Shown here in pieces: positions 1 through 64,000 of a stretch of 64,000 nucleotides of DNA. The notes beneath the pieces are model-generated. The model saw only the letters and a list, made by a program, of their open reading frames with translations, ran no database searches and was not told the DNA's origin. This stretch comes from Lentilitoribacter sp. Alg239-R112 (GTDB lineage Bacteria > Pseudomonadota > Alphaproteobacteria > Rhizobiales > Rhizobiaceae). The position numbers and the translations under genes were made by a program. The first letter of the stretch is position 1, and the number at the start of each line of letters is the position of its first letter. Where the stretch lies: contig NZ_LS999833.1 of NCBI RefSeq assembly GCF_900537175.1, forward strand, positions 1,302,001 to 1,366,000. Reading direction: 5' to 3'.

Positions 1-54
1 TATTCAAATCATCAACGGAGCGGAAACGCTTCAATAGATTGAAGGAATATAAAG

Positions 55-198
55 ATGAACATTCGTAAATCATACAAGAACTGGCGCGATTACCGCAGGA
101 CAGTGAACGAATTAAATTCCCTGTCATCTCGTGACCTAAATGATCTAGGCATACAGCGTAGTGAAATCACTACAGTTGCTCGCGCAGTCGTTAAGTAA
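55..198 (+). CDS. DUF1127 small protein, host gene of cuckoo RNA array
   Basis: This 47-residue basic protein has the DUF1127 (YjiS-like) pattern: an aromatic and arginine-rich N-terminus (YKNWRDYRRTVNEL), then LSSRDLNDLGIQRSEI and a short tail. GAAGGA lies 8 bases before the ATG. In Rhodobacter sphaeroides the matching protein (RSP_6037, CcaF1) is an RNA-binding factor linked to sRNA maturation and RNA turnover, and its 3' UTR yields the CcsR sRNAs. Here the stop codon is likewise followed at once by hairpins with CCTCCTCCC loops, so the ORF and the RNAs are probably one transcript. The promoter is cut by the window edge, so RpoH control, known in Rhodobacter, cannot be tested. Family assignment is from sequence pattern. 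RNA binding here is inference. Confidence 0.85.
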   Translation: MNIRKSYKNWRDYRRTVNELNSLSSRDLNDLGIQRSEITTVARAVVK

Positions 199-203
199 TT
201 AAA

Positions 204-246
204 ATTTCGGATCGGTATTCTCCTCCCAATTGAGCCGGTTCGAATT
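204..246 (+). ncRNA. Cuckoo hairpin 1 (least regular)
   Basis: The arms at 204-216 and 234-246 pair over 12 positions with one T-T mismatch and three G-T wobbles. A short inner ATT/AAT helix presents CTCCTCCC (220-227). The motif lacks the first C of the full CCTCCTCCC. It begins six bases after the DUF1127 stop codon. Confidence 0.7.
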
Positions 247-278
247 AGCTGACATATTTCTTCCTCCCATGTCAGCTA
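246..278 (+). ncRNA. Cuckoo hairpin 2
   Basis: A perfect 9 bp stem, AGCTGACAT with ATGTCAGCT (247-255 and 269-277), closes a 13-base loop containing CTTCCTCCC. This is the only loop missing one CCT unit, so it is a shortened variant of the motif. Confidence 0.8.
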
Positions 279-280
279 TT

Positions 281-325
281 TGATAAAGCGCCCACCTATC
301 CTCCTCCCAAGGTGGGCGCTGATCA
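281..325 (+). ncRNA. Cuckoo hairpin 3
   Basis: A perfect 11 bp GC-rich stem, AGCGCCCACCT with AGGTGGGCGCT (287-297 and 310-320), closes the 12-base loop ATCCTCCTCCCA. A flanking TGAT/ATCA helix can extend it across a small internal loop. Confidence 0.88.
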
Positions 326-334
326 AAACATAGA

Positions 335-371
335 ATTCAAGCAGCACATCCTCCTCCCAGTGCTGCTGAAT
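335..371 (+). ncRNA. Cuckoo hairpin 4
   Basis: The 7 bp stem GCAGCAC with GTGCTGC (341-347 and 360-366) closes the same 12-base loop as hairpins 3 and 5. Outer TTC/GAA pairing extends it past a one-base bulge. Confidence 0.85.
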
Positions 372-375
372 AGAT

Positions 376-404
376 CGGCAAACATCCTCCTCCCAGTTTG
401 TCCG
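376..404 (+). ncRNA. Cuckoo hairpin 5
   Basis: GGCAAAC (377-383) pairs with GTTTGTC (396-402) through 7 pairs including one G-T wobble. The loop is the identical 12-base sequence ATCCTCCTCCCA. It has the weakest stem of the three identical-loop hairpins. Confidence 0.8.
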
Positions 405-414
405 TTCGAAATAG

Positions 415-459
415 ATAACACTCGCTGCACCTCCTCCCGCAGCGAGTGTTATTCTTTTT
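415..459 (+). terminator. Cuckoo hairpin 6, intrinsic terminator of the array
   Basis: A perfect 14 bp stem (415-428 with 439-452; core AACACTCGCTGC) closes the 10-base loop ACCTCCTCCC and is followed by TTCTTTTT. It therefore serves both as sixth motif-bearing hairpin and as Rho-independent terminator, isolating the unit from trmFO. Confidence 0.9.
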
Positions 460-526
460 GAGGGCCATTTTCTTCAGACACAAATTATCTCTTCACAGTC
501 ATATCAGCTTGGCTTAAAGAACAATT

Positions 527-1939
527 ATGACATCATCATCTCATAAACCTATTCACATCATAGGTGGCGGACTTGCAGGCAGCGAAGCTGCTTGGCAGAT
601 CGCATCTCGCGACATTCCTGTTATTCTCCATGAAATGCGCCCAAAGCGCGCGACAGAAGCACACAAGACCGAAGGCTTGGCAGAACTCGTATGTTCAAAC
701 TCATTCAGGTCTGACGACGCGGAAAATAATGCCGTTGGTGTTCTTCACGCAGAAATGCGTTTGGCCAACTCACTTATTATGAAATGCGCTGACGCAAACC
801 AAGTTCCCGCAGGTGGCGCACTTGCAGTTGATCGTGACGGATTTTCCCAAGCCGTTACCGCCGAATTGGAGGCACACCCGCTAATAACTATTGAACGCGA
901 AGAAGTGGCCGGCCTTCCACCCCAAGAATGGGATCTTTCAATCGTCGCAACAGGTCCTCTCACAGCACCTGATTTAGCAAATTCAATTATTGAGCAAACT
1001 CAAAGTGATGCTCTAGCCTTTTTTGATGCCATTGCACCGATTATACACACAGATAGCATCGATATGGATATCTGCTGGTTCCAATCTCGCTATGATAAGA
1101 TAGGACCTGGCGGCACAGGCAAAGATTACATCAACTGCCCAATGAATGAAGATCAGTATAACGCATTTATTGATGGCCTCATTGAAGGTGATTCGACTGA
1201 ATTTAAGGAATGGGAAGGCACGCCATATTTTGATGGATGCCTACCAATTGAAGTCATGGCCGAGCGTGGCCGCGAAACCCTACGCCACGGTCCAATGAAA
1301 CCAAGAGGGCTGACGAACGCGCATGATCCTGAACACAAACCATATGCAGTTGTGCAACTTCGCCAAGATAATGCGCTTGGAACCTTATATAATATGGTCG
1401 GCTTTCAAACTAAATTGAAATATGGCGCACAAGCGGATATTTTTCGCATGATTCCAGGCCTCCAAAATGCCGAATTCGCAAGATTGGGCGGTCTACATCG
1501 CAATACATATCTTGATTCGCCGAAGCTGCTAGACCCGACACTTCAGCTACACTCGCGAAAGGGATTACGTTTTGCGGGCCAAATCACCGGATGTGAAGGC
1601 TATGTTGAAAGTGCAGCAATTGGTTTGCTTACGGGCCGCTTTGCTTCTGCCGATCGACTGGGACAACCAACTGATCTACCTCCAACAACATCAGCATTCG
1701 GAGCGCTCTTAAATCATATTACAGGTGGGCATCTAAGCTCAGATGCTGAAAAGGGCAAACGCTCTTTCCAACCTATGAACGTAAATCTCGGGCTTTTCCC
1801 GCCACTAGCTGAAGAAGATATTCTCGCAAAACCGGAAGGCGCACGCTGGAAGAAAAAAGAAAAACGGGCTGCAAAAAAGCAAGGGCTTTGCGCGCGCGCG
1901 TTAAAAGATTGTGCAACTTGGTTAGAAAACAGCTGCTAA
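527..1939 (+). CDS. trmFO: Methylenetetrahydrofolate-tRNA-(uracil-5-)-methyltransferase TrmFO
   Basis: TrmFO makes 5-methyluridine at position 54 of tRNA, using methylenetetrahydrofolate as carbon donor and FADH2 as reductant. The 470-residue product has the FAD dinucleotide fold at its start ([12 protein letters not shown]), the early Cys-containing family segment [11 protein letters not shown], and the C-terminal [19 protein letters not shown] motif typical of TrmFO/GidA-like flavoproteins. The length is normal. It lies 67 bases after the sRNA terminator and is probably transcribed alone. The facing gene begins its stop 9 bases downstream, leaving no room for a separate terminator. Confidence 0.96.
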
Positions 1940-1948
1940 TCGCAATTA

Positions 1949-2392
1949 TCAAACATTATCTTTGGTCTCGGCCATCTTGAGACCAAAGCTGCCGCAGATC
2001 CAAAGCGATACTTCTGCCGCATCTTGAGGTTCCAAGAATTCGTAAACACCGCCGATAGCACTGCCTTCCTCAAAATTGAGAATAAGTCCCGCCCCATCGT
2101 CGGTTAAACTAACTCCAATTTCGCCAGGTTGGATAAGGCGAACAACGTAAGTTTTGCCGACAACTTGTGTCAGGCCAGTTTTACCGTCAGCCAGCCGCAT
2201 GAATGTGGTGCGACCTTCCTTATCCATCAGCACAGAGCGCACAGCCTCATCAGGGAAAACATTCCCAAATTCCACAATAGCTTCGCCCGGGTCTCGCACG
2301 CTTACAGCCTTAGGGTGACGCATAATGCGTAGCGTCAATAAACATATCGCTATGATTGTTGCTAAGAAAATATAGTTAGCTGTATTTTCCAA
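1949..2392 (-). CDS. Membrane-anchored protein of unknown function
   Basis: A 147-residue protein with one N-terminal membrane segment (about residues 6-21, NYIFLATIIAICLLTL) and a soluble, probably beta-rich, remainder. I do not recognise a named domain. It is the last gene of a minus-strand run with the NDUFAF6-like gene (30 bases upstream), the NDUFAF3-like gene, secDF and yajC. A single-pass inner-membrane protein at the end of an insertion/assembly operon could be an accessory factor, but that rests only on position. Confidence 0.75.
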   Translation of the reverse strand: MENTANYIFLATIIAICLLTLRIMRHPKAVSVRDPGEAIVEFGNVFPDEAVRSVLMDKEGRTTFMRLADGKTGLTQVVGKTYVVRLIQPGEIGVSLTDDGAGLILNFEEGSAIGGVYEFLEPQDAAEVSLWICGSFGLKMAETKDNV

Positions 2393-2422
2393 AAGTATAT
2401 TCCAAAATTCAATTTACTTCAC

Positions 2423-3277
2423 TTAGAAGATGCCTCGTCGTGAGGTGCGCCACAAGTCCCATTGGTTCTTCAAACCAGACGGCGCGCAACTTTCAACGAG
2501 ACATCGGGCACCGAACTTAGAAGCACGTTTGAAAATACTATCACAATTTGCCATCCGCAAAAACGCATCGCTCAGTACAGGAGAGATATCTCGTGCATAT
2601 TCTCTTGCTTTGCGTAAGTGATTCTCTCCATAAGATGCAAACTCGCGAATCACTTCTGCATTCCTAGCTTCATCTACCCCTTTAAGAAAGCTCTCACGAT
2701 CAAGGCCGGTTTCATTCAGTAATTCCAAGGGAATGTAAAGTTGCCCGCGCGCGCGGTGATCTGCTAGTCGTAACAAATGAGTAGCGACAGAATACGCAAC
2801 ACCAGCATGACCGGAGGTGCTCGCCGCAAATTTAGCATGTTCAGACGATATGATTTGGCAGGATAGCTGCATCAAAATGGATGCAGTCTCACCACAATAA
2901 CCTTCATATGTAGCAAAGTCCGGCATCGGATCATCATAAAGATCAAATATTCTTGCTCGGCAATATCCATCAAAACTGACGCGGTTTAGATCGTACCGCT
3001 CTATAACCTGATTTAGCGCATTAGAAAGCGGGTTGGCCGAAGCTTCGTCTTTTCGTGCATATTCAGCTGTCACTTCACGCCACCATTGTAATCGGATTTC
3101 GCCGGGTAATGGCTCGCGAATCATATCGCGAATACGAGAAACTTCTGCATGAAATGCATACAAAACAGCAATCGGCAGTCGATGCGGGTCCCCCATCAAC
3201 AAGCATGCAAGGTAGCTTGACCTGTCGAAGTTCTTTAAGTTTTCTGAGATAAGTTGATCATCAATATCCATATGCAT
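2423..3277 (-). CDS. Squalene/phytoene synthase-family protein, NDUFAF6-like
   Basis: The 284-residue product has the all-helical isoprenoid-synthase-like fold signature: YAFHAEVSRIRD (residues 40-51), LQWWREVTAEY, and LADHRARGQLYIPLELL. The first aspartate-rich motif of true phytoene synthases (DDxxD type) is reduced to a single Asp, so catalysis on prenyl diphosphates is unlikely. The pattern instead resembles mitochondrial NDUFAF6, a complex I assembly factor in which the same motif is lost. The next gene upstream is an NDUFAF3-like gene, 6 bases away, which supports that reading. A second ATG lies at 3271. Non-enzymatic function is inference. Confidence 0.82.
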   Translation of the reverse strand: MHMDIDDQLISENLKNFDRSSYLACLLMGDPHRLPIAVLYAFHAEVSRIRDMIREPLPGEIRLQWWREVTAEYARKDEASANPLSNALNQVIERYDLNRVSFDGYCRARIFDLYDDPMPDFATYEGYCGETASILMQLSCQIISSEHAKFAASTSGHAGVAYSVATHLLRLADHRARGQLYIPLELLNETGLDRESFLKGVDEARNAEVIREFASYGENHLRKAREYARDISPVLSDAFLRMANCDSIFKRASKFGARCLVESCAPSGLKNQWDLWRTSRRGIF

Positions 3278-3283
3278 GATGAC

Positions 3284-3697
3284 TTAAACCACTATAAATG
3301 CTGCGCCTACGGCTCGCTGCTCCGCGAGCAGTACATTATATGTTCGAACCGCAGCTCCAGTGCTCATTGGATCACTCGAAATTGCGCGAGATTTAAACGC
3401 TTCTTTCAGCTCCAATGGTAACATTTTAATATCTAGCCCCGTACCTACGAGAAAAACCTCAAGATCAGAGGCTTCTCCCCAGACTTTGGAAAACAAGTTA
3501 GCGGTTAATTCAGTACCTTGCTCAACATTCCAGCCATAAATTCCAGATGGTAAGCATAACAACGAACCACGATGAGACATATCGGCAAAACGAAACCCAC
3601 CATTACCGTAGGCATCAATTGGCGCCCGCCCTGGAAAATGAGCCTCATTCATTTTAAGGCTCACATCGGGTATTTGCTGATCGCCAGCTTCACTCAC
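3284..3697 (-). CDS. Mth938-like (DUF498) protein, NDUFAF3-like
   Basis: The 137 residues match the Mth938-like fold: YGNGGFRFADMSHRGSLLCLPSGI, then the conserved FLVGTG segment and STGAAVRTYNVLLAE near the end. The family includes human NDUFAF3, an early complex I assembly factor. The start is GTG and overlaps the secDF stop as GTGA, indicating translational coupling. Bacterial members commonly sit with secDF and yajC, as here. A link to insertion or assembly of NADH dehydrogenase is established for the mitochondrial protein and inferred for this one. Confidence 0.88.
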   Translation of the reverse strand: MSEAGDQQIPDVSLKMNEAHFPGRAPIDAYGNGGFRFADMSHRGSLLCLPSGIYGWNVEQGTELTANLFSKVWGEASDLEVFLVGTGLDIKMLPLELKEAFKSRAISSDPMSTGAAVRTYNVLLAEQRAVGAAFIVV

Positions 3698-6270
3698 GTA
3701 TCAAATTGCACAGGAAGTGTGCCCTCTGTCTCATCCTTCTTCTTTACTTTGTCATCCAATCCTTTACGGAAATCTTCTGGGCGCAATTTAAACAAGATCA
3801 GAATCGGCGCTGCGATAAAGGTTGATGAGTATGTGCCGACAATAACACCAAAGATCATGGCGAATGTGAATGATTGGATCACCTCACCACCAAACAGGAA
3901 CAATGCAAGAAGAGCAAGCAATGTCGTTACAGACGTAAGCATTGTACGCGAGAGCATTTGATTAACTGAAAGATCAAGCAACGCATCAAGCGGCTTCTTT
4001 TTGTATCGCCTTAGATTTTCTCGAACACGGTCATAAACCACCACGGTATCGTTAAGCGAATAACCAACAATGGTCAGTACCGCCGCGACACTTGAAAGGT
4101 TGAACTCAACACCCGACAATACAAATATACCTATCGTAAGCAATACATCATGGAAAGTCGCGACGACAGCACCAATTGCAAACTGCCATTCAAAACGAAG
4201 CCAAATATAGATCAGGATCGCAAACAAAGCGCCACCAACTGCTAGCGCACCTGCTGTTGCAAGTTCTGATGATACAGTTGGACCCACAACCTCGACACGT
4301 CTAAATTCATATTCACTGTCAAGTTCAGCGCGAACGAGTGTTACAACATTTTGCTCTGAACTCTCACTACCATCTTGGGCTTGAACCCGAATAAGAACTT
4401 CTTCGGGCGAGCCAAATTCTTGAACTTGAACATCGCCTAAATTTAATTCCGACATACGTGTACGAAGATCACCCAAGTCTGCGGGCCCATCTTGTGAACG
4501 AACCTCAATTATGGAGCCACCTTTAAAATCAATGCCGTAGTTCATATCAATAGTGAAGAACAATGCAACAGAGGCAACCGCCGCAAAGACAGACGCAATA
4601 AACGCGGCATTCCGAAGCTTCATAAATTTAAAATTAAATTCGCTCGGTAACATACCCATTAAGCCATCAGGCAGAGCTTTGGGACGGCGACGCTTAAACC
4701 AGAACGCCATCATCCAACGTGTTAGGGTAAATGCCGAGAAGACAGTTGTTATAATACCAATTGTTAAAGTAACCGCAAAGCCCTTAACAGGGCCAGTACC
4801 GACGAAGAACAGAATTGCAGCTGCGATCAGCGTTGTAATATTAGCATCTAAAATTGTCGTTAGCGCGCGCGCAAAACCAGCTTCGATTGCCTGAACTAGG
4901 TTTCGCCCTGCCCGAGCTTCTTCCCGAATACGTTCATAAATCAGAACATTGGAGTCAACCGCCATACCGACGGTTAGAACGATACCCGCAATACCTGGCA
5001 GCGTAAGCGTCGCGCCAAACAGCGTCAAAATCGCCATAATCATCACAATATTCGCAATCAAGGCTATATTGGCAACAATTCCAAGCACGCCATAGGCAAG
5101 AATCATAAATACGACAACCAAAACAGCGCCGATTATGCCAGCAACTTTACCTGCTGCAATAGAATCTGCTCCAAGGCTTGGACCAACTGTTCGCTCTTCA
5201 ATGATTGTGAGCGTCGCAGGCAATGCACCCGCACGCAACAGAATCGCAAGATTATTGGCTTCTTCAACAGTAAAGTTACCAGAGATCTGTCCTGAGCCAC
5301 CCAAAATTGGTTCATTAATACGTGGTGCGGAAATAACCTGATCATCAAGTACAATTGCAAATGGAAGGCCAACATTTTGTTGTGTTGCCTGCCCAAAACG
5401 CTGAGCACCCTTGGTGTCAAAACGGAATGTAACAATGGGTTCATTGGTTTGTTGATCAAAACCAGCTTGCGCATCAACCAGATTTTCGCCAGCAACCAAA
5501 ACGCTTCTTTGAATAAGGTAAGAACCTTCTGCTTCGTTTGATGCAGGCAAAATCTCAGATGTAGCAGGTGGTCGACCGTTTATAGCCTCTTGAACGGGCA
5601 TTGACGTATCAACCATGCGAAATGTGAGTTTCGCTGTTGTTTTAAGTATTTCCTTTAGCTGTTGAGGGTCCTCAAGCCCAGGGACTTGAACCAGCAAGCG
5701 ATCGCTGCCTTGGCGCTGAATTGTTGGTTCTGTTGTTCCCAACTCATCAACACGACGTCTGACAACCTCAATTGATTGCGCAACAGCAGCTGAAACACGA
5801 TAATCAATACCAGCTTCTGATAAAGAGAACCGCAGTAACCCTTCTTGAGGTTCCTCACGCGTAATCTCTACAATAGTACCGCCACCGAGCAATCCACCAT
5901 CAACCGGTACCAGAAGTTCGTCTAAAATATCCTTAGCCTGCTCGATTTCATCATTATTGCGAATGCGAACCTGTACAGCTTGTCCAGCAGCAGAAAGCCC
6001 CGTGTAACCGATGCCCTCGGCCCTTAGAAGCCGTCTCACATCATCTCGTGTCGTCTGTATACGCTCTTCAATGATTTCGTTGCGCTCAAGGCGCAATAAC
6101 ATGTGCGAGCCACCTTGAAGATCAAGGCCAAGCGTTACCTGCCCTTTCGGCATAAAGTCTGGAAAATTTTTTAACGTATTCTCAGAAAGTAAATTTGGCA
6201 GAGCAACAACAGCGCTCATGAAAACGGCTAACCAAATAAGGGTTGTTTTCCAACGGGCAAAGTAAAGCAT
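3694..6270 (-). CDS. secDF: Fused protein translocase subunit SecDF
   Basis: One 858-residue chain joins SecD (about 1-520) and SecF (about 545-840). N-terminal membrane segment WLAVFMSAVVALPNL is followed by GLDLQGGSHMLL, the large periplasmic P1 region, and the SecD membrane block with GMAVDSNVLIYERIREE. SecF begins near YGIDFKGGSIIEVR and contains GYSLNDTVVVYDRVRE. SecDF uses the proton gradient to pull exported proteins out of SecYEG. It follows yajC by 61 bases and is coupled to the NDUFAF3-like gene. Fusion is normal in this group; many other bacteria have separate secD and secF. Confidence 0.97.
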   Translation of the reverse strand: MLYFARWKTTLIWLAVFMSAVVALPNLLSENTLKNFPDFMPKGQVTLGLDLQGGSHMLLRLERNEIIEERIQTTRDDVRRLLRAEGIGYTGLSAAGQAVQVRIRNNDEIEQAKDILDELLVPVDGGLLGGGTIVEITREEPQEGLLRFSLSEAGIDYRVSAAVAQSIEVVRRRVDELGTTEPTIQRQGSDRLLVQVPGLEDPQQLKEILKTTAKLTFRMVDTSMPVQEAINGRPPATSEILPASNEAEGSYLIQRSVLVAGENLVDAQAGFDQQTNEPIVTFRFDTKGAQRFGQATQQNVGLPFAIVLDDQVISAPRINEPILGGSGQISGNFTVEEANNLAILLRAGALPATLTIIEERTVGPSLGADSIAAGKVAGIIGAVLVVVFMILAYGVLGIVANIALIANIVMIMAILTLFGATLTLPGIAGIVLTVGMAVDSNVLIYERIREEARAGRNLVQAIEAGFARALTTILDANITTLIAAAILFFVGTGPVKGFAVTLTIGIITTVFSAFTLTRWMMAFWFKRRRPKALPDGLMGMLPSEFNFKFMKLRNAAFIASVFAAVASVALFFTIDMNYGIDFKGGSIIEVRSQDGPADLGDLRTRMSELNLGDVQVQEFGSPEEVLIRVQAQDGSESSEQNVVTLVRAELDSEYEFRRVEVVGPTVSSELATAGALAVGGALFAILIYIWLRFEWQFAIGAVVATFHDVLLTIGIFVLSGVEFNLSSVAAVLTIVGYSLNDTVVVYDRVRENLRRYKKKPLDALLDLSVNQMLSRTMLTSVTTLLALLALFLFGGEVIQSFTFAMIFGVIVGTYSSTFIAAPILILFKLRPEDFRKGLDDKVKKKDETEGTLPVQFDT

Positions 6271-6331
6271 ATATGTCTCGATAAGATATGTATGATCATA
6301 GCTTCCGAAGAAACTATGATCAATTTAAGGC

Positions 6332-6658
6332 CTATTCTTTTACAGGCTCGGATTTAGCGCGAACGTCCGCTAGTAGCGAACGCATAACACGCATTTTCGT
6401 ACCATCAGCAACTTCGATTTCAAGCTCGGCATCATCGACAACTTTAGATACTTTACCGATAATTCCACCGCCTGTAACAACCTGATCGCCACGACGAACA
6501 GCGCTCAACATTTCAGCACGTTTCTTTTGCTGATTGCGCTGTGGACGAATGATCAAAAAATACATTACAACAAAAATGAGAACGAATGGAATAATCGTAG
6601 CAACGATATCACCACCACCACCTGTGGCTGACTGAGCATAAGCTGGGGTTACAAACAT
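6332..6658 (-). CDS. yajC: Preprotein translocase subunit YajC
   Basis: A 108-residue single-span membrane protein. After a short leader-like start (MFVTPAYAQSATGGGGD) comes the membrane helix IIPFVLIFVVMYFLII and the hallmark RPQRNQQKKRAEML, then GDQVVTGGGIIGKVSKV. YajC joins SecDF and YidC at the holotranslocon. It is the first gene of the minus-strand yajC-secDF-NDUFAF3-NDUFAF6 run. The promoter should lie in the 190-base gap shared with the divergent DUF815 ATPase gene. Confidence 0.95.
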   Translation of the reverse strand: MFVTPAYAQSATGGGGDIVATIIPFVLIFVVMYFLIIRPQRNQQKKRAEMLSAVRRGDQVVTGGGIIGKVSKVVDDAELEIEVADGTKMRVMRSLLADVRAKSEPVKE

Positions 6659-6849
6659 AAAAAACTCCCTAATGGATGACCATTTTAAAATTAGAATTAG
6701 TTGAGCGGAATATAGTGTTCAAAAACGGGAATGCAACGACAAACCACTGCTTTTGCGTATCAAATATCAAACTCTAAGCAATATGAAGCCTGTGCTAACG
6801 CAAGTTTATTTGATAATCAACGTCTTCAAGGAAATTCGAGGCGTTAAAA

Positions 6850-7716
6850 ATGAACGAAACAACACTAAATAAAATCATGTCAGAACTAGAACTTCTGCGC
6901 AAAGCAGTTCAATCCATCGCTCCTAAGGCGAAAAAAGAAATCAATTTCCAATCAGCTGACTGTTTTGTCTGGTCGCCCACAAGTTCGTTTTTACAACCCG
7001 TAGCCGATCCAAATCGGATCAATATAGGCCTTATCAAGGGTGTTGATCACGTCCGTGATATCCTTATCGATAATACTGAACGTTTTGCGGATGGGCTTCC
7101 AGCAAACAATACACTGCTTTGGGGTGCTCGCGGCATGGGCAAATCATCATTGGTAAAATCAGTGCATGCGCACACAGCCGCAAACAGAAATGCAGAAATT
7201 AAGCTTATTGAGATTCATCGTGAAGATATTGATACGCTTCCTGAGCTATTAAACATTCTACGTGCTCAAGATACACGGTTCATATTGTTTTGCGATGACC
7301 TGTCATTTGATCATGACGATACATCCTATAAGTCTCTAAAAGCAGCACTAGATGGAGGAATTGAAGGCAGGCCGGATAATGTGATTTTTTACGCAACATC
7401 CAACCGCCGCCATCTACTCCCCCGCAACATGATGGAAAACGAGAGCTCTACCGCAATTAACCCGCACGAATCTGTCGAGGAAAAAGTATCGCTCTCTGAC
7501 CGTTTCGGACTATGGTTGGGTTTTCATAAATGCAATCAAGATGACTATTTATCAATGGTTTACGGTTATGCAGAGCATTTTAATCTTGAGATCGATAAAG
7601 ATAGTTTAAAAGCTCAATCATTGGAATGGGCGACCACCCGAGGATCTCGCTCTGGACGTGTCGCATGGCAATTCACGCAGGACTTGGCGGGGCGCCTTGG
7701 TAAAAAACTCTCATAA
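6850..7716 (+). CDS. DUF815-family AAA ATPase
   Basis: A 288-residue P-loop protein with Walker A LLWGARGMGKSSLVK (around residue 94), Walker B RFILFCDDLSF, an arginine-containing sensor stretch FYATSNRRHLLPR and the SDRFGLWLGF segment typical of DUF815. These ATPases are widespread but their substrate is not known. The gene is single, divergent from yajC, and closed by a strong hairpin. GAGG lies about 9 bases before the ATG. Confidence 0.87.
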   Translation: MNETTLNKIMSELELLRKAVQSIAPKAKKEINFQSADCFVWSPTSSFLQPVADPNRINIGLIKGVDHVRDILIDNTERFADGLPANNTLLWGARGMGKSSLVKSVHAHTAANRNAEIKLIEIHREDIDTLPELLNILRAQDTRFILFCDDLSFDHDDTSYKSLKAALDGGIEGRPDNVIFYATSNRRHLLPRNMMENESSTAINPHESVEEKVSLSDRFGLWLGFHKCNQDDYLSMVYGYAEHFNLEIDKDSLKAQSLEWATTRGSRSGRVAWQFTQDLAGRLGKKLS

Positions 7717-7719
7717 ATA

Positions 7720-7755
7720 ATGAAAAGGCCCGTCTACTTGAACGAGCCTTTTCAT
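7720..7755. terminator. Bidirectional terminator between DUF815 and LytM genes
   Basis: ATGAAAAGGC pairs with GCCTTTTCAT, with further CGT/ACG pairing inside, and is flanked by A-rich and T-rich tracts. The two flanking genes converge here, so it can serve both strands. Confidence 0.85.
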
Positions 7756-7780
7756 CTTATTTTCGCCTGGAGGGCGTCTT

Positions 7781-9502
7781 TTATTCAAGATATGATATCG
7801 GGTTTTTGGGAACAGCTTTATCCCGTACTTCAAAATGAAGTTTCGGGCGTTTTGCCGATCCGGACATACCACTGTGAGCAACCACCTGACCACGTGTAAC
7901 TTTATCCCCTCGACTCACATTCAAGCTTCGTGCATGGGCATAAACAGTCACAAGATTATCATCATGACGAACCAGAACAGTGTTTCCAAATCCTTTTAAA
8001 CCGCTATCGGCATATATAACCACGCCATTTTCCGCAGCTTTAATAGGAGATCCCTCTGGCATTAAGATATCAATGCCATCATTTCGCTTTCCTGCTTCCG
8101 TTTTACCGCCAAAACTTGTCACAATTTGTCCTTTGGCAGGCCAGCGAAGCTTGTCAATGCCTGTTTTCTTTGGTGCAACGACATCTGTTTCTATTTTAGC
8201 AGTCCGCGTAAGTGCATCGTTTTTCTCGGAGATCGACTTCTTCGTTGCTGCTAATTTTTCGCGACCAGTCCGATCAACTACAGGCACCTTTGCTGAAACG
8301 GACGCCGTCATTGTATTATCAGGTGCCATCGCTTTAAACGACTTGTTTGGAATAGTCAGACGTTGACCTATCCGAATATTTGAAGACGTCAAGCCATTTG
8401 CAGCTTTAAGTGCCGATACACTAACTCCATGCTTATACGCTACGCGGTTTAGCGTATCACCTGAAGAAACTGTGTAGGCACCTGTATTACTTACAGCTTT
8501 TTTAGTCGGCGTTGCGAATGGCTTATTACTCACAACCTTCAACATTCCGTCCCGCACATTTGGAACAGGAGCGCTAGAACCACGTGGGAACATCGTTTTG
8601 CTTCCACGGTGAGAATTTGCAGACTTCGTCAATACATCATTATCAGGCGCCGAAACTGGAGCTGCTGATGAATAAGCATAAACCGGTATCGTGAGTATCT
8701 GTCCTGATTTAATTGTACGAGAATCTACAATATTATTAGCTCGCAGGATTTCAGCTGCCGGAACACCATAGCGCCGAGATAGATTATATACAGTTTCGCC
8801 CTCTGATAGTGAGACTTTTGTTCCACCGATTGTCGACCAACCACCTTTACGTGCTTGAGTTTTTGGTGGGATCGAACCAGTCACAATAGGATCTGGTGTC
8901 ATCGGAACGAGTGATTTCGGTTGGGATACAGGCTTAATAGATCCTGTTACAATAGAATTCTGAGTACTTGGCGCTATCATTCTTACAGGCGCCTTAGCAA
9001 CTATTGGGGCTTCAACAACGTTGTTGAGAGACTTTTTCTCCTTACGTGAAAGAGCCTTGCGAACTTTATCTGCGAATGATGGTTTTGTTGATGCTGGTAA
9101 TGTTTCACGAACTACGCTTGTTTGTTTAGCAGGAGTAGCTGCTGCTTGATACAAATCTCGTGGCGCATTTGCGGGATTGTTTGATATCGAAGCAGTATGA
9201 ATAGGTGACGGAGATCTTGTGGCATCCGGATATTGCTGAACGGTTGCTTGCCGCTGATAAGTGGACGGAGCACGATAATCGCCAGGATAACTTTGTGTCT
9301 GAGTACCATTGCCAACGGGCGCCAACCCATCTGCAAGTGGCTGTTTTACCGAAGCTGTTGTCAGCTGACCATCATTTAGGGCATTATGATACGAAAATCG
9401 ACTCATGTCCGAACTGCAACCAGCGATAGTGCCAGCCATCAAAACCATCGAGAGGGTCTTTAACGTTGTCCGATAAGGACGAGATAACTCATATTTACTC
9501 AT
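7781..9502 (-). CDS. LysM and degenerate LytM/M23 lipoprotein (NlpD/DipM-like)
   Basis: The open frame reaches 9514 but opens with TTG; the ATG at 9502 (MSKYELS) is the likelier start. A lipobox ends at IAGC, so it is probably an outer-membrane lipoprotein. Two LysM peptidoglycan-binding repeats follow (about residues 225-275 and 345-390), then a C-terminal LytM domain. In the LytM domain the first zinc-ligand His is Asn (NDGID) and the usual HLHFE is KLHFE. It probably cannot hydrolyse peptidoglycan and instead activates amidases, as NlpD/EnvC do in division. The middle is low-complexity linker. Cell-separation role is inferred. Confidence 0.88.
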   Translation of the reverse strand: MSKYELSRPYRTTLKTLSMVLMAGTIAGCSSDMSRFSYHNALNDGQLTTASVKQPLADGLAPVGNGTQTQSYPGDYRAPSTYQRQATVQQYPDATRSPSPIHTASISNNPANAPRDLYQAAATPAKQTSVVRETLPASTKPSFADKVRKALSRKEKKSLNNVVEAPIVAKAPVRMIAPSTQNSIVTGSIKPVSQPKSLVPMTPDPIVTGSIPPKTQARKGGWSTIGGTKVSLSEGETVYNLSRRYGVPAAEILRANNIVDSRTIKSGQILTIPVYAYSSAAPVSAPDNDVLTKSANSHRGSKTMFPRGSSAPVPNVRDGMLKVVSNKPFATPTKKAVSNTGAYTVSSGDTLNRVAYKHGVSVSALKAANGLTSSNIRIGQRLTIPNKSFKAMAPDNTMTASVSAKVPVVDRTGREKLAATKKSISEKNDALTRTAKIETDVVAPKKTGIDKLRWPAKGQIVTSFGGKTEAGKRNDGIDILMPEGSPIKAAENGVVIYADSGLKGFGNTVLVRHDDNLVTVYAHARSLNVSRGDKVTRGQVVAHSGMSGSAKRPKLHFEVRDKAVPKNPISYLE

Positions 9503-9609
9503 AATCAACACCAATTACGCAAAACAATATGTGCGTATTAAAGCGCGTTAATGTTACCGAGCAGTTAAATTTACCAAAAAAAAACTATAATGCGCCATTT
9601 GAGTCAAAA

Positions 9610-10263
9610 TTAAAGCGCGGCGGCAAGTCCCTCAAGCAATGGGCTATCATAAACCTCGAACAGGTCTTCTCGCTCAAAACGGCTTCCAATTTTTGTAAGA
9701 CGAACCATTTTTGCTGTACCATTACCGAGGGATAACGGGGCAATCATTACGCCGCTTGATGTTAGAAATTCAACGAAATGACGCGGCATATCTTTAAAAC
9801 TTGCCGAGACGAAGATCCGGTCAAATGTACCCTCACCTTCCACACCTTGGAGACCATCTGCATGTTTTGCAATTACATTTGTTGCACCGATTTGCTCATA
9901 CTTCTCATTGGCTAAAGTCACATGATTTTTGTAACGATCCACCGTCAAAACTTTTTCGCCTAATCTCGACAACACAGCACCGGAATAGCCACTTCCGCAT
10001 CCAACTTCCAAAATTTTATGATGTGATTGGACATCTAATTGCTGAAGTAATCTGGCTAGCGTATCTACGCTTTCACAAAACCCACCGCAGGCAATAGGGA
10101 ACATCTGAGAACTATATACAGTATTTTTAAATTCCGGAGAAAGAAATATACGGCGCGGAATGCTTTCGATTGCGGTCAACAGTGCATTACCTGTTACATC
10201 AAGGCCTCGAAGCCTGAGTAACATCGCAGCAAGTTGTTCTCTTTCAAGCGCCTGATTGCTCAT
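9610..10263 (-). CDS. pcm: Protein-L-isoaspartate O-methyltransferase
   Basis: The 217-residue product methylates isoaspartyl residues in damaged proteins using SAM. It shows RIFLSPEFKNTVYSSQMFPIACGG for substrate recognition, motif I ILEVGCGSGYSGAVLSRLG for SAM binding, and FDRIFVSASFKDMPR. Length is typical. It lies 2 bases after surE, the classical surE-pcm pairing of protein-repair and stationary-phase genes. A second, more distant family member is at 33.4 kb. Confidence 0.93.
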   Translation of the reverse strand: MSNQALEREQLAAMLLRLRGLDVTGNALLTAIESIPRRIFLSPEFKNTVYSSQMFPIACGGFCESVDTLARLLQQLDVQSHHKILEVGCGSGYSGAVLSRLGEKVLTVDRYKNHVTLANEKYEQIGATNVIAKHADGLQGVEGEGTFDRIFVSASFKDMPRHFVEFLTSSGVMIAPLSLGNGTAKMVRLTKIGSRFEREDLFEVYDSPLLEGLAAAL

Positions 10264-10265
10264 GT

Positions 10266-11021
10266 TTAAAATGCCTGTTCTAGAGCCTTCCTCAATTCAT
10301 GATCGGTCATATCTACCCTAACTGGTGTTATCGATATCTTACCATGAGATAGTGCTGCCAAATCAGTACTTCCACATTCTTCATGTTCACCTTCTTTAAA
10401 CTTAAGCCAGTAATAAGGCCTTCCAACACCGTCAATTCGCTCTTCAATTGTTAAACCGTGCATGCGTCTTGCTTGTCGCGATATCATAACATGCTGATCG
10501 TCATCACTAAGTTCAATTGGAAAGTTTACATTCAAGAATGAATTTGTCGGCAAATCAATATCTATTAGTTTCTTTAAAATAGATGCTGCCATTTTTTGCG
10601 AGACATCCCACTTTACCGGACCAATTCCCAAGCTCCAATCATGAGCTTGACTAAGAGCAATGGATTTGATTCCCAAAATAGCACCTTCCATAGCCCCAGC
10701 AACTGTGCCTGAATATGTTATGTGGTCCGCTGCATTTTGCCCTGCATTTACACCAGAAAGAATTAGATCAGGCGGATTATCCATCAATTGACGAACAGCT
10801 ACAATGACGCAGTCCGTTGGTGTGCCGTTTACTGCAAAGACATGTCTTTCTATTTCACGAACCCGAAGTGGTTGAGCCAATGTAAGAGCATGCGAAACAC
10901 CACTTTGATTGGTCTCCGGTGCCACAACCCAAATATCATCTGAAAGCTCCGTGGCAGCTTTACAAAGAACCACAAGACCCTCTGCATCAATCCCGTCATC
11001 ATTTGTAACCAATATACGCAT
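10266..11021 (-). CDS. surE: 5'/3'-nucleotidase SurE
   Basis: The start MRILVTNDDGIDAEGL contains the metal-binding DD pair of SurE, followed by VVAPETNQSGVSHALT, GTPTDCVIVA and the LSGVNAGQNAADHITYSGTVAGA substrate-binding region. SurE dephosphorylates nucleoside monophosphates and helps stationary-phase survival. At 251 residues it is full length. It lies 29 bases after serS and 2 bases before pcm, so serS-surE-pcm is probably one transcript. Confidence 0.96.
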   Translation of the reverse strand: MRILVTNDDGIDAEGLVVLCKAATELSDDIWVVAPETNQSGVSHALTLAQPLRVREIERHVFAVNGTPTDCVIVAVRQLMDNPPDLILSGVNAGQNAADHITYSGTVAGAMEGAILGIKSIALSQAHDWSLGIGPVKWDVSQKMAASILKKLIDIDLPTNSFLNVNFPIELSDDDQHVMISRQARRMHGLTIEERIDGVGRPYYWLKFKEGEHEECGSTDLAALSHGKISITPVRVDMTDHELRKALEQAF

Positions 11022-11050
11022 TGTGCAAAGTCCTATGAATGAGAGAGATC

Positions 11051-12331
11051 TTACCGTTTTTCTATTTTGGTGACGCCACCCATATATGGCAAGAGTACAT
11101 CTGGCACTGAAATGGAACCATCCTCATTGAGATAATTTTCCATGACAGCAATAAGACAGCGACCAACGGCAACACCCGATCCATTGAGTGTATGCACAAT
11201 TTGCGTGGTTTTACCATCTTCCAAACGATAACGCGCATTCATGCGTCTACCTTGAAAATCGCCACAGACTGAGCAAGAAGAAATCTCACGATAAGCATCC
11301 TGCCCGGGCAACCAAACTTCGATATCATAGGTTTTACGCGCACCAAAGCCCATGTCACCACCACAAAGCGTAACAACACGATAATGGAGCCCGAGCTTTT
11401 GCAAAACAGCTTCTGCACACCCCACCATGCGCTCCAGCTCATCTAAAGAACTATCAGCGTCCGTAATTGAAACCATTTCGCACTTCATAAATTGGTGCTG
11501 CCTTAACATGCCACGTGTATCTCGACCTGCAGAACCAGCCTCAGATCGAAAACAAGGCGTCAGCGCTGTATATCGCAGCGGCAACTGCTTCTGATCAAGA
11601 ATCTGTTCGCGTACAAGGTTGGTTAGAGACACCTCCGCAGTAGGAATAAGCCACCTACCCTCTGTGGTGTGAAATAGATCCTCGGAAAATTTAGGTAGTT
11701 GACCGGTACCAAATAAGGCTTCATCACGCACCAATAGTGGTGGATTAATTTCCTCTATTCCATGCTCGACCGTATGAACATCAAGCATAAACTGACCCAA
11801 GGCACGCTCCAAGCGAGCTAGACCACCTTTTAACACAGTAAATCTAGACCCGGACATTGCGGCCGCAGCCTCAAAATCCATGAGCCCTAATTCTTCACCA
11901 ATTTCAAAATGTTCTTTTGCTGGGTGATTCCAACCGGGTTTTTGGCCAACTTTTCTCTCTTCGCGATTGTCATCTTCGGTAAGACCTTCGGGAATATCTG
12001 AATATGGAATATTCGGAAGTGTAGCCAATAAATCAGACAGAGCAGCATCGGCTGTTCGAGCTTCTTCCTCAACTGACTGCATCTCGTCTTTTAACTTGGA
12101 TACTTCGGTCTTCAACGCTTCGGCTTTGTCAAAGTCCTTCTGGCCCATAGCAGCGCCGATTTCTTTTGACGCACTATTGCGACGAGATTGCATGTCTTGA
12201 AGTTTCTGAACGATCGAGCGACGCGCTTCATCGGCCTTAAGAACTAAGTCCGCTTGCTTTTCCGCTCCGCGCACTAAAAGCGCAACATCTAATAGTTCGG
12301 GGTTTTCACGTATCCATTTAATATCAAGCAT
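11051..12331 (-). CDS. serS: Seryl-tRNA synthetase
   Basis: A 426-residue class II synthetase. The N-terminal coiled-coil arm (about 30-105, rich in K/E/A) binds tRNA-Ser. The core contains [13 protein letters not shown], motif 2 [22 protein letters not shown], and motif 3 [19 protein letters not shown]. It charges tRNA-Ser and tRNA-Sec. It lies 52 bases after tatC. Confidence 0.97.
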
Positions 12332-12383
12332 GATGGTCCAACAGTCTTATTGAGGGGGTTGAAGTACGTCCAAAAGGTGCGAC

Positions 12384-13214
12384 TTACTCTTCGTCTTCGT
12401 CAGAATATCCCGACTTCTTCAGCTCTTCTTTTCTACGTCGATCAACTATGCGAGCGCAATAGATAGCGACCTCGTAAAGAAGGATTGTAGGCAATGCAAG
12501 GCCTATCTGAGAAGCAGGATCAGGCGGCGTTAGCACCGCAGCCATAATAAAGGCAAGTACGATGGCATATTTCCGCTTCGTGGAAAGTGTCTCCGCAGTC
12601 AGCAATCCAGCACGCGCCATCAGCGTTGTTACCACAGGCAACTGAAAGACAAGACCAAACGCAAAGATAAGCGTCATAATAAGACTTAAATATTCAGACG
12701 TCTTCGGAAGTAATGTGATTGACGCAACGCCAGATCCCCCTAGCTGCTGCGTACCTAAGAAAAACAACATCGCCACAGGAATAAGAACGAAATAAACAAT
12801 TGCACCGCCGATGATAAACAAAATCGGCGAAGCAATAAGGAATGGCAAAAATGCTGAACGCTCATTTTTATAAAGACCTGGTGCAACAAACTTATAAATC
12901 TGTGTCGCGATCACAGGAAATGACAGCAACATACCACCAAAAAAGCCAATTTTAACTTGTGTGAAGAAGAACTCTTGAGGTGCCGTGAAAATAAATTTTA
13001 TTTCCTGATCTTGAATACCTGACCATTCAACAGCCCATGAGTACGGCAAAATGAGCAAATTATAAATCTGGCTGCCCAATGCAAAACAAAAAGCAAATGC
13101 AATGATGAAACCAGCAACCGCCCAAATCATACGGCGGCGCAATTCAACTAAATGCTCAACAAGTGGCTGCGGTTGGTCATCGATCTCCGCTTCATTACTC
13201 ACGGGATCGTTCAT
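12384..13214 (-). CDS. tatC: Sec-independent translocase subunit TatC
   Basis: The 276-residue protein has the six-span TatC topology. The family start PLVEHLVELRRRMIWAV (about residue 17) leads into the first helix. FFGGMLLSFPVIATQIYKFVAPGLYKNER carries the twin-arginine substrate-recognition surface. TatC binds RR signal peptides of folded cargo. The start overlaps the tatB stop by 4 bases, so the two are translationally coupled. Confidence 0.96.
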   Translation of the reverse strand: MNDPVSNEAEIDDQPQPLVEHLVELRRRMIWAVAGFIIAFAFCFALGSQIYNLLILPYSWAVEWSGIQDQEIKFIFTAPQEFFFTQVKIGFFGGMLLSFPVIATQIYKFVAPGLYKNERSAFLPFLIASPILFIIGGAIVYFVLIPVAMLFFLGTQQLGGSGVASITLLPKTSEYLSLIMTLIFAFGLVFQLPVVTTLMARAGLLTAETLSTKRKYAIVLAFIMAAVLTPPDPASQIGLALPTILLYEVAIYCARIVDRRRKEELKKSGYSDEDEE

Positions 13215-13831
13215 TTGACCTTAGCCTTTCCTGTATCGACGCTTGCGCCTTTTGTTTTTGCTATTGTTGTACGTGGTTTACGCACATTTGTTTTTGGTGC
13301 AACTGGCGACTTATTTGTCGACGTTTTTGCGGCAGGTTTACGACCGGTTGATTTACGAACCGGTGCGGTCGTTTTTTTCGGTGCAGCAGCTTTCTTTGCG
13401 GCTGTCTTCTGCCCAGCAGCTTTACGTGCTGTTGTTTTACGCACTGGTGCCTTTGCAGCAGCAGCCTTCGCCTCTTTCTCGCCCACTGAACGAGCTGCAT
13501 CAGAAATTTCTTCCGGCTTCGGCACCCATGGCTTTACAGGCTTAGCATCTTCTACCGCGTCACTAATTTCCGCACCAACGTCATTGACTGCGTCTTTTAC
13601 CTGATTAAGCGGATTGTAGCTTTTAGCCTCAGCAACTGTTTGCCTCAACTCATCTAATTCAGATTCTTCCAGTGCATCGTCAAACTGCCGTTTGAAATCA
13701 TTTGCCATGCCACGATATTTTTTAACCGTGCGCCCAAACGCACGAAGCATGGGCGGCAAATCCTTTGGACCAACCACCAAAATCAAAACCACAGCAACCA
13801 TAAGCAGCTCAGGCCAGCCAATATCGAACAT
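13211..13831 (-). CDS. tatB: Sec-independent translocase subunit TatB with basic tail
   Basis: Residues 1-25 (MFDIGWPELLMVAVVLILVVGPKDLP) are the TatB membrane helix and Gly-Pro hinge, followed by the amphipathic helix. TatB passes substrates from TatC to TatA. The last 80 or so residues are a Lys/Ala/Thr/Pro-rich tail resembling histone H1 repeats, which makes the protein 206 residues long. The tail is likely disordered. It follows tatA by 45 bases and overlaps tatC. Confidence 0.93.
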   Translation of the reverse strand: MFDIGWPELLMVAVVLILVVGPKDLPPMLRAFGRTVKKYRGMANDFKRQFDDALEESELDELRQTVAEAKSYNPLNQVKDAVNDVGAEISDAVEDAKPVKPWVPKPEEISDAARSVGEKEAKAAAAKAPVRKTTARKAAGQKTAAKKAAAPKKTTAPVRKSTGRKPAAKTSTNKSPVAPKTNVRKPRTTIAKTKGASVDTGKAKVK

Positions 13832-13876
13832 ACTAGATAACTTTCAACAGTATCAATCTAACGAAATGAAAAGCTA

Positions 13877-14077
13877 TTAAACTTTATCTTTTTCGGCTTG
13901 TTTTTCAACTTCAACTGTTTTTGATTCAGCCGTATCGACTTCCTCTTTCATACCGCTTTTAAAGCTTTTAATACCTTTAGCGACATCGCCCATCAATTGT
14001 GGAATTTTACCGCGGCCAAAGAAGACCAATACAACTAGCAAAATGATGACAATCTGCAGGGGACCAATATTTCCCAT
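13877..14077 (-). CDS. tatA: Sec-independent translocase subunit TatA
   Basis: A 66-residue protein with the pore-forming membrane helix LQIVIILLVVLVFFG, the RGKIPQLMGDVAKGIKSFK amphipathic helix, and an acidic/lysine-rich end. The size is typical. It opens the tatABC operon on the minus strand. Confidence 0.95.
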   Translation of the reverse strand: MGNIGPLQIVIILLVVLVFFGRGKIPQLMGDVAKGIKSFKSGMKEEVDTAESKTVEVEKQAEKDKV

Positions 14078-14115
14078 AATTTACTCCTAATGTTCTTTCT
14101 TTTTATGTAGGATAT

Positions 14116-15219
14116 TTATGCAGAAGATTCAAACAAGAATACGTCCTGATCATTAATTTTTAAAAATACATCAGAAGCTGATTGGGGCAAGTTGCCTGCA
14201 CGGATACTCGCATGGATAAGATTATCGGTGCCTGATACCGCTAATTGCAGCTGTTCAAGCCTACCAACAAACTTTCTGGTAATGATACGAGCCGGCATAC
14301 CGCCTGCTTTAGTATCAACCATCACACCTGAATGTCTGATGGCGACGTCGAGCTTTATTCCATCTGCAAATTTTGCAGCATCCACCACGCCTACAGGCGT
14401 ATCCACTTTACCTGATTTAGTTGTTGCTGAAAGTACATTAAGATCAGAGAAAAAGCTTGCTGTGAAAAGGTCTTTGGGGGTTTGATAAAGATCACGACCA
14501 GTACCAACTTGTACAAGTTTTCCATCCTTTAAGAGTGCAATTCGATCAGCCACTTGCATAGCTTCATCAGCATCGTGCGTTACAATAATAGATGTGGCGC
14601 GCGCTTCACGCAAAATAGAAAGAGTATCACTACGAACGACCTCTTTAAGTCTTGAATCCAAACCTGAAAATGGCTCATCCATTAAAAGAACAGACGGTCG
14701 CGGCGCGATGGCTCGAGCCAAGGCAGCCCTTTGCTGCTCACCACCGGATAAAAGATGTGGGTAAGCATTTTGGTATTGTTCAAGCCCTACCCTTCTCAAT
14801 GAGAGGATCGCCTGTTTTTCAGCCTCATCAGCAGAAAGAGCAGTTAATCCAAATTTCGTATTATCCAATATTGTCATGTGCGGAAAAAGCGCAAAATCTT
14901 GAAACATAAGTCCAATGCCGCGTTTCTCAGGCGGTAATGCTTTTTTCGGATTAGCAATCTCTTGCCCGTTGAGTAAAAGCCGTCCCTGGCTTTGAACTTC
15001 AATCCCCGCCGCAAGTCGAAGCAAAGTGGTTTTACCAGAGCCAGACGGCCCAAGAAGACACATGACTTCGCCCGGTTTCACTGTTAAATCTATACCACAA
15101 AGAACAGGTTCACTGTGATAACTATGATGAATATTTTCAAAAGTCAGGCTAGCTGCAAAGCTCACGCCTGCCTTTTGGCGAATATCCATACTGATACTTT
15201 TGTCTGAATTTGGTGCCAT
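14116..15219 (-). CDS. Orphan iron-type ABC transporter ATPase (FbpC/AfuC-like)
   Basis: The 367-residue ATPase has Walker A LLGPSGSGKTTLLR, Q-loop MFQDFALFPHMT, signature [14 protein letters not shown], Walker B LLMDEPF and H-loop IVTHD. A C-terminal TOBE-like region of about 120 residues follows. The layout matches ATPases of ferric iron or polyamine importers. No permease or binding-protein gene is near, and it lies alone between tatA (38 bases) and scpB (49 bases). Its partners must be elsewhere. Substrate is uncertain. Confidence 0.85.
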   Translation of the reverse strand: MAPNSDKSISMDIRQKAGVSFAASLTFENIHHSYHSEPVLCGIDLTVKPGEVMCLLGPSGSGKTTLLRLAAGIEVQSQGRLLLNGQEIANPKKALPPEKRGIGLMFQDFALFPHMTILDNTKFGLTALSADEAEKQAILSLRRVGLEQYQNAYPHLLSGGEQQRAALARAIAPRPSVLLMDEPFSGLDSRLKEVVRSDTLSILREARATSIIVTHDADEAMQVADRIALLKDGKLVQVGTGRDLYQTPKDLFTASFFSDLNVLSATTKSGKVDTPVGVVDAAKFADGIKLDVAIRHSGVMVDTKAGGMPARIITRKFVGRLEQLQLAVSGTDNLIHASIRAGNLPQSASDVFLKINDQDVFLFESSA

Positions 15220-15268
15220 ATTCTAAAGCCGCAATTTGGAACTTAGATTTAAAGTTCCTTCAACTGCT

Positions 15269-16036
15269 TTAATCCACTTCATCACCCATTGGTGTCAAGA
15301 GGCCAAGATCTTCCAAATCCATATCTGAAATCGGATCTTCATCTTCGGTTAGCTCATCACCATCAAACGGAACAGGAATTTGAAAATTACTGGGAATGCG
15401 GCTGGACAGCAAACCGGAGCCTTTTAATTCATCCAGTCCAGGTAGATCTTTAAGGTTTTCCAACCCAAAATGATCGAGGAAATCGCGGCTTGTACCATAT
15501 GTTACGGGTCTACCAGGCGTGCGTCTACGCCCCCGCATACGTACCCATTCGGCCTCCATCAACAAATCTAATGTACCTTTTGAAGTCGCGACACCACGAA
15601 TTTCTTCAATCTCGGCACGTGTGACCGGCTGATGATAAGCAATAATTGCAAGAACCTCGAGTGCAGCACGTGAAAGTTTACGAACTTCTGTTTCTTCTTG
15701 CCGAATGAGAAATGAAAGATCCGCCGAAGTTCGAAACGCCCATGCGTCATCAATACGCAGCAAATTTATGCCACGAGATGCATAAAAATCAGATAACCGC
15801 AGCATCACGGCTTCAACATCGATGCCATCAGGCAGTTTAGACGCAATAAATTTTTGAGAAACGGGCTGCCCAGAGGAAAATACCAGCGCCTCCGCAATAC
15901 GCTCTGCGTCCTTAAGTGCATGATCGCGCAACGCGTCAACTGCATCTTCTGACTGAATAGAATGATGACCAATGTCATCATCCATATATTCATCACGATG
16001 TTCGCCCATCTCGGTCAAGCCACCATCTTCATTCAT
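15269..16036 (-). CDS. scpB: Segregation and condensation protein B
   Basis: The 255-residue ScpB has tandem winged helices: AERIAEALVFSSGQPVSQKFIAS near residue 40, then LSRAALEVLAIIAYHQPVTRAEIEEIRG, VATSKGTLDLLMEAEWVR and PVTYGTSRDFLDHFGL. ScpB dimers cap the SMC-ScpA complex that condenses and segregates chromosomes. The acidic C-terminal tail is longer than usual. The start overlaps scpA by 4 bases, indicating coupling. Confidence 0.94.
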   Translation of the reverse strand: MNEDGGLTEMGEHRDEYMDDDIGHHSIQSEDAVDALRDHALKDAERIAEALVFSSGQPVSQKFIASKLPDGIDVEAVMLRLSDFYASRGINLLRIDDAWAFRTSADLSFLIRQEETEVRKLSRAALEVLAIIAYHQPVTRAEIEEIRGVATSKGTLDLLMEAEWVRMRGRRRTPGRPVTYGTSRDFLDHFGLENLKDLPGLDELKGSGLLSSRIPSNFQIPVPFDGDELTEDEDPISDMDLEDLGLLTPMGDEVD

Positions 16037-16977
16037 TGACCTTCACTCCCATTCATCGCTAAGGTAGCATCCACCATTGTGCTTGTCTTCGATCTTGTTG
16101 AATTTCGCAAAAATATCGGTGCAAAAACACCATCTTGGCGAATATCGAAGTAGCCTTCACGAACCATTTCCAAGGAAGCTGCAAACGAGCTTGCCAGCGC
16201 AGTTTTTCGTTCTGTCTCATCCTCGTGCAGATATTTTATCAAAAAGCTATCAAGTGCCGTCCAATCGGCGATTTCACCCAACATACGCGATAAAATTCCA
16301 CGCGCATCTTTAAGCGACCAGACCTTTCGGCGCTCAATCGTCACCTGAGAACGAGAGTTCCGCTGACGTTGTGAGGCGTATGCAGTCAACAAATCGTAAA
16401 GCGAGGCGGAAAAATCAGATGTCTTTTCAATCACGATCGGTTCTGGCATGCCGCGTGCGAATACATCTCGACCCAATCTGTTGCGATTAACTAGTCGCGT
16501 CGCAGCCTCACGCATCGCCTCAAGCCTCTTCAAGCGAAACGCCAATTGCTGGGCCATTTCCTCACCCGAAACTTCTTCTTCATCATTTTGACGCGGTATG
16601 AGAAGTTTGGATTTTAAGAATGCAAGCCAAGCTGCCATAACCAAATAATCCGCAGCAAGTTCTAAACGTAATTTGCGGGCATTTTCAACAAATTCAAGGT
16701 ATTGCACAGCCAATTCAAGGACTGAAATTTTGGCAAGATCCACTTTTTGCGTACGCGCAAGATGGAGCAGCAAATCGAGCGGACCTTCAAAACCTTCCAA
16801 ATCCAGGACGAGACTTTTATCACTAATGGCTCTATCCGGGTTAATTTCATCCCAGAGCTTCTCCATTGGAGCAGAGCGTTTATTCTGCTTAAGCATATTT
16901 GATGGGACCACCGCATCATCATGAGCGTTGGTATCAGCTGCTAAATCCAGTTTACTCTTGTCATCGTCTGCAGTCAT
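16033..16977 (-). CDS. scpA: Segregation and condensation protein A
   Basis: A 314-residue kleisin. The conserved FEGPLDLLLHLARTQKVDLAKISV and LELAADYLVMAAWLAFLKSKLLIP segments bind the SMC neck, and the C-terminal part binds the SMC head. An N-terminal extension of about 50 residues precedes the conserved core. It lies 14 bases after nagZ and overlaps scpB, a gene order common in Rhizobiales. Confidence 0.94.
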   Translation of the reverse strand: MTADDDKSKLDLAADTNAHDDAVVPSNMLKQNKRSAPMEKLWDEINPDRAISDKSLVLDLEGFEGPLDLLLHLARTQKVDLAKISVLELAVQYLEFVENARKLRLELAADYLVMAAWLAFLKSKLLIPRQNDEEEVSGEEMAQQLAFRLKRLEAMREAATRLVNRNRLGRDVFARGMPEPIVIEKTSDFSASLYDLLTAYASQRQRNSRSQVTIERRKVWSLKDARGILSRMLGEIADWTALDSFLIKYLHEDETERKTALASSFAASLEMVREGYFDIRQDGVFAPIFLRNSTRSKTSTMVDATLAMNGSEGQ

Positions 16978-16991
16978 TTGCCCTCGATCGA

Positions 16992-18023
16992 TTACGAGGC
17001 GTTGATTCCAAACTCGCTAATCAAAGCCTCAAACTCCTGGCGAATATCTTGCTCATCAATGTCATCAGGTTCTGCTAAACTCGAAAGCACCGCCGCGGCT
17101 CTTGTGTGAGACGCACCTGACAAAATTGGAGTGTTGGAGGCTACCGTCTCCATCTCATCCATATCCCCACCACAGTGTAGTACAATATCACAACCGGCGG
17201 AAAATATTCTTGAGGTTCTTTGTGCGAAATCCCCAGAAAGTGCATTCATTGACACATCATCAGACATTAAAAGTCCATCAAATCCAATTTCCGAGCGAAT
17301 AATATCATGAATAACGATCGCAGACGTTGTCGCAGGATTGCTTGTATCAATGTCAGAAAACACCACATGAGCCGACATAGCCATCAATTCTTCCGATAAA
17401 GCTTTAAACGGAATAAAATCGGAGGCAGATAAGTCTAAGTGGGGTGTTGTAACTATTGGCAATTCTTTATGTGTATCTGCCATTGCACGTCCATGCCCAG
17501 GCATGTGCTTTATAACAGGCAAAACGCCACCTGCTTTCAAGCCCTCGCAGGCTACACGACCCATTTTAACAACATCTTCCGCCCGTTTTGAATATGCTCT
17601 TGTCCCAATCACCTCATGACCATCTGGCGAGGGCACATCCAAAACCGGTAAACAGTTCACATTGATACCAAGCGACAACAAATCGAACGCATGTAAACGC
17701 GACATCAGCCAAACTGCATGGAGCCCGACATCTGCTTTTTTCTGATAAATTTCACCCAACTGAGAAGCTGAAGGGTAATTGGCTGCAATTGGAGGTCTTA
17801 GTCTTTGTACCCGACCACCCTCTTGATCAATCAATATGGGAGCCTGCGGATTATCAATAGCTGTTCGTAAGTCCTTGGTCAGTCGAAGGACCTGTTCGGC
17901 ATTTTCAATATTTCGACTAAATAAAATAAAACCGAACGGGTTTTCTTCTTTAAAGAAAGCTCGTTCGGCCTCATTAAGTGAAAGGCCAGCACAGCCTAAG
18001 ATCATTGCTTTTGATTCTCTCAT
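16992..18023 (-). CDS. nagZ: Beta-N-acetylhexosaminidase NagZ
   Basis: The frame is open from a TTG at 18044, but ATG at 18023 (MRESKAMILGCAG) matches where the family normally starts. Features of glycoside hydrolase 3 are PILIDQEGGRVQRLRPP, KHMPGHGRAMADTHKELP (the catalytic His loop) and GFDGLLMSDDVSMNAL with the nucleophile Asp. NagZ removes N-acetylglucosamine from anhydromuropeptides in cell-wall recycling. It follows the SPOR gene. Confidence 0.93.
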   Translation of the reverse strand: MRESKAMILGCAGLSLNEAERAFFKEENPFGFILFSRNIENAEQVLRLTKDLRTAIDNPQAPILIDQEGGRVQRLRPPIAANYPSASQLGEIYQKKADVGLHAVWLMSRLHAFDLLSLGINVNCLPVLDVPSPDGHEVIGTRAYSKRAEDVVKMGRVACEGLKAGGVLPVIKHMPGHGRAMADTHKELPIVTTPHLDLSASDFIPFKALSEELMAMSAHVVFSDIDTSNPATTSAIVIHDIIRSEIGFDGLLMSDDVSMNALSGDFAQRTSRIFSAGCDIVLHCGGDMDEMETVASNTPILSGASHTRAAAVLSSLAEPDDIDEQDIRQEFEALISEFGINAS

Positions 18024-18062
18024 AAAAAGAGAATACTGACACAAATGCCTACCTGCAATTAT

Positions 18063-20234
18063 TTATCTTGTAACAAAGCAACTTCCGCCAGCGGACTTAT
18101 ATCGCGAGCAAAGCGAATTTGCCTCTGAACGTTCACCAACCTGAATGCGGACACGATGGAAAGTTCCCTTCCCGGCAATGTCTGCTTTTTGATATTCTAC
18201 ACCGCGACCACCAAGAACTGAATTGTAGCGCGTTACAAGGTTCTGATAACTTGATTGAGCAGCGGCAAGTGAAGGTTGCGATGCAATCTGCATATAATAA
18301 CCAGAGAAATTTTCTACAGGTTGTGCAACAGGTTCTGTAACTGCTGGCTGCGTCGCTACAGACGTCTGTGTTTCAACTGTAACAGGCGCAGCAGATGCTG
18401 TTTCTCCGTTTGTTGAAGTGTCAGTTGTAGTTGACGTATCTGTATTGTCCACTTGTCCACTATTTGCAGATACCAACGGATCTACGACGGGAGTATCGTC
18501 TGCCACAGCCGCAACTTCCTGCTCAGCTGATGCAGCCGACAACGCGTCGGCAGATGCTTGGGAAACGGTGTTCTGATTACCAAATACCTGATCAGGTTGC
18601 GGTGTGTCCGCTTGCGCTTGTTGCGTTGGTGCTTCAGGAGCTGTTTCTTCACGAGTGATTATTGTTCCATCAGCCTGCACAACAACAGTACGAACTTTTT
18701 TAGGCACAATAAGGGGTTGAACAGTTCCATTTGCAGCGGAGAGATCTGTTTGTTCGCCAGAAACCAATCGATCTTCGATCTTTTCAACACTATCACGGCC
18801 TTCTAGCGGTAACAGATTAGGGTCAAGAGTTCGTTGAACGATATCAACTGGTTCCTCCGTTGATTCAACCAAACTAGGTTGACTTGCGACACTAGTATCA
18901 TTGCCTTCTACTTGAGTATAAACCGCCTGATCCTGATTTGGCACATCTGTTCCACCGGGATCGGCAGGCTCCTCTTTAATGGGAGAATTATCAGCTTTAA
19001 TCAGAACAGGCTCACTAGAGCCGCCATCTACAGATGACAAATTATTGTAAACAAAATAACCGCCCGCACCGAAAACCAAGAGCGCAAACATTCCAACCGC
19101 TGCAAATTTACCGGTGTTTGAATTATCTGCATTGGGTGTGCTTTGCAAATCTTGCCAATTGGCCTGGCTTTGAGATACGTCTATCCTTTCAGGTTGCATT
19201 AATACCGCCGGCGCAGCAGCATCCATAGAAACGTCGTCCGAATCTCCGGTTCGGTCTTCATTCACTGCACTCATATCAAAAAAGGAACTAAAGTCCTGAG
19301 TCGATTCTTGAGTGGATTCATTAGACGCTTCGGCACTAGAATTTTCAGCCGCCTCTTGCGGATTACTATCTTTGTACAATTGTGAGAATTCTTCTTCTAA
19401 TTCAGAATCCAGATCCGCATCATAGGATGCTTCCTGCGCTACATTCACAACGGCTGGCTCGATAGAAGGCACGTCAAATTCTATTGTTTTCTCCACATCA
19501 TCGTTCGCATCGATAACGGCAGACATATCTACCTCGCCAGCGTAAGATTCCTGTGTGACAGGCTCGGTAACCGACTGCGATACTGATGCATCAACAACGG
19601 TTTGAAACGTCTCTACTGATTGGGTAATTGGTTCCTCAATCTTCTGAGCATGCTCTGAGATGACCTCTTGTGCCTGATCAACGGGTTCATTAATCTGCAA
19701 TCCATCTGAAAGTTGGTTCTGCAAGTTTGCCAATTCTTGTTCTAAATCATTCGCAAAATTGTCACCAACCGCTGGCATATTATCATCTGTCGGTACATTA
19801 ACATTACTTATGATGTTTTCTTGAGGGTTCGGAACATTATATCGTGCCATTTCCGCCAGAACGTTATCTTGGTCGTTTTCTTGAACATTATCAGGCTGAT
19901 AAATAGGCATCTCGACAGGCTCACGAGTAAACGTAGTTCTTTGCGGACGTACTTCAGGCACTTCCGGCTCTACTGGCGCTTGCTCTGGTGCGGAAAAGAC
20001 TTCATCAGTGGTGGATGGTGCCTCGGATTCACTTTCTAATGCGTCTATGCCAAATTCACGCATCAACTCTGCTTCAAGATCTGACGCCATCGTATTTTCA
20101 GCTCTTGCGGGCTCGCCAAGCGGAGCAGGATTTTTATTATAACCCATCATGCGGGCCAATTCGTCGACAGGATTTTCGACCGTTTGGTCTGCTTCTTTTT
20201 CAGGTGTAATTCTTTGATTCAATTCATCGGTCAT
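18063..20234 (-). CDS. SPOR-domain membrane protein
   Basis: A 723-residue protein with a long acidic, low-complexity Glu/Gln/Val/Pro-rich first half, one membrane helix near residues 378-400 (FAAVGMFALLVFGAGGYFVY), a second Thr/Ala/Gln-rich linker and a C-terminal SPOR domain (about 645-723, starting GYYMQIASQPSLAAAQ). SPOR domains bind denuded septal glycan strands. The cytoplasmic part is unusually long for the family and probably disordered. It lies between argS and nagZ as in related genomes. A septal role is inferred from the domain. Confidence 0.87.
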   Translation of the reverse strand: MTDELNQRITPEKEADQTVENPVDELARMMGYNKNPAPLGEPARAENTMASDLEAELMREFGIDALESESEAPSTTDEVFSAPEQAPVEPEVPEVRPQRTTFTREPVEMPIYQPDNVQENDQDNVLAEMARYNVPNPQENIISNVNVPTDDNMPAVGDNFANDLEQELANLQNQLSDGLQINEPVDQAQEVISEHAQKIEEPITQSVETFQTVVDASVSQSVTEPVTQESYAGEVDMSAVIDANDDVEKTIEFDVPSIEPAVVNVAQEASYDADLDSELEEEFSQLYKDSNPQEAAENSSAEASNESTQESTQDFSSFFDMSAVNEDRTGDSDDVSMDAAAPAVLMQPERIDVSQSQANWQDLQSTPNADNSNTGKFAAVGMFALLVFGAGGYFVYNNLSSVDGGSSEPVLIKADNSPIKEEPADPGGTDVPNQDQAVYTQVEGNDTSVASQPSLVESTEEPVDIVQRTLDPNLLPLEGRDSVEKIEDRLVSGEQTDLSAANGTVQPLIVPKKVRTVVVQADGTIITREETAPEAPTQQAQADTPQPDQVFGNQNTVSQASADALSAASAEQEVAAVADDTPVVDPLVSANSGQVDNTDTSTTTDTSTNGETASAAPVTVETQTSVATQPAVTEPVAQPVENFSGYYMQIASQPSLAAAQSSYQNLVTRYNSVLGGRGVEYQKADIAGKGTFHRVRIQVGERSEANSLCSRYKSAGGSCFVTR

Positions 20235-20291
20235 AATACTTCACTTCTCCTGGCAAATGTTCTGCCATGTCAATGTGGAGAAATATTGACA

Positions 20292-22052
20292 CTAGCGCAT
20301 TTCCAGTGGTGCTTCCGTACCTGTAATCGATAAACCAGACCGCAAGATAGAAGCAATTGCATAAACTAGGCCAAGTCTGGCCGCAGTTAATTCTGCACTT
20401 TCATGGTTAATAAACCGTAATTCTGGGCGTTCTTTTCCTAAATTCCAGTGAGAATGCAGCATACTAGCTAAATCATAAAGATAAAATACAACTTTATGTG
20501 GCTCATGCCCCAGTGCTGCACTCTCAATAACCCGAGGGTACTCAGCAAGTTTCGCAATCAAACGCAACTCAGTCTCATCCGTGAGCGTTGAAGCATCGAT
20601 GTTTTTCAGCCTATCAATCGAAAAATCCTCTTCCGGGAATGCCTCAGCAGCCTGCCTAAACACAGAATGACAGCGAGCATGCGCATATTGGACGTAAAAT
20701 ACAGGGTTATCTTTTGATTGCTCGGTAACTTTAGCAAAATCAAAGTCCAATGGCTCGGAGCTTTTACGATAAAGCATCATAAAGCGTACAGAATCCGAAC
20801 CCACTTCATCGACGACATCTCGAAGTGTAACAAAGTCGCCTGACCTTTTAGACATTTTGAACGGTTCGCCATTGCGATAAAGCTTGACCAACTGACACAA
20901 TAGAACCGTTAAGTCAGTTTTACCGTCAGAAATACCATGGGCCAGCGCTTCCATACGCTTAACATACCCCCCATGATCTGCACCCAACACAAAGATTGTT
21001 TCTTCAAACTCTCGTTCAAATTTATTGACGAAATATGCGGTATCGGCTGCAAAATAAGTGTATGATCCGTCAGATTTGACCAATGGACGATCTAAATCAT
21101 CTCCAAAATCGGTCGTTTTGAATAAAAGCTGCTCTCGATCTTCCCAGTCGTCCGGCAATTGCCCTTTTGGAGGTGGTAAGGTACCTTTATAGACAAGCCC
21201 CTTGCTCTCCAGCGTATCAATAGCCGCGCCAATGTATGCACCATTATTTTCATGCAGTTGCCGTTCTGAGAAAAATACATCATGTCGAATATTCAACGCA
21301 GCGAGATCATCTCTGATCATATCCATCATACCATCGATGGCACGAGGTTTGATGATTGCAAGTCGATCAGATTCACTCATATCTTTCAGTTTAGAGCCAT
21401 ATTCTTCAGCAAGCGCCTTTCCAAGTGGCACAAGATAGTCTCCAGGATAAAGACCTGCGGGAATTTCGCCAATATCATCGCCCAACGCTTCGCAATACCT
21501 TAGATAAACAGAATTTGCCAAAACATTGATCTGCACGCCGGCATCATTAATGTAATACTCTTTGGTGACATCATGTCCTGCATAGGCAAGAAGATTTGCA
21601 AGAGCATCACCCACAACCGCACCACGACAATGACCAACATGCATTGGACCTGTTGGATTTGCAGACACATACTCGACGTTAATTTTACGTGCCGGAGAAA
21701 TTTGATCTCTCCCGTAATCTTCCCCTTGCTCAACCATCCGAACAACTTGCTTTTGCCAATAAGTTGCCGACAGGTTTAGGTTAATAAAGCCAGGACCAGC
21801 AACATTAACCGATGCTATATCTTCATCGCTTGATAGAGCATTGGAAATCTGAGTAGCTAATTCGCGCGGATTACTCTTCAAAGGCTTGGCAAGCATCATG
21901 GCAGCATTGGTCGAAATGTCGCCATGAGATGGATCACGTGGAGGCTCTACAGTCATACGTGCGAGATTGACTTCGCCATCAAAACCTTGAACAACTTCAA
22001 GAGACATAACGGCTTTTTTTATTTTGCTTTCAAAGTTTTTGAAGACATTCAT
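20292..22052 (-). CDS. argS: Arginyl-tRNA synthetase
   Basis: A 586-residue class I synthetase with HIGH-type motif [21 protein letters not shown] motif [15 protein letters not shown], and the C-terminal DALR anticodon-binding domain ([16 protein letters not shown] onwards). The N-terminal additional domain for tRNA D-loop recognition is present. It is separated from dgt by 87 bases and probably cotranscribed. Confidence 0.97.
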
Positions 22053-22139
22053 AATTTAATCAGTTCCATCGGAATTTTAGTAAGACTTACTCATAGAGTG
22101 CTGAATTTCAGCGTTATGGGCTGCCTAAAGCATATTTCA

Positions 22140-23342
22140 TTATTGGTCAAACAAACGTGCATGTTGATCAAGTGCAAAATTATCTGTCATGCCTGCTAGA
22201 TAATCACCAACATGCCTCGCCTTTGCTTCCTCATTTAATCTATCAAGCCCATCGACCCAACGAGCACCAGACATAAGCGTTGGATCATTCATGAATGCTG
22301 AAAACAAATTTCTCACAACTTTGGAAACTTGCTCACGCTTCTCCAAGACACTTTCATGACGATAAACATTCGCAAATAGAAATTTTTTAAGTGATTTATC
22401 AATCAGTACCATTTCTTCATTAAATCCGACGATTGTCTCACCAGCTTTTCGCACATCGTCAACGCTTTGCGGTCGTATTCGCTTCAAATTTGATTGCGCA
22501 GTCAAAATAACATTTTCAACCATACGTGTGATTTGACGGCGCGTCATTTCATGCGTGAGACGCTCGTCATCAAGATGCGGATACTTATCTTTCACTTCTC
22601 TTATAAGATCAGCCAGAAATGGAACATCTTCCAACATATCATGAGTTAGCAAACCAGAGCGAAGCCCATCATCAATATCATGCGTGTTGTAGGCTATGTC
22701 ATCGGCGATCGCTGCGGATTGAGCTTCTAAACTGGCATGGCTCCAGAGCCATAGATCATGAAGTTGATTATAATTACGAATGGCAAGCGGTATCTCTTCA
22801 TCATTTTCTCGGTTTTTATCGCATAAAGGACCATTATGCTTGACTAATCCTTCAAGGCTTTCCCATGTTAGGTTAAGCCCATCAAACTCCGCATATCGTC
22901 GTTCTAATTTGGCAACGATTCGCAGTGACTGTGCATTATGATCAAAACCACCATATTGTTTTAGCAGCTCATTAAGCGCATCCTCACCCGTGTGACCGAA
23001 GGGTGTGTGACCAAAATCATGCACGAGCGCCACACCTTCGGCCAAATCCTCGTCCAACTTAAGTGCCCGCGCCAATGCACGTGCTATTTGCGATACTTCA
23101 ATTGTATGGGTCAAACGGGTGCGATAATGATCACCTTCATGAGCAATAAATACTTGTGTCTTATGCTTCAAGCGCCGAAATGCGGTAGAATGAACAATAC
23201 GATCACGATCACGCTGAAAAGGAGATCGCGTTAAACTTTCATCCTCAGGATAGAGGCGGCCTCGACTATTGTGCGCTTGTTCAGCATAAACCGCCCTCGC
23301 CCCGACTCCAAAGCCAAGTTCATCCCTATCAATTTTCGTCAA
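22140..23342 (-). CDS. dgt: Deoxyguanosinetriphosphate triphosphohydrolase-like protein
   Basis: A 400-residue HD-domain protein. [22 protein letters not shown] and the metal-binding HD motif [19 protein letters not shown] are diagnostic of dGTPase family members, as is [18 protein letters not shown]. The enzyme cleaves dNTPs to nucleosides and triphosphate, affecting pool balance. Position just upstream of argS, with erpA divergent on the other side, is the standard alphaproteobacterial arrangement. Confidence 0.94.
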
Positions 23343-23388
23343 AATTGGCCTACTTTCAATTCACAACATCTTTTCACTTTGGCTACCA

Positions 23389-23417
23389 TTGACGTTTGCC
23401 TAAGCTGCACATACCTA
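23389..23417 (+). promoter_or_regulatory. Candidate housekeeping promoter of erpA-xth
   Basis: TTGACG (23389-23394) is followed after 17 bases by TACCTA (23412-23417); a CTATAT also overlaps this area. It sits about 70 bases before erpA in the divergent gap with dgt. Assigned by consensus match only. Confidence 0.4.
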
Positions 23418-23484
23418 TATAGCAGAAATATACAATAAATTAATGAGTTCTAAGCTTTGAATTTGAACAAAGTGAGGTGCAGAT

Positions 23485-23820
23485 ATGACCCAAGAAGCAA
23501 ATGTAACCGTTTCTGATAACGCGTTTAATCGAATCGAGAAAATTCTCTCTGACCAAACTGACAAGTCCGCCTTGCGTGTTTCTGTCGAAGGCGGTGGCTG
23601 CTCTGGTTTTTCCTATAAATTTGATTTGGTTGATGGCCAAGGTGACGATGATCTTATTTTGGAAAAAGGCAATGCTCGCATTTTGATCGATAACCTATCT
23701 CTTGTCTATATGAGTGGATCAGAGATTGATTTTGTTGACGATCTTATGGGACAATCTTTTCAAATCAAAAACCCTAATGCAATTGCATCTTGCGGCTGCG
23801 GAACAAGTTTTTCCATATGA
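23485..23820 (+). CDS. erpA: A-type iron-sulfur carrier ErpA/IscA-like
   Basis: A 111-residue HesB-family protein with the three conserved cysteines: VEGGGCSGFSY and the C-terminal CGCGTSFSI. Such carriers deliver Fe-S clusters to apo-proteins. GTGAGGTG upstream supplies the ribosome site. Its stop overlaps the next start as ATGA. Whether it is ErpA or IscA cannot be settled by eye; the position beside xth and dgt is typical of the alphaproteobacterial ErpA-like gene. Confidence 0.9.
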   Translation: MTQEANVTVSDNAFNRIEKILSDQTDKSALRVSVEGGGCSGFSYKFDLVDGQGDDDLILEKGNARILIDNLSLVYMSGSEIDFVDDLMGQSFQIKNPNAIASCGCGTSFSI

Positions 23821-24599
23821 AAATTGTAACTTGGAACATTAACGGCATTAAAGCGCGTATCGAAAACTTGAAAATATGGTTGCAAGAATCCCAACCAGAT
23901 ATTGCATGCCTACAAGAGATCAAATCCGTTGATGAAAATTTCCCGCGTGAAGAGATCGAAGCACTTGGCTATCATGTCGAAACACATGGCCAAAAAGGGT
24001 TCAATGGCGTCGCACTCATCTCCAAGATAAGTCCTGACGAAGTTAATCGCGGCCTACCAGGTGATGACACAGATGAACAGGCCCGTTTTATCGAAGGCGT
24101 TTATGCGACTGATAAAGGCGTAATTCGCGTTGTATCTCTATACTTGCCCAACGGTAATCCTGTTGAAACCGAGAAATATCCATACAAGCTCAACTGGATG
24201 GCGCGACTTGAAACTTTTGCAGAAGAGCGCATGGCACTTGAAGAACCACTTGTGCTTGCAGGTGATTATAACATTATTCCTGAACCACACGATTGCAAGA
24301 ATCCATCAGACTGGGAAGGCGATGCGGCTTTCAGGCCCGAATCTCACGAAGCATACCGCAAGTTCGTTAATCTCGGCTTCACGGATGCGTTGCGAAACGT
24401 CAATGACGAGGAAAAAACCTACACATTCTGGGATTATCAAGCTGGCGCATGGCAAAAAAACAACGGTATCCGCATCGATCACCTCATGCTCTCGCCTGAG
24501 GCTGCAAATATGTTAGCTTCTGTTGAAGTGGAAAAGCATGTCCGTGCTTGGGAAAAACCATCGGATCACGTGCCAGTAGCAGCGTATTTAAACGCTTAA
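23817..24599 (+). CDS. xth: Exodeoxyribonuclease III
   Basis: The start MKIVTWNINGIKARI (ATG overlapping the erpA stop) was preferred to the open frame's upstream extension inside erpA. Catalytic motifs of the EEP nuclease family are present: LQEIKSVD, GDYNIIPEPHD, IRIDHLMLSP and SDHVPVAAYL. At 260 residues it matches bacterial Xth, which cuts at abasic sites and removes 3' blocks in base-excision repair. Coupling to erpA is translational. Confidence 0.94.
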   Translation: MKIVTWNINGIKARIENLKIWLQESQPDIACLQEIKSVDENFPREEIEALGYHVETHGQKGFNGVALISKISPDEVNRGLPGDDTDEQARFIEGVYATDKGVIRVVSLYLPNGNPVETEKYPYKLNWMARLETFAEERMALEEPLVLAGDYNIIPEPHDCKNPSDWEGDAAFRPESHEAYRKFVNLGFTDALRNVNDEEKTYTFWDYQAGAWQKNNGIRIDHLMLSPEAANMLASVEVEKHVRAWEKPSDHVPVAAYLNA

Positions 24600-24609
24600 A
24601 CAAGTTCTT

Positions 24610-25422
24610 TTAGAACTTACCCTTATCGATCATATCTTGCGCAAGTAAGATAGCTGTTCTGCGATCCGCTTCATCGGCAAGAGAAAATGCTTGCTCCTGT
24701 AGGGTTTGGATCCACACTCTATCGTTAGGTGTCGCACGTTCATGGGCCGCCGTGATCAAAGCAAGTCCGTGGACCGACTTACCTTCTTCAAACAATATAT
24801 TACCATAAACTGCCGCCGCAGCCGGGTGGCCACCCGCTCTGGCTCGATTAAGCCATTTTTTTGCCTGTCGTAAACTACGGCCACCACCCTTACCATCCAA
24901 AATCATCTGACCCAGACGATATTGGGCTTCGGGGAAGCCAAAAGCGGAAGCTGCTTGGAAATAAAATTGCTTTGCCGTTTTTGCATTAACTTTAACAGGG
25001 CTTCCGGGAATACCCCGCTCATAATAATTCGCCAAAGCCATCAAAGCATGAACAAAATATCCAACATCTTCTGAACCAGGCTCTACACCCTGACGAGCAA
25101 TCTTCTCGTAGTTCTTGAAGGCCTCATAATCATCTTCTTGAACGCCATCACCGAAGGCATACATATTGGCCAATGCCCATCGAGCACCACGATGTCCTTT
25201 ATCAGCGGCATATTGATAGGCTTCAATAGCGCGTTTTTTCTCACCGTTTTTATATGCTTTAAACCCAAATTTGAACAAATCCAGTGGACCTTGTTCTTCG
25301 CTCACTTCGTCCTTTTTCTTTGGGTCGAACGCGTAAGCATTCGACACCAAAGTAACTGACGATACTGCTATCGCCAGTTTCAAAAGTGCAACTTGAGCAA
25401 ATTTAGATTTAGATATCCGCAT
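24610..25422 (-). CDS. Secreted Sel1-repeat protein
   Basis: The frame extends to 25530, but ATG at 25422 starts a clear signal peptide ([20 protein letters not shown], cleavage near AYA). The mature part has several Sel1/TPR-like repeats (for example [20 protein letters not shown] and [19 protein letters not shown]). Sel1 proteins mediate protein-protein contacts, often in the envelope. The start overlaps the 3' end of ilvD by 14 bases, so expression may depend on ilvD. Specific role unknown. Confidence 0.83.
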
Positions 25423-27130
25423 AAGTATGTTTTTCTTTCGCTCCACCTGGGTGAGTAACAGCACCATCGACTGCAGGCCCCACAGTCTGTGCATATTTCC
25501 ACAATGCACCTGCTGCGTAATCAGTCTCACGAGGCTTCCACTCTTTCCGTCTTTCTTCTAATTCTGCATCAGAAAGCTGAACATTTAGTGTACCTTCAAC
25601 AGCATCAATTGCAATGATGTCACCATCCTTCAACAGGCCGATCGGACCGCCAACAGCGGCTTCTGGACCAACATGACCAATACAAAAGCCGCGTGTCGCA
25701 CCAGAAAAACGACCATCCGTGATAAGCGCAACCTTGTCGCCCATACCCTGACCATACAGCGCAGCAGTGGTAGATAGCATCTCGCGCATACCCGGTCCGC
25801 CTTTTGGTCCTTCATAACGAATGACCAGAACTTCACCTTCTTTATAGTCCTTATTTGAAACTGCTTTGAAGCACTCTTCTTCAGAATCGAAACAACGCGC
25901 TGGACCTGAGAACTGCTGAACAGCCATACCTGCGACTTTTACAATCGCGCCGTCTTCGGCCAGATTACCTTTGAGACCAACAACACCACCCGTTTTTGTA
26001 AGAGGTTTATTGGCAGGATAAACAACGTCTTGTTTGTCGTTCCACTTCACACTTTCCATATTTTCCGCTATTGTGCGACCTGTGACTGTCATACAGTCGC
26101 CGTGGAGATAGTCGTGCTCAAGAAGCGTCTTCATCAGCAGTGGTATACCACCAGCTTCAAACATATCTTTTGCTACATATTTACCGCCCGGTTTTAGATC
26201 GGCAATATATGGCGTTTTCTTAAAAATTTCAGCCACATCAAACAAATCAAACTCAATACCAGCTTCATGCGCCATTGCAGGCAGGTGAAGAGCAGCATTT
26301 GTCGATCCACCAGAAGCAGCAACCACCGCAGCAGCATTTTCAAGCGACTTGCGTGTAATGATATCGCGTGGACGAATATTTTTCTCAATTAGCTCCATGA
26401 CTTTTTCGCCAGCGGCAAAACTAAATTTATCACGGATTTCATAAGGCGCCGGCGCACCACATGAATATGGCAATGCCAAACCAATAGCTTCGGCCACTGT
26501 CGCCATCGTGTTCGCAGTAAATTGCGCACCACATGAACCCGCAGATGGACAAGCAACCTGCTCAATTTCAGCGAGATCCTCATCGCTCATATCACCAACA
26601 GAGTGCTTACCAACGGCTTCAAATACATCCTGAACAGTAATTTCCTGACCGCGGAATGAACCTGGGAGGATAGAGCCGCCATAAATGAAGACTGACGGAA
26701 CATTCAAACGGATCATTGACATCATCATGCCGGGAAGAGACTTATCGCAACCAGCAAGACCAACAAGCGCATCATAACAGTGGCCACGCATTGTTAGTTC
26801 CACAGAATCGGCAATCACTTCGCGTGAAGCTAGCGAGGATTTCATGCCTTGATGCCCCATAGCAATACCGTCTGTCACTGTAATTGTGCAGAATTCGCGC
26901 GGCGTCCCCTTACCCGCAGCAACACCTTTTTTAACAACTTGAGCTTGACGCATCAGCGAAATGTTACAAGGCGCAGCTTCATTCCAGCAGGATGCAACAC
27001 CAACAAGTGGTTGCGCAATTTCCTCGGTCGAAAGACCCATCGCATATAAATATGAACGATGTGGCGCTTTAGCTGGTCCAACTGTTGTATGGCGACTTGG
27101 TAATTTCGATTTATCAAATTTAGATGTCAT
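25409..27130 (-). CDS. ilvD: Dihydroxy-acid dehydratase
   Basis: A 573-residue IlvD/Edd-family dehydratase for isoleucine and valine synthesis. Candidate cluster-ligand cysteines lie in EAAPCNISL (Cys 55), [10 protein letters not shown] and [36 protein letters not shown] is the family's substrate-loop signature. Length and motif spacing fit the shorter [2Fe-2S]-type enzymes better than the 616-residue E. coli type. It is preceded by a 220-base gap with no evident gene. Confidence 0.94.
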
Positions 27131-27351
27131 TTATGTCCTCAATCAAACTTCTTCCAACATGCAAAAGAAGCCAAGCATAGATCTGGGCTTCATTTGTGGC
27201 CGGAAATAGGCAAAGCGCTCTGTCGCGCCCATGAAAATAGATTCCCCAATATGATGTTGCGATATTGCAACACCAAAACCTCACAAACCTTTAAACAGCA
27301 ATGCCAATGATTTGACAATATGCAGCATCAGATTTCTTCAACAAGCTTCTT

Positions 27352-30342
27352 CTAACCAGCATCTAGAACGCGCTGAAGTGCTTCATTCAACTTGGCTATC
27401 TTACCTTCAAGTTCCGCAAGACGGGCATGCTCAGCCTCGACCACATCCGGGCGCGCATTTGCAATAAACCTTTCATTGCCAAGCTTATTTTTAACCTTGC
27501 CCAAATCCACGTCAACTTTGCCAATTGCCTTTTCCAAGCGAGCTTTTTCGACATCAAGGTCAAGCAGTGCACCAAGAGGTAGACTATAAGTTACTTCCGC
27601 AACCACAATCTGCGCGGAACCTTTTGGAGTTTGACCATCTACCTGAATATTTTCTACTCGCGCAAGCTGACGAATGGCAGGTTCATGGCGTAACAGCTTC
27701 TCGCGTGTTGCATCATCAAATTCAGCAACATGCAGCGGCGCCTTCGATGATGGTGGTACATTCATTTCAGATCGAACAGAACGCAGACCCGACACAAGAT
27801 CAATCAACCAATTGATTTCTGCCGCAGCAATATCATCACTTAGTTCAGGTATCGGCCACTCAGCATGACAAAGCAAACCGGATGAGGCTTGCCCAGCTTC
27901 TGAAACAGACCAAAGCTCTTCCGTCATGTAAGGCATAAACGGATGCAGAAGACGATAAATAGAGTTCAAAACATAAGCAACGCACGCACGAGCCTCAGCC
28001 TTTGCATCTTCGTCATCACCCTGGAAAACAGGTTTTAAAAGCTCAAGATACCAATCACAAACAAGGTTCCAAGTAAACTTATAGATCGCACTGGCTGCAT
28101 CATTAAAGCGATAAGCCTCAATCTGTTTGGTCACCTCAGCAACTGTGCCGGAAAGCTCAGTTAGAACCCACCGGTTAACCTGCAACTTTGCACTTTCAGG
28201 CCTAAAGGAGGCATCAAGTTCTGCACCATTCATTTCGGCAAATCGTGTTGCATTCCATAGTTTAGTACCGAAATTGCGATAACCTTCAATACGTTGAGGA
28301 TCGAGTTTTACATCCCTACCCTGAGCCGCCATAATCGCAAGCGTGAAACGCAAGGAATCGGCACCGTACTCATCAATCAGGTCTAAAGGGTCAATAACAT
28401 TGCCTTTTGACTTTGACATCTTTGCGCCATGCTTATCACGAACAAGCGCATGGACGTAAACCGTATGGAATGGCTCAATGGGCGTACCATCTTCATCTTT
28501 CATGAAATGAAGACCAGCCATCATCATCCGTGCCACCCAGAAGAAGATGATATCAAAGCCCGTGACAAGCACATCGGTTTGATAATATTTTTTTACTTCC
28601 TCGGTATCAACAGGCCAACCTAATGTTGAGAATGGCCAAAGTGCAGAGGAGAACCATGTATCGAGAACATCTTCATCACGCACAAGTGTGATGCCGTTCA
28701 CACTATCATTGGAAAATTCATACCCAATAAGCTCACCGAACGCGACATTAATAGATTCGCCATAAATATCTTTCGCCTGTTGGACAATGTCAGCTTCATC
28801 TTTGCCAACAAAAACTTCACTAGGAAAATCCTTAGTTTCATCATAGCCTTGCTGGCCAAAGAGAGCGACGCGCCGTCGATTTGGCCCGTACCATGCAGGA
28901 ATTTGATGTCCCCACCAAAGTTGGCGAGAAATACACCATGGCTGGATATTTTCCATCCAGTTAAAATATGTATTCTCCCAAGTCTTTGGAACGAAGTTCG
29001 TGCGGCCTTCTTTAACCGATGCCAAAGCTGGTTTTGCGAGCGTCTCCGCATCAGCAAACCATTGGTCAGTGAGCATAGGCTCAATAACCACACCAGAACG
29101 ATCACCGAAAGGCTGCATCATTTTGTTGTTTTCAACGAGCGGGATCGCATTGCCCTCCTCGTCTTTTGCCATAACAGCAAGACCTTCCGAGGTTACATCC
29201 GCGACAACCCGTTTACGAGCTTCCAAGCGATCCAAACCACGATATTCATCCGGCACCAGATTAATGCTGTCCACATAGTTCTCGTCAGGTTTGCCACTTG
29301 CTTTGACAAGCGCCATTGCTTTGGCTGATTCCTCAGCATATGGCGCGCCATCTGCCCGCATGCCAGCTGTTACATCCATCAATCGATAAAGTGGAATATC
29401 ATTACGCTTTGCAACTTGATAATCGTTAAAATCATGGGCACCGGTAATCTTAACAGCACCAGAACCAAAGTCCTTATCAGGATATTCATCGATAATAATT
29501 GGAATGAGGCGACGGTGTTTTTTTGGACCAACAGGTATTTCGCATAGTTTTCCGACAATGGGCGCATAACGCTCATCAGATGGATGAACAGCCACCGCAC
29601 CATCACCCAACATTGTTTCGGGACGTGTTGTTGCGATCGAAATATAATCACGTGTTTCGCGAAGCGTTACATTCCCATCCTCATCTTTTTCAACATATTC
29701 ATATGTTGCGCCATCTGCGAGTGGATATTTGAAATGCCACATATGGCCGTCGACTTCGATATTCTCGACCTCAAGGTCAGAAATCGCGGTCTCAAATTTT
29801 GGATCCCAGTTTACCAGCCGCTTGCCGCGGTAAATCAGACCTTCATTGTAAAGTGTGACGAAGACCTCTAGAACTGCTTTGGAAAGCCCCTCATCCATTG
29901 TGAACCGTTCGCGCGACCAATCGCACGACGCACCAAGACGCTTAAGTTGGTTGAAGATCGTACCACCGGACTCTTCTTTCCATTCCCAAACTTTTTGAAT
30001 GAACTTTTCACGACCCATTTGACGACGCGTTTCATTGGCACCACTTTCTGCCAGTTTTCGCTCGACAACCATTTGTGTTGCAATACCTGCATGATCCATA
30101 CCCGGTTGCCACAAAACATCTTTGCCGCGCATTCGCTCAAAACGAACAAGAATATCCTGCAAAGTATTATTAAGCGCGTGCCCCATATGCAACGAGCCTG
30201 TCACATTTGGTGGCGGTATCACGATGCAGTAAGGTTCGGCACCCTCTTTTGCGCCAGCGCCCGCTTTAAACGCGTTCGCCTCATCCCAGGTTTTTGCAAT
30301 TTTCGGCTCTACTGAGGCCGCATCATAGTTTTTCTCAAGCAT
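27352..30342 (-). CDS. valS: Valyl-tRNA synthetase
   Basis: A class I synthetase of 996 residues from the ATG at 30342 (MLEKNYDAASVEPK); an upstream extension to 30357 is possible. HIGH-type motif PPNVTGSLHMGHALNNTLQD and KMSKS motif GAKMSKSKGNVIDPLDL are intact. The CP1 editing domain lies between them, and a C-terminal coiled coil (about 935-1000) ends the protein. It follows popZ on the same strand after a terminator. Confidence 0.97.
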   Translation of the reverse strand: MLEKNYDAASVEPKIAKTWDEANAFKAGAGAKEGAEPYCIVIPPPNVTGSLHMGHALNNTLQDILVRFERMRGKDVLWQPGMDHAGIATQMVVERKLAESGANETRRQMGREKFIQKVWEWKEESGGTIFNQLKRLGASCDWSRERFTMDEGLSKAVLEVFVTLYNEGLIYRGKRLVNWDPKFETAISDLEVENIEVDGHMWHFKYPLADGATYEYVEKDEDGNVTLRETRDYISIATTRPETMLGDGAVAVHPSDERYAPIVGKLCEIPVGPKKHRRLIPIIIDEYPDKDFGSGAVKITGAHDFNDYQVAKRNDIPLYRLMDVTAGMRADGAPYAEESAKAMALVKASGKPDENYVDSINLVPDEYRGLDRLEARKRVVADVTSEGLAVMAKDEEGNAIPLVENNKMMQPFGDRSGVVIEPMLTDQWFADAETLAKPALASVKEGRTNFVPKTWENTYFNWMENIQPWCISRQLWWGHQIPAWYGPNRRRVALFGQQGYDETKDFPSEVFVGKDEADIVQQAKDIYGESINVAFGELIGYEFSNDSVNGITLVRDEDVLDTWFSSALWPFSTLGWPVDTEEVKKYYQTDVLVTGFDIIFFWVARMMMAGLHFMKDEDGTPIEPFHTVYVHALVRDKHGAKMSKSKGNVIDPLDLIDEYGADSLRFTLAIMAAQGRDVKLDPQRIEGYRNFGTKLWNATRFAEMNGAELDASFRPESAKLQVNRWVLTELSGTVAEVTKQIEAYRFNDAASAIYKFTWNLVCDWYLELLKPVFQGDDEDAKAEARACVAYVLNSIYRLLHPFMPYMTEELWSVSEAGQASSGLLCHAEWPIPELSDDIAAAEINWLIDLVSGLRSVRSEMNVPPSSKAPLHVAEFDDATREKLLRHEPAIRQLARVENIQVDGQTPKGSAQIVVAEVTYSLPLGALLDLDVEKARLEKAIGKVDVDLGKVKNKLGNERFIANARPDVVEAEHARLAELEGKIAKLNEALQRVLDAG

Positions 30343-30450
30343 ATTTCTCGCCAACAATGGAGATTTGAATAATCCTATGTCGTAAATCTCAACGAGACTA
30401 AGAAGTCAACATAAGGAGGAGGAAACGGAGAATAATTCTTAAACCCCTAA

Positions 30451-30474
30451 ATAAAAAGGCCGCCTCAGGCGACC
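30451..30474 (-). terminator. Intrinsic terminator downstream of popZ
   Basis: On the minus strand GGTCGCC pairs with GGCGGCC across TGA (one wobble) and is followed by TTTTTAT. It lies 33 bases after the popZ stop. Confidence 0.85.
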
Positions 30475-30506
30475 TCAATTAAAATTAGTGCCTTCGAGAG
30501 CGAATA

Positions 30507-31403
30507 CTATCCGCCACGCGCCACGCGCTCAATTTCTTCACGCACCAGTCTTTCAACCAAACTTGGCAGGTTATCATCCAACCAATCCTGAAGCATCGGA
30601 CGAAGCATTTCAGTTGTCATAGTTTCAAGGTTTTTGTCTGCGACATCTTCTAAGGACTGCTCCAATGCAGCGAATGAAGCTGCGACTTTCGCGCCAGAAT
30701 CGGTAGAAAGCAGCGCCGGAGCATTGTTCAATGGCTCATCTGGAGAAGCTTTGTCCTCAGATGTAGATGTATTTAGCTCTCCCTCCAACGCAGCAACAAC
30801 ATGCTCAACCCCCGCTTCTTGCGCCGAAGCTACAACTTGCGCAGCTAGTGATGGTGAGGATTCAGGCTCCATTTTTTGCTCTGATGTCGCTGTTGGTTCT
30901 GGCGATACAGGAGCTTCAACTGCCGCCTCTGTTGATGCAACCATCTCCCGTTCGGTAGACGCAGGCGCCTCTACCGGGGTAACCGGATCCTGCTCTTCTG
31001 GACTTGCCACCTCTGGGGCTTGAACGGCAGCTTGCGGTGCTCGTGCAGGCGCGTCAGTAAGCTCTCCACGTTCAGAATGAGCTTCAGCACCTACACTCGC
31101 AGATACCGCCGCTTCTGATTTTGAAACATCACTTTGTGTTGGTGAAGCTGGTTTCGCAGGTTCGCCCGGTTTTTCTACTGGGCTAACGACCAACTTTTTC
31201 TCAGGTTTTACTTCGGTATTCTGTGACTGAGGTGCTTGTTCACCAGCAGCGGCCTCGGTTTGCGTTTGAGCTACCGCCTGTTGCACCAACTGTTGCTCAG
31301 AGTTACCGCCATCTTTTTCCTCATTACTCTGAATGATTTTACGGATGGAAGAAAGAATGTCTTCCATCGACGGTTCGTCACGATTACCTGAAGTCTGAGC
31401 CAT
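30507..31403 (-). CDS. popZ: PopZ-family polar organising protein (DUF2497)
   Basis: The 298-residue product has the PopZ architecture. A short conserved N-terminal helix (EPSMEDILSSIRKIIQSNEE, residues 9-28) is followed by a long Glu/Pro/Ala/Ser/Val-rich disordered spacer (about 35-225), then conserved C-terminal helices ending MLRPMLQDWLDDNLPSLVER. PopZ forms polar condensates that tether the chromosome origin and recruit cell-cycle regulators. Neighbourhood with valS and a tolC-type gene is typical of Rhizobiales. The spacer has no conserved sequence. Confidence 0.88.
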   Translation of the reverse strand: MAQTSGNRDEPSMEDILSSIRKIIQSNEEKDGGNSEQQLVQQAVAQTQTEAAAGEQAPQSQNTEVKPEKKLVVSPVEKPGEPAKPASPTQSDVSKSEAAVSASVGAEAHSERGELTDAPARAPQAAVQAPEVASPEEQDPVTPVEAPASTEREMVASTEAAVEAPVSPEPTATSEQKMEPESSPSLAAQVVASAQEAGVEHVVAALEGELNTSTSEDKASPDEPLNNAPALLSTDSGAKVAASFAALEQSLEDVADKNLETMTTEMLRPMLQDWLDDNLPSLVERLVREEIERVARGG

Positions 31404-31541
31404 TTAAGTCACCTAAAAATACATGAAAACAAGATGAATATTACGAATCACATTAAATCAAATTGAATGTATCTAATATCGCATGCATGAAACATTATTA
31501 AGTCATGCACAACTTTTACTTAGATATTACAATCCTGTAGT

Positions 31542-31940
31542 TCAAATATGCTCAAGAAGATCCCACTTATTTCCAAAGGGATCAGCAAAAACGACAACAT
31601 GTCCGTACGGCTCGGCACGCGGCTCTTCCAAAAAGCAAACTCCCTTTTCCTTCAACGTCTGATAATCTTTATGAAAATCATTGGTTCTCAAAAAGAAAGC
31701 GACACGACCACCTGTTTGATTGCCAATACTTGCCCTTTGCTCTTCACCATCTGCTTTGGCAAGTAAAAGTGATGCAGCATGTTGCGATTCGGGGAAATCA
31801 GGCTGGACGACAACCCATCGTTTTTCCGCAGAAAGAACGGTATCCTCAATCAGACTAAAACCCAAAACATCGACATAAAACGCAATTGCTTTATCGTAAT
31901 CATCAACAACCAAGGTTAATGCGGAAATAAACTGAGCCAT
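31542..31940 (-). CDS. VOC-family (glyoxalase/bleomycin-resistance) protein
   Basis: A 132-residue single-module vicinal-oxygen-chelate protein with LVVDDYDKAIAFYVDVLGFSLIED at the start and GHVVVFADPFGNKWDLLE at the end, each carrying one half of the beta-alpha-beta-beta-beta fold. The exact substrate cannot be inferred. It follows tolC by 9 bases and is probably cotranscribed from it. Confidence 0.85.
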   Translation of the reverse strand: MAQFISALTLVVDDYDKAIAFYVDVLGFSLIEDTVLSAEKRWVVVQPDFPESQHAASLLLAKADGEEQRASIGNQTGGRVAFFLRTNDFHKDYQTLKEKGVCFLEEPRAEPYGHVVVFADPFGNKWDLLEHI

Positions 31941-31949
31941 ACAACGAGA

Positions 31950-33293
31950 CTAATTGTCAGTCGTTCTCAGACCAAACCACTTATCTTTAACAGCTTGATA
32001 GTGTCGATCCGGATTATAGCGGCTAACGCGCAGTTTCAAATAATCAACTGTCAACAAACCCATTGCAGCCAGAGTTGAGTAACTGGAAACAACTGCATTG
32101 CGCCTATTTTGCACAATGCTTTCTTGAGCTCGCAAAACACTCTGCTGAGCATTTAAAACATCAAGCGTTGTCCGCTGACCGACTTTACGCTCTTCCACAA
32201 CGCCATTAAGTGCCAATCGTGCGGCCTTTAACTCAGCTTGATTAGCGGCAAGTGTCGCCACGGCAGATTCATAGGAAACCCAGCTCGCAACAATCGATTG
32301 TTCAACAGATCTGCGCGTTGATTCTACTTGTGCTTTTCTCTGTGCAAGTGTTTGTTTAGATTGGCGAATTTTAGCATAATTCGCACCACCAGAATAAATG
32401 GGAACCGAAACTGTACCACGCACGGATTTCGTAGTAGATCGGCCTCGAACACTATCATCGACCCCAGTCAGCGTTCCTGTCACGCTAACTCCTGGGAGAA
32501 GAGCGGCTTTATTGGCATTAATCTGAAACTCCGCTGCATCAACATTATATTGCGCGGCAGATACCGATGGGTGAGAACTAAGCCCTCGTGAGACTGCAGC
32601 TTCAAGCGAGCGAGGCAATAAACGAGCTATTGTTTTCGGTTGTGAAATTTTTGATGGCGCGCTTCCAATGATTTGCACATACACCGCAGATGCCGATTTG
32701 GCTTGAGCAATAGCGCCTGTTAGTTGTGCTTTTGCAGACGCCAATTGAGCTCGTGCTTGACTTACGTCAGTACGTGTTCCCTCACCTACATTTAAGCGAG
32801 ACGTCGCTGCATTTAGTTGCTCTTGCAAAAAACGAATATTTTTACGACGAATGGAAACAATCTGATTATCTCGCGCTAAATTTGCATAAGCTTGAGCGGC
32901 GGATTGCAATATAGAAATTTCCGTTGAACGGAGATTTTCGCGCCCTGCAAATACGCCAGCTTCAGCAACCCTAACATTGTTCTTCGTGGCAAATCCATCA
33001 AAAAGCTTTTGCGTAATAGAGATCGTTCCAGTCGCATTGCGAATAGTTTGGCCATTCGAATCGGTATAAGTTCCATCAAGCGAGCCGTTGATTACAGGTC
33101 GATATCCAGACTTTGCAATTGCGACACCCTCATCCGTTGCACGCAAACCAGCCCGCGCCACTGCTAAATCTGGATTATTGTCGTATGCACGAGACATTGC
33201 GCCAATAATAGATTCGGCATGTCCAACACCAACAGGCATAAGAAATGTAGCAACTAATGCTAATCGAAGATACTTTTTGATATGAAATGACAT
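31950..33293 (-). CDS. tolC: TolC-family outer-membrane efflux/type I secretion protein
   Basis: A 447-residue TolC homologue with signal peptide (about 1-26, cleavage near GHAES) and two related halves rich in long alpha-helices (AAQAYANLARDNQIVSIRR; SWVSYESAVATLAANQAEL). YRPVINGSLDGTYTDSNGQ and RTTLDVLNAQQSVLRAQ are family hallmarks. It forms the outer-membrane exit duct for type I exporters and RND pumps. No cognate pump gene is near, consistent with a shared TolC. Confidence 0.9.
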   Translation of the reverse strand: MSFHIKKYLRLALVATFLMPVGVGHAESIIGAMSRAYDNNPDLAVARAGLRATDEGVAIAKSGYRPVINGSLDGTYTDSNGQTIRNATGTISITQKLFDGFATKNNVRVAEAGVFAGRENLRSTEISILQSAAQAYANLARDNQIVSIRRKNIRFLQEQLNAATSRLNVGEGTRTDVSQARAQLASAKAQLTGAIAQAKSASAVYVQIIGSAPSKISQPKTIARLLPRSLEAAVSRGLSSHPSVSAAQYNVDAAEFQINANKAALLPGVSVTGTLTGVDDSVRGRSTTKSVRGTVSVPIYSGGANYAKIRQSKQTLAQRKAQVESTRRSVEQSIVASWVSYESAVATLAANQAELKAARLALNGVVEERKVGQRTTLDVLNAQQSVLRAQESIVQNRRNAVVSSYSTLAAMGLLTVDYLKLRVSRYNPDRHYQAVKDKWFGLRTTDN

Positions 33294-33426
33294 TTATTAA
33301 CTCGCCAGAAAACACGCTTTACTAACAATGAGCCTAAAACACAGCATGCGCAATATTGAAATTAAGATATAGCGTCAGTTCTGGACAGGAGTTGCCATAG
33401 CGCAACAGATAAATTCCATTTCAGAA

Positions 33427-34086
33427 CTAAAAAACAAATTCAGCTGCTTTTTCAAAACCCGGCAAAGCAGGTATTGAAATATTAAACAGTTTTCGTGAGG
33501 AAATCTGATTGTTTTCCTTCACATATAAAAGCGCCTGCGCTGCTCCACCAGATCCGATAACCGTAATCATCCGACCACCTTCGGCCATTTGAGTAAACAG
33601 TTGCACAGGCTCAACACCCAAAGCTCCATTTACAAAGATCAGATCATAAGGCGCATTTGACTTATGTCCGGCAGCCAAATCGCCGGAAACAACAGACACA
33701 TTATTATAGCCACCAGCAGTGAGGTTATCTTTCGCCTGCATCACCAAATCAGAATCAACTTCCAAAGCAATAACCTCATCTGCAAGATGAGATAACACAG
33801 CAGAGACATACCCGGAACCAGCGCCAACTTCTAACACTTTTTCACTTGCTCGAACTTCGGCAGCTTGAATAAGCTTTGCCAATGGTGAGGGCTCAAGAAC
33901 ATACCGCCCTTCTGTAGAAAGTTCGATATCTGCATCAATATATGCAAGTACTTTCTTATCTTCCGGTACGAAGTCTTCTCGAGGAACACTTAATAAAGCA
34001 TCCAGCAACCGATGTTCTGTCACATCTGTTGTTCGAACCTGATTATCAACCATCTGTTGGCGAATTGCTGCAAAATCAATATCCAT
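33427..34086 (-). CDS. Protein-L-isoaspartate methyltransferase-like protein
   Basis: The start chosen is MDIDFAAIRQQMVDNQVRT at 34086, where this Rhizobiales subfamily begins, not the longer frame. Motif I VLEVGAGSGYVSAVLSHL binds SAM. The substrate region (VPEDKKVLAYIDADIELSTEGRYVLEP) differs from that of the first Pcm at 9.6 kb. It precedes tolC on the same strand, separated by 133 bases. It is a distinct family member of uncertain substrate. Confidence 0.87.
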   Translation of the reverse strand: MDIDFAAIRQQMVDNQVRTTDVTEHRLLDALLSVPREDFVPEDKKVLAYIDADIELSTEGRYVLEPSPLAKLIQAAEVRASEKVLEVGAGSGYVSAVLSHLADEVIALEVDSDLVMQAKDNLTAGGYNNVSVVSGDLAAGHKSNAPYDLIFVNGALGVEPVQLFTQMAEGGRMITVIGSGGAAQALLYVKENNQISSRKLFNISIPALPGFEKAAEFVF

Positions 34087-34238
34087 GTAGATTCTCCGAG
34101 ACACTATTTTGCACTCGTAATACTTTGCATACTCGCACGTTTCAAGAGAGCAAATGCACACATGGCAAAGCTTTTAATCTTGATCACAAGATTATGATGA
34201 TAAAATCGCATTTTCATTAGTTACAATTTAACGACTCC

Positions 34239-34346
34239 TTACAATATATTCCATACCACATCGCAGCCACAAATATGAAAGTACACAAGCTCATCGCCAA
34301 CCTTCACATTCCAAGGATATCCGGTGTTCGGTGTTTCATTACTCAT
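34239..34346 (-). CDS. Small ORF coupled to a decayed repressor gene
   Basis: A 35-residue ORF (begins MSNETPNTGYPWNV, ends CGCDVVWNIL) whose ATG overlaps the TGA of the frameshifted Xre gene as ATGA. That junction suggests both were once a coupled operon. No homologue is recognised and it could itself be a truncated remnant. Confidence 0.35.
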   Translation of the reverse strand: MSNETPNTGYPWNVKVGDELVYFHICGCDVVWNIL

Positions 34347-34539
34347 TCTGCAGGCTTCTGAATGGAGGGCATATTCGCTAATTTAATCAATGCATGCCAA
34401 ACTGATGAATTAGTTTTGGGCACCTCCTCCGGCTCTCATCTGGAATAGTCAGATAATGGCTACCAATCTCTGTTGCTAACTTGCGTTGAGACCAATTCCG
34501 TGATTTTCTAAATGTTCGGATGTCAATTTCATGTGTCAT
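34343..34539 (-). pseudogene. Frameshifted Xre-family repressor remnant
   Basis: From ATG at 34539 the frame reads MTHEIDIRTFRKSRNWSQRK then LATEIGS, a helix-turn-helix of the Xre/Cro type, but ends early at 34387. A second frame picks up at about 34440 with EPEEVPKTNSSVWHALIKL and stops at 34343. One single-base indel would join them into a protein of about 65 residues. It is divergent from the intact Xre gene at 34620, as in phage repressor pairs. Confidence 0.65.
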
Positions 34540-34543
34540 GTCC

Positions 34544-34574
34544 AGTATATATATTTGAATAATAAATATATACT
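34544..34574. promoter_or_regulatory. Inverted-repeat operator between divergent Xre genes
   Basis: GTATATAT (34545-34552) and ATATATAC (34566-34573) form an inverted repeat with a 13-base spacer, flanked by A and T. It sits between the two divergent Xre genes and is likely bound by the product of 34620. AT-richness lowers certainty. Confidence 0.45.
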
Positions 34575-34619
34575 TTTGTGTACTTTTTATTCATATAGGA
34601 TACAAAGGGAGATTCTAAT

Positions 34620-35009
34620 GTGACGCTACTTGCTGATAGATTAATCGATGCGCGTAAAGAAGCCGGCTTCAAAACAGCTCGAGCGGCGGCAGACGCGTTG
34701 TCAATTGGATACTCTACATATGCGTCACACGAAAATGGATCTCGGAAGCCAAAAGCGGAAGAAATTGCACAATACGCTCGTAGGTTTAGCGTATCCTTAG
34801 AATGGCTTCTTCACGGCAAGAATACTGGCAAAGAAACTATAGTCAAAAATGACTATGTTCCTATACTCGAAATTGATATTTTGATGCTATCGATCGAAGC
34901 TCATAGAAACGAACTGCAAGAAAGAGATTTGCAACTTGATATAGAGAATGAAGCTAAAAATATTGCATATCATTATTCTAAAATAGCAGATCAAAAGTTG
35001 AAATCATGA
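34620..35009 (+). CDS. Xre-family helix-turn-helix regulator
   Basis: The start is GTG at 34620 after AAAGGGAGA; an ATG two bases earlier is followed at once by TGA. Residues 5-55 are a lambda-repressor-like HTH: RKEAGFKTARAAADALSIG, then YASHENGSRKPKAEEIAQYA and the FSVSLEWLLHG end common in phage CI-like proteins. The remaining 65 residues are a charged helical region without a peptidase domain. At 129 residues it could be a complete short repressor. It is divergent from the broken Xre gene and opens the plus-strand ORFs of the remnant island. Confidence 0.8.
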   Translation: MTLLADRLIDARKEAGFKTARAAADALSIGYSTYASHENGSRKPKAEEIAQYARRFSVSLEWLLHGKNTGKETIVKNDYVPILEIDILMLSIEAHRNELQERDLQLDIENEAKNIAYHYSKIADQKLKS

Positions 35010-35080
35010 AGAAAATACCCTAAATTTAGTGTATAGACAAATTGCAATATATCTGCTTACATTGCGCCTATGGGTGGACA

Positions 35081-35353
35081 ATGAGTAAAGCACAACTCCA
35101 GATTACAGGACGATATAGAACGCAGCAAGAGCGGTTAAACACGCTATTAGCTGACATCGCTTGCTATGGGTTAGAAAATTTGTTGATTATGGTAATGCGG
35201 ACAAAGTTCAGGGAGTATGAAATTTACAATTACTCAGGAGCGACAACCAAATGTTCTCAATTATCGCCGCCCGATCAGATGTTAATAATTGAACTATTTA
35301 CTGAAATCATTTCAGAGATCCGACTGAAAAACTTTAAAAAAATAATTCACTAG
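35081..35353 (+). CDS. Unknown 90-residue protein of the island
   Basis: The frame opens with TTG at 35042, but ATG at 35081 (MSKAQLQITGRYRTQQERL) gives a more natural start. No family is recognised. It is predicted to be mostly helical with a Lys-rich C-terminus. It sits 72 bases after the Xre gene and 10 bases before the next ORF on the same strand, so it may belong to one small operon. AT-rich codon use matches the island. Confidence 0.5.
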   Translation: MSKAQLQITGRYRTQQERLNTLLADIACYGLENLLIMVMRTKFREYEIYNYSGATTKCSQLSPPDQMLIIELFTEIISEIRLKNFKKIIH

Positions 35354-35363
35354 GCTTATTTTA

Positions 35364-35822
35364 ATGGCTAAAGTTTTTGATTTACCTAGTAAATTACTTT
35401 TCAATGCCGAACAGCATAACTTAATTCACGCTCAATGCTTTGAATGGATAAAGTCGAGCAACGGGTCCATGAATGAAGGGTTCAATAATATATTCCCTTA
35501 TCTTAGTCTCTGCGGCACAGAGTGCAAATATGATCTCGCGCCTAAGATATTGAATATAGCTCCCCTTTCTTCGGCAAGGGATGAGTGGGGAGACGAATGG
35601 GCGGACAATATTCATAAGGAAAACAGGACACCTAATAGCGAACTGGAAATCATATCTGCACCAGGCTATCAGCAAGCTTTAAAAAATGGGTTCCACTATG
35701 ATTTGATCGAAGCCAGTGACGGGCTTACCTATGAGCGCCTTACTTTCTCTATAAGAAGAAACCCATACGAAATTCCTATTTTTCTTGGGTATATACCTCT
35801 GATTCTGGGCCATAAGTGTTAA
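35364..35822 (+). CDS. Unknown protein of the island, possibly PAS-like
   Basis: A 152-residue protein without a recognised family name. The order of segments (LAPKILNIAPLSSARDEWGDEW, then a region leading to YDLIEASDGLTYERLTFSIRR) recalls the PAS-like sensory proteins often found in alphaproteobacteria, but similarity is too weak to assert. Its last 47 bases overlap the converging gene on the minus strand, an arrangement seen in compact accessory DNA. Confidence 0.55.
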   Translation: MAKVFDLPSKLLFNAEQHNLIHAQCFEWIKSSNGSMNEGFNNIFPYLSLCGTECKYDLAPKILNIAPLSSARDEWGDEWADNIHKENRTPNSELEIISAPGYQQALKNGFHYDLIEASDGLTYERLTFSIRRNPYEIPIFLGYIPLILGHKC

Positions 35823-36495
35823 TTGCTTCTGCCAAATGATAGATATCTATCTCTGAAATACCAACTAACGTATCCATCCTATTTATCCCATTAGGTTCAG
35901 TAATCCAATCAACAGCGTTGGGAACACAATAGGTGAAGCCTGTTTTGTATGGGAACCCCTTCTTAGCCAAGGACACTCTCATAAACCCATATAAGTAATC
36001 TAGATCTTTAAATCTCAAAAGAGCTTGAAGTATGCATAGCTGCGTAAATAGCGTAGCTAGATTATTATCGCGTTCGTTTTTATGAATCCACATATCACCC
36101 TGATAAGCAATATTGCCCGTTAGCTCAAAAACGATAGGTGCATGATTTTTGCCTATCTCACCACCATCATAAATCCTAGGTTGCTGTATTCTCCACATAT
36201 CCGCTAAAGACCCCCTACCCAGCATGTCAAGCCTGACCGCTTGAATACCTACTATGTTTTGATCTTTGTCTGCTAATGATATCCAGAACCCATTATTCAT
36301 AAAATCAAAATAGTCTATGCTAGATTGTTCTGTTTGATGATAGCCCTGTAACTGTTTGCTTTTGACTTTTAAGTCTTCAAAATTCGTGTGAAAGTTAGAA
36401 AAGATCCCCTTTTTTTCCATTGCTTGCACGATAGATCCTGACGCCTTTGCGATAGCTAAAGTGTCCCTTTTTTCTTTGATTGGTTTACTGTTCAT
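35776..36495 (-). CDS. Putative GNAT-like acyltransferase of the island
   Basis: A 239-residue protein. FWISLADKDQNIVGIQAVRLD followed by YQGDMWIHKNERDNNLATLF and the YGFMRVSLAKKGFPYKTGFTY end follows the order of GNAT-fold strands, with a helix pair in place of the usual R-x-x-G-x-G/A loop (here ERDNNLA). That resemblance is inferred by eye, and the acetyl-CoA loop is not canonical. It converges on and overlaps the 35364 ORF. An inverted repeat at 36694-36709 lies upstream of its start. Confidence 0.55.
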   Translation of the reverse strand: MNSKPIKEKRDTLAIAKASGSIVQAMEKKGIFSNFHTNFEDLKVKSKQLQGYHQTEQSSIDYFDFMNNGFWISLADKDQNIVGIQAVRLDMLGRGSLADMWRIQQPRIYDGGEIGKNHAPIVFELTGNIAYQGDMWIHKNERDNNLATLFTQLCILQALLRFKDLDYLYGFMRVSLAKKGFPYKTGFTYCVPNAVDWITEPNGINRMDTLVGISEIDIYHLAEAINTYGPESEVYTQEK

Positions 36496-36580
36496 TATAA
36501 TCTTTCAAAACGGTTTAGATGGTAAGGCAAAACTATCGCAACTTGTAACTAAAGCACACAGTTAAAGTAAAACTCACATA

Positions 36581-36598
36581 TTTTGTTGCACATAATAA
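36581..36598 (+). repeat. Left copy of an 18-base direct repeat
   Basis: TTTTGTTGCACATAATAA recurs at 37396-37413 with one change (G for A). The two copies bracket the integrase remnant and are 815 bases apart. Confidence 0.6.
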
Positions 36599-36693
36599 AG
36601 TAACTGATTGTCTGGCACTATTGAAAACATTCAATTTACTTAGTCTTGTCCAGAACTCGATACCCGTTTCATTTGCAAACAATTTTACTATTT

Positions 36694-36709
36694 ATATACA
36701 AATGTATAT
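36694..36709. promoter_or_regulatory. AT-rich inverted repeat upstream of the 35776 gene
   Basis: ATATAC and GTATAT are separated by AAAT. The half-sites resemble those of the operator at 34545 but in the opposite orientation. Between 36496 and 36794 I see no gene. Confidence 0.3.
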
Positions 36710-36794
36710 TTCAAGGCTTTGTATTTATTTACACATTTGTACAACCTAGTTCTCAACACAGCACGAAAAAGCCTACGAAAACCCTAGCGCCAAT

Positions 36795-37386
36795 ATGCTG
36801 AAACAAGAGGATAAACGTACAAACGCCAAACATATTCATCTGAATAACGCTTCCGGGCCATCAAAACACTCCTCAAATCTCGTAGAATTTTACAAAATTT
36901 ACGGCTCAATTATAGGGGGCTTGGACAACGCGAAATGAGCTATAGACCTTCTCACAGCCACAGGCGTTAGAGTTTCTGATCTTAGATTGCTAAGGAAACC
37001 GCAGTTAAATGGTTGCCAGCTCAAATTCACGACGCAAAAAAACGAGCATGGGCATTGAAATTGATATTTATCCCACCCTAGCAGAAGAATTGCGATGCGA
37101 TAATAGGCTCATTTTCTTACAACAGAGCGGGGAAAGCCCTGTGCAAGCGAGAAGGCCATGTCTCAAGCCATATCAAAATGGTTCAAAGAAGTCGAAATTC
37201 AGGGTATAACAGCCCATAGTGTTGGAAAATGGCTTGCAACCAAGATGGCAAATGAAGGTGTAGAGGAGTTTGGGCTTATAGTTTGATTTGGTTGGCTTGA
37301 TTCGAAAAAAGCAAAACCCTACACTCAGACCTTATAATAGAACAAAAGCGGCCCGAAAAGCTGGTAAAACAGCAAGCATTGTGTAA
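36795..37386 (+). pseudogene. Decayed tyrosine integrase
   Basis: Pieces of a phage-type tyrosine recombinase read through in three frames with stops between them. ATG at 36795 leads to a region ending GSIIGGLDNAK and stop (36936). The same frame then gives LLTATGVRVSDLRLL, box I with its catalytic Arg. A frame change gives GIEIDIYPTLAEEL. Another gives KWFKEVEIQGITAHSVGKWL, where box II His is kept but Arg has become Lys. Finally FGWLDSKKAKPYTQT carries the catalytic Tyr. At least three disruptions make it non-functional. It points at tRNA-Cys 78 bases away, a usual attachment target. Confidence 0.8.
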
Positions 37387-37395
37387 CGTCTATAA

Positions 37396-37413
37396 TTTTG
37401 TTGCACGTAATAA
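37396..37413 (+). repeat. Right copy of the 18-base direct repeat
   Basis: TTTTGTTGCACGTAATAA, 17 of 18 identical to 36581-36598. It lies between the integrase remnant and tRNA-Cys and might be an old attachment site, though it does not match the tRNA 3' end. Confidence 0.6.
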
Positions 37414-37464
37414 TGTGTAACAACTTTTCTAAGCAGTTGAAAAGTATGAATAAATTAATGGGAT

Positions 37465-37538
37465 TGGAGGCCTCGTCCGGAATCGAACCGGAGTACGCGG
37501 ATTTGCAATCCGCTGCGTCACCACTCCGCCACGAGGCC
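37465..37538 (-). tRNA. tRNA-Cys (anticodon GCA)
   Basis: The 74-base minus-strand gene has acceptor GGCCTCG paired with CGAGGCC, a T discriminator as expected for Cys, an encoded CCA (37465-37467), anticodon GCA read from TGC at 37504-37506, and a GGTTCGATTCC T arm. It is adjacent to the integrase remnant. Confidence 0.96.
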
Positions 37539-38000
37539 CAACCAAATTGTGGTTCATTTAAACCACAGAAACTAAACTGTTTCCAAAGCTTGCGAAGAAG
37601 ACAGAGGAGGCTATAGGCTCAAAACAAAAAATCTGCAAGCCTATTTAGGTGCAATAAAAGCGAAAATTGTGAAGATTTTATAGATGAATGCCAAGATCAA
37701 ATACTTCCATCTTCCATCCAATCATCAAATAAGGCTAAAATTTGCGAGTAAATGTTAGCCAAACTGATTCATCAAACGGACACAAAACCACCTCTAGATT
37801 CGTATGCAACCTAAATTATGACATTATAAGTAGAAAAGATTTATCTAAACAGCGGCCATGCAAACGAAAAACAAGAAGAAATGGAGCATCAAATACCCAA
37901 TTTCCAAAGGCAGATGAGAATAATTTGTTTTTTTGAATAAAAAGACTTGGCAAATGAGATATCTATTTGTTATAGCCGCTCCAGTCTGATGTGACGATGT
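37539..38000. other. Gene-free stretch between tRNA-Cys and tRNA-Asn
   Basis: I see no supported gene here. The only open frames are short, lack ribosome sites and resemble no protein. Base composition is AT-rich like the adjacent island remnant, and the tRNA-Cys promoter should lie at its left edge. Confidence 0.6.
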
Positions 38001-38075
38001 TCCCCGGTAGCTCAGTGGTAGAGCAGTTGACTGTTAATCAATTGGTCGCAAGTTCGAATCTTGCTCGGGGAGCCA
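38001..38075 (+). tRNA. tRNA-Asn (anticodon GTT)
   Basis: A 75-base gene with acceptor TCCCCGG paired with TCGGGGA (one G-T), D arm with GGTAGAGC, anticodon loop CTGTTAATC giving GTT, T arm with GTTCGAATC, G discriminator and encoded CCA. Confidence 0.96.
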
Positions 38076-38182
38076 TTTTCTTGAAGTCGTACTTTTCCTG
38101 TACATTTTGGTATAATCCCCATATTCGCCATTTCTCTTTTTGGAATAATAATTATTATTATTTCTAAAAGTGGTGAAACTTT

Positions 38183-38212
38183 TGATCTAACTTCCTCGTT
38201 ATCTCGTAAACA
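38183..38212 (+). promoter_or_regulatory. RpoE/ChrR-type promoter of the photolyase operon
   Basis: TGATCT (38183-38188), 18 bases, then TAAACA (38207-38212). The Rhodobacter sigma-E consensus is TGATCC, about 18 bases, TAAGA. The chrR promoter at 44774 has the same spacing. It lies 78 bases before the photolyase ATG. Confidence 0.6.
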
Positions 38213-38290
38213 AAATACAAAACCAACTAAGGGCTTAGTTCAGGTTTGGTAATTTAGTTAGATGTCATTTGTTTGAGGCGGTGCGAAAAT

Positions 38291-39712
38291 ATGAGTGAGA
38301 CAAGCGCCACAGCGGTCATGTGGTTTCGAAATGATCTTCGCACACATGATAATGCAGCACTTTTTGCTGCATGCCGCCACAAGAATATCATCCCCATCTA
38401 TATACTTGATGAACATACTGGACGAGCGTTAGGTCTCGCCAAAAAATGGTGGCTACATCACGCACTCAACAAACTCAATGAGAATATAGAGCGATTAGGT
38501 GGGAAGCTAATCCTTCGCAAAGGTGACGAAGCAAACATATTAAAACAACTAATAAAGAAAACTAATGCTGGCAGTATATACTGGAACAGGCGCTACGAAC
38601 CCGATTGCATTAAAAGAGATATCGCACTCAAATCTAATTTCGTAAACGAAGGCATCGACGTAAAGAGCTTCTCAGGCCATCTTTTGCATGAACCAACACA
38701 GTTGCAAACAAGATCAGGAACTCCCTTTCGCGTTTTTACACCCTTTTGGAAGGCACTTGATATCGAAGTGACAGACGCGCTCCCCATACCGCAGCCTGAT
38801 ACATTACCTCAGCAAAACCATGATATTGAGAGCGATAAGCTTACAGAATGGAACTTGTGTCCAGCAAATCCAAATTGGGCCTCAGGCTTTGCAGAATTTG
38901 CAACACCTGGTGAAAATGCCGCACAGAAAACTCTGCAACGATTTTTGGCTGGGCAAATATCAGACTATAAGGAGAGTCGCAACTTTCCCGCTCTTAGCGG
39001 TACGTCTTCGCTATCACCTTACCTGACATTTGGTGAAATTTCCCCCAGACAAATCTGGTGTGAAAGTCTTACTAAGGATGGCGGGCAGGCATTTCGGCGG
39101 CAGCTCGGGTGGAGAGATTTTTCCTATCACCTGCTTTTTCATAACCCAAACCTTAGTGATGCTAATTTCAACTCTAAATTTGATAATTTTGATTGGTCTG
39201 ATAATTCAGATGGGCTTGAGTGTTGGAAGAAAGGGCTTACTGGCTATCCAATTGTTGATGCAGGTATGCGTGAACTTTGGCAGACGGGCTACATGCACAA
39301 CAGAGTGCGGATGATTGTAGCCTCGTTCCTGACCAAGCATCTTTTGATTGACTGGCGAATTGGTGAACAATGGTTCTGGGATACGCTTCTTGACGCCGAC
39401 CCAGCCAACAACGCTGCCAGCTGGCAATGGGTTGCAGGTTCTGGTGCCGATGCAAGCCCCTACTATCGAATTTTTAATCCAATTATTCAGGGAAAAAAAT
39501 TTGATTCAGACGGTATTTATGTTCGAAGACATCTACCTGAATTGAGAAATCTAAACAACAAATTCATTCATACGCCATGGGAAGCATCAGATGCTGAGTT
39601 AGAATCCGCATCCATCACCCTTGGCAAAGACTACCCACATCCAATTGTTGAACATAGTTTAGCGAGAAATAGAGCACTAAGCGCTTATCAGCGCATGAAG
39701 GAAGCTGCATGA
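38291..39712 (+). CDS. phrB: Deoxyribodipyrimidine photolyase, class I
   Basis: ATG at 38291 (MSETSATAVMWFRNDLRTHD) was chosen over a TTG at 38273. The antenna-binding alpha/beta domain spans about 1-130. The FAD domain carries FRRQLGWRDFSYHLLFHNP, GLTGYPIVDAGMRELWQTGY, MHNRVRMIVASFLTKHL and DADPANNAASWQWVAG, with the tryptophan set of the class I CPD-photolyase electron chain. The enzyme repairs cyclobutane dimers in light. It opens a four-gene operon under the sigma-E-type promoter, and its stop overlaps the next start as ATGA. Confidence 0.94.
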   Translation: MSETSATAVMWFRNDLRTHDNAALFAACRHKNIIPIYILDEHTGRALGLAKKWWLHHALNKLNENIERLGGKLILRKGDEANILKQLIKKTNAGSIYWNRRYEPDCIKRDIALKSNFVNEGIDVKSFSGHLLHEPTQLQTRSGTPFRVFTPFWKALDIEVTDALPIPQPDTLPQQNHDIESDKLTEWNLCPANPNWASGFAEFATPGENAAQKTLQRFLAGQISDYKESRNFPALSGTSSLSPYLTFGEISPRQIWCESLTKDGGQAFRRQLGWRDFSYHLLFHNPNLSDANFNSKFDNFDWSDNSDGLECWKKGLTGYPIVDAGMRELWQTGYMHNRVRMIVASFLTKHLLIDWRIGEQWFWDTLLDADPANNAASWQWVAGSGADASPYYRIFNPIIQGKKFDSDGIYVRRHLPELRNLNNKFIHTPWEASDAELESASITLGKDYPHPIVEHSLARNRALSAYQRMKEAA

Positions 39713-41055
39713 ATCTGCATATGTCGAACCCGCCCCAAGATCCAAAAATGGGGCAAAAAATTGCTGTTATAGGTTCAGGCATATCCGGTAGCGGGGCTGC
39801 ATGGATTTTGGATAAATCATATGATGTGACGCTATATGAGCAAAATAATATCGCAGGTGGGCATACGGCAACAGTAGACATTGATTATGACGGCACGCCG
39901 ATTTCAGTCGATACTGGTTTTATAGTCTATAACGAAGCAAACTACCCTCACCTTACTGCCCTCTTTGATCATCTGGGTATAAAAACCCAAGAAAGTAATA
40001 TGAGTTTTGCAGTTTCTCGCAACAAGGGTGAATTTGAATGGGGTGCCCACAAATGGAGCATGTTACTTGCACAAAAGCGAAACATCTTCCGTTGGGAATT
40101 TTTAACAATGCTTCGCGAAATTATGCGCTTTAATGGCCTTTGTCGCCAAGATCGAGACGATGGACACCTCAAAGATAGATCAATTGGTGAATATCTGGCT
40201 TGGCGAGGTTACTCTAAGAGTTTTCAAAATAACTATTTGGTTCCAGTAGCAGCGGCAATATGGTCATCATCTGCACAGAAAATGCTTGAGTTTCCAGCAA
40301 CTAATTTTATCAACTTCTTTGAAAACCATCGCCTTGTTCACCGCCATGGCCAGGATTGGCGCACCGTAACAGGCGGTAGTCGCAACTACCTCAACAAACT
40401 TCATGGTCAAATGAAGGGCCGGATTAAGATTGGTTGTGGCGTTCAAAGTGTAGTGCGAGAAAATGGAAAATCAGTAATTACAGATAGCAAGGGCAATGTA
40501 GAAACATATGACCATGTTATTTTCGCATGTCATACAGATCAAATGCTGGCCATTCTTCAAAACCCGACACAAGACGAACGAAGCATCGCAGCAGCAATCC
40601 CCTACTCGCCAAACAAAGTTTACCTGCACAGGGATATAAACTTGATGCCAAAGCGCAATGCAGTTTGGGGCGCTTGGAACTATTTATTCTCCACATCAGA
40701 TTCAATTGATGCGGATGTATCTGTTTCCTACTGGATGAATCGGTTGCAAAATATTGATCACAGCAAACCTCTTTTTGTAAGCTTAAACCCGAAAACAGCA
40801 CCAAAACCAGATCTGACATTTAAAGAATTCACATACGATCACCCTCAATTTGGCACAAATACTCGTGAAGCACATAAGATTTTGGGTGAAATTCAGGGTC
40901 AAAATAATACGTGGTATGCTGGTGCTTGGACGGGTAATGGATTTCACGAAGATGGTTTGCGAAGCGCTGTTAATGTTGCCAATCTTTTAGGTGCATATGC
41001 GCCTTGGCAAAAACAAGAGCAGGCACGCGGCGTCACCCAAAGGGCAGATGCGTAA
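39709..41055 (+). CDS. FAD-dependent amine-oxidase-type oxidoreductase
   Basis: A 448-residue flavoprotein with the dinucleotide-binding start KIAVIGSGISGSGAAWIL, ADP-ribose contact YEQNNIAGGHTATVD and a C-terminal FAD motif AGAWTGNGFHEDGLRSAVNVA. It sits between photolyase and DUF1365, the grouping that in Rhodobacter belongs to the sigma-E regulon and in several bacteria supports modified (furan or cyclopropane) fatty acids. The substrate is likely a lipid acyl chain, by context only. Start overlaps the photolyase stop. Confidence 0.87.
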   Translation: MNLHMSNPPQDPKMGQKIAVIGSGISGSGAAWILDKSYDVTLYEQNNIAGGHTATVDIDYDGTPISVDTGFIVYNEANYPHLTALFDHLGIKTQESNMSFAVSRNKGEFEWGAHKWSMLLAQKRNIFRWEFLTMLREIMRFNGLCRQDRDDGHLKDRSIGEYLAWRGYSKSFQNNYLVPVAAAIWSSSAQKMLEFPATNFINFFENHRLVHRHGQDWRTVTGGSRNYLNKLHGQMKGRIKIGCGVQSVVRENGKSVITDSKGNVETYDHVIFACHTDQMLAILQNPTQDERSIAAAIPYSPNKVYLHRDINLMPKRNAVWGAWNYLFSTSDSIDADVSVSYWMNRLQNIDHSKPLFVSLNPKTAPKPDLTFKEFTYDHPQFGTNTREAHKILGEIQGQNNTWYAGAWTGNGFHEDGLRSAVNVANLLGAYAPWQKQEQARGVTQRADA

Positions 41056-41063
41056 TTTATTAG

Positions 41064-41855
41064 ATGTTTGAGATAGATAGAGATATAAACGAAAGCGCAG
41101 CGTGGCTTTACCACGGCAAAGTTATGCACGCGCGTCTTTCACCAAGACAACATCGTTTTCAGTACTCTGTTTACTCCCTGTTGATTGATATCGACCAACT
41201 TGATCAGGCTTCCAAACTGTCATCAATATTTTCAATTAACCGCTTCAACTTAGTTTCATTTTACCCCTCAGACCATATGGTAAAGGGATGCACAGGAACG
41301 CTTCGACAACACGTCGAAGCCTGCCTAAACGAAGAAAGCATTCGTTGGACACCATCAAGAATTCTTCTTGCTTGCTATCCACGCATACTAGGACGTGTAT
41401 TTAATCCGCTTTCCGTATTTTATATCTATAAGGAAAACCAAAAAATTGGTGCGATGATCTATGAAGTGCGCAATACATTCGGGGAGAAACACCTATATGT
41501 ACTAGAAATCAACTCGAACGACACGACAAATAATCATATCCGCCAACAGGTGGACAAGAATTTTTATGTCTCACCATTCATGCAAATGGACATGCGTTAT
41601 TTCTTTATTATGTCAGAACCTTATAAAAAAATGAGCTGGCGGATTATAGAGAAACAACAAGATATCCCGATATTGTCGGCAACATATTTGGGTACACAAA
41701 CACACCTCTCAACAGCAAATCTCGCAAGATTTTTCTTGCAAATACCACTTTTAACGTGGAAAATCCTTGGTGGAATACATTTTGAAGCACTTAAGCTTTG
41801 GCTTAAGGGATTAAAATATGTGCCGCGCAAGAGCCACGAGAAAAGCACATCTTAA
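41064..41855 (+). CDS. DUF1365-family protein
   Basis: The 263-residue product has the DUF1365 pattern: HGKVMHARLSPRQHRFQYSV near the start, LLACYPRILGRVFNPLSVFY, then EVRNTFGEKHLY and KNFYVSPFMQMDMRYFF. The fold and reaction are not established; the gene almost always accompanies the amine oxidase and cyclopropane synthase, so a role in acyl-chain modification is the usual inference. It is 8 bases after the oxidoreductase gene. Confidence 0.88.
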   Translation: MFEIDRDINESAAWLYHGKVMHARLSPRQHRFQYSVYSLLIDIDQLDQASKLSSIFSINRFNLVSFYPSDHMVKGCTGTLRQHVEACLNEESIRWTPSRILLACYPRILGRVFNPLSVFYIYKENQKIGAMIYEVRNTFGEKHLYVLEINSNDTTNNHIRQQVDKNFYVSPFMQMDMRYFFIMSEPYKKMSWRIIEKQQDIPILSATYLGTQTHLSTANLARFFLQIPLLTWKILGGIHFEALKLWLKGLKYVPRKSHEKSTS

Positions 41856-41911
41856 GTACTTCAAAATAATTTGAGCTGGGGAGCATCCAGTATTCAAAGG
41901 GAGATGATGTA

Positions 41912-43171
41912 ATGTCAACTATGGCAACCGACCAAGGTACACAAAAAACGGCAAATTACCTTTCGTCTGAAAATGTTTCTACCTTCGTGAAAGGCTTACC
42001 TGCAAGAGCACAAATTGCCCTGCGTTCATTGGTCAAACTGCAATATGGTATTCTGAATTTGCAAATTCCCGATGGTCGTCGAGTGACTATAAAGGGTAGA
42101 AATGCAGGACCGGAAGGCACACTCATTCTACATAATTGGAATTTGATACATAAGGCACTTACTAATGCGACCATTGGTGTCGGAGAATCCTATATTGATG
42201 GCGATTGGGAAAGTCCTGATGCAGGCGCTGCTTTATCAGTACTGGCGATGAACCAAGGTGTTGATGATACAATTGCCCGGCATGCTCGAGGTCTGCTTCG
42301 ATTTTTTGAACGTTTGCGCCACTCTTGGAGATCCAATACCAAGACGCAAGCTCGAAAGAACATCTCTGCGCATTATGATTTGGGAAATGATTTTTATGCG
42401 CAGTGGCTTGATGAAACAATGACCTATTCATCTGCACTTTATGAAGACGGCGCTAATGATTTAGCAACTGCGCAAAAAGCTAAGTATAAAGCACTCGCAG
42501 AAGCCACCGGCATTCAACCAGGTGATCGCATCCTTGAGATCGGCTGTGGCTGGGGTGGATTTGCAGAATATGCAGCTAAAGAACTTGATTGTCACGTAAC
42601 TGGCCTATCACTCAGCCAGGAACAATTGAAATATGCCCGTGAAAGACTAGATAAGCTTGGCCTTTCTCACAAAGTAGACTTTAAGTACCAGGATTATCGC
42701 GATGAAACCGAAAAATATGATCGTGTCATTTCAATTGAGATGTTTGAAGCCGTTGGTGAGAAATATTGGCGTACATATTTTGATAAAGTCAAAGACTGCC
42801 TAAAACCCGGCGGGAAAGCAGGTTTGCAAATCATCACCATAAACCCAAGAAATTACAAACACTACAAAAACAATCCCGACTTCATTCAAAAATACATTTT
42901 CCCCGGCGGAATGCTACCTGCCGACGATGCCATCGAAGAATTGGGCGCTGTTTCCGGTTTATCCACAAAATCGAATAGAGCATTTGGTCTTGATTATGCT
43001 AAAACATTGGCAGAATGGCGCAAACATTTCTGGGATAAGTGGGAATCTATAAAACCATTGGGATTTGATAATCGCTTTAAGAAGCTATGGGAGTTTTACC
43101 TCTATTATTGTGAAGCAGGTTTTCGAGCAGGTACGATCAATGTACGCCAAATTGTTTATTCAAACGACTAG
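41912..43171 (+). CDS. cfa: Cyclopropane-fatty-acyl-phospholipid synthase family methyltransferase
   Basis: A 419-residue SAM-dependent methyltransferase. The segment KNISAHYDLGNDFYAQWLDETMTYSSA precedes motif I ILEIGCGWGGFAEYAA, followed by VISIEMFEAVGEKYW and the QKYIFPGGMLP stretch of the family. It adds a methylene (or methyl) group to unsaturated acyl chains in membrane lipids. AAGGGAGA lies 11 bases before the ATG. Because the two previous genes are those seen in furan-fatty-acid or sigma-E clusters, a methylase for those lipids is an alternative to a plain Cfa. Confidence 0.9.
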   Translation: MSTMATDQGTQKTANYLSSENVSTFVKGLPARAQIALRSLVKLQYGILNLQIPDGRRVTIKGRNAGPEGTLILHNWNLIHKALTNATIGVGESYIDGDWESPDAGAALSVLAMNQGVDDTIARHARGLLRFFERLRHSWRSNTKTQARKNISAHYDLGNDFYAQWLDETMTYSSALYEDGANDLATAQKAKYKALAEATGIQPGDRILEIGCGWGGFAEYAAKELDCHVTGLSLSQEQLKYARERLDKLGLSHKVDFKYQDYRDETEKYDRVISIEMFEAVGEKYWRTYFDKVKDCLKPGGKAGLQIITINPRNYKHYKNNPDFIQKYIFPGGMLPADDAIEELGAVSGLSTKSNRAFGLDYAKTLAEWRKHFWDKWESIKPLGFDNRFKKLWEFYLYYCEAGFRAGTINVRQIVYSND

Positions 43172-43217
43172 GTTTAAAGGCGACAAAGCGTACAAACGCC
43201 CCAAATATAGGAAGTTT

Positions 43218-43994
43218 TTATTTTGACGTCCTGCCAACCAGTGCAAAATATAGCTTGTACGGCAGCAGGTTCAAAAACTTAAGCACATAGGTAAAACGTT
43301 TGGGGAATGTGATCTCGAAACAGTCTTTTTTCAAACCTTCAGAGATGCGTTTTGCTGCTTCTTCTGCGGGTATAATCGCGGGCATTTTAAAATCATTCTG
43401 ATCAGTTGCAGCGGTCTTAACAAAGCCTGGATTGATAACTTGAATTCGGATATTCAATTTGTCCAAATCAAATTTTAGGCTTTCAGCCATATTGATAACA
43501 GCAGCCTTTGTTGCACCATATGCCGCGCTTGTTGGCAGACCGCCATAACCTGTTACCGATGAGACAATTGCGACCTGCCCCCATCCCTGAGTTTTCATAG
43601 CCTCAATGGCTGGAACCATACCATTCACAACACCATAGAGATTCACAGAAAACGTACTCTGAAAATCTTCAATTTTAAGACTGTTACCACTCACCGGAAT
43701 ATAGACACCTGCGTTTAATATAACGAGCGAAATAGCCCCATGCTCGTTGGTAATACTGCCAACAATGTCGTTCATGGAAGCAGCGTCTGTTACATCACCT
43801 GCGCGCGCGATAATTTCGCCGCGAAGGTTTGATGCCTCATTTTTTAGTGCTTCAAGCTTATCAACAGAACGTGCGGTTGCAACAACATTGTAACCTTCGG
43901 AACAAAGTTGGAGTGCAACAGAGCGGCCAATACCTGAACTCGCACCAGTTACCCAAGCAACGCCGTCTGACGGTGAAGCATTGTAGATAGACAT
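43218..43994 (-). CDS. Short-chain dehydrogenase/reductase
   Basis: A 258-residue classical SDR: cofactor motif VTGASSGIGRSVALQL, NAGVY, catalytic Ser and the pair Tyr-x-x-x-Lys in SAAYGATKAAV, then VINPGFVKT. The C-terminus is hydrophobic (VLKFLNLLPYKLYFALV) and may contact the membrane. It follows chrR by 24 bases on the same strand and converges on cfa. SDRs are regular members of the photolyase/Cfa stress cluster; substrate unknown. Confidence 0.88.
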   Translation of the reverse strand: MSIYNASPSDGVAWVTGASSGIGRSVALQLCSEGYNVVATARSVDKLEALKNEASNLRGEIIARAGDVTDAASMNDIVGSITNEHGAISLVILNAGVYIPVSGNSLKIEDFQSTFSVNLYGVVNGMVPAIEAMKTQGWGQVAIVSSVTGYGGLPTSAAYGATKAAVINMAESLKFDLDKLNIRIQVINPGFVKTAATDQNDFKMPAIIPAEEAAKRISEGLKKDCFEITFPKRFTYVLKFLNLLPYKLYFALVGRTSK

Positions 43995-44018
43995 GAACTT
44001 GTCCTCAGCTTTTGAGTA

Positions 44019-44675
44019 CTATCCGATTAAATCGCCCACGAGTTGGCCCCATGAACCTGTCAATTTCACACCATCTTCAAGCACAGCAAACCCAATACAA
44101 GGGCGATCTGAGCCTGCTTTTGGTCTGTGGTCAACACTTGCATCAGCAATTGAGATATCACCCTTGCCAAAACGCCCGCGCTGGTCGGTAAATGCACCAT
44201 CAAGCACAATGGAAAGCTCGCACCCTTTGTGGGTATGTGCCGGCACAGTACGCCCGGGCCGGATCCAAAACATATTTACGTGACACCCATCCACTTCACC
44301 AAGGTCATATTCTTTGAAACCAGGCAACTTACTGCGCCAAGGAATATCATCTACATCATAACCAACAAAACGGCGCAAAGAACTCGGTAATTGAGTAGAA
44401 TTACTACCGGATTGAATGATGTTTTCATTATCGACAATATCGTCTCCAGATGAAGCAAATATGGCAGCTAATGTATCGGAGGGCGCCAATAAATCTGTTG
44501 GCTGCAACTGCTCAAGGGCGCCACCAGCCACAGTTTCCAAATCCCGTACAAATCTCCGATTTTCAGATTTCAACTCAAGGTGAGCTTCAACTAATATACT
44601 TGCAGGCTTTGACAAACCGCCAGAAGCGTATTGCCCCAACAACGTATCTATCGCATCAATTTGACTTAGGCTCAT
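44019..44675 (-). CDS. chrR: ChrR-like cupin anti-sigma factor with degenerate zinc finger
   Basis: The 218-residue protein has both ChrR domains. The C-terminal cupin keeps all metal ligands (His147, His149, Glu153, His183). The N-terminal anti-sigma domain keeps only His32; the two Cys expected in HLELCxxC are Lys36 and Asn39, and the early His is missing. In R. sphaeroides ChrR holds RpoE until singlet oxygen triggers release, and zinc in the N-terminal domain is needed for sigma binding. No rpoE gene adjoins it, unlike the usual rpoE-chrR operon. It may be an orphan sensor with altered or no sigma binding. Confidence 0.87.
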   Translation of the reverse strand: MSLSQIDAIDTLLGQYASGGLSKPASILVEAHLELKSENRRFVRDLETVAGGALEQLQPTDLLAPSDTLAAIFASSGDDIVDNENIIQSGSNSTQLPSSLRRFVGYDVDDIPWRSKLPGFKEYDLGEVDGCHVNMFWIRPGRTVPAHTHKGCELSIVLDGAFTDQRGRFGKGDISIADASVDHRPKAGSDRPCIGFAVLEDGVKLTGSWGQLVGDLIG

Positions 44676-44744
44676 TGTAAAATTATCTACCTATTGATCT
44701 GATTCAGTAACAGCACATTTAGACTCTAAATTGTCTGTTTTAGT

Positions 44745-44774
44745 TTGTTACGCAAAAACACTCAATTTGGATCA
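44745..44774 (-). promoter_or_regulatory. RpoE/ChrR-type promoter of chrR-SDR
   Basis: On the minus strand TGATCC (44774-44769), 18 bases, TAACAA (44750-44745). The -35 is a full match to the Rhodobacter sigma-E element, and spacing equals that of the photolyase promoter. It lies 69 bases before the chrR ATG. Confidence 0.65.
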
Positions 44775-44968
44775 TTTTACGAACTCAATCCACACTATTT
44801 CATCTTTTCTGAAAAATCACACAACAAACAATAACAAATTGTCTAATTTTTATTCACATTCAGAAATAATTTTCTACAATCACGAACATTCTACTATCTC
44901 AAATCCTTGTAATTTACATAGCAAAAATGCAATGACTGGAGAAATAGAAAACACATTTTGGAATTAAG

Positions 44969-46009
44969 ATGAGCACCTCAGAAAATATACTAAACTTGAT
45001 TGGAAATACACCGCTGGTAAGGCTGAAAAAAGCGAGTGAAGAAACAGGTTGCACAATCTTGGGGAAAGCCGAATTTTTAAACCCAGGCCAATCGGTAAAA
45101 GATAGAGCCGCACTTTCTATGATAAGAAACGCGGAGAAAAGCGGGAAACTAAAACCCGGAGGTACAATTGTCGAAGGTACAGCAGGAAATACCGGCATCG
45201 GAATAGCAATGATCGCGCGAGTTCTAGGATACCGCGCATTGATCGTAATTCCAGAAACGCAATCTCAAGAAAAAAAAGACGCTTTGCAATTAATGGGGGC
45301 GGAATTGGTTGAGGTTCCTGCTGCGCCATACAAAAATCCAAACAACTATGTGCACGTATCAAGCAGAATTGCAGAGCAATTGGCAAAAACAGACCCTAAT
45401 GGCGCTGTTTGGGCCCAACAATTTGACAATGTTGCAAATCGGCAAGCCCATATTGATACAACAGGGCCTGAAATATGGCGCGACCTCGATGGAAAAATTG
45501 ATGGGTTTGTCTGTGCTTGCGGCTCTGGTGGTACATTAGCTGGCACTAGCATAGCGCTAAAAGAACGCAGCAACGATATTAAATCCGCAATTGTCGATCC
45601 CGACGGTGCAGCGCTTTTCAGCTACTACACTCAAGGGGAATTGAAATCTTCTGGCGGTTCAATCTCCGAAGGTATCGGTCAAGGTCGAATTACAGCTAAT
45701 CTGGAAGGCTACAAGCCTGATATGGCTTATAATGTTTCCGATAAGGAAGCTCTTCCAATTATTTTTGATCTCGCACAAAATGAGGGACTTTGCATGGGCC
45801 TCTCAACTGGTATCAACATTGCGGGTGCTATTCGCATGGCGAAAGAAATGGGCCCCGGCCATACGATTGTTACAATCCTGTGTGATTATGGAAATCGATA
45901 TCAGTCCAAGCTTTATAATCCGGAATTTTTGCGTTCAAAAGACTTACCAGTTCCGGCATGGTTAGAAAAGAAAGTTGATATCGAAATCCCCTTCATTACA
46001 GAAAGCTGA
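44969..46009 (+). CDS. cysK: Cysteine synthase A family protein
   Basis: A 346-residue PLP enzyme with IGNTPLVRLKKASE, the PLP lysine in NPGQSVKDRAALSM, the substrate loop EGTAGNTGIGIAM and phosphate loop CGSGGTLAGTS. It makes cysteine from O-acetylserine and sulfide. The C-terminus is about 25 residues longer than E. coli CysK. Downstream are alaX and sseA on the same strand within 12 bases each, an operon common in Rhizobiales. Confidence 0.92.
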   Translation: MSTSENILNLIGNTPLVRLKKASEETGCTILGKAEFLNPGQSVKDRAALSMIRNAEKSGKLKPGGTIVEGTAGNTGIGIAMIARVLGYRALIVIPETQSQEKKDALQLMGAELVEVPAAPYKNPNNYVHVSSRIAEQLAKTDPNGAVWAQQFDNVANRQAHIDTTGPEIWRDLDGKIDGFVCACGSGGTLAGTSIALKERSNDIKSAIVDPDGAALFSYYTQGELKSSGGSISEGIGQGRITANLEGYKPDMAYNVSDKEALPIIFDLAQNEGLCMGLSTGINIAGAIRMAKEMGPGHTIVTILCDYGNRYQSKLYNPEFLRSKDLPVPAWLEKKVDIEIPFITES

Positions 46010-46016
46010 TCGGAAG

Positions 46017-46745
46017 ATGACAGAAACCCTTTTTCGGCAGGATGCTTATCTTTCTGCGTGTGAAGCGCATGTTATAGACGTTGATCCACGGCGTGGAGTT
46101 ATTCTGGATAAAACATGTTTCTATGCAACATCGGGCGGACAACCAGGCGATATAGGGTTTCTTGAACGTGAAGATGGTTCAAAAATTGAGATATCCGATA
46201 CCATTCACGGTGAAACCAAGGACATTATTCTACACATTGTTGCCGATGGTTCTGCCCTTCCGGAAAAAGGCGAAAAACTTGTACTTCATATCGATTGGCA
46301 GCGCAGGTATAAGCTTATGCGCATGCATACTGCATGCCACCTCCTATCGGTCATATGTCCCTTCCCGATAACGGGTGCGCGCGTCGGAGAAGATGAATCC
46401 CGTATAGATTTTGATATGAGCGAGACCGTCGACAAAGTCGAGACAACAAAACAAATGATGAACCTAGTAAAAGAAAACCATACTATCTTCAATCAGTGGA
46501 TTACCGAAGCTGAGCTTGATGCCAATCCAACATTGGTGAAATCCAAAAACGTTCGCCCTCCCCGTGGGTTAGGAGACATTCGGCTTGTCTGTATTGGCGA
46601 AGACTCAGCAATTGATAGCCAGCCATGCGGAGGAACACACGTAGCGGAAACGCAAGAAGTCGGAGACATTCACATTGGAAAAATTGAAAAAAAAGGTCGT
46701 GAAAATCGTCGATTCCGCATACGATTTGGCAAAATACCAAACTAA
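46017..46745 (+). CDS. AlaX-type alanyl-tRNA editing protein
   Basis: ATG at 46017 (MTETLFRQDAYLSACEAHV) begins 7 bases after cysK. The editing site HTACHLL gives the His pair of the HxxxH type and SQPCGGTHVAET the Cys/His pair that binds zinc. At 242 residues it has the AlaX body without catalytic synthetase domain. It hydrolyses serine or glycine mischarged on tRNA-Ala. Cotranscription with cysK is likely. Confidence 0.92.
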   Translation: MTETLFRQDAYLSACEAHVIDVDPRRGVILDKTCFYATSGGQPGDIGFLEREDGSKIEISDTIHGETKDIILHIVADGSALPEKGEKLVLHIDWQRRYKLMRMHTACHLLSVICPFPITGARVGEDESRIDFDMSETVDKVETTKQMMNLVKENHTIFNQWITEAELDANPTLVKSKNVRPPRGLGDIRLVCIGEDSAIDSQPCGGTHVAETQEVGDIHIGKIEKKGRENRRFRIRFGKIPN

Positions 46746-46755
46746 GGCAGAAATT

Positions 46756-47616
46756 ATGACAGACCAACAGAACCCTTTTCTGAAATCATTCGAGTGGCTT
46801 GAAGAAAATTTGAGCGATAAAGACCTTCGTATCATCGATGCATCTTGGTTTTTGCCCGCTCAAAACAGAGATCCAATCGCAGAATTTGAAACTGCCCACA
46901 TTCCAAACGCTATTTTCTTTGATCAAGATGAAATTGTCGATCCAGAATCAAACCTTCCACACCCACTCCCAGACCCAGATACATTCGCAAAAGCAGTCGG
47001 AAAATTAGGCATATCGGAAGAGAATGTAATTGTCGTCTATGATGCGATGGGAATGATTACAGCCCCTCGTATCTGGTGGATGTTTAAAATCATGGGAGCT
47101 CGATCTGTCTATGTGCTAGATGGAGGATTTGATGAATGGAAAGCAAAAGGCCTACCCATAAGTTCCGAAAAAAACCCGTCAAAACCATCAACTTTCACAC
47201 CTTATTTTGACAAAGACGCAGTCTCTTCCATTGATGATGTATTGGCCGCTATTGGCGACGAGCAGATACAAATTCTTGACGCACGAGCCGCTGGCCGTTT
47301 TAACGGAAGCGAAGCCGAGCCCCGTGCAGGCATGCGCTCCGGACACATGCCAAGTGCCATAAACACACCAGTCTTATCACTATCAGAAAACGGAAAACTT
47401 AAATCTATCAGTGATTTAAAAGCGCTATTTGAATCTAAATCTGTAGCTTTTGACAAACAGGTTATAACGACATGTGGATCTGGAGTTACCGCTGCGGTCA
47501 TTACTTTAGCGCTTAATTCCATCGGACATACGAATGTGCAACTTTATGACGGCTCCTGGTCTGAATGGGGCGGAAGAGACGATACGCCAATTGAGACAAG
47601 CACCGATGATGTTTGA
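46756..47616 (+). CDS. sseA: 3-mercaptopyruvate sulfurtransferase
   Basis: ATG at 46756 (MTDQQNPFLKSFEWL) is 10 bases after alaX. Two rhodanese domains are present; the second carries the active-site loop TTCGSGVTAAV, characteristic of mercaptopyruvate rather than thiosulfate sulfurtransferases. RIIDASWFLPAQNRDP and GARSVYVLDGGFDEW support the call. It transfers sulfur from 3-mercaptopyruvate, linking cysteine catabolism with cysK upstream. Confidence 0.93.
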   Translation: MTDQQNPFLKSFEWLEENLSDKDLRIIDASWFLPAQNRDPIAEFETAHIPNAIFFDQDEIVDPESNLPHPLPDPDTFAKAVGKLGISEENVIVVYDAMGMITAPRIWWMFKIMGARSVYVLDGGFDEWKAKGLPISSEKNPSKPSTFTPYFDKDAVSSIDDVLAAIGDEQIQILDARAAGRFNGSEAEPRAGMRSGHMPSAINTPVLSLSENGKLKSISDLKALFESKSVAFDKQVITTCGSGVTAAVITLALNSIGHTNVQLYDGSWSEWGGRDDTPIETSTDDV

Positions 47617-48166
47617 ATACAAACCAAAACCAATTGAAACCACCATAACGCACTTGCGTATGGATGAGCACACTTCGCATGCTCACACGCGACCATCCAA
47701 TATAAATGCTGCATTAATGCGTGCTGAAAATCCACCTCTACATTTCTATCGCTACCTACAACACAGCGTGGGCGAACAACATGTATGGGTTGCGCGCTTG
47801 CGCATGACTGATGATGAACTATCCAAAATCATCCACGCAAAGACAACAGACATTGATGTGCTTTACATCGATGGTGTTCCGTCTGGCTTTTATGAAATTG
47901 ATAGATCCAAGCCGGAGCTTGTTGACCTCGCTTACTTTGGATTGATGGAGCATGCAATTGGACGCGGCTTAGGAAAATGGTTTCTATCTCAAGCCATATC
48001 ATCTGCGTGGGCGTCAGAGCCTGACGCAGTATCTGTTTGCACATGCACGCTCGATCATCCAGCAGCGCTTGGTCTTTATCAAAAACTGGGATTTAAGGCG
48101 ATTGCTCAGCAGCATAGCAAGTATGCGCCGCTCTCCAAAAAGGAACGACTGGCAATCCTTAAATAA
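47609..48166 (+). CDS. GNAT-family N-acetyltransferase
   Basis: Two adjacent ATGs (47606 and 47609) overlap the sseA stop; either may be used. The 185-residue product has the acetyl-CoA loop MEHAIGRGLGKWFLS and HPAALGLYQKLGF at the end, which define GNAT. The N-terminal segment before LRMDEHTSHAH is unassigned. Last gene of the cysK-alaX-sseA run, closed by a strong terminator. Substrate unknown. Confidence 0.87.
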   Translation: MFEYKPKPIETTITHLRMDEHTSHAHTRPSNINAALMRAENPPLHFYRYLQHSVGEQHVWVARLRMTDDELSKIIHAKTTDIDVLYIDGVPSGFYEIDRSKPELVDLAYFGLMEHAIGRGLGKWFLSQAISSAWASEPDAVSVCTCTLDHPAALGLYQKLGFKAIAQQHSKYAPLSKKERLAILK

Positions 48167-48194
48167 AAAAGCGCCGCCAATTTGGCGACGCTTT
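48167..48194. terminator. Bidirectional terminator between GNAT gene and ald
   Basis: AAAAGCGCCGCCA pairs with TGGCGACGCTTTT with one mismatch over a 2-base core loop, so it has A and T runs on both sides for two converging units. Confidence 0.88.
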
Positions 48195-48217
48195 TCTCAA
48201 TCTAAATTTCAGATCAA

Positions 48218-49339
48218 CTATGCAACGTTGCGCACAGCTTCTTCTGATGGAAGCAAATCATAATTAAGTGCTTCAGCAACCGCCTGGTTAGTGATCTTGC
48301 CTTTGTGAGTGTTCAGACCTGCGCGTAAGTTAGCATCTTCGGCAAGAGCAGCTAGACCTTTATCTGCAAGGGCCAAACCATGTTGCAATGTTGCATTGTT
48401 AAGTGCATGTGCAGATGTGATAGGAACAGCGCCAGGCATATTCGCAACACAATAGTGCACAACATCATCAACCACGTAAGTTGGCTCTGAGTGTGTTGTT
48501 GCTTTTGAAGTCTCAAAGCACCCACCTTGGTCAATTGCAACATCAACAATAACAGCACCGTTTTTCATGCCGGACAACATCTCGCGTGTGACTAATTTAG
48601 GAGCCGCTGCACCTGGAATAAGAACCGCGCCAACAACGATATCAGCCGAGAAAACTTCATCTTCAAGAGAATCAATTGTTGAGAAACGTGTGTGAATTGC
48701 GCCATTGAAAATATCGTCAAGTTCACGAAGACGTGGAAGCGAACGATCCAAGATCGTTACGTCAGCACCTAAGCCAACAGCCATTTTTGCAGCATTCAAA
48801 CCAACAACGCCACCGCCGATGATTGTAACCTTCGCAGGAAGAACACCCGGCACACCGCCAAGAAGAATACCACGACCACCATTTGCTTTTTGCAAGCCTG
48901 TAGCACCCGCTTGAATAGCCAAACGACCAGCAACTTCTGACATCGGCGCAAGCAACGGAAGACCACCACGATTGTCGGTCACAGTTTCATACGCTACAGC
49001 TGTACAACCACTGTCCAACAAGCCTTTTGTTTGCGCTGGATCTGGAGCAAGGTGAAGATATGTATAAAGCAACTGATCATCACGAAGTTGCGTATATTCA
49101 GATTCCTGAGGTTCCTTCACCTTAACGACCATATCGCTCTGTTCAAATATATCAGAAGCAGTAGCAACAATCTTCGCGCCCGCTGCCTGGTAAGCAGCGT
49201 CATCGGCGCTAATGCCAAGGCCAGCACCTGTTTCAACGATCACATCATGACCATGAGCTACATATTCACGAACAGAACTTGGTGTTAAGCCAACACGATA
49301 TTCATGGTTTTTAATTTCTTTTGGGCAACCTACACGCAT
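48218..49339 (-). CDS. ald: Alanine dehydrogenase
   Basis: A 373-residue enzyme: start [20 protein letters not shown] (substrate Arg and Lys), HLAPDP, then the NAD fold [24 protein letters not shown]. The ending [20 protein letters not shown] is diagnostic of alanine dehydrogenase. It interconverts alanine and pyruvate plus ammonia. An Lrp-type gene is divergent from it and presumably controls it. Its leader contains a strong GGAGGAGA ribosome site. Confidence 0.95.
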
Positions 49340-49432
49340 AACGTGATCTCCTCCGGGTTAAATTGAATTAGTCGGATTTAATCATTAATCGTTTGGTGAA
49401 TCCTTGAAATTTGAATTGAAATTATCACGATT

Positions 49433-49482
49433 TTCGAATAATATTCGAATTTTTAACTTAATAACTAGGGAATATTCGAATG
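49433..49482. promoter_or_regulatory. Lrp-type operators between ald and its regulator
   Basis: TTCGAAT-AAT-ATTCGAA is a perfect 17-base palindrome (49433-49449). A second ATTCGAAT (49474-49481) overlaps the regulator's start codon. The pair fits autoregulation and control of ald. Confidence 0.7.
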
Positions 49483-49944
49483 AACGATCTTGATACTGTG
49501 GATATCTCGATATTGAGAGTCCTCCAAAAAGATGGACGAATTTCCAACGCTGCACTTGCTGATGCTGTTAACCTTTCACCATCAGCATGTTCCCGTCGGG
49601 TAGATATACTTGAAAAAAAGGGAGCGATTAAAGGCTATCAAGCACGACTTTCCCATCGTGCATTAGGTCATAAGATGATGGTTATCGTTCATATCTCACT
49701 ATCAGGTCAATTCACAAAAACTCTCAAAGAATTTGAATCTGCAGTAAAGCGTTGCCCGAATGTATTGGTTTGTTATCTTATGTCAGGAGAATATGACTAT
49801 ATATTGCGCGTAGCTGCCAAAGACCTTGAAGATTATGAATATATCCATCGGGACTGGTTATCTGCCCTGCCCCATGTTGTCAAAATCAACTCAAGTTTTG
49901 CCTTACGAGAAATCGTTGAAAGACCAAATGTAGGTCTTTCCTAG
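49480..49944 (+). CDS. Lrp/AsnC-family regulator
   Basis: A 154-residue regulator with winged HTH DTVDISILRVLQKDGRISNAAL, ADAVNLSPSACSRRVDILEKKG, followed by the RAM ligand-binding domain (FESAVKRCPNVLVCYLMSGEYDYILRV). It is divergent from ald with shared palindromes, as AldR-type regulators of alanine dehydrogenase are. ATG at 49480 lies inside an ATTCGAATG operator half-site with TAGGG about 9 bases upstream. Confidence 0.93.
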   Translation: MNDLDTVDISILRVLQKDGRISNAALADAVNLSPSACSRRVDILEKKGAIKGYQARLSHRALGHKMMVIVHISLSGQFTKTLKEFESAVKRCPNVLVCYLMSGEYDYILRVAAKDLEDYEYIHRDWLSALPHVVKINSSFALREIVERPNVGLS

Positions 49945-49945
49945 A

Positions 49946-50239
49946 TCATTGTTGAAAAATTCGATCACCAAGTTGATCAATCATCTGCTTACCCTTGTGC
50001 ATGGCGAATTCATCGGCTTGGTCTTTAGTCGGAAATAGATCAGCACGAATAAACTTATGTTCCAGCATTTCACCGTTCACTTCCTTCGTCACCGATCCGG
50101 CAAGGCGAAATTGTCCAGAGTCGGAAATAGGTTCGGCTGTGATAACAAACCCTTCGTACTCCTCTGTCGCCGCAGGAGCGTTAGCGCCGCTTGTATCGCC
50201 GCCAAATAATCGTTTTAAGAAACCAGCCATATCACTCAC
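49946..50239 (-). CDS. HlyU-family protein
   Basis: The 97-residue protein has MAGFLKRLFGG, a short linker, then YEGFVITAEPISDSGQFRLAG and HKFIRADLFPTKDQADEFA, the HlyU family pattern. Vibrio HlyU relieves H-NS-like repression of haemolysin genes; most alphaproteobacterial members are uncharacterised. It converges on the Lrp gene with one base between them. Confidence 0.86.
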   Translation of the reverse strand: MSDMAGFLKRLFGGDTSGANAPAATEEYEGFVITAEPISDSGQFRLAGSVTKEVNGEMLEHKFIRADLFPTKDQADEFAMHKGKQMIDQLGDRIFQQ

Positions 50240-50315
50240 CTCAAACTGTCATGATTTTGTTACATTATTTTACAAGAAACTTCGCACACCCGCTAGCCCT
50301 TTTCAGGAGAATGTC

Positions 50316-50768
50316 ATGCAAAGTCAAATAGCAGTTCGACGCGCTACTTTAACAGACCTTGATCAATTTGTACTATTACTTCAAACACTCAGTGCAGAAA
50401 AAGCGCTTTCAAATGCCAAACTTATGCAACAAAGGTGGGAAGAACTCTTAACCTTTAACGGATCAAGCGTTTTTGTCGCCGAACAAGAGGACCAACTATT
50501 ATCGACCTGTACGCTTATAATTGTTCCAAATCTCACACGCAGCGGGCAACCATATGCCCAAATTGAAAACGTAGTAACATTAGAATGCGCGCGAAATCGG
50601 GGGTTTGCGCAAGCCACATTAAATGCAGCGCTTGAATATGCTTGGTCAAAAAACTGCTATAAGGTGATGTTACTTTCCGGAGGAACAAACAGTGAAGCAC
50701 ATCAATTATATAAGAAAATTGGCTTTACTTGCGATAAAATTGGCTTCCAAATCCGCCAGAATGTCTAA
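50316..50768 (+). CDS. GNAT-family N-acetyltransferase
   Basis: ATG at 50316 follows CAGGAGA by five bases; the longer frame upstream overlaps the HlyU gene and is not needed. The 150-residue product has AVRRATLTDLDQFVLLL, IENVVTLECARNRGFAQATL (acetyl-CoA loop) and HQLYKKIGFTCDKIGF, a standard small GNAT. Substrate cannot be inferred. It is monocistronic as far as can be seen. Confidence 0.87.
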   Translation: MQSQIAVRRATLTDLDQFVLLLQTLSAEKALSNAKLMQQRWEELLTFNGSSVFVAEQEDQLLSTCTLIIVPNLTRSGQPYAQIENVVTLECARNRGFAQATLNAALEYAWSKNCYKVMLLSGGTNSEAHQLYKKIGFTCDKIGFQIRQNV

Positions 50769-50837
50769 TATCAATATTTCAATTTTACTTTTGGGACTAC
50801 GTAAATTGAATGGTTATCAAATTAGTTGGAGTTTTTG

Positions 50838-51425
50838 ATGCTGCGAACCTTTTTGTTAATTCTCTCCTTGGTTTTTGTTTGCCATCAGGCTTCTGCACAA
50901 AATCGGACAGATAGTGAATTCAGCACAGAACAGATTTTTTCGGTTGCAACAGGCGACTGGAACAATGACGAAACGCCAGATGCAGCCATGATCATGGTGA
51001 CGAATGAACACCAATTTGATCTTCTGATCTATCAAAGTGACAAACAGCAAAGATTAAAACTACATTCGCATATGCCTGATTTTGTATGGGGGTCTGATGT
51101 AATGTATGGCCAAGAGCCATCTGTAATAGCGCTGAAAAATGGTTCGATAAACGTCACATCCCAAAATTCGGCTATTGGGCGAAACCGATGGGAACAAAAC
51201 CTGACAATTGCCTATAGAGGCGGTGAATTTTTGGTCGCTGGTTTCTCCTACTCTTATTATGATACGCTTGATGTTGAAGCAAATGGTGGCTGCGATCTAA
51301 ATCTGTTAACTGGCAGAGGCACAGTAGATGATTTGCCAATAAAACTTACTATCCCTGCCCCAACTGTAAAAGACTTCGCAAAATTCAATGATATATTGAT
51401 CGAAACCTGTCTCAAGACCGAATGA
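50838..51425 (+). CDS. Exported protein of unknown function
   Basis: ATG at 50838 starts a signal peptide (LRTFLLILSLVFVCHQASAQ, cleavage after ASA). The mature part has FSVATGDWNNDETPDAAMIM, which resembles an FG-GAP/VCBS-type calcium-binding stretch. About 195 residues in all, periplasmic or surface exposed. Its 3' end overlaps the converging ATPase gene by 14 bases. No close family is recognised. Confidence 0.75.
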   Translation: MLRTFLLILSLVFVCHQASAQNRTDSEFSTEQIFSVATGDWNNDETPDAAMIMVTNEHQFDLLIYQSDKQQRLKLHSHMPDFVWGSDVMYGQEPSVIALKNGSINVTSQNSAIGRNRWEQNLTIAYRGGEFLVAGFSYSYYDTLDVEANGGCDLNLLTGRGTVDDLPIKLTIPAPTVKDFAKFNDILIETCLKTE

Positions 51426-51951
51426 ACACGTGACCTAAAACAAAATCAGTGCGCTCATCGACCGTTAATTTGGGTACGAAGATCAATTCGTACCCAAATT
51501 GTTCATAGGTTTTGATCAAAAATTGAAATTCATTGACTGCTTCAGTGTAACCTTTTCGTCGTTCGTCATCCTCTTCATAAATCTCCAACCATGGCGGCAC
51601 CAAAAAGACACGGCGTTGAAAACGCATTTGCTTTAAAAGGTTTGTAAGTTTCTCTGGAGTTGAAAGTTTTAACTGGCATAAATAAGCGTATAGATCGACA
51701 ATTGAGCGATCAATAAAACTGATGTCTTCTGAATGTATTTGCATTCTCAGATCTTGCTCAACAAGTTCTGCAGCCAACAATGCAAACTTTTGAGGGTTCT
51801 TCCAAGGAAGTCCATCGCTATCTCTAGCTATTTCAGCTTTAACGATCCGCCGACCGGCTTCTTCAATAACGGGAAACCCGCGAACCTCCATCCCCTTTAG
51901 GAGAGCAGATTTTCCGCCACCAGAACAGCCTGATAAAATAAATGGCAACAT
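51412..51951 (-). CDS. Small P-loop NTPase (AAA_28/NadR-like)
   Basis: A 179-residue protein from ATG at 51951 (a GTG start at 51960 is possible) with Walker A LSGCSGGGKSALLKG and LPWKNPQKFALLAAE, then DISFIDRSIVDLYAYL. Such single-domain P-loop proteins resemble nucleoside or NMN kinases. The substrate is unknown. It is 29 bases upstream of the lolD stop on the same strand side but runs as its own unit, converging with the exported protein gene. Confidence 0.82.
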   Translation of the reverse strand: MLPFILSGCSGGGKSALLKGMEVRGFPVIEEAGRRIVKAEIARDSDGLPWKNPQKFALLAAELVEQDLRMQIHSEDISFIDRSIVDLYAYLCQLKLSTPEKLTNLLKQMRFQRRVFLVPPWLEIYEEDDERRKGYTEAVNEFQFLIKTYEQFGYELIFVPKLTVDERTDFVLGHVFIRS

Positions 51952-51980
51952 ATGCCACACCTATAGTGATTAGATGATCG

Positions 51981-52709
51981 CTAGATCTCAATCAGAAGAC
52001 CATCTCTTAATGTCACACAGCGATCCATACTTCTTGCCAATTCATGATTATGAGTGGCAACCATTGCTGAAAGGCCAGATTGCTTTACCAGCGCTTCGAG
52101 CGCCTCAAAAACATATGATGCTGTTTCCGGGTCAAGATTTCCGGTTGGCTCGTCGGCCAGAAGCACGCTTGGCGCATTCGCCACCGCACGCGCAATGGCA
52201 ACACGTTGCTGCTCACCACCAGACAGCTCCGAAGGCCTATGGGTAATACGATGCCCAAGCTTAAGATAACCAAGTAATTCGACAGCGCGTTGCTCCGCCT
52301 CAGATTTATCTAACCCATTTATAAGTTGGGGAATAACCACATTTTCAGCTGCGGTAAATTCCGGAAGAAGGTGATGGAACTGATATACAAATCCTATACT
52401 GTCACCTCTAACTTCTGTACGCCTCTCGTCACTCAGCTCACCACATGAAGTGCCATCGATTATGATATCACCTTCATCGGCCCGCTCAAGCAATCCAGCA
52501 AGATGTAACAAAGTGGACTTTCCTGCACCCGAAGGGGCAATCAACGCAACCGTCTCGCCACGGTAGAGTTTAAAATCCACACCATTGAGAATATCGAGCG
52601 TTTCCTCGCCTTGTTGATAACGACGCTTTACGCCAATCATTTGCATAGCAAGGTTCTCAGCATTTCCTGATACGGAATTGTTTTCTGCTATTTGGCTTAA
52701 TTCATTCAT
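51981..52709 (-). CDS. lolD: Lipoprotein-releasing ABC ATPase LolD
   Basis: The 242-residue ATPase has Walker [36 protein letters not shown] (the LolD-type Q-loop region), signature [14 protein letters not shown], Walker [12 protein letters not shown] and H-loop VATHNHELA. LolD powers extraction of lipoproteins from the inner membrane toward LolA. It follows the permease gene by 6 bases. Confidence 0.95.
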
Positions 52710-52715
52710 GAGTAA

Positions 52716-53999
52716 TTACTCGTATCGCAAGGCTTGAACTGGATCAATTTTTGATGCGCGCCAGGCCGGAATCAGAGTCGCCAAAAATGTCAATACAAAC
52801 GCCATGATAATAATTGAAACCGTCTCGCTAACATCCATATCGGCTGGCAACTGGCTTAAAAAATATAGTTCCGGATCAAACACTGTTGTTCCAGATAACC
52901 ACGAAAAGAACTGACGGATATTCTCGACATTTAGACAAACCAATACGCCAAGCGCCACGCCTGCACCTGTTCCAGCAACGCCAATTGCTGAACCTGTCAT
53001 AAAGAAAATGCGCATGACGGAACTTGAAGTTGCACCCATTGTCCGCAAGATCGCAATATCCCTTCCCTTGTCTTTCACCAACATAATAAGGCCCGAAATA
53101 ATATTTAGAGCGGCGACGAGTATGATCAATGTGAGGATCATAAACATAACATTACGTTCAACTTCAAGTGCCGAGAAAAACGTACGATTGCGTTGCTGCC
53201 AATCTGTTATGAATATTTGACGTTCAACAGATGCTTCAATAGGTTGGCGATAATCATCAACCTTGTCTGGATCATCAATAAATACCTCAATTGACTGAAC
53301 TTCATCATCTGAATTGAAATAAACCTGAGCTTCTTTCAGCGGCATATAAATAATCGATGAATCATATTCAGACATTCCGATCTCAAACACGCCAGAAATG
53401 GGATAAGCTTTTACCCGTGGCGTAACACCAAAAGGCGTTACATCTCCTTCCGGTGAAACAAGTGTTATATCATCACCTACAATAAGCCCAAGAGATTCAG
53501 CCATACGCGAGCCAATGAGAACACCATCTCCAGCGGCAAAACTGACTAAATCACCGGCAATTATATTTTTAGAGACCCAATCAAGGCGCGTAAGATCATC
53601 CATACTCACACCGCGAACCAATGCACCGCCACCTGCTCCGCCGTTGCCTGAAGCCAATGTCTGGCCTTCAACAGTAGGGATTGCCATTTGCACACCCGTT
53701 ACAGCTTCAATGCGTTTTGCCAGATCCAGATAATCATTCAATGGAGCATCAATCGGCTGAACAATCATATGGCCATTTATACCAAGAATTCGATTAATCA
53801 GCTCTGCGCGAAAACCATTCATCACCGCCATAACAATGATCAAAGTAGCAACGCCCAACATAATTCCGGCAAATGAAAACCCTGCTATAACAGAAACGAC
53901 TGTTTCCTTTCGGCGAGAGCGAAGATAACGCCAAGCAACAAGCCGTTCAAAAACACCAAATGGTTTTGCTTTTTCAGAAGTATTCATTTCGTCAGCCAA
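52716..53999 (-). CDS. lolC: Lipoprotein-releasing ABC permease LolC/E
   Basis: The 427-residue permease starts FERLVAWRYLRSRRKETVVS, has a first membrane helix near residues 36-60, a periplasmic domain, and three more helices after about 285 (FMILTLIILVAALNIISGLIM; ILRTMGATSSSVMRIFFMTG). A single LolC/E-type protein is usual in alphaproteobacteria, forming a homodimer instead of LolCE. It lies between proS and lolD, all minus strand. Confidence 0.93.
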   Translation of the reverse strand: MADEMNTSEKAKPFGVFERLVAWRYLRSRRKETVVSVIAGFSFAGIMLGVATLIIVMAVMNGFRAELINRILGINGHMIVQPIDAPLNDYLDLAKRIEAVTGVQMAIPTVEGQTLASGNGGAGGGALVRGVSMDDLTRLDWVSKNIIAGDLVSFAAGDGVLIGSRMAESLGLIVGDDITLVSPEGDVTPFGVTPRVKAYPISGVFEIGMSEYDSSIIYMPLKEAQVYFNSDDEVQSIEVFIDDPDKVDDYRQPIEASVERQIFITDWQQRNRTFFSALEVERNVMFMILTLIILVAALNIISGLIMLVKDKGRDIAILRTMGATSSSVMRIFFMTGSAIGVAGTGAGVALGVLVCLNVENIRQFFSWLSGTTVFDPELYFLSQLPADMDVSETVSIIIMAFVLTFLATLIPAWRASKIDPVQALRYE

Positions 54000-54017
54000 A
54001 GAGTGATCGCCTTTAGT

Positions 54018-55346
54018 CTATTTACCTGATGTCAGTTTGTTAATTGCTGCTTCAATTGTTAGATTATCGCGCTCCCCGGTTGCGCGAGACTTAAGCTCGA
54101 CTTCGCCATTTGCAAGACCGCGCGGCCCGACAATGATTTGTTGTGGGACACCGATAAGGTCAGCGGTTGCAAACTTTCCACCAGCGCGCTCGTTGCGATC
54201 ATCCAATAAAACATCAATCCCAGCTTTTGATAGCTCAGAATAGATCTTCATAGAGGCTTCGTCACAAGCTTCATCGCCCACTTTCATATTAATAATTCCC
54301 GCATTAAAAGGCGCAACAGAATCAGGCCAAATAATTCCATTTTCATCATGAAACGCTTCAATGATGGCGGGAACAAGGCGCGTAGGGCCGATACCGTATG
54401 ACCCCATATGCACTGGGTGTTCGCGCCCATCTGGCCCCATCACCTTAGCACCCATAGCTTCTGAATATTTGGTTCCAAAATAGAATATGTGCCCAACTTC
54501 AATACCACGAGCAGATACTTGCTCTGCGGCATCAATTTTTGCGAAGGCATCCATGTCATGCATTTCAGACGTTGCTGCGTAGGACGCAGTCCATTTGTCA
54601 AAAATACCCTTCATCTCAGCGTGGTTTGAAAAATCAATATCTTCCGATGGGATATCAAAATCTAGGAAGTCTTTATGACAAAAAACTTCTGACTCGCCCG
54701 TGTCAGCAAGAATAATAAATTCGTGACTTAGATCGCCACCAATTGGTCCAGTATCTGCCTGCATGGGAATTGCCCGCAAGCCCAAACGATCGAAGGTACG
54801 CAAATAAGCAGCAAACATTTTGTAGTAAGCAAATTCGGCACTTTCTTGGTCGAGATCAAATGAATATGCATCTTTCATAATAAATTCACGAGAGCGCATG
54901 GTTCCAAAGCGAGGTCTAATTTCATCGCGAAACTTAGTCTGGATATGATAAAGGTTAAGCGGCAGTTCTTTATATGAACGCACATAAGACCGGAAGATAT
55001 CTGTGATCATCTCTTCATTGGTCGGACCATAAAGCATCGCCCTATCCTGACGGTCGGTTATGCGCAACATCTCCTTGCCATAGTCATCATAGCGTCCGCT
55101 CTCTTCCCACAATTCAGCAGATTGCACCGTGGGCATTAGACACTCAATTGCACCGCTACGATCCTGCTCTTGGCGTATAATCGTATTGACCTTATCCAAA
55201 ACGCGTTTACCCAACGGAAGCCACGAATAAATACCAGCAGATTGCTGCCGGATCATACCTGACCGAAGCATGAGGCGGTGAGAAACTATCTCAGCTTCTT
55301 TTGGGTTTTCTTTCAAAATTGGTAAAAAATACTGAGAAAGGCGCAT
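54018..55346 (-). CDS. proS: Prolyl-tRNA synthetase, short form
   Basis: A 442-residue class II synthetase: motif 1 region [16 protein letters not shown], motif 2 [25 protein letters not shown], and motif 3 [17 protein letters not shown]. It lacks the roughly 180-residue INS editing insertion seen in E. coli ProS, as is normal for alphaproteobacteria, which usually supply a separate YbaK/ProX editing protein. Last 100 residues bind the anticodon. Confidence 0.95.
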
Positions 55347-55528
55347 TCGAAATCCATCGATTTTTGAGGTTTGTTAACGAGGTGAAATTCCAACTGGAAT
55401 CATTACCTACCTATTAAGAAACACTTCTAGCCCTTTACCTGCCGTGAGGAAAGAGCAATCACAAAATGCATGCATCTTTAACAGGAACGGTTAGGAGTTG
55501 AATAAATTTTGTCTGATTAAAATTTTAA

Positions 55529-55557
55529 CGTGACAAAAAGACCTAGTTGGTCTACGT
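55529..55557 (+). promoter_or_regulatory. Housekeeping promoter of the plus-strand ncRNA
   Basis: CGTGAC (55529-55534), 17 bases, CTACGT (55552-55557). This is close to the alphaproteobacterial consensus CTTGAC-N17-CTATAT and would start RNA near 55564. The 180 bases before it, back to proS, hold no gene I can see. Confidence 0.55.
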
Positions 55558-55563
55558 TGCAAA

Positions 55564-55711
55564 AAAAATGAGGCACAAGTGTCATAAATGTGTCCAAATC
55601 GCGATCAAGTCTTGGGAGGATTAGATCTCGGGCGCGCTTAGAGCGCTGCCACCGGCCGACGGTTAGGGATCCGCGACAACTTCATGGCAAGGCTTTTAGC
55701 CTTGCTTTTTT
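55564..55711 (+). ncRNA. Unidentified independent ncRNA of about 148 nt
   Basis: A GC-rich block (about 55600-55690) stands in an AT-rich gap on the strand opposite both flanking genes, with a plausible promoter before it and a strong terminator after it. Internal pairing includes GGCGCGC with GCGCTGCC (one bulge) and TCGCG with CGCGA enclosing it. No ORF fits. Size would suit a 6S-like or other trans-acting RNA, but I cannot match it to a known family. It contains TGGGAGGA at 55613-55620, complementary to the cuckoo loops. Confidence 0.7.
55687..55711 (+). terminator. Intrinsic terminator of the plus-strand ncRNA
   Basis: GCAAGGC, loop TTTTA, GCCTTGC, then TTTTTT. The T run exists only in the plus-strand direction, so it does not serve the minus-strand DUF1467 gene. 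Confidence 0.92.
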
Positions 55712-55727
55712 ATTGGCCCTATCAAAA

Positions 55728-55997
55728 TCATCCAAATTTCGGGAGGAAGGTAAATATATCTTCAAAACTTACCCCGAACACTTCAACAGTGATGTAAAAA
55801 ATTGCAAACATCGCACTCGCAACAATACTATTTATGATGATGATACGTCCAAATTTTGGGTCAGACGGTGCGCTTTTTACAGTTCCCAGTGTTACATCAC
55901 CAGATTCTGCCTGAGACTTTCCTGTAAAAGGAAGTACTAAAAACAATGTGATCCACCACATGATGAAGTAAATTGCTAGATAGGTTGTAATGCCCAT
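55728..55997 (-). CDS. DUF1467-family membrane protein
   Basis: An 89-residue protein with two membrane spans (ITTYLAIYFIMWWITLFLVL and INSIVASAMFAIFYITVEVF) joined by a loop containing DPKFGR, the DUF1467 layout. Function is unknown. It is almost always downstream of mce in Rhizobiales, as here (14 bases). Confidence 0.87.
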   Translation of the reverse strand: MGITTYLAIYFIMWWITLFLVLPFTGKSQAESGDVTLGTVKSAPSDPKFGRIIIINSIVASAMFAIFYITVEVFGVSFEDIFTFLPKFG

Positions 55998-56011
55998 AAT
56001 TTGGCTTTCGT

Positions 56012-56416
56012 TTAAACTTGTTCTAACTCAATTAAAGTGCCGGTAAAATCCTGCGGGTGCAAAAATAACACAGGCTTACCATGCGCACCTATCTTTGGTT
56101 CACCACCACCTAAAATACGAGCTCCTTGATTAATCAAGTGATCGCGCGCAGCAATGATATCATCAACCTCATAGCAGATGTGATGCATGCCACCTTTCGG
56201 ATTTTTTTCCAAAAACGATGCAATGGGCGATGTATCATCAATAGCTTCTAACAACTCAATTTTACTGTTGGGAAGCTCTATGAAAACAACAGTCACACCA
56301 TGTTCATCCAAACGTTGGCGCTCAGATACTTTTGCATTTAGCTTATCGGCATATTGCTTTATGGCAACATCAAGATCCGGCACAGCTATCGCCACATGGT
56401 TTAATCTGCCTAGCAT
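56012..56416 (-). CDS. mce: Methylmalonyl-CoA epimerase
   Basis: A 134-residue VOC protein: LNHVAIAVPDLDVAIKQYAD, VVFIELPNSKIELLE, HHICYEVDDI and FLHPQDFTGTLIELEQ, with the metal ligands His and Glu spaced as in Mce. It converts (S)- to (R)-methylmalonyl-CoA in propionate breakdown. The mutase genes are not in the window. It lies 8 bases after rnj. Confidence 0.92.
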   Translation of the reverse strand: MLGRLNHVAIAVPDLDVAIKQYADKLNAKVSERQRLDEHGVTVVFIELPNSKIELLEAIDDTSPIASFLEKNPKGGMHHICYEVDDIIAARDHLINQGARILGGGEPKIGAHGKPVLFLHPQDFTGTLIELEQV

Positions 56417-56424
56417 AATGGCTC

Positions 56425-58101
56425 CTAAATCTTATCTACAAACACAGTCGCAATGGGCTTCTTTCCCCACTCTTCTCTTACAGCAGCACGTATGGCGCGT
56501 CGAACGGATTCCTGAACAAGTGCGAGGTCCTTTCGACGCACGCGCGGAATACTCTCTACCGCACCAATAATAGCGTCAAAAATCACATCATCAATCTCAT
56601 CACCTGCGCTGTCATATTCAGGCAGACCAAAGCTACTTACCATCGGGTCACGATGGAATTCATGCCTGCTATTGAGCAGAACCTGAGCGCTAACATGACC
56701 GGCGAAAGAGAGCTTGCGACGAGCTGAAATGCCAAGTTCATCATAATCACCTATGAATCTTCCGTCTTTGTATATCCGGCCGCTTGGCGCATTGTCGATC
56801 ACTTCTGGTTCACCAGGTGCCAAGCGAAGCATGTCGCCATTACGAACATGTGGCACATGCGCAATACCATGCTCACTTGCAAGTTTTGAATGCGCGGTAA
56901 GGTGAGCTGCTTCACCATGCACAGGCACAAGTATTTCAGGGCGCACCCAATCATACATCTGTTTCAATTCATTGCGGCGCGGATGGCCAGAAACATGTAT
57001 CGGCAATTCGTCAGAATCCTCTACAATTTCAATACCCATCTCTATCAGGCTATTTTTAATGTTTAAAATTGGCTTTTCATTACCTGGGATTGCACGTGCA
57101 GAAAACACAACTCTATCGCCTTTAGATAGTGCAACATGGCGCATCTCATCACGAGAAAGCTTAGCGAGTGCGGCGCGGGGTTCGCCTTGGCTACCTGTCA
57201 TAATGATAACGACTTTGTCACGAGGAATAAAGCCAAACTCATCCTCTTCCAAGAAGTTTGCAATCCCTTCCATTAAACCAACTTCACGAGCAACAGAAAC
57301 AACGCGCTTAATTGAACTACCCAAGAGCAAAACATCTCGTCCTGCACCTTCAGCCGCCTTTGCGATTGAACGAATACGACCAACATTTGATGAGAACGAG
57401 GTGATCGCCACGCGCCCAGGTGCTTCTTCAATCACATTGCGCAAGTTTGCACTTATTGACTGTTCAGTTGGTGATGCCCCTTCCCGCATAGCATTCGTGG
57501 AATCGCACATGATGGCCAATATGCCCTCATCACCCAACTCTCTAAATCTGTTCTCGTCCGTCAACGGCCCAAGCGACGGCGCATGATCAATTTTCCAATC
57601 ACCGGTATGGATAGCTTTGCCGAGCGGTGTCTTAATAGCAAGTGAAAGAGGTTCCGGTATTGAGTGATTAACCGCAATCGCTTCAATTTCAAATGAACCA
57701 AGTTCAAACTTATCACCGGCATTAAAAAGCGTAACTGGAATTTCTGATCTCGAGCGTTCATATGCGCGCTTGGCTTCAAGCATACCGGCAGTAAACGGAG
57801 TTACGTAAACAGGAACCTTTAAAAGTGGCCAAAGCTCATTTAGCGCTCCATAATGATCTTCATGGGCATGGGTAATGATAATAGCTTTTAAGTTATGTCG
57901 CTCTTCCTCCAAAAAACGAATATCTGGTAGAACCAGATCAACACCTGGGAGCTCATGATCTGGAAATGTGACGCCGCAATCAACCATGATCCATTCTCGA
58001 TTTTGGGGTGAACCATACCCATAAAGAGCCAGATTCATACCAATTTCACCCACGCCTCCCAGCGGCAGGAATACAAAATCTTCACTATGCTTCGTCATCA
58101 C
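56425..58101 (-). CDS. rnj: Ribonuclease J
   Basis: A 558-residue metallo-beta-lactamase/beta-CASP nuclease. HAHEDHYGAL is the zinc site, with HTGDWKIDH and HVSGHPRRNEL (beta-CASP). It combines endonuclease and 5'-to-3' exonuclease activity and acts in rRNA maturation and mRNA turnover in alphaproteobacteria. It follows birA by 17 bases in a compact nuo-birA-rnj-mce-DUF1467 run. Confidence 0.95.
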   Translation of the reverse strand: MMTKHSEDFVFLPLGGVGEIGMNLALYGYGSPQNREWIMVDCGVTFPDHELPGVDLVLPDIRFLEEERHNLKAIIITHAHEDHYGALNELWPLLKVPVYVTPFTAGMLEAKRAYERSRSEIPVTLFNAGDKFELGSFEIEAIAVNHSIPEPLSLAIKTPLGKAIHTGDWKIDHAPSLGPLTDENRFRELGDEGILAIMCDSTNAMREGASPTEQSISANLRNVIEEAPGRVAITSFSSNVGRIRSIAKAAEGAGRDVLLLGSSIKRVVSVAREVGLMEGIANFLEEDEFGFIPRDKVVIIMTGSQGEPRAALAKLSRDEMRHVALSKGDRVVFSARAIPGNEKPILNIKNSLIEMGIEIVEDSDELPIHVSGHPRRNELKQMYDWVRPEILVPVHGEAAHLTAHSKLASEHGIAHVPHVRNGDMLRLAPGEPEVIDNAPSGRIYKDGRFIGDYDELGISARRKLSFAGHVSAQVLLNSRHEFHRDPMVSSFGLPEYDSAGDEIDDVIFDAIIGAVESIPRVRRKDLALVQESVRRAIRAAVREEWGKKPIATVFVDKI

Positions 58102-58118
58102 AATACTTTCATACAGAA

Positions 58119-58838
58119 TTACTTATCAAAAAACACGTCACCTGCGGAGATCTCAACGCTCTCTCCATCATCTTGTCGCAAAATCAGATTTCCGTTACCT
58201 GCCAAGCCAACGAACAAACCGTCCAGCGTTCGCCTAGGTAAATTGACTTTAATACTCTTGCCGATGCCAGCAGCCTTTTCAAGCCAAAGCTTACGTATAA
58301 CGGCTATGCCATCGCTTTGTTTCCAAATATCAAGAACTATTTGCATCTCAGAATATAATTGAGTGAATAACTCCTGCGGAGAAACAGACGCGCCAAGTGA
58401 ATTGATGGAAATCGTAGGGTAAAGACTTTCCTCAGGATGATGAGCAATGTTTACGCCACACCCAATGATAATCGCACGCTTACCATTAACGAGTTTCTCG
58501 GTCTCCAAAAGAATTCCGGAAACCTTAGCACCATTGATCAGAACATCATTTGGCCATTTTATCTGAGAGCGCTGGGCGCCCATTGGCAAGACCCGATCTA
58601 TTGCCCTGCTCAACGCTATGGAAACAGCAAGCGGCAACGCCGAGAAGTCGGTTGATATATCATCCTCTAACAAAAATAGGGACGCATACAAGTTTCCAGG
58701 TTCAGAAACCCACGCCCGGCCACGACGACCGCGCCCGCCAAGTTGCCTATTAGCAGTGACCCACAACCCACCTTTTTCACTAGATCTCGCATGTTCTAGA
58801 CAAATATCATTGGTGGATGAAACGTCCGCCATCTCCAA
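58119..58838 (-). CDS. birA: Biotin-[acetyl-CoA-carboxylase] ligase, uncertain start
   Basis: The catalytic-only BirA has STNDICLEHA, the biotin loop GGRGRRGRAWVSEPGNLYAS, KWPNDVLINGAKVSGILLE and GCGVNI. It attaches biotin to carboxylases. No ATG or GTG serves as a good start: the TTG at 58838 cuts into the conserved N-terminal strand. Homology (WRHLEMADVSSTN) continues upstream in frame, where a CTG at 58874 overlaps the nuoN stop as CTGA. Real length may therefore be about 251 residues. There is no DNA-binding domain, so it is not a repressor. Confidence 0.9.
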   Translation of the reverse strand: MEMADVSSTNDICLEHARSSEKGGLWVTANRQLGGRGRRGRAWVSEPGNLYASLFLLEDDISTDFSALPLAVSIALSRAIDRVLPMGAQRSQIKWPNDVLINGAKVSGILLETEKLVNGKRAIIIGCGVNIAHHPEESLYPTISINSLGASVSPQELFTQLYSEMQIVLDIWKQSDGIAVIRKLWLEKAAGIGKSIKVNLPRRTLDGLFVGLAGNGNLILRQDDGESVEISAGDVFFDK

Positions 58839-58870
58839 ATGACGCCATTCATTCAGGTGTGCATTGCTGC

Positions 58871-60310
58871 TCAGAAGAAAGTCCTAGCTGCAACATCAGC
58901 AGCTGTCCCAATACTTCCGCCTACAAGAACATAACCAAGAACGAACAACCCAGCTAAACTATAGACCAACTTCAGCTCACCTGCGACAGGAACAAACTCA
59001 TGTTTGGATTCATCGAACCAAACAATCTTAACTATGCGGAGGTAATAATAAGCGCCGACAACTGACGCCAAGACCCCAGTAACAGCAAGTGCATAGAGTT
59101 CTGCTTCTATAGCTGCAACAAACACAAAATACTTACCCCAGAAACCAGCAAGAGGTGGAATACCTGCGAGCGAGAACATGAAGATTGTCAACATCACAGC
59201 CATGGTCGGATTGGTTTTCGACAGGCCTGCTAGGTCACTAATATCTTCAAGCGAATCTTCCTTTGTACGCATTGCCAAAATACAAGCAAATGTTCCCAAA
59301 GTCATAATGGTATAAATAACCATGTAAAGAATAACGCCCGATACACCAGTCATAGTGCCCGTGGAGAGGCCAACAAGCGCATAGCCCATGTGACCGATTG
59401 ATGAATATGCCATCAAACGTTTGATATTGGTTTGTCCAATTGCTGCAAAGGCACCAAGAACCATTGACGCAATTGAGATAAAGACGACAATCTGCTGCCA
59501 TTCAACAGTTATGGTTTGGAACGCCTCGATCACAAGACGAATCATGATCGACATAGCAGCGACTTTAGGTGCAGCTGCAAAGAACGCTGTCACTGGTGTC
59601 GGTGCACCTTCATAAACATCTGGTGTCCACATATGAAACGGTACCGCAGAGATTTTGAACGCGATACCAGCTAGCACGAACACAAGACCGAAGATAAAGC
59701 CAATTTCTGGTTTACCACCGGCAAGAGCCGACGCGATTTCGTCAAAGCCAGTATACCCCGTATAGCCATAAACCAAGGATGCGCCATACAGCAATATGCC
59801 AGACGACAATGCACCCAGTACAAAATACTTCAGACCGGCTTCAGTCGACTTCTGATTATCACGGTTAATTGCTGCGATAACATATAAAGCAAGAGATTGC
59901 AGTTCCAAACCAAGATATAGCGCAATAAGGTCATTGGCAGATATCATCAACATCATACCGACAGTGGCTAACAATATAAGAATTGGAAACTCGAATAACT
60001 TAGTTTCATCATTATTCTGATGGCCAATAGCCATAATGAGAGCAATACCGGAACCGCCTAGCGCCAGTATCTTCATGAAACGTGCAAATGGATCAGAAAG
60101 ATATGCGCCGTTAAATGCTTCACCTTCCTTAAAGAAGAAGACCAGCAAGATTGCAGCGATAATTAAAAGCGCGACCGAAAGTTGATTAACAAGATTATGT
60201 GCTGCTTTGCCGCCGTAAACGCCAATCATGAGCAAAACCATAGCACCACATGCCAAAACAAGTTCTGGCAGAACGTTTTGCAGGCTAGCTGTAAGGATCT
60301 CAGGAGTCAT
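58871..60310 (-). CDS. nuoN: NADH-quinone oxidoreductase subunit N
   Basis: A 479-residue antiporter-like subunit with about 14 membrane helices. [17 protein letters not shown] and [22 protein letters not shown] contain the proton-channel Glu and Lys, followed by [20 protein letters not shown] and the discontinuous helix [15 protein letters not shown]. It is the distal proton pump with L and M. Last gene of the nuo operon; 18 bases separate it from nuoM. Confidence 0.96.
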
Positions 60311-60328
60311 ATGAGTAGTATCCTCGTC

Positions 60329-61840
60329 TTATTTTGCTGACATTGTCATTGTGTGAGCAGCTTCAACAGCTACCGAATATTGATTAACTAACGCATCTAC
60401 CGAAGCGGCTGTCGCTTCAAATACAGGTATTGGATAAACACCAAAGAAGATGACGAGAGCGATGAGTGGGTAAAGAATTACTTTCTCTCTTCCGGAAAGA
60501 TCAAGTAACGCTTTTAGGTTTTCCTTTTCAAGCGCACCAAATATCACGCGCCTGTAGAGCCATAATGCGTATGCGGCAGACAGAATAACACCTGTCGTTG
60601 CAAACAGTGCGGCCCAAGTAGACACTTGGAATACACCAAGAAGCACCAAGAATTCACCAACAAAACCAGACGTTCCCGGTAGGCCCACATTGGCCATTGT
60701 AAAGAGCATGAACGCGACGGCGTAGTTCGGCATATTATTGACCAAACCACCATAAGCAGAAATTTCACGTGTATGCATGCGGTCATAAACAACACCAACA
60801 CATAAGAACAACGCACCAGACACCAAACCGTGAGATAACATCTGGAAAATCGCGCCTTGAACACCTTGTGCATTCGCTGCAAAAATACCCATGGTCACGT
60901 AGCCCATATGGGCGACTGACGAATAAGCAATCAGCTTTTTGATATCAGACTGCATCATCGCGACAAGCGATGTGTAGACAATTGCAATGGCTGAAAGCCA
61001 AAACACAAATGGTGCAAAATCTGCTGACGCAACAGGAAACATTGCAAGTGAGAAACGAATAAGCCCGTAACCGCCCAATTTCAACAAAACGCCTGCCAAA
61101 ATCACTGAACCAGCGGTGGGCGCTTCAACGTGCGCATCAGGCAACCACGTATGAACCGGCCACATCGGCATCTTCACAGCAAAAGAAGCGAAGAATGCCA
61201 ACCACAGCCATGTCTGCATCGTAATAGGGAACTGATAGGCCAGAAGCTCAACAATATTTGTCGTACCTGCTTCCCAATACATCGCCATAATTGCCAAAAG
61301 CATAAGAACTGAGCCAAGCAACGTATATAGGAAGAATTTGAAACTTGCATAAACGCGTCGCTTACCACCCCAAACACCAATAATGATGAACATTGGGATA
61401 AGGCCAGCCTCAAAGAAGACGTAGAACAATACAATATCAAGTGCGCAAAACACACCTATCATCAATGTTTCCAAGATCAGGAACGCGATCATGTAATCAC
61501 GCAAGCGACTTTCAATAGAAGTCCAACTGGCTAGAATGCAAAGCGGCATAAGGAAAGTTGTCAAAATGACAAACAGCATCGAAATTCCGTCGACACCCAT
61601 ATGGTAGGAAATCCCAGTTCCAAGCCAATCCATTTTCTCGACCATCTGGAAGCCCGGATTTGCATTGTCAAAATTCTTCCATATGAAGAGTGACAAAACA
61701 AACGTGAAAAGCGTTACCAGAAGCGCAACATTACGGATATTACGGCGTCCTGTCTGGCTGCTATCATCTAGAAACAGAAGAACAAGTACACCAATTAGCG
61801 GAACGAATGTAACCGTTGAAAGTAGTGGCCAATCAATCAT
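60329..61840 (-). CDS. nuoM: NADH-quinone oxidoreductase subunit M
   Basis: The 503-residue subunit M has the antiporter-type core: [21 protein letters not shown] with channel Glu, [16 protein letters not shown] with Lys, [21 protein letters not shown] and [17 protein letters not shown]. It starts one base after the nuoL stop, so the two are expressed together. It is one of three proton pumps in the complex I membrane arm. Confidence 0.96.
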
Positions 61841-63823
61841 TTAAAGTGCACTCCCAAGCATCATCCATGTAGCCAATGCTGCAATACCTATCAACATGGC
61901 AAATGCGTAGTGGTAGAGATATCCAGTTTGAAATTTAACAATCCAGTTCGTAATCGACTGCACACGAGCAGCGACTCCGTTTGGTCCATAACCGTCGATT
62001 ATACGACCATCTCCCTCTTTCCAGAGGAACGTGCCAAGCCACTTGGCTGGACGCACAAAGATAAAGTCATAGAGCTCGTCAAAGTACCATTTATTGAGCA
62101 AGAACTTGTAGAGCATATTAAAATCTTCTGCTAGACGCTTCGGCGTTTCTGGCGAGCGAATATACATGTAATAAGCAGTCAAGAAGCCAATAAGCATCGC
62201 AGCAAACGGGCTCCATTTCACCCATAGCGGCACATGGTGGTAATCATCCACAAGCGTATTTCCTTCAAGCGTAAATAGAGCGCTCTGCCAGAATTCCGCA
62301 TAGTGATGATGATCGAAGAAATGACCAACGAATACGACACCAGCTAGCAACGCACCTACAGCCAGAATATATAGCGGCACTAACATAACAGGAGGAGATT
62401 CATGAACATGATGCATAACATCTGCTGATGCTCGAGGTTTGCCATGGAATGTTAAGAAGATTAAACGCCAAGAATAAAAGCTTGTGAACAATGCCGCAAC
62501 AACGAGCAGCGTGAAGGCAAAACTTGAGGCAATCATCGGCGACGCATAAGCAGATTCAATAATTGCATCTTTTGAGAAGAAACCAGCCGTACCAATTATA
62601 GTTCCTGGAATTCCAACACCAGTAAGCGCAACGGTGCCAATCATCATCATCCAATAGGTTTTCTTAATGTGCTTGCGCAATCCACCCATACGGCGCATAT
62701 CCTGCTCATCTGACACAGCATGAATGACTGAACCTGCACCAAGGAACAATAAGGCTTTAAAGAAAGCATGTGTGAACAAATGGAAAATAGCTGCGCCATA
62801 AGCGCCAATTCCAAGTGCAACAAACATATAACCAAGTTGCGAACAAGTTGAATAAGCAATCACACGCTTGATGTCATTCTGCACAAGGCCCACTGTTGCA
62901 GCAAAAAATGCTGTAATTGCGCCAATAACAGTCACAACGACCAGTGCACTTGGGGCAAACTCAAAAATCGGCGACATACGTGCAACCAAAAACACTCCGG
63001 CGGTAACCATGGTCGCAGCATGAATAAGCGCAGAAACAGGTGTCGGACCTTCCATCGCATCAGGTAACCAAGTGTGAAGCAAGAACTGAGCTGATTTCCC
63101 CATTGCTCCCATAAAGAGAAGCAGACAACAAATTGTCAGTGCACCATTCTTGTCCAACTCCATACCAAAGATATTCGCAATGATCTGGCCCTTTTCGGCC
63201 GTTGGGGCAAACTCAGCAGCACCAGCGAATATAGCATCAAATGATACAGAACCGAACAACATGAAAATGCCGAAGATACCAAGAGCAAAACCAAAATCAC
63301 CCACACGGTTAACAATAAAAGCCTTCATGGCTGCCGCAGAAGCAGACGGTTTTTTAAACCAGAATCCGATCAGAAGATAGGAAGCAAGTCCAACACCTTC
63401 CCAGCCAAAGAACATCTGAACCAGATTGTCCGACGTGATCAACATCAACATGGCGAATGTGAAAAGTGACAAATAAGCAAAGAAACGAGGACGGTGTGGA
63501 TCGTGGTGCATGTAACCGATGGAATAGATATGAACCAAAGTTGATACAGTATTCACAACGACAAACATGACTGCCGTTAACGTATCAATGCGCAAAGACC
63601 AATCGATTGAGAGCGAGCCGGATTCAATCCAGCGTAAAACCTGTATCTGGATAACATCAACATCGCCCATGGCAACTTGAAAAAACGCAACCCAGGACAA
63701 AATTGCAACAATAACCATCAAGGTACACGTCAAATATTCCGAAGCCTTGGCGCCTATGCCACGGCCAAAAAAGCCTGCGATAATTGCCCCGATAAAAGGC
63801 AGGAAGACGATTGAGTGAAACAT
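61841..63823 (-). CDS. nuoL: NADH-quinone oxidoreductase subunit L
   Basis: The 660-residue subunit L has [39 protein letters not shown], and the [20 protein letters not shown] discontinuous helix. The C-terminal part holds the long lateral helix (after about residue 560) that lies along the membrane arm and links the pumps. It begins 9 bases after the nuoK stop. Confidence 0.96.
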
Positions 63824-63832
63824 GGGTTAGCT

Positions 63833-64000
63833 CTAGCCCTTCATCATGTTGACGTCTTCCACGGCTATAGAGCCGCGGTTGCGATAGAAAATAACCAGAA
63901 TAGCCAGACCGATTGAAGCCTCAGCGGCTGCAACAGTAAGGATAAACAATGCGAAAACCTGACCGACAAGGTCATTAAGATGCTGCGAGAACGCAACCAT
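63833..64000 (-). CDS. nuoK: NADH-quinone oxidoreductase subunit K, C-terminal part
   Basis: The last 55 residues of NuoK are visible ([20 protein letters not shown], then ending [15 protein letters not shown]). The motif [12 protein letters not shown] carries the conserved membrane Glu of the K subunit. About half the protein lies beyond the window. The codon at the very edge reads ATG but is internal to the family alignment, so it is not the start. Confidence 0.93.

Follow-up and report, generated by a model that had tools for sequence, protein, structure and literature searches.

The six tandem hairpins behind a small DUF1127 gene near the start of the window (the whole 64,000-nucleotide stretch analysed, bases 1302001-1366000 of contig C1 of a 3.9-Mb genome) most probably belong to a regulatory-RNA locus of the cuckoo/αr14 (CIN1) type, at a probability that we put at roughly 0.8. 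A single transcript from an LsrB-type promoter would carry the DUF1127 coding region and two fused αr14 units with anti-Shine–Dalgarno loops. The case is made at the level of sequence, from the six hairpins, two matches to the αr14 family, a 3+3 layout shared within the genus, base pairs that have changed on both sides, a missing U-tract after the third hairpin and a box upstream. An earlier, sequence-only reading had assigned the array to the cuckoo/CcsR type; that assignment appears to hold, as an αr14 ('CIN1') array with anti-Shine–Dalgarno loops and two matches to Rfam RF02344.

All features of the locus lie on the forward strand. An LsrB-type box, TGCACACAGCGCAT (genome C1:1301940), starts about 60 bases to the left of the window and is followed by a putative –10 element, CTATAT, at window positions -2 to 3, the window beginning within it. 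The presumed 5′ leader of the DUF1127-array transcript would occupy 1-54. The DUF1127 gene itself, at 55-198, encodes a protein of 47 amino acids (Pfam PF06568, E 2.1e-15) and is one of three DUF1127 matches in the genome; as at CcsR/CIN1 loci, it stands immediately 5′ of the array and in the same direction. The array sits between this gene and trmFO (GidA family; 527-1939, PF01134, E 4e-96).

The presence of six hairpins behind the DUF1127 gene was confirmed, over 206-454. Folding placed H1 at 206-244, with a loop containing TTCTCCTCCC, and H2 at 246-278, with a loop containing TTCTTCCTCCC. H3 (287-320), which has a strong stem (–20.9 kcal/mol) directly followed by GATCAAAA, H4 (340-367) and H5 (377-402) all present the loop ATCCTCCTCCCA, the three identical loops noticed earlier, and H6 (414-454, or 414-459 with its tail) has the loop ACCTCCTCCC, followed by TTCTTTTT at 452-459. 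H6 and this tail are likely to form an intrinsic terminator, as the sequence-only reading had also supposed from their appearance. AU-rich linkers join the hairpins. Folded as a whole, 199-460 has a minimum free energy of –103.4 kcal/mol, against a mean of –50.7 (sd 3.9) for dinucleotide shuffles, none of 200 of which reached the energy of the array (z = –13.5). On its own, H5 has the weakest stem (–4.9 kcal/mol).

TCCTCCC is found in each of the six loops, where its mean unpaired probability is predicted to be 0.94-1.0. The 64-kb window contains the heptamer nine times (3.2 expected), six of these places falling between 221 and 438. The claim that the loops share one motif stands for this core, but the full CCTCCTCCC is confined to the loops of H3-H6. 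Genome-wide, CCTCCTCCC occurs at 13 places, four of them within the array, and a reversed control pattern at 12; CCTCCTCCC with CCTCC 20-50 bases further on is found only at the array (three places). The array shows the marks of a cuckoo RNA, namely neighbouring hairpins that keep one loop motif while their stems are free to vary.

The Rfam αr14 covariance model covers the array twice, end to end, with both matches above the gathering threshold of 58.8 bits: the first unit (H1-H3, 202-324) scores 67.8 bits and the second (H4-H6, 331-454) 86.9 bits. Three hairpins, each with a CCUCCUCCC loop, characterize αr14; the second unit has them exactly, and the first carries shortened forms of the motif in H1 (CTCCTCCC) and H2 (TTCCTCCC). 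A search of the source genome with the Rfam model returned no further αr14 match beyond the array. Across 41 genomes, 32 have a match at E ≤ 0.001 and 25 a match over the cut-off, and all four genomes of the genus examined (our own and three others in this set) have the six-hairpin array in the same 3+3 layout. The array thus looks like two fused αr14/cuckoo units of the usual three hairpins. Two separate transcripts of about 120 nt, each with its own promoter and terminator, appear unlikely, because H3 has no U-tract and its core is separated from that of H4 by only 19 bases.

Each of the described relatives of this locus shares part of its organization. The αr14 RNA of Sinorhizobium meliloti (NfeR1/Smr14C2) likewise has three hairpins per unit, the CCUCCUCCC loop, variable stems and an LsrB-type box upstream, but it is a stand-alone gene of one unit, whereas here two units are fused behind a DUF1127 gene. 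In Rhodobacter sphaeroides, CcsR1-4 and CcaF1 ('CIN1') are reported to form a co-directional DUF1127 gene, run of hairpin RNAs and terminator, as here, although there are four RNAs rather than six hairpins, the DUF1127 protein has 71 amino acids rather than 47, and the promoter described is of the RpoHI/RpoHII type rather than preceded by an LsrB-type box. AbcR1 and AbcR2 (αr15) resemble the array in a loop with CCUCCCA, in transporter targets and in LsrB/VtlR control, but they have a different fold, and the αr15 match of our own genome stands beside a LysR gene. The abstract of the cuckoo RNA study reportedly speaks of two to four hairpins. The family (with the models SmelA075 and SmelA099), its modular hairpins, CCUCCUCCC loops and divergent stems are in print, as are variable module numbers, of which 2, 3 and 4 have been noted (PMC3927594), against six here and nine and about 12 in relatives; the link to DUF1127 is also reported (PMC10253847). 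No array of more than four hairpins was seen in the literature passages covered, which do not extend to the cuckoo study of 2015 or the CcsR/CcaF1 studies of 2015 and 2021.

As trmFO is a conserved neighbour (TrmFO is 74-79% identical to its counterparts in Rhizobium, Phyllobacterium, Sinorhizobium and other relatives), it served to locate the corresponding locus elsewhere. These identities would place the genome at the level of the Rhizobiaceae. We surveyed named trmFO loci, taking the best 80 of at least 584, and scored occurrences of the motif within at most 4 kb upstream of the gene, with much less sequence available at a few loci. Arrays were found at 61 of these best 80 of at least 584 loci and none at the other 19. 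The 81 arrays that these loci yielded comprised 53 with three hairpins, ten with six and six with nine, together 69 multiples of three; the other 12 had two (four arrays), four (seven) or five (one), some of these counts including a motif without a hairpin (L037, L072 and L083). Arrays of six or nine stand at 16 of the best 80 of at least 584. The idea that six hairpins represent an exceptional expansion must therefore be abandoned: the number is six in all four genus genomes, and the comparison of copy number that had been suggested gives mostly three, also six and nine, and about 12 in one genome, G022. In that genome (C23:266663-267184, L028) four tandem αr14 matches, three over the cut-off, contain 12 hairpins by one count and 11 by a stricter one; several of these, in different units, share the same loop and flank, which looks like a young expansion. 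Four-hairpin arrays were also observed upstream of trmFO in the Brucella/Ochrobactrum records L056 (about 3350-3390) and L100.

Stem likeness was compared by position in 22 arrays of six or nine hairpins (15 of the 16 from the trmFO survey and seven from other genomes). Hairpins that occupy corresponding slots in different triplets scored 18.1 on average (n = 102), against 4.8 for other pairs (n = 354), and were the more alike in 20 of the 22 arrays; the species are related, so that the arrays are not independent of each other. The nine-hairpin arrays, six in number, each gave a permutation p of 0.0025. For a single six-hairpin array the test has a floor of about 0.06; p lay at this floor (0.063) in eleven of the sixteen such arrays and between 0.125 and 1.0 in five. 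The two arrays of the 22 that depart from this pattern include our own: its position-matched stems score 4.2, against 5.8 for the others (p 1.0), and paralogy of its two units, sought in this way, was undetected. In the three congeners H1 and H4 score high against each other (15, 22 and 17), with p at the floor of 0.063 in every case. The description of the stems as unrelated to one another is thus apt for this array and fails in its relatives, where they are alike by position. Fused arrays, on this sequence comparison, would have arisen mostly by duplication of triplets; in the species of the window the traces appear to be gone or beyond detection, so that its own duplication is inferred from relatives that are not independent.

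The fusion of units appears to have been accompanied by loss of the terminator between them. Taking the longest T-run near the end of the stem as a measure, a run of at least four was found at none of the 22 internal third (and sixth) hairpins of arrays of six and nine, compared with 40 of 79 array ends. When all internal hairpins are counted, three of 30 have such a run, and in these three cases (L037, L072 and L111) the array is a triplet with a stray motif after it. A coarser measure, at least four T in six bases, separates the two classes less well, being reached by 13 of the 24 internal hairpins and by 74 of the 80 terminal ones; by this measure the four genus genomes have 2, 3, 3 and 3 T after H3 and 5, 6, 6 and 6 after H6. 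At one S. meliloti locus (4H41, L040) the triplets are 161 bases apart and both have T-rich ends. Because internal third hairpins have no T-run, fused αr14 units are probably single RNAs.

Selection on the array could in principle be exerted for a role in cis, the hairpins being a long terminator or stabilizer of the DUF1127 mRNA, or sites at which the DUF1127 protein binds or directs processing, with pairing in trans secondary. A DUF1127 frame does precede the arrays at many loci by regular-expression search, the linkers are AU-rich, and CcaF1 of R. sphaeroides is reported to bind RNA and to help RNase E mature the CcsR RNAs (PMC10253847). Such a role would not need a near-invariant loop, yet most loops keep TCCTCCC while the stem pairs change on both sides. 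When our array was compared with that of genome G001, 40 of the 64 aligned stem pairs were unchanged, four differed on one side only and 20 differed on both sides while being paired in both sequences; broken pairs are uncounted because only pairs formed in the own fold of each sequence, at the offset of best identity, were compared. Six to seven of these 20 changes lie in H1, which may be misaligned. The corresponding numbers of both-side changes were 20 of 66 against G002 and 20 of 65 against G003. The loops of the genus keep TCCTCCC, with the exception of H4 of G002, in which one base is changed. Furthermore, the same regular-expression search found some αr14 triplets with no DUF1127 frame directly in front (for example L040), and NfeR1 mutated in its three loops is reported to lose silencing (PMC10746234). 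We therefore consider a mainly cis role unlikely. The same comparison speaks against the suggestion that only the loop and foldedness are under selection, as orthologous stems within the genus are still recognizable and carry both-side pair changes.

The promoter region bears on how the locus, read as a fused αr14 array, would be controlled. The sequence ahead of the DUF1127 gene has, in all four genus genomes, TGCA-N6-GCAT, a second element, ATTGC(A/G)CTGCACAAA (also written TTGC(A/G)CTGCACAA), and CTATAT, the distance from the start of the first to the last being 58 nt in our genome and 57 nt in the other three. TGCA-N6-GCAT is reported as the LsrB motif at the NfeR1 promoter (PMC10746234). 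Among arrays of at least three motifs at the best 80 of at least 584 trmFO loci, it precedes 23 of 58 first and eight of 18 second arrays, compared with 20 hits among 2310 random windows of 420 bases; the exact box is absent upstream of the other 35 of the 58 first arrays. At least ten of the 11 fixed bases of the second element are present in 48 of 76 array rows from the same best 80 of at least 584 loci, some rows sharing one element, and in none of 1520 background windows, which were taken from trmFO and downstream sequence and differ in composition from intergenic DNA. The published –35 element of NfeR1 (CTTAGAC) was not found in the loci of nine relatives searched.

A LysR gene, identified by Pfam, lies right after trxB in our genome, with the αr15/AbcR match behind it, the same trxB/LysR/AbcR neighbourhood as is described for Agrobacterium vtlR (PMC7486931). 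Both DUF1127 genes and AbcR2 are reported to be activated by VtlR in Brucella (PMC12595884). Inspection by eye showed one mismatch to the published VtlR box, GCAT-N3-TG-N3-T, at our promoter and, in L056, a match to the reverse complement of this box ahead of the DUF1127 gene. In our genome the LysR gene that follows trxB starts behind GGGAGGAG (genome C1:1726005-1726024; L142 1501-1520), an eight-base complement of the loops, and feedback on an LsrB/VtlR-like activator is accordingly possible.

These elements also weigh on whether the locus is instead an RpoH-driven CcsR locus for heat and oxidative stress, with stress defence as its main role, as in R. sphaeroides and as the earlier comparison with CcsR1-4 implied. 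The gene order is the same (DUF1127, hairpin RNAs, terminator), a response of LsrB to reactive oxygen has been reported, and genes for a PDH E1-beta-like and a lipoyl-domain protein carry GGGAGGA, CcsR being reported to modulate the PDH complex. The conserved elements upstream, however, look LsrB- and sigma70-type, and inspection of the region upstream of the DUF1127 gene, by eye only, revealed no RpoH-type promoter; RpoH-driven stress defence as the main role is, in our estimation, distinctly improbable. That the hairpins are a degenerate repeat or chance structure is scarcely credible, its one point being that the two units are unlike by position in our genome, set against the shuffle z of –13.5, the two Rfam matches and a layout and pairing conserved through all four genus genomes, with both-side pair changes, which speak against a functionless reading.

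For the αr14 reading, we propose that transcription would start slightly to the left of the window, at the sigma70-like promoter with the LsrB-type box, and that the same RNA would encode the 47-residue DUF1127 protein, read through both αr14 units and end at H6. Its 3′ part may then be cut into hairpin RNAs by an RNase E-type activity or act whole; the CcsR RNAs are reported to be cut by RNase E from the 3′ UTR of the DUF1127 mRNA, with the protein helping (PMC10253847; PMC8625941). The six UCCUCCC loops would pair with ribosome-binding sites of the GGGAGGA type and block translation, chiefly of mRNAs for nutrient uptake (solute-binding proteins). Redundant loops may raise dose or valency, as for NfeR1 of S. 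meliloti, in which the three loops reportedly act redundantly at ribosome-binding sites to silence target mRNAs (PMC10746234). From this RNA, by analogy, we take the most likely function to be anti-Shine–Dalgarno repression, mainly of transporter mRNAs.

In our genome GGGAGGA is enriched before ATG (68 v 7), more so than other seven-base Shine–Dalgarno-like patterns (AAGGAGG 28 v 21, AAGGAGA 90 v 40, AGGGAGA 37 v 18). As proof of αr14 targeting this enrichment had to be rejected, because similar ratios were found in four genomes judged to lack an αr14 match in the 41-genome search, with stricter filters (22 v 3, 31 v 7, 45 v 5 and 46 v 7). The 68 places include four double counts, leaving 64 distinct, one of which is the complementary strand of the array itself. 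ORFs of at least 50 amino acids open behind 45 of them; 21 of these belong to solute-binding protein families and 30 to transport families, counts outside which L129, L179 and L185 (signal-like start or no match) were kept. The 32 control ORFs were drawn in equal shares of 16 from two sources, 30 of the 90 AAGGAGA places and the 28 AAGGAGG places, and the 25 of their 36 families that are listed include four single-member solute-binding families, all placed in the AAGGAGG set by their first residues. With the controls so listed (25 of 36 families), the contrast in solute-binding proteins gave a Fisher p of 0.003 against both sets, 0.0005 against AAGGAGA and 0.15, not significant, against AAGGAGG alone. 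The loop motif is also shared by αr15/AbcR, which weakens the case for targeting by αr14 specifically. The LysR gene adjoining trxB is among the GGGAGGA-led ORFs. Two neighbouring PDH-type genes with GGGAGGA (C2:130551 and C2:131951; L180 and L181) encode the E1-beta-like and lipoyl-domain proteins, the former, truncated to 260 amino acids for the comparison, scoring 448.7 with the E1-beta model, whose cut-off is 454.

The window contains a second RNA of relevance, αr9 (Rfam RF02343, 55566-55713, forward strand), in which the block UGGGAGGA is the exact complement of the end of the αr14 loop, UCCUCCCA. This block, among the most conserved octamers of αr9, is present in 26 of the 27 RF02343 matches in the 41 genomes, the 27th being a weak second match in G036. 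Predicted duplexes of αr9 range from –14.6 to –18.4 kcal/mol with the six loops and reach –19.3 kcal/mol with our own αr15/AbcR; the αr9 site is about half paired in its predicted fold. An αr14 match (E ≤ 0.001) accompanies αr9 in each of the 26 genomes that have it, and six have αr14 without αr9, a co-occurrence that shared ancestry could explain. A fully conserved hairpin is reported in SmelC289, taken here as αr9 through the synonym smrC9, in a 2011 paper, in the sections covered of which no link to anti-Shine–Dalgarno loops was found; nor did the literature sections and passages covered describe a function for αr9. This RNA may be an antagonist of the αr14 loops. A tentative and rather doubtful extension is a three-RNA circuit, in which the LsrB/VtlR-like LysR protein encoded next to trxB would activate both AbcR and the RNA with six loops, these loops would act back on the LysR mRNA at GGGAGGAG, and αr9 would sponge the αr14 and AbcR loops through UGGGAGGA.

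The finding connects a DUF1127-plus-array locus with the LsrB/VtlR regulon, in which DUF1127 genes are reported targets; the literature passages covered hold no discussion of 3′ hairpin arrays of such genes. The apparent oddity of six unlike hairpins with one loop becomes a testable rule: arrays of the αr14 type would grow mostly by whole three-hairpin units, the internal triplets losing their terminator U-tracts. As internal terminators appear to be lost and the units to become one RNA, the dose of loops would be an evolvable quantity and, if the circuit were true, fusing triplets to six, nine or 12 loops would set its titration capacity.
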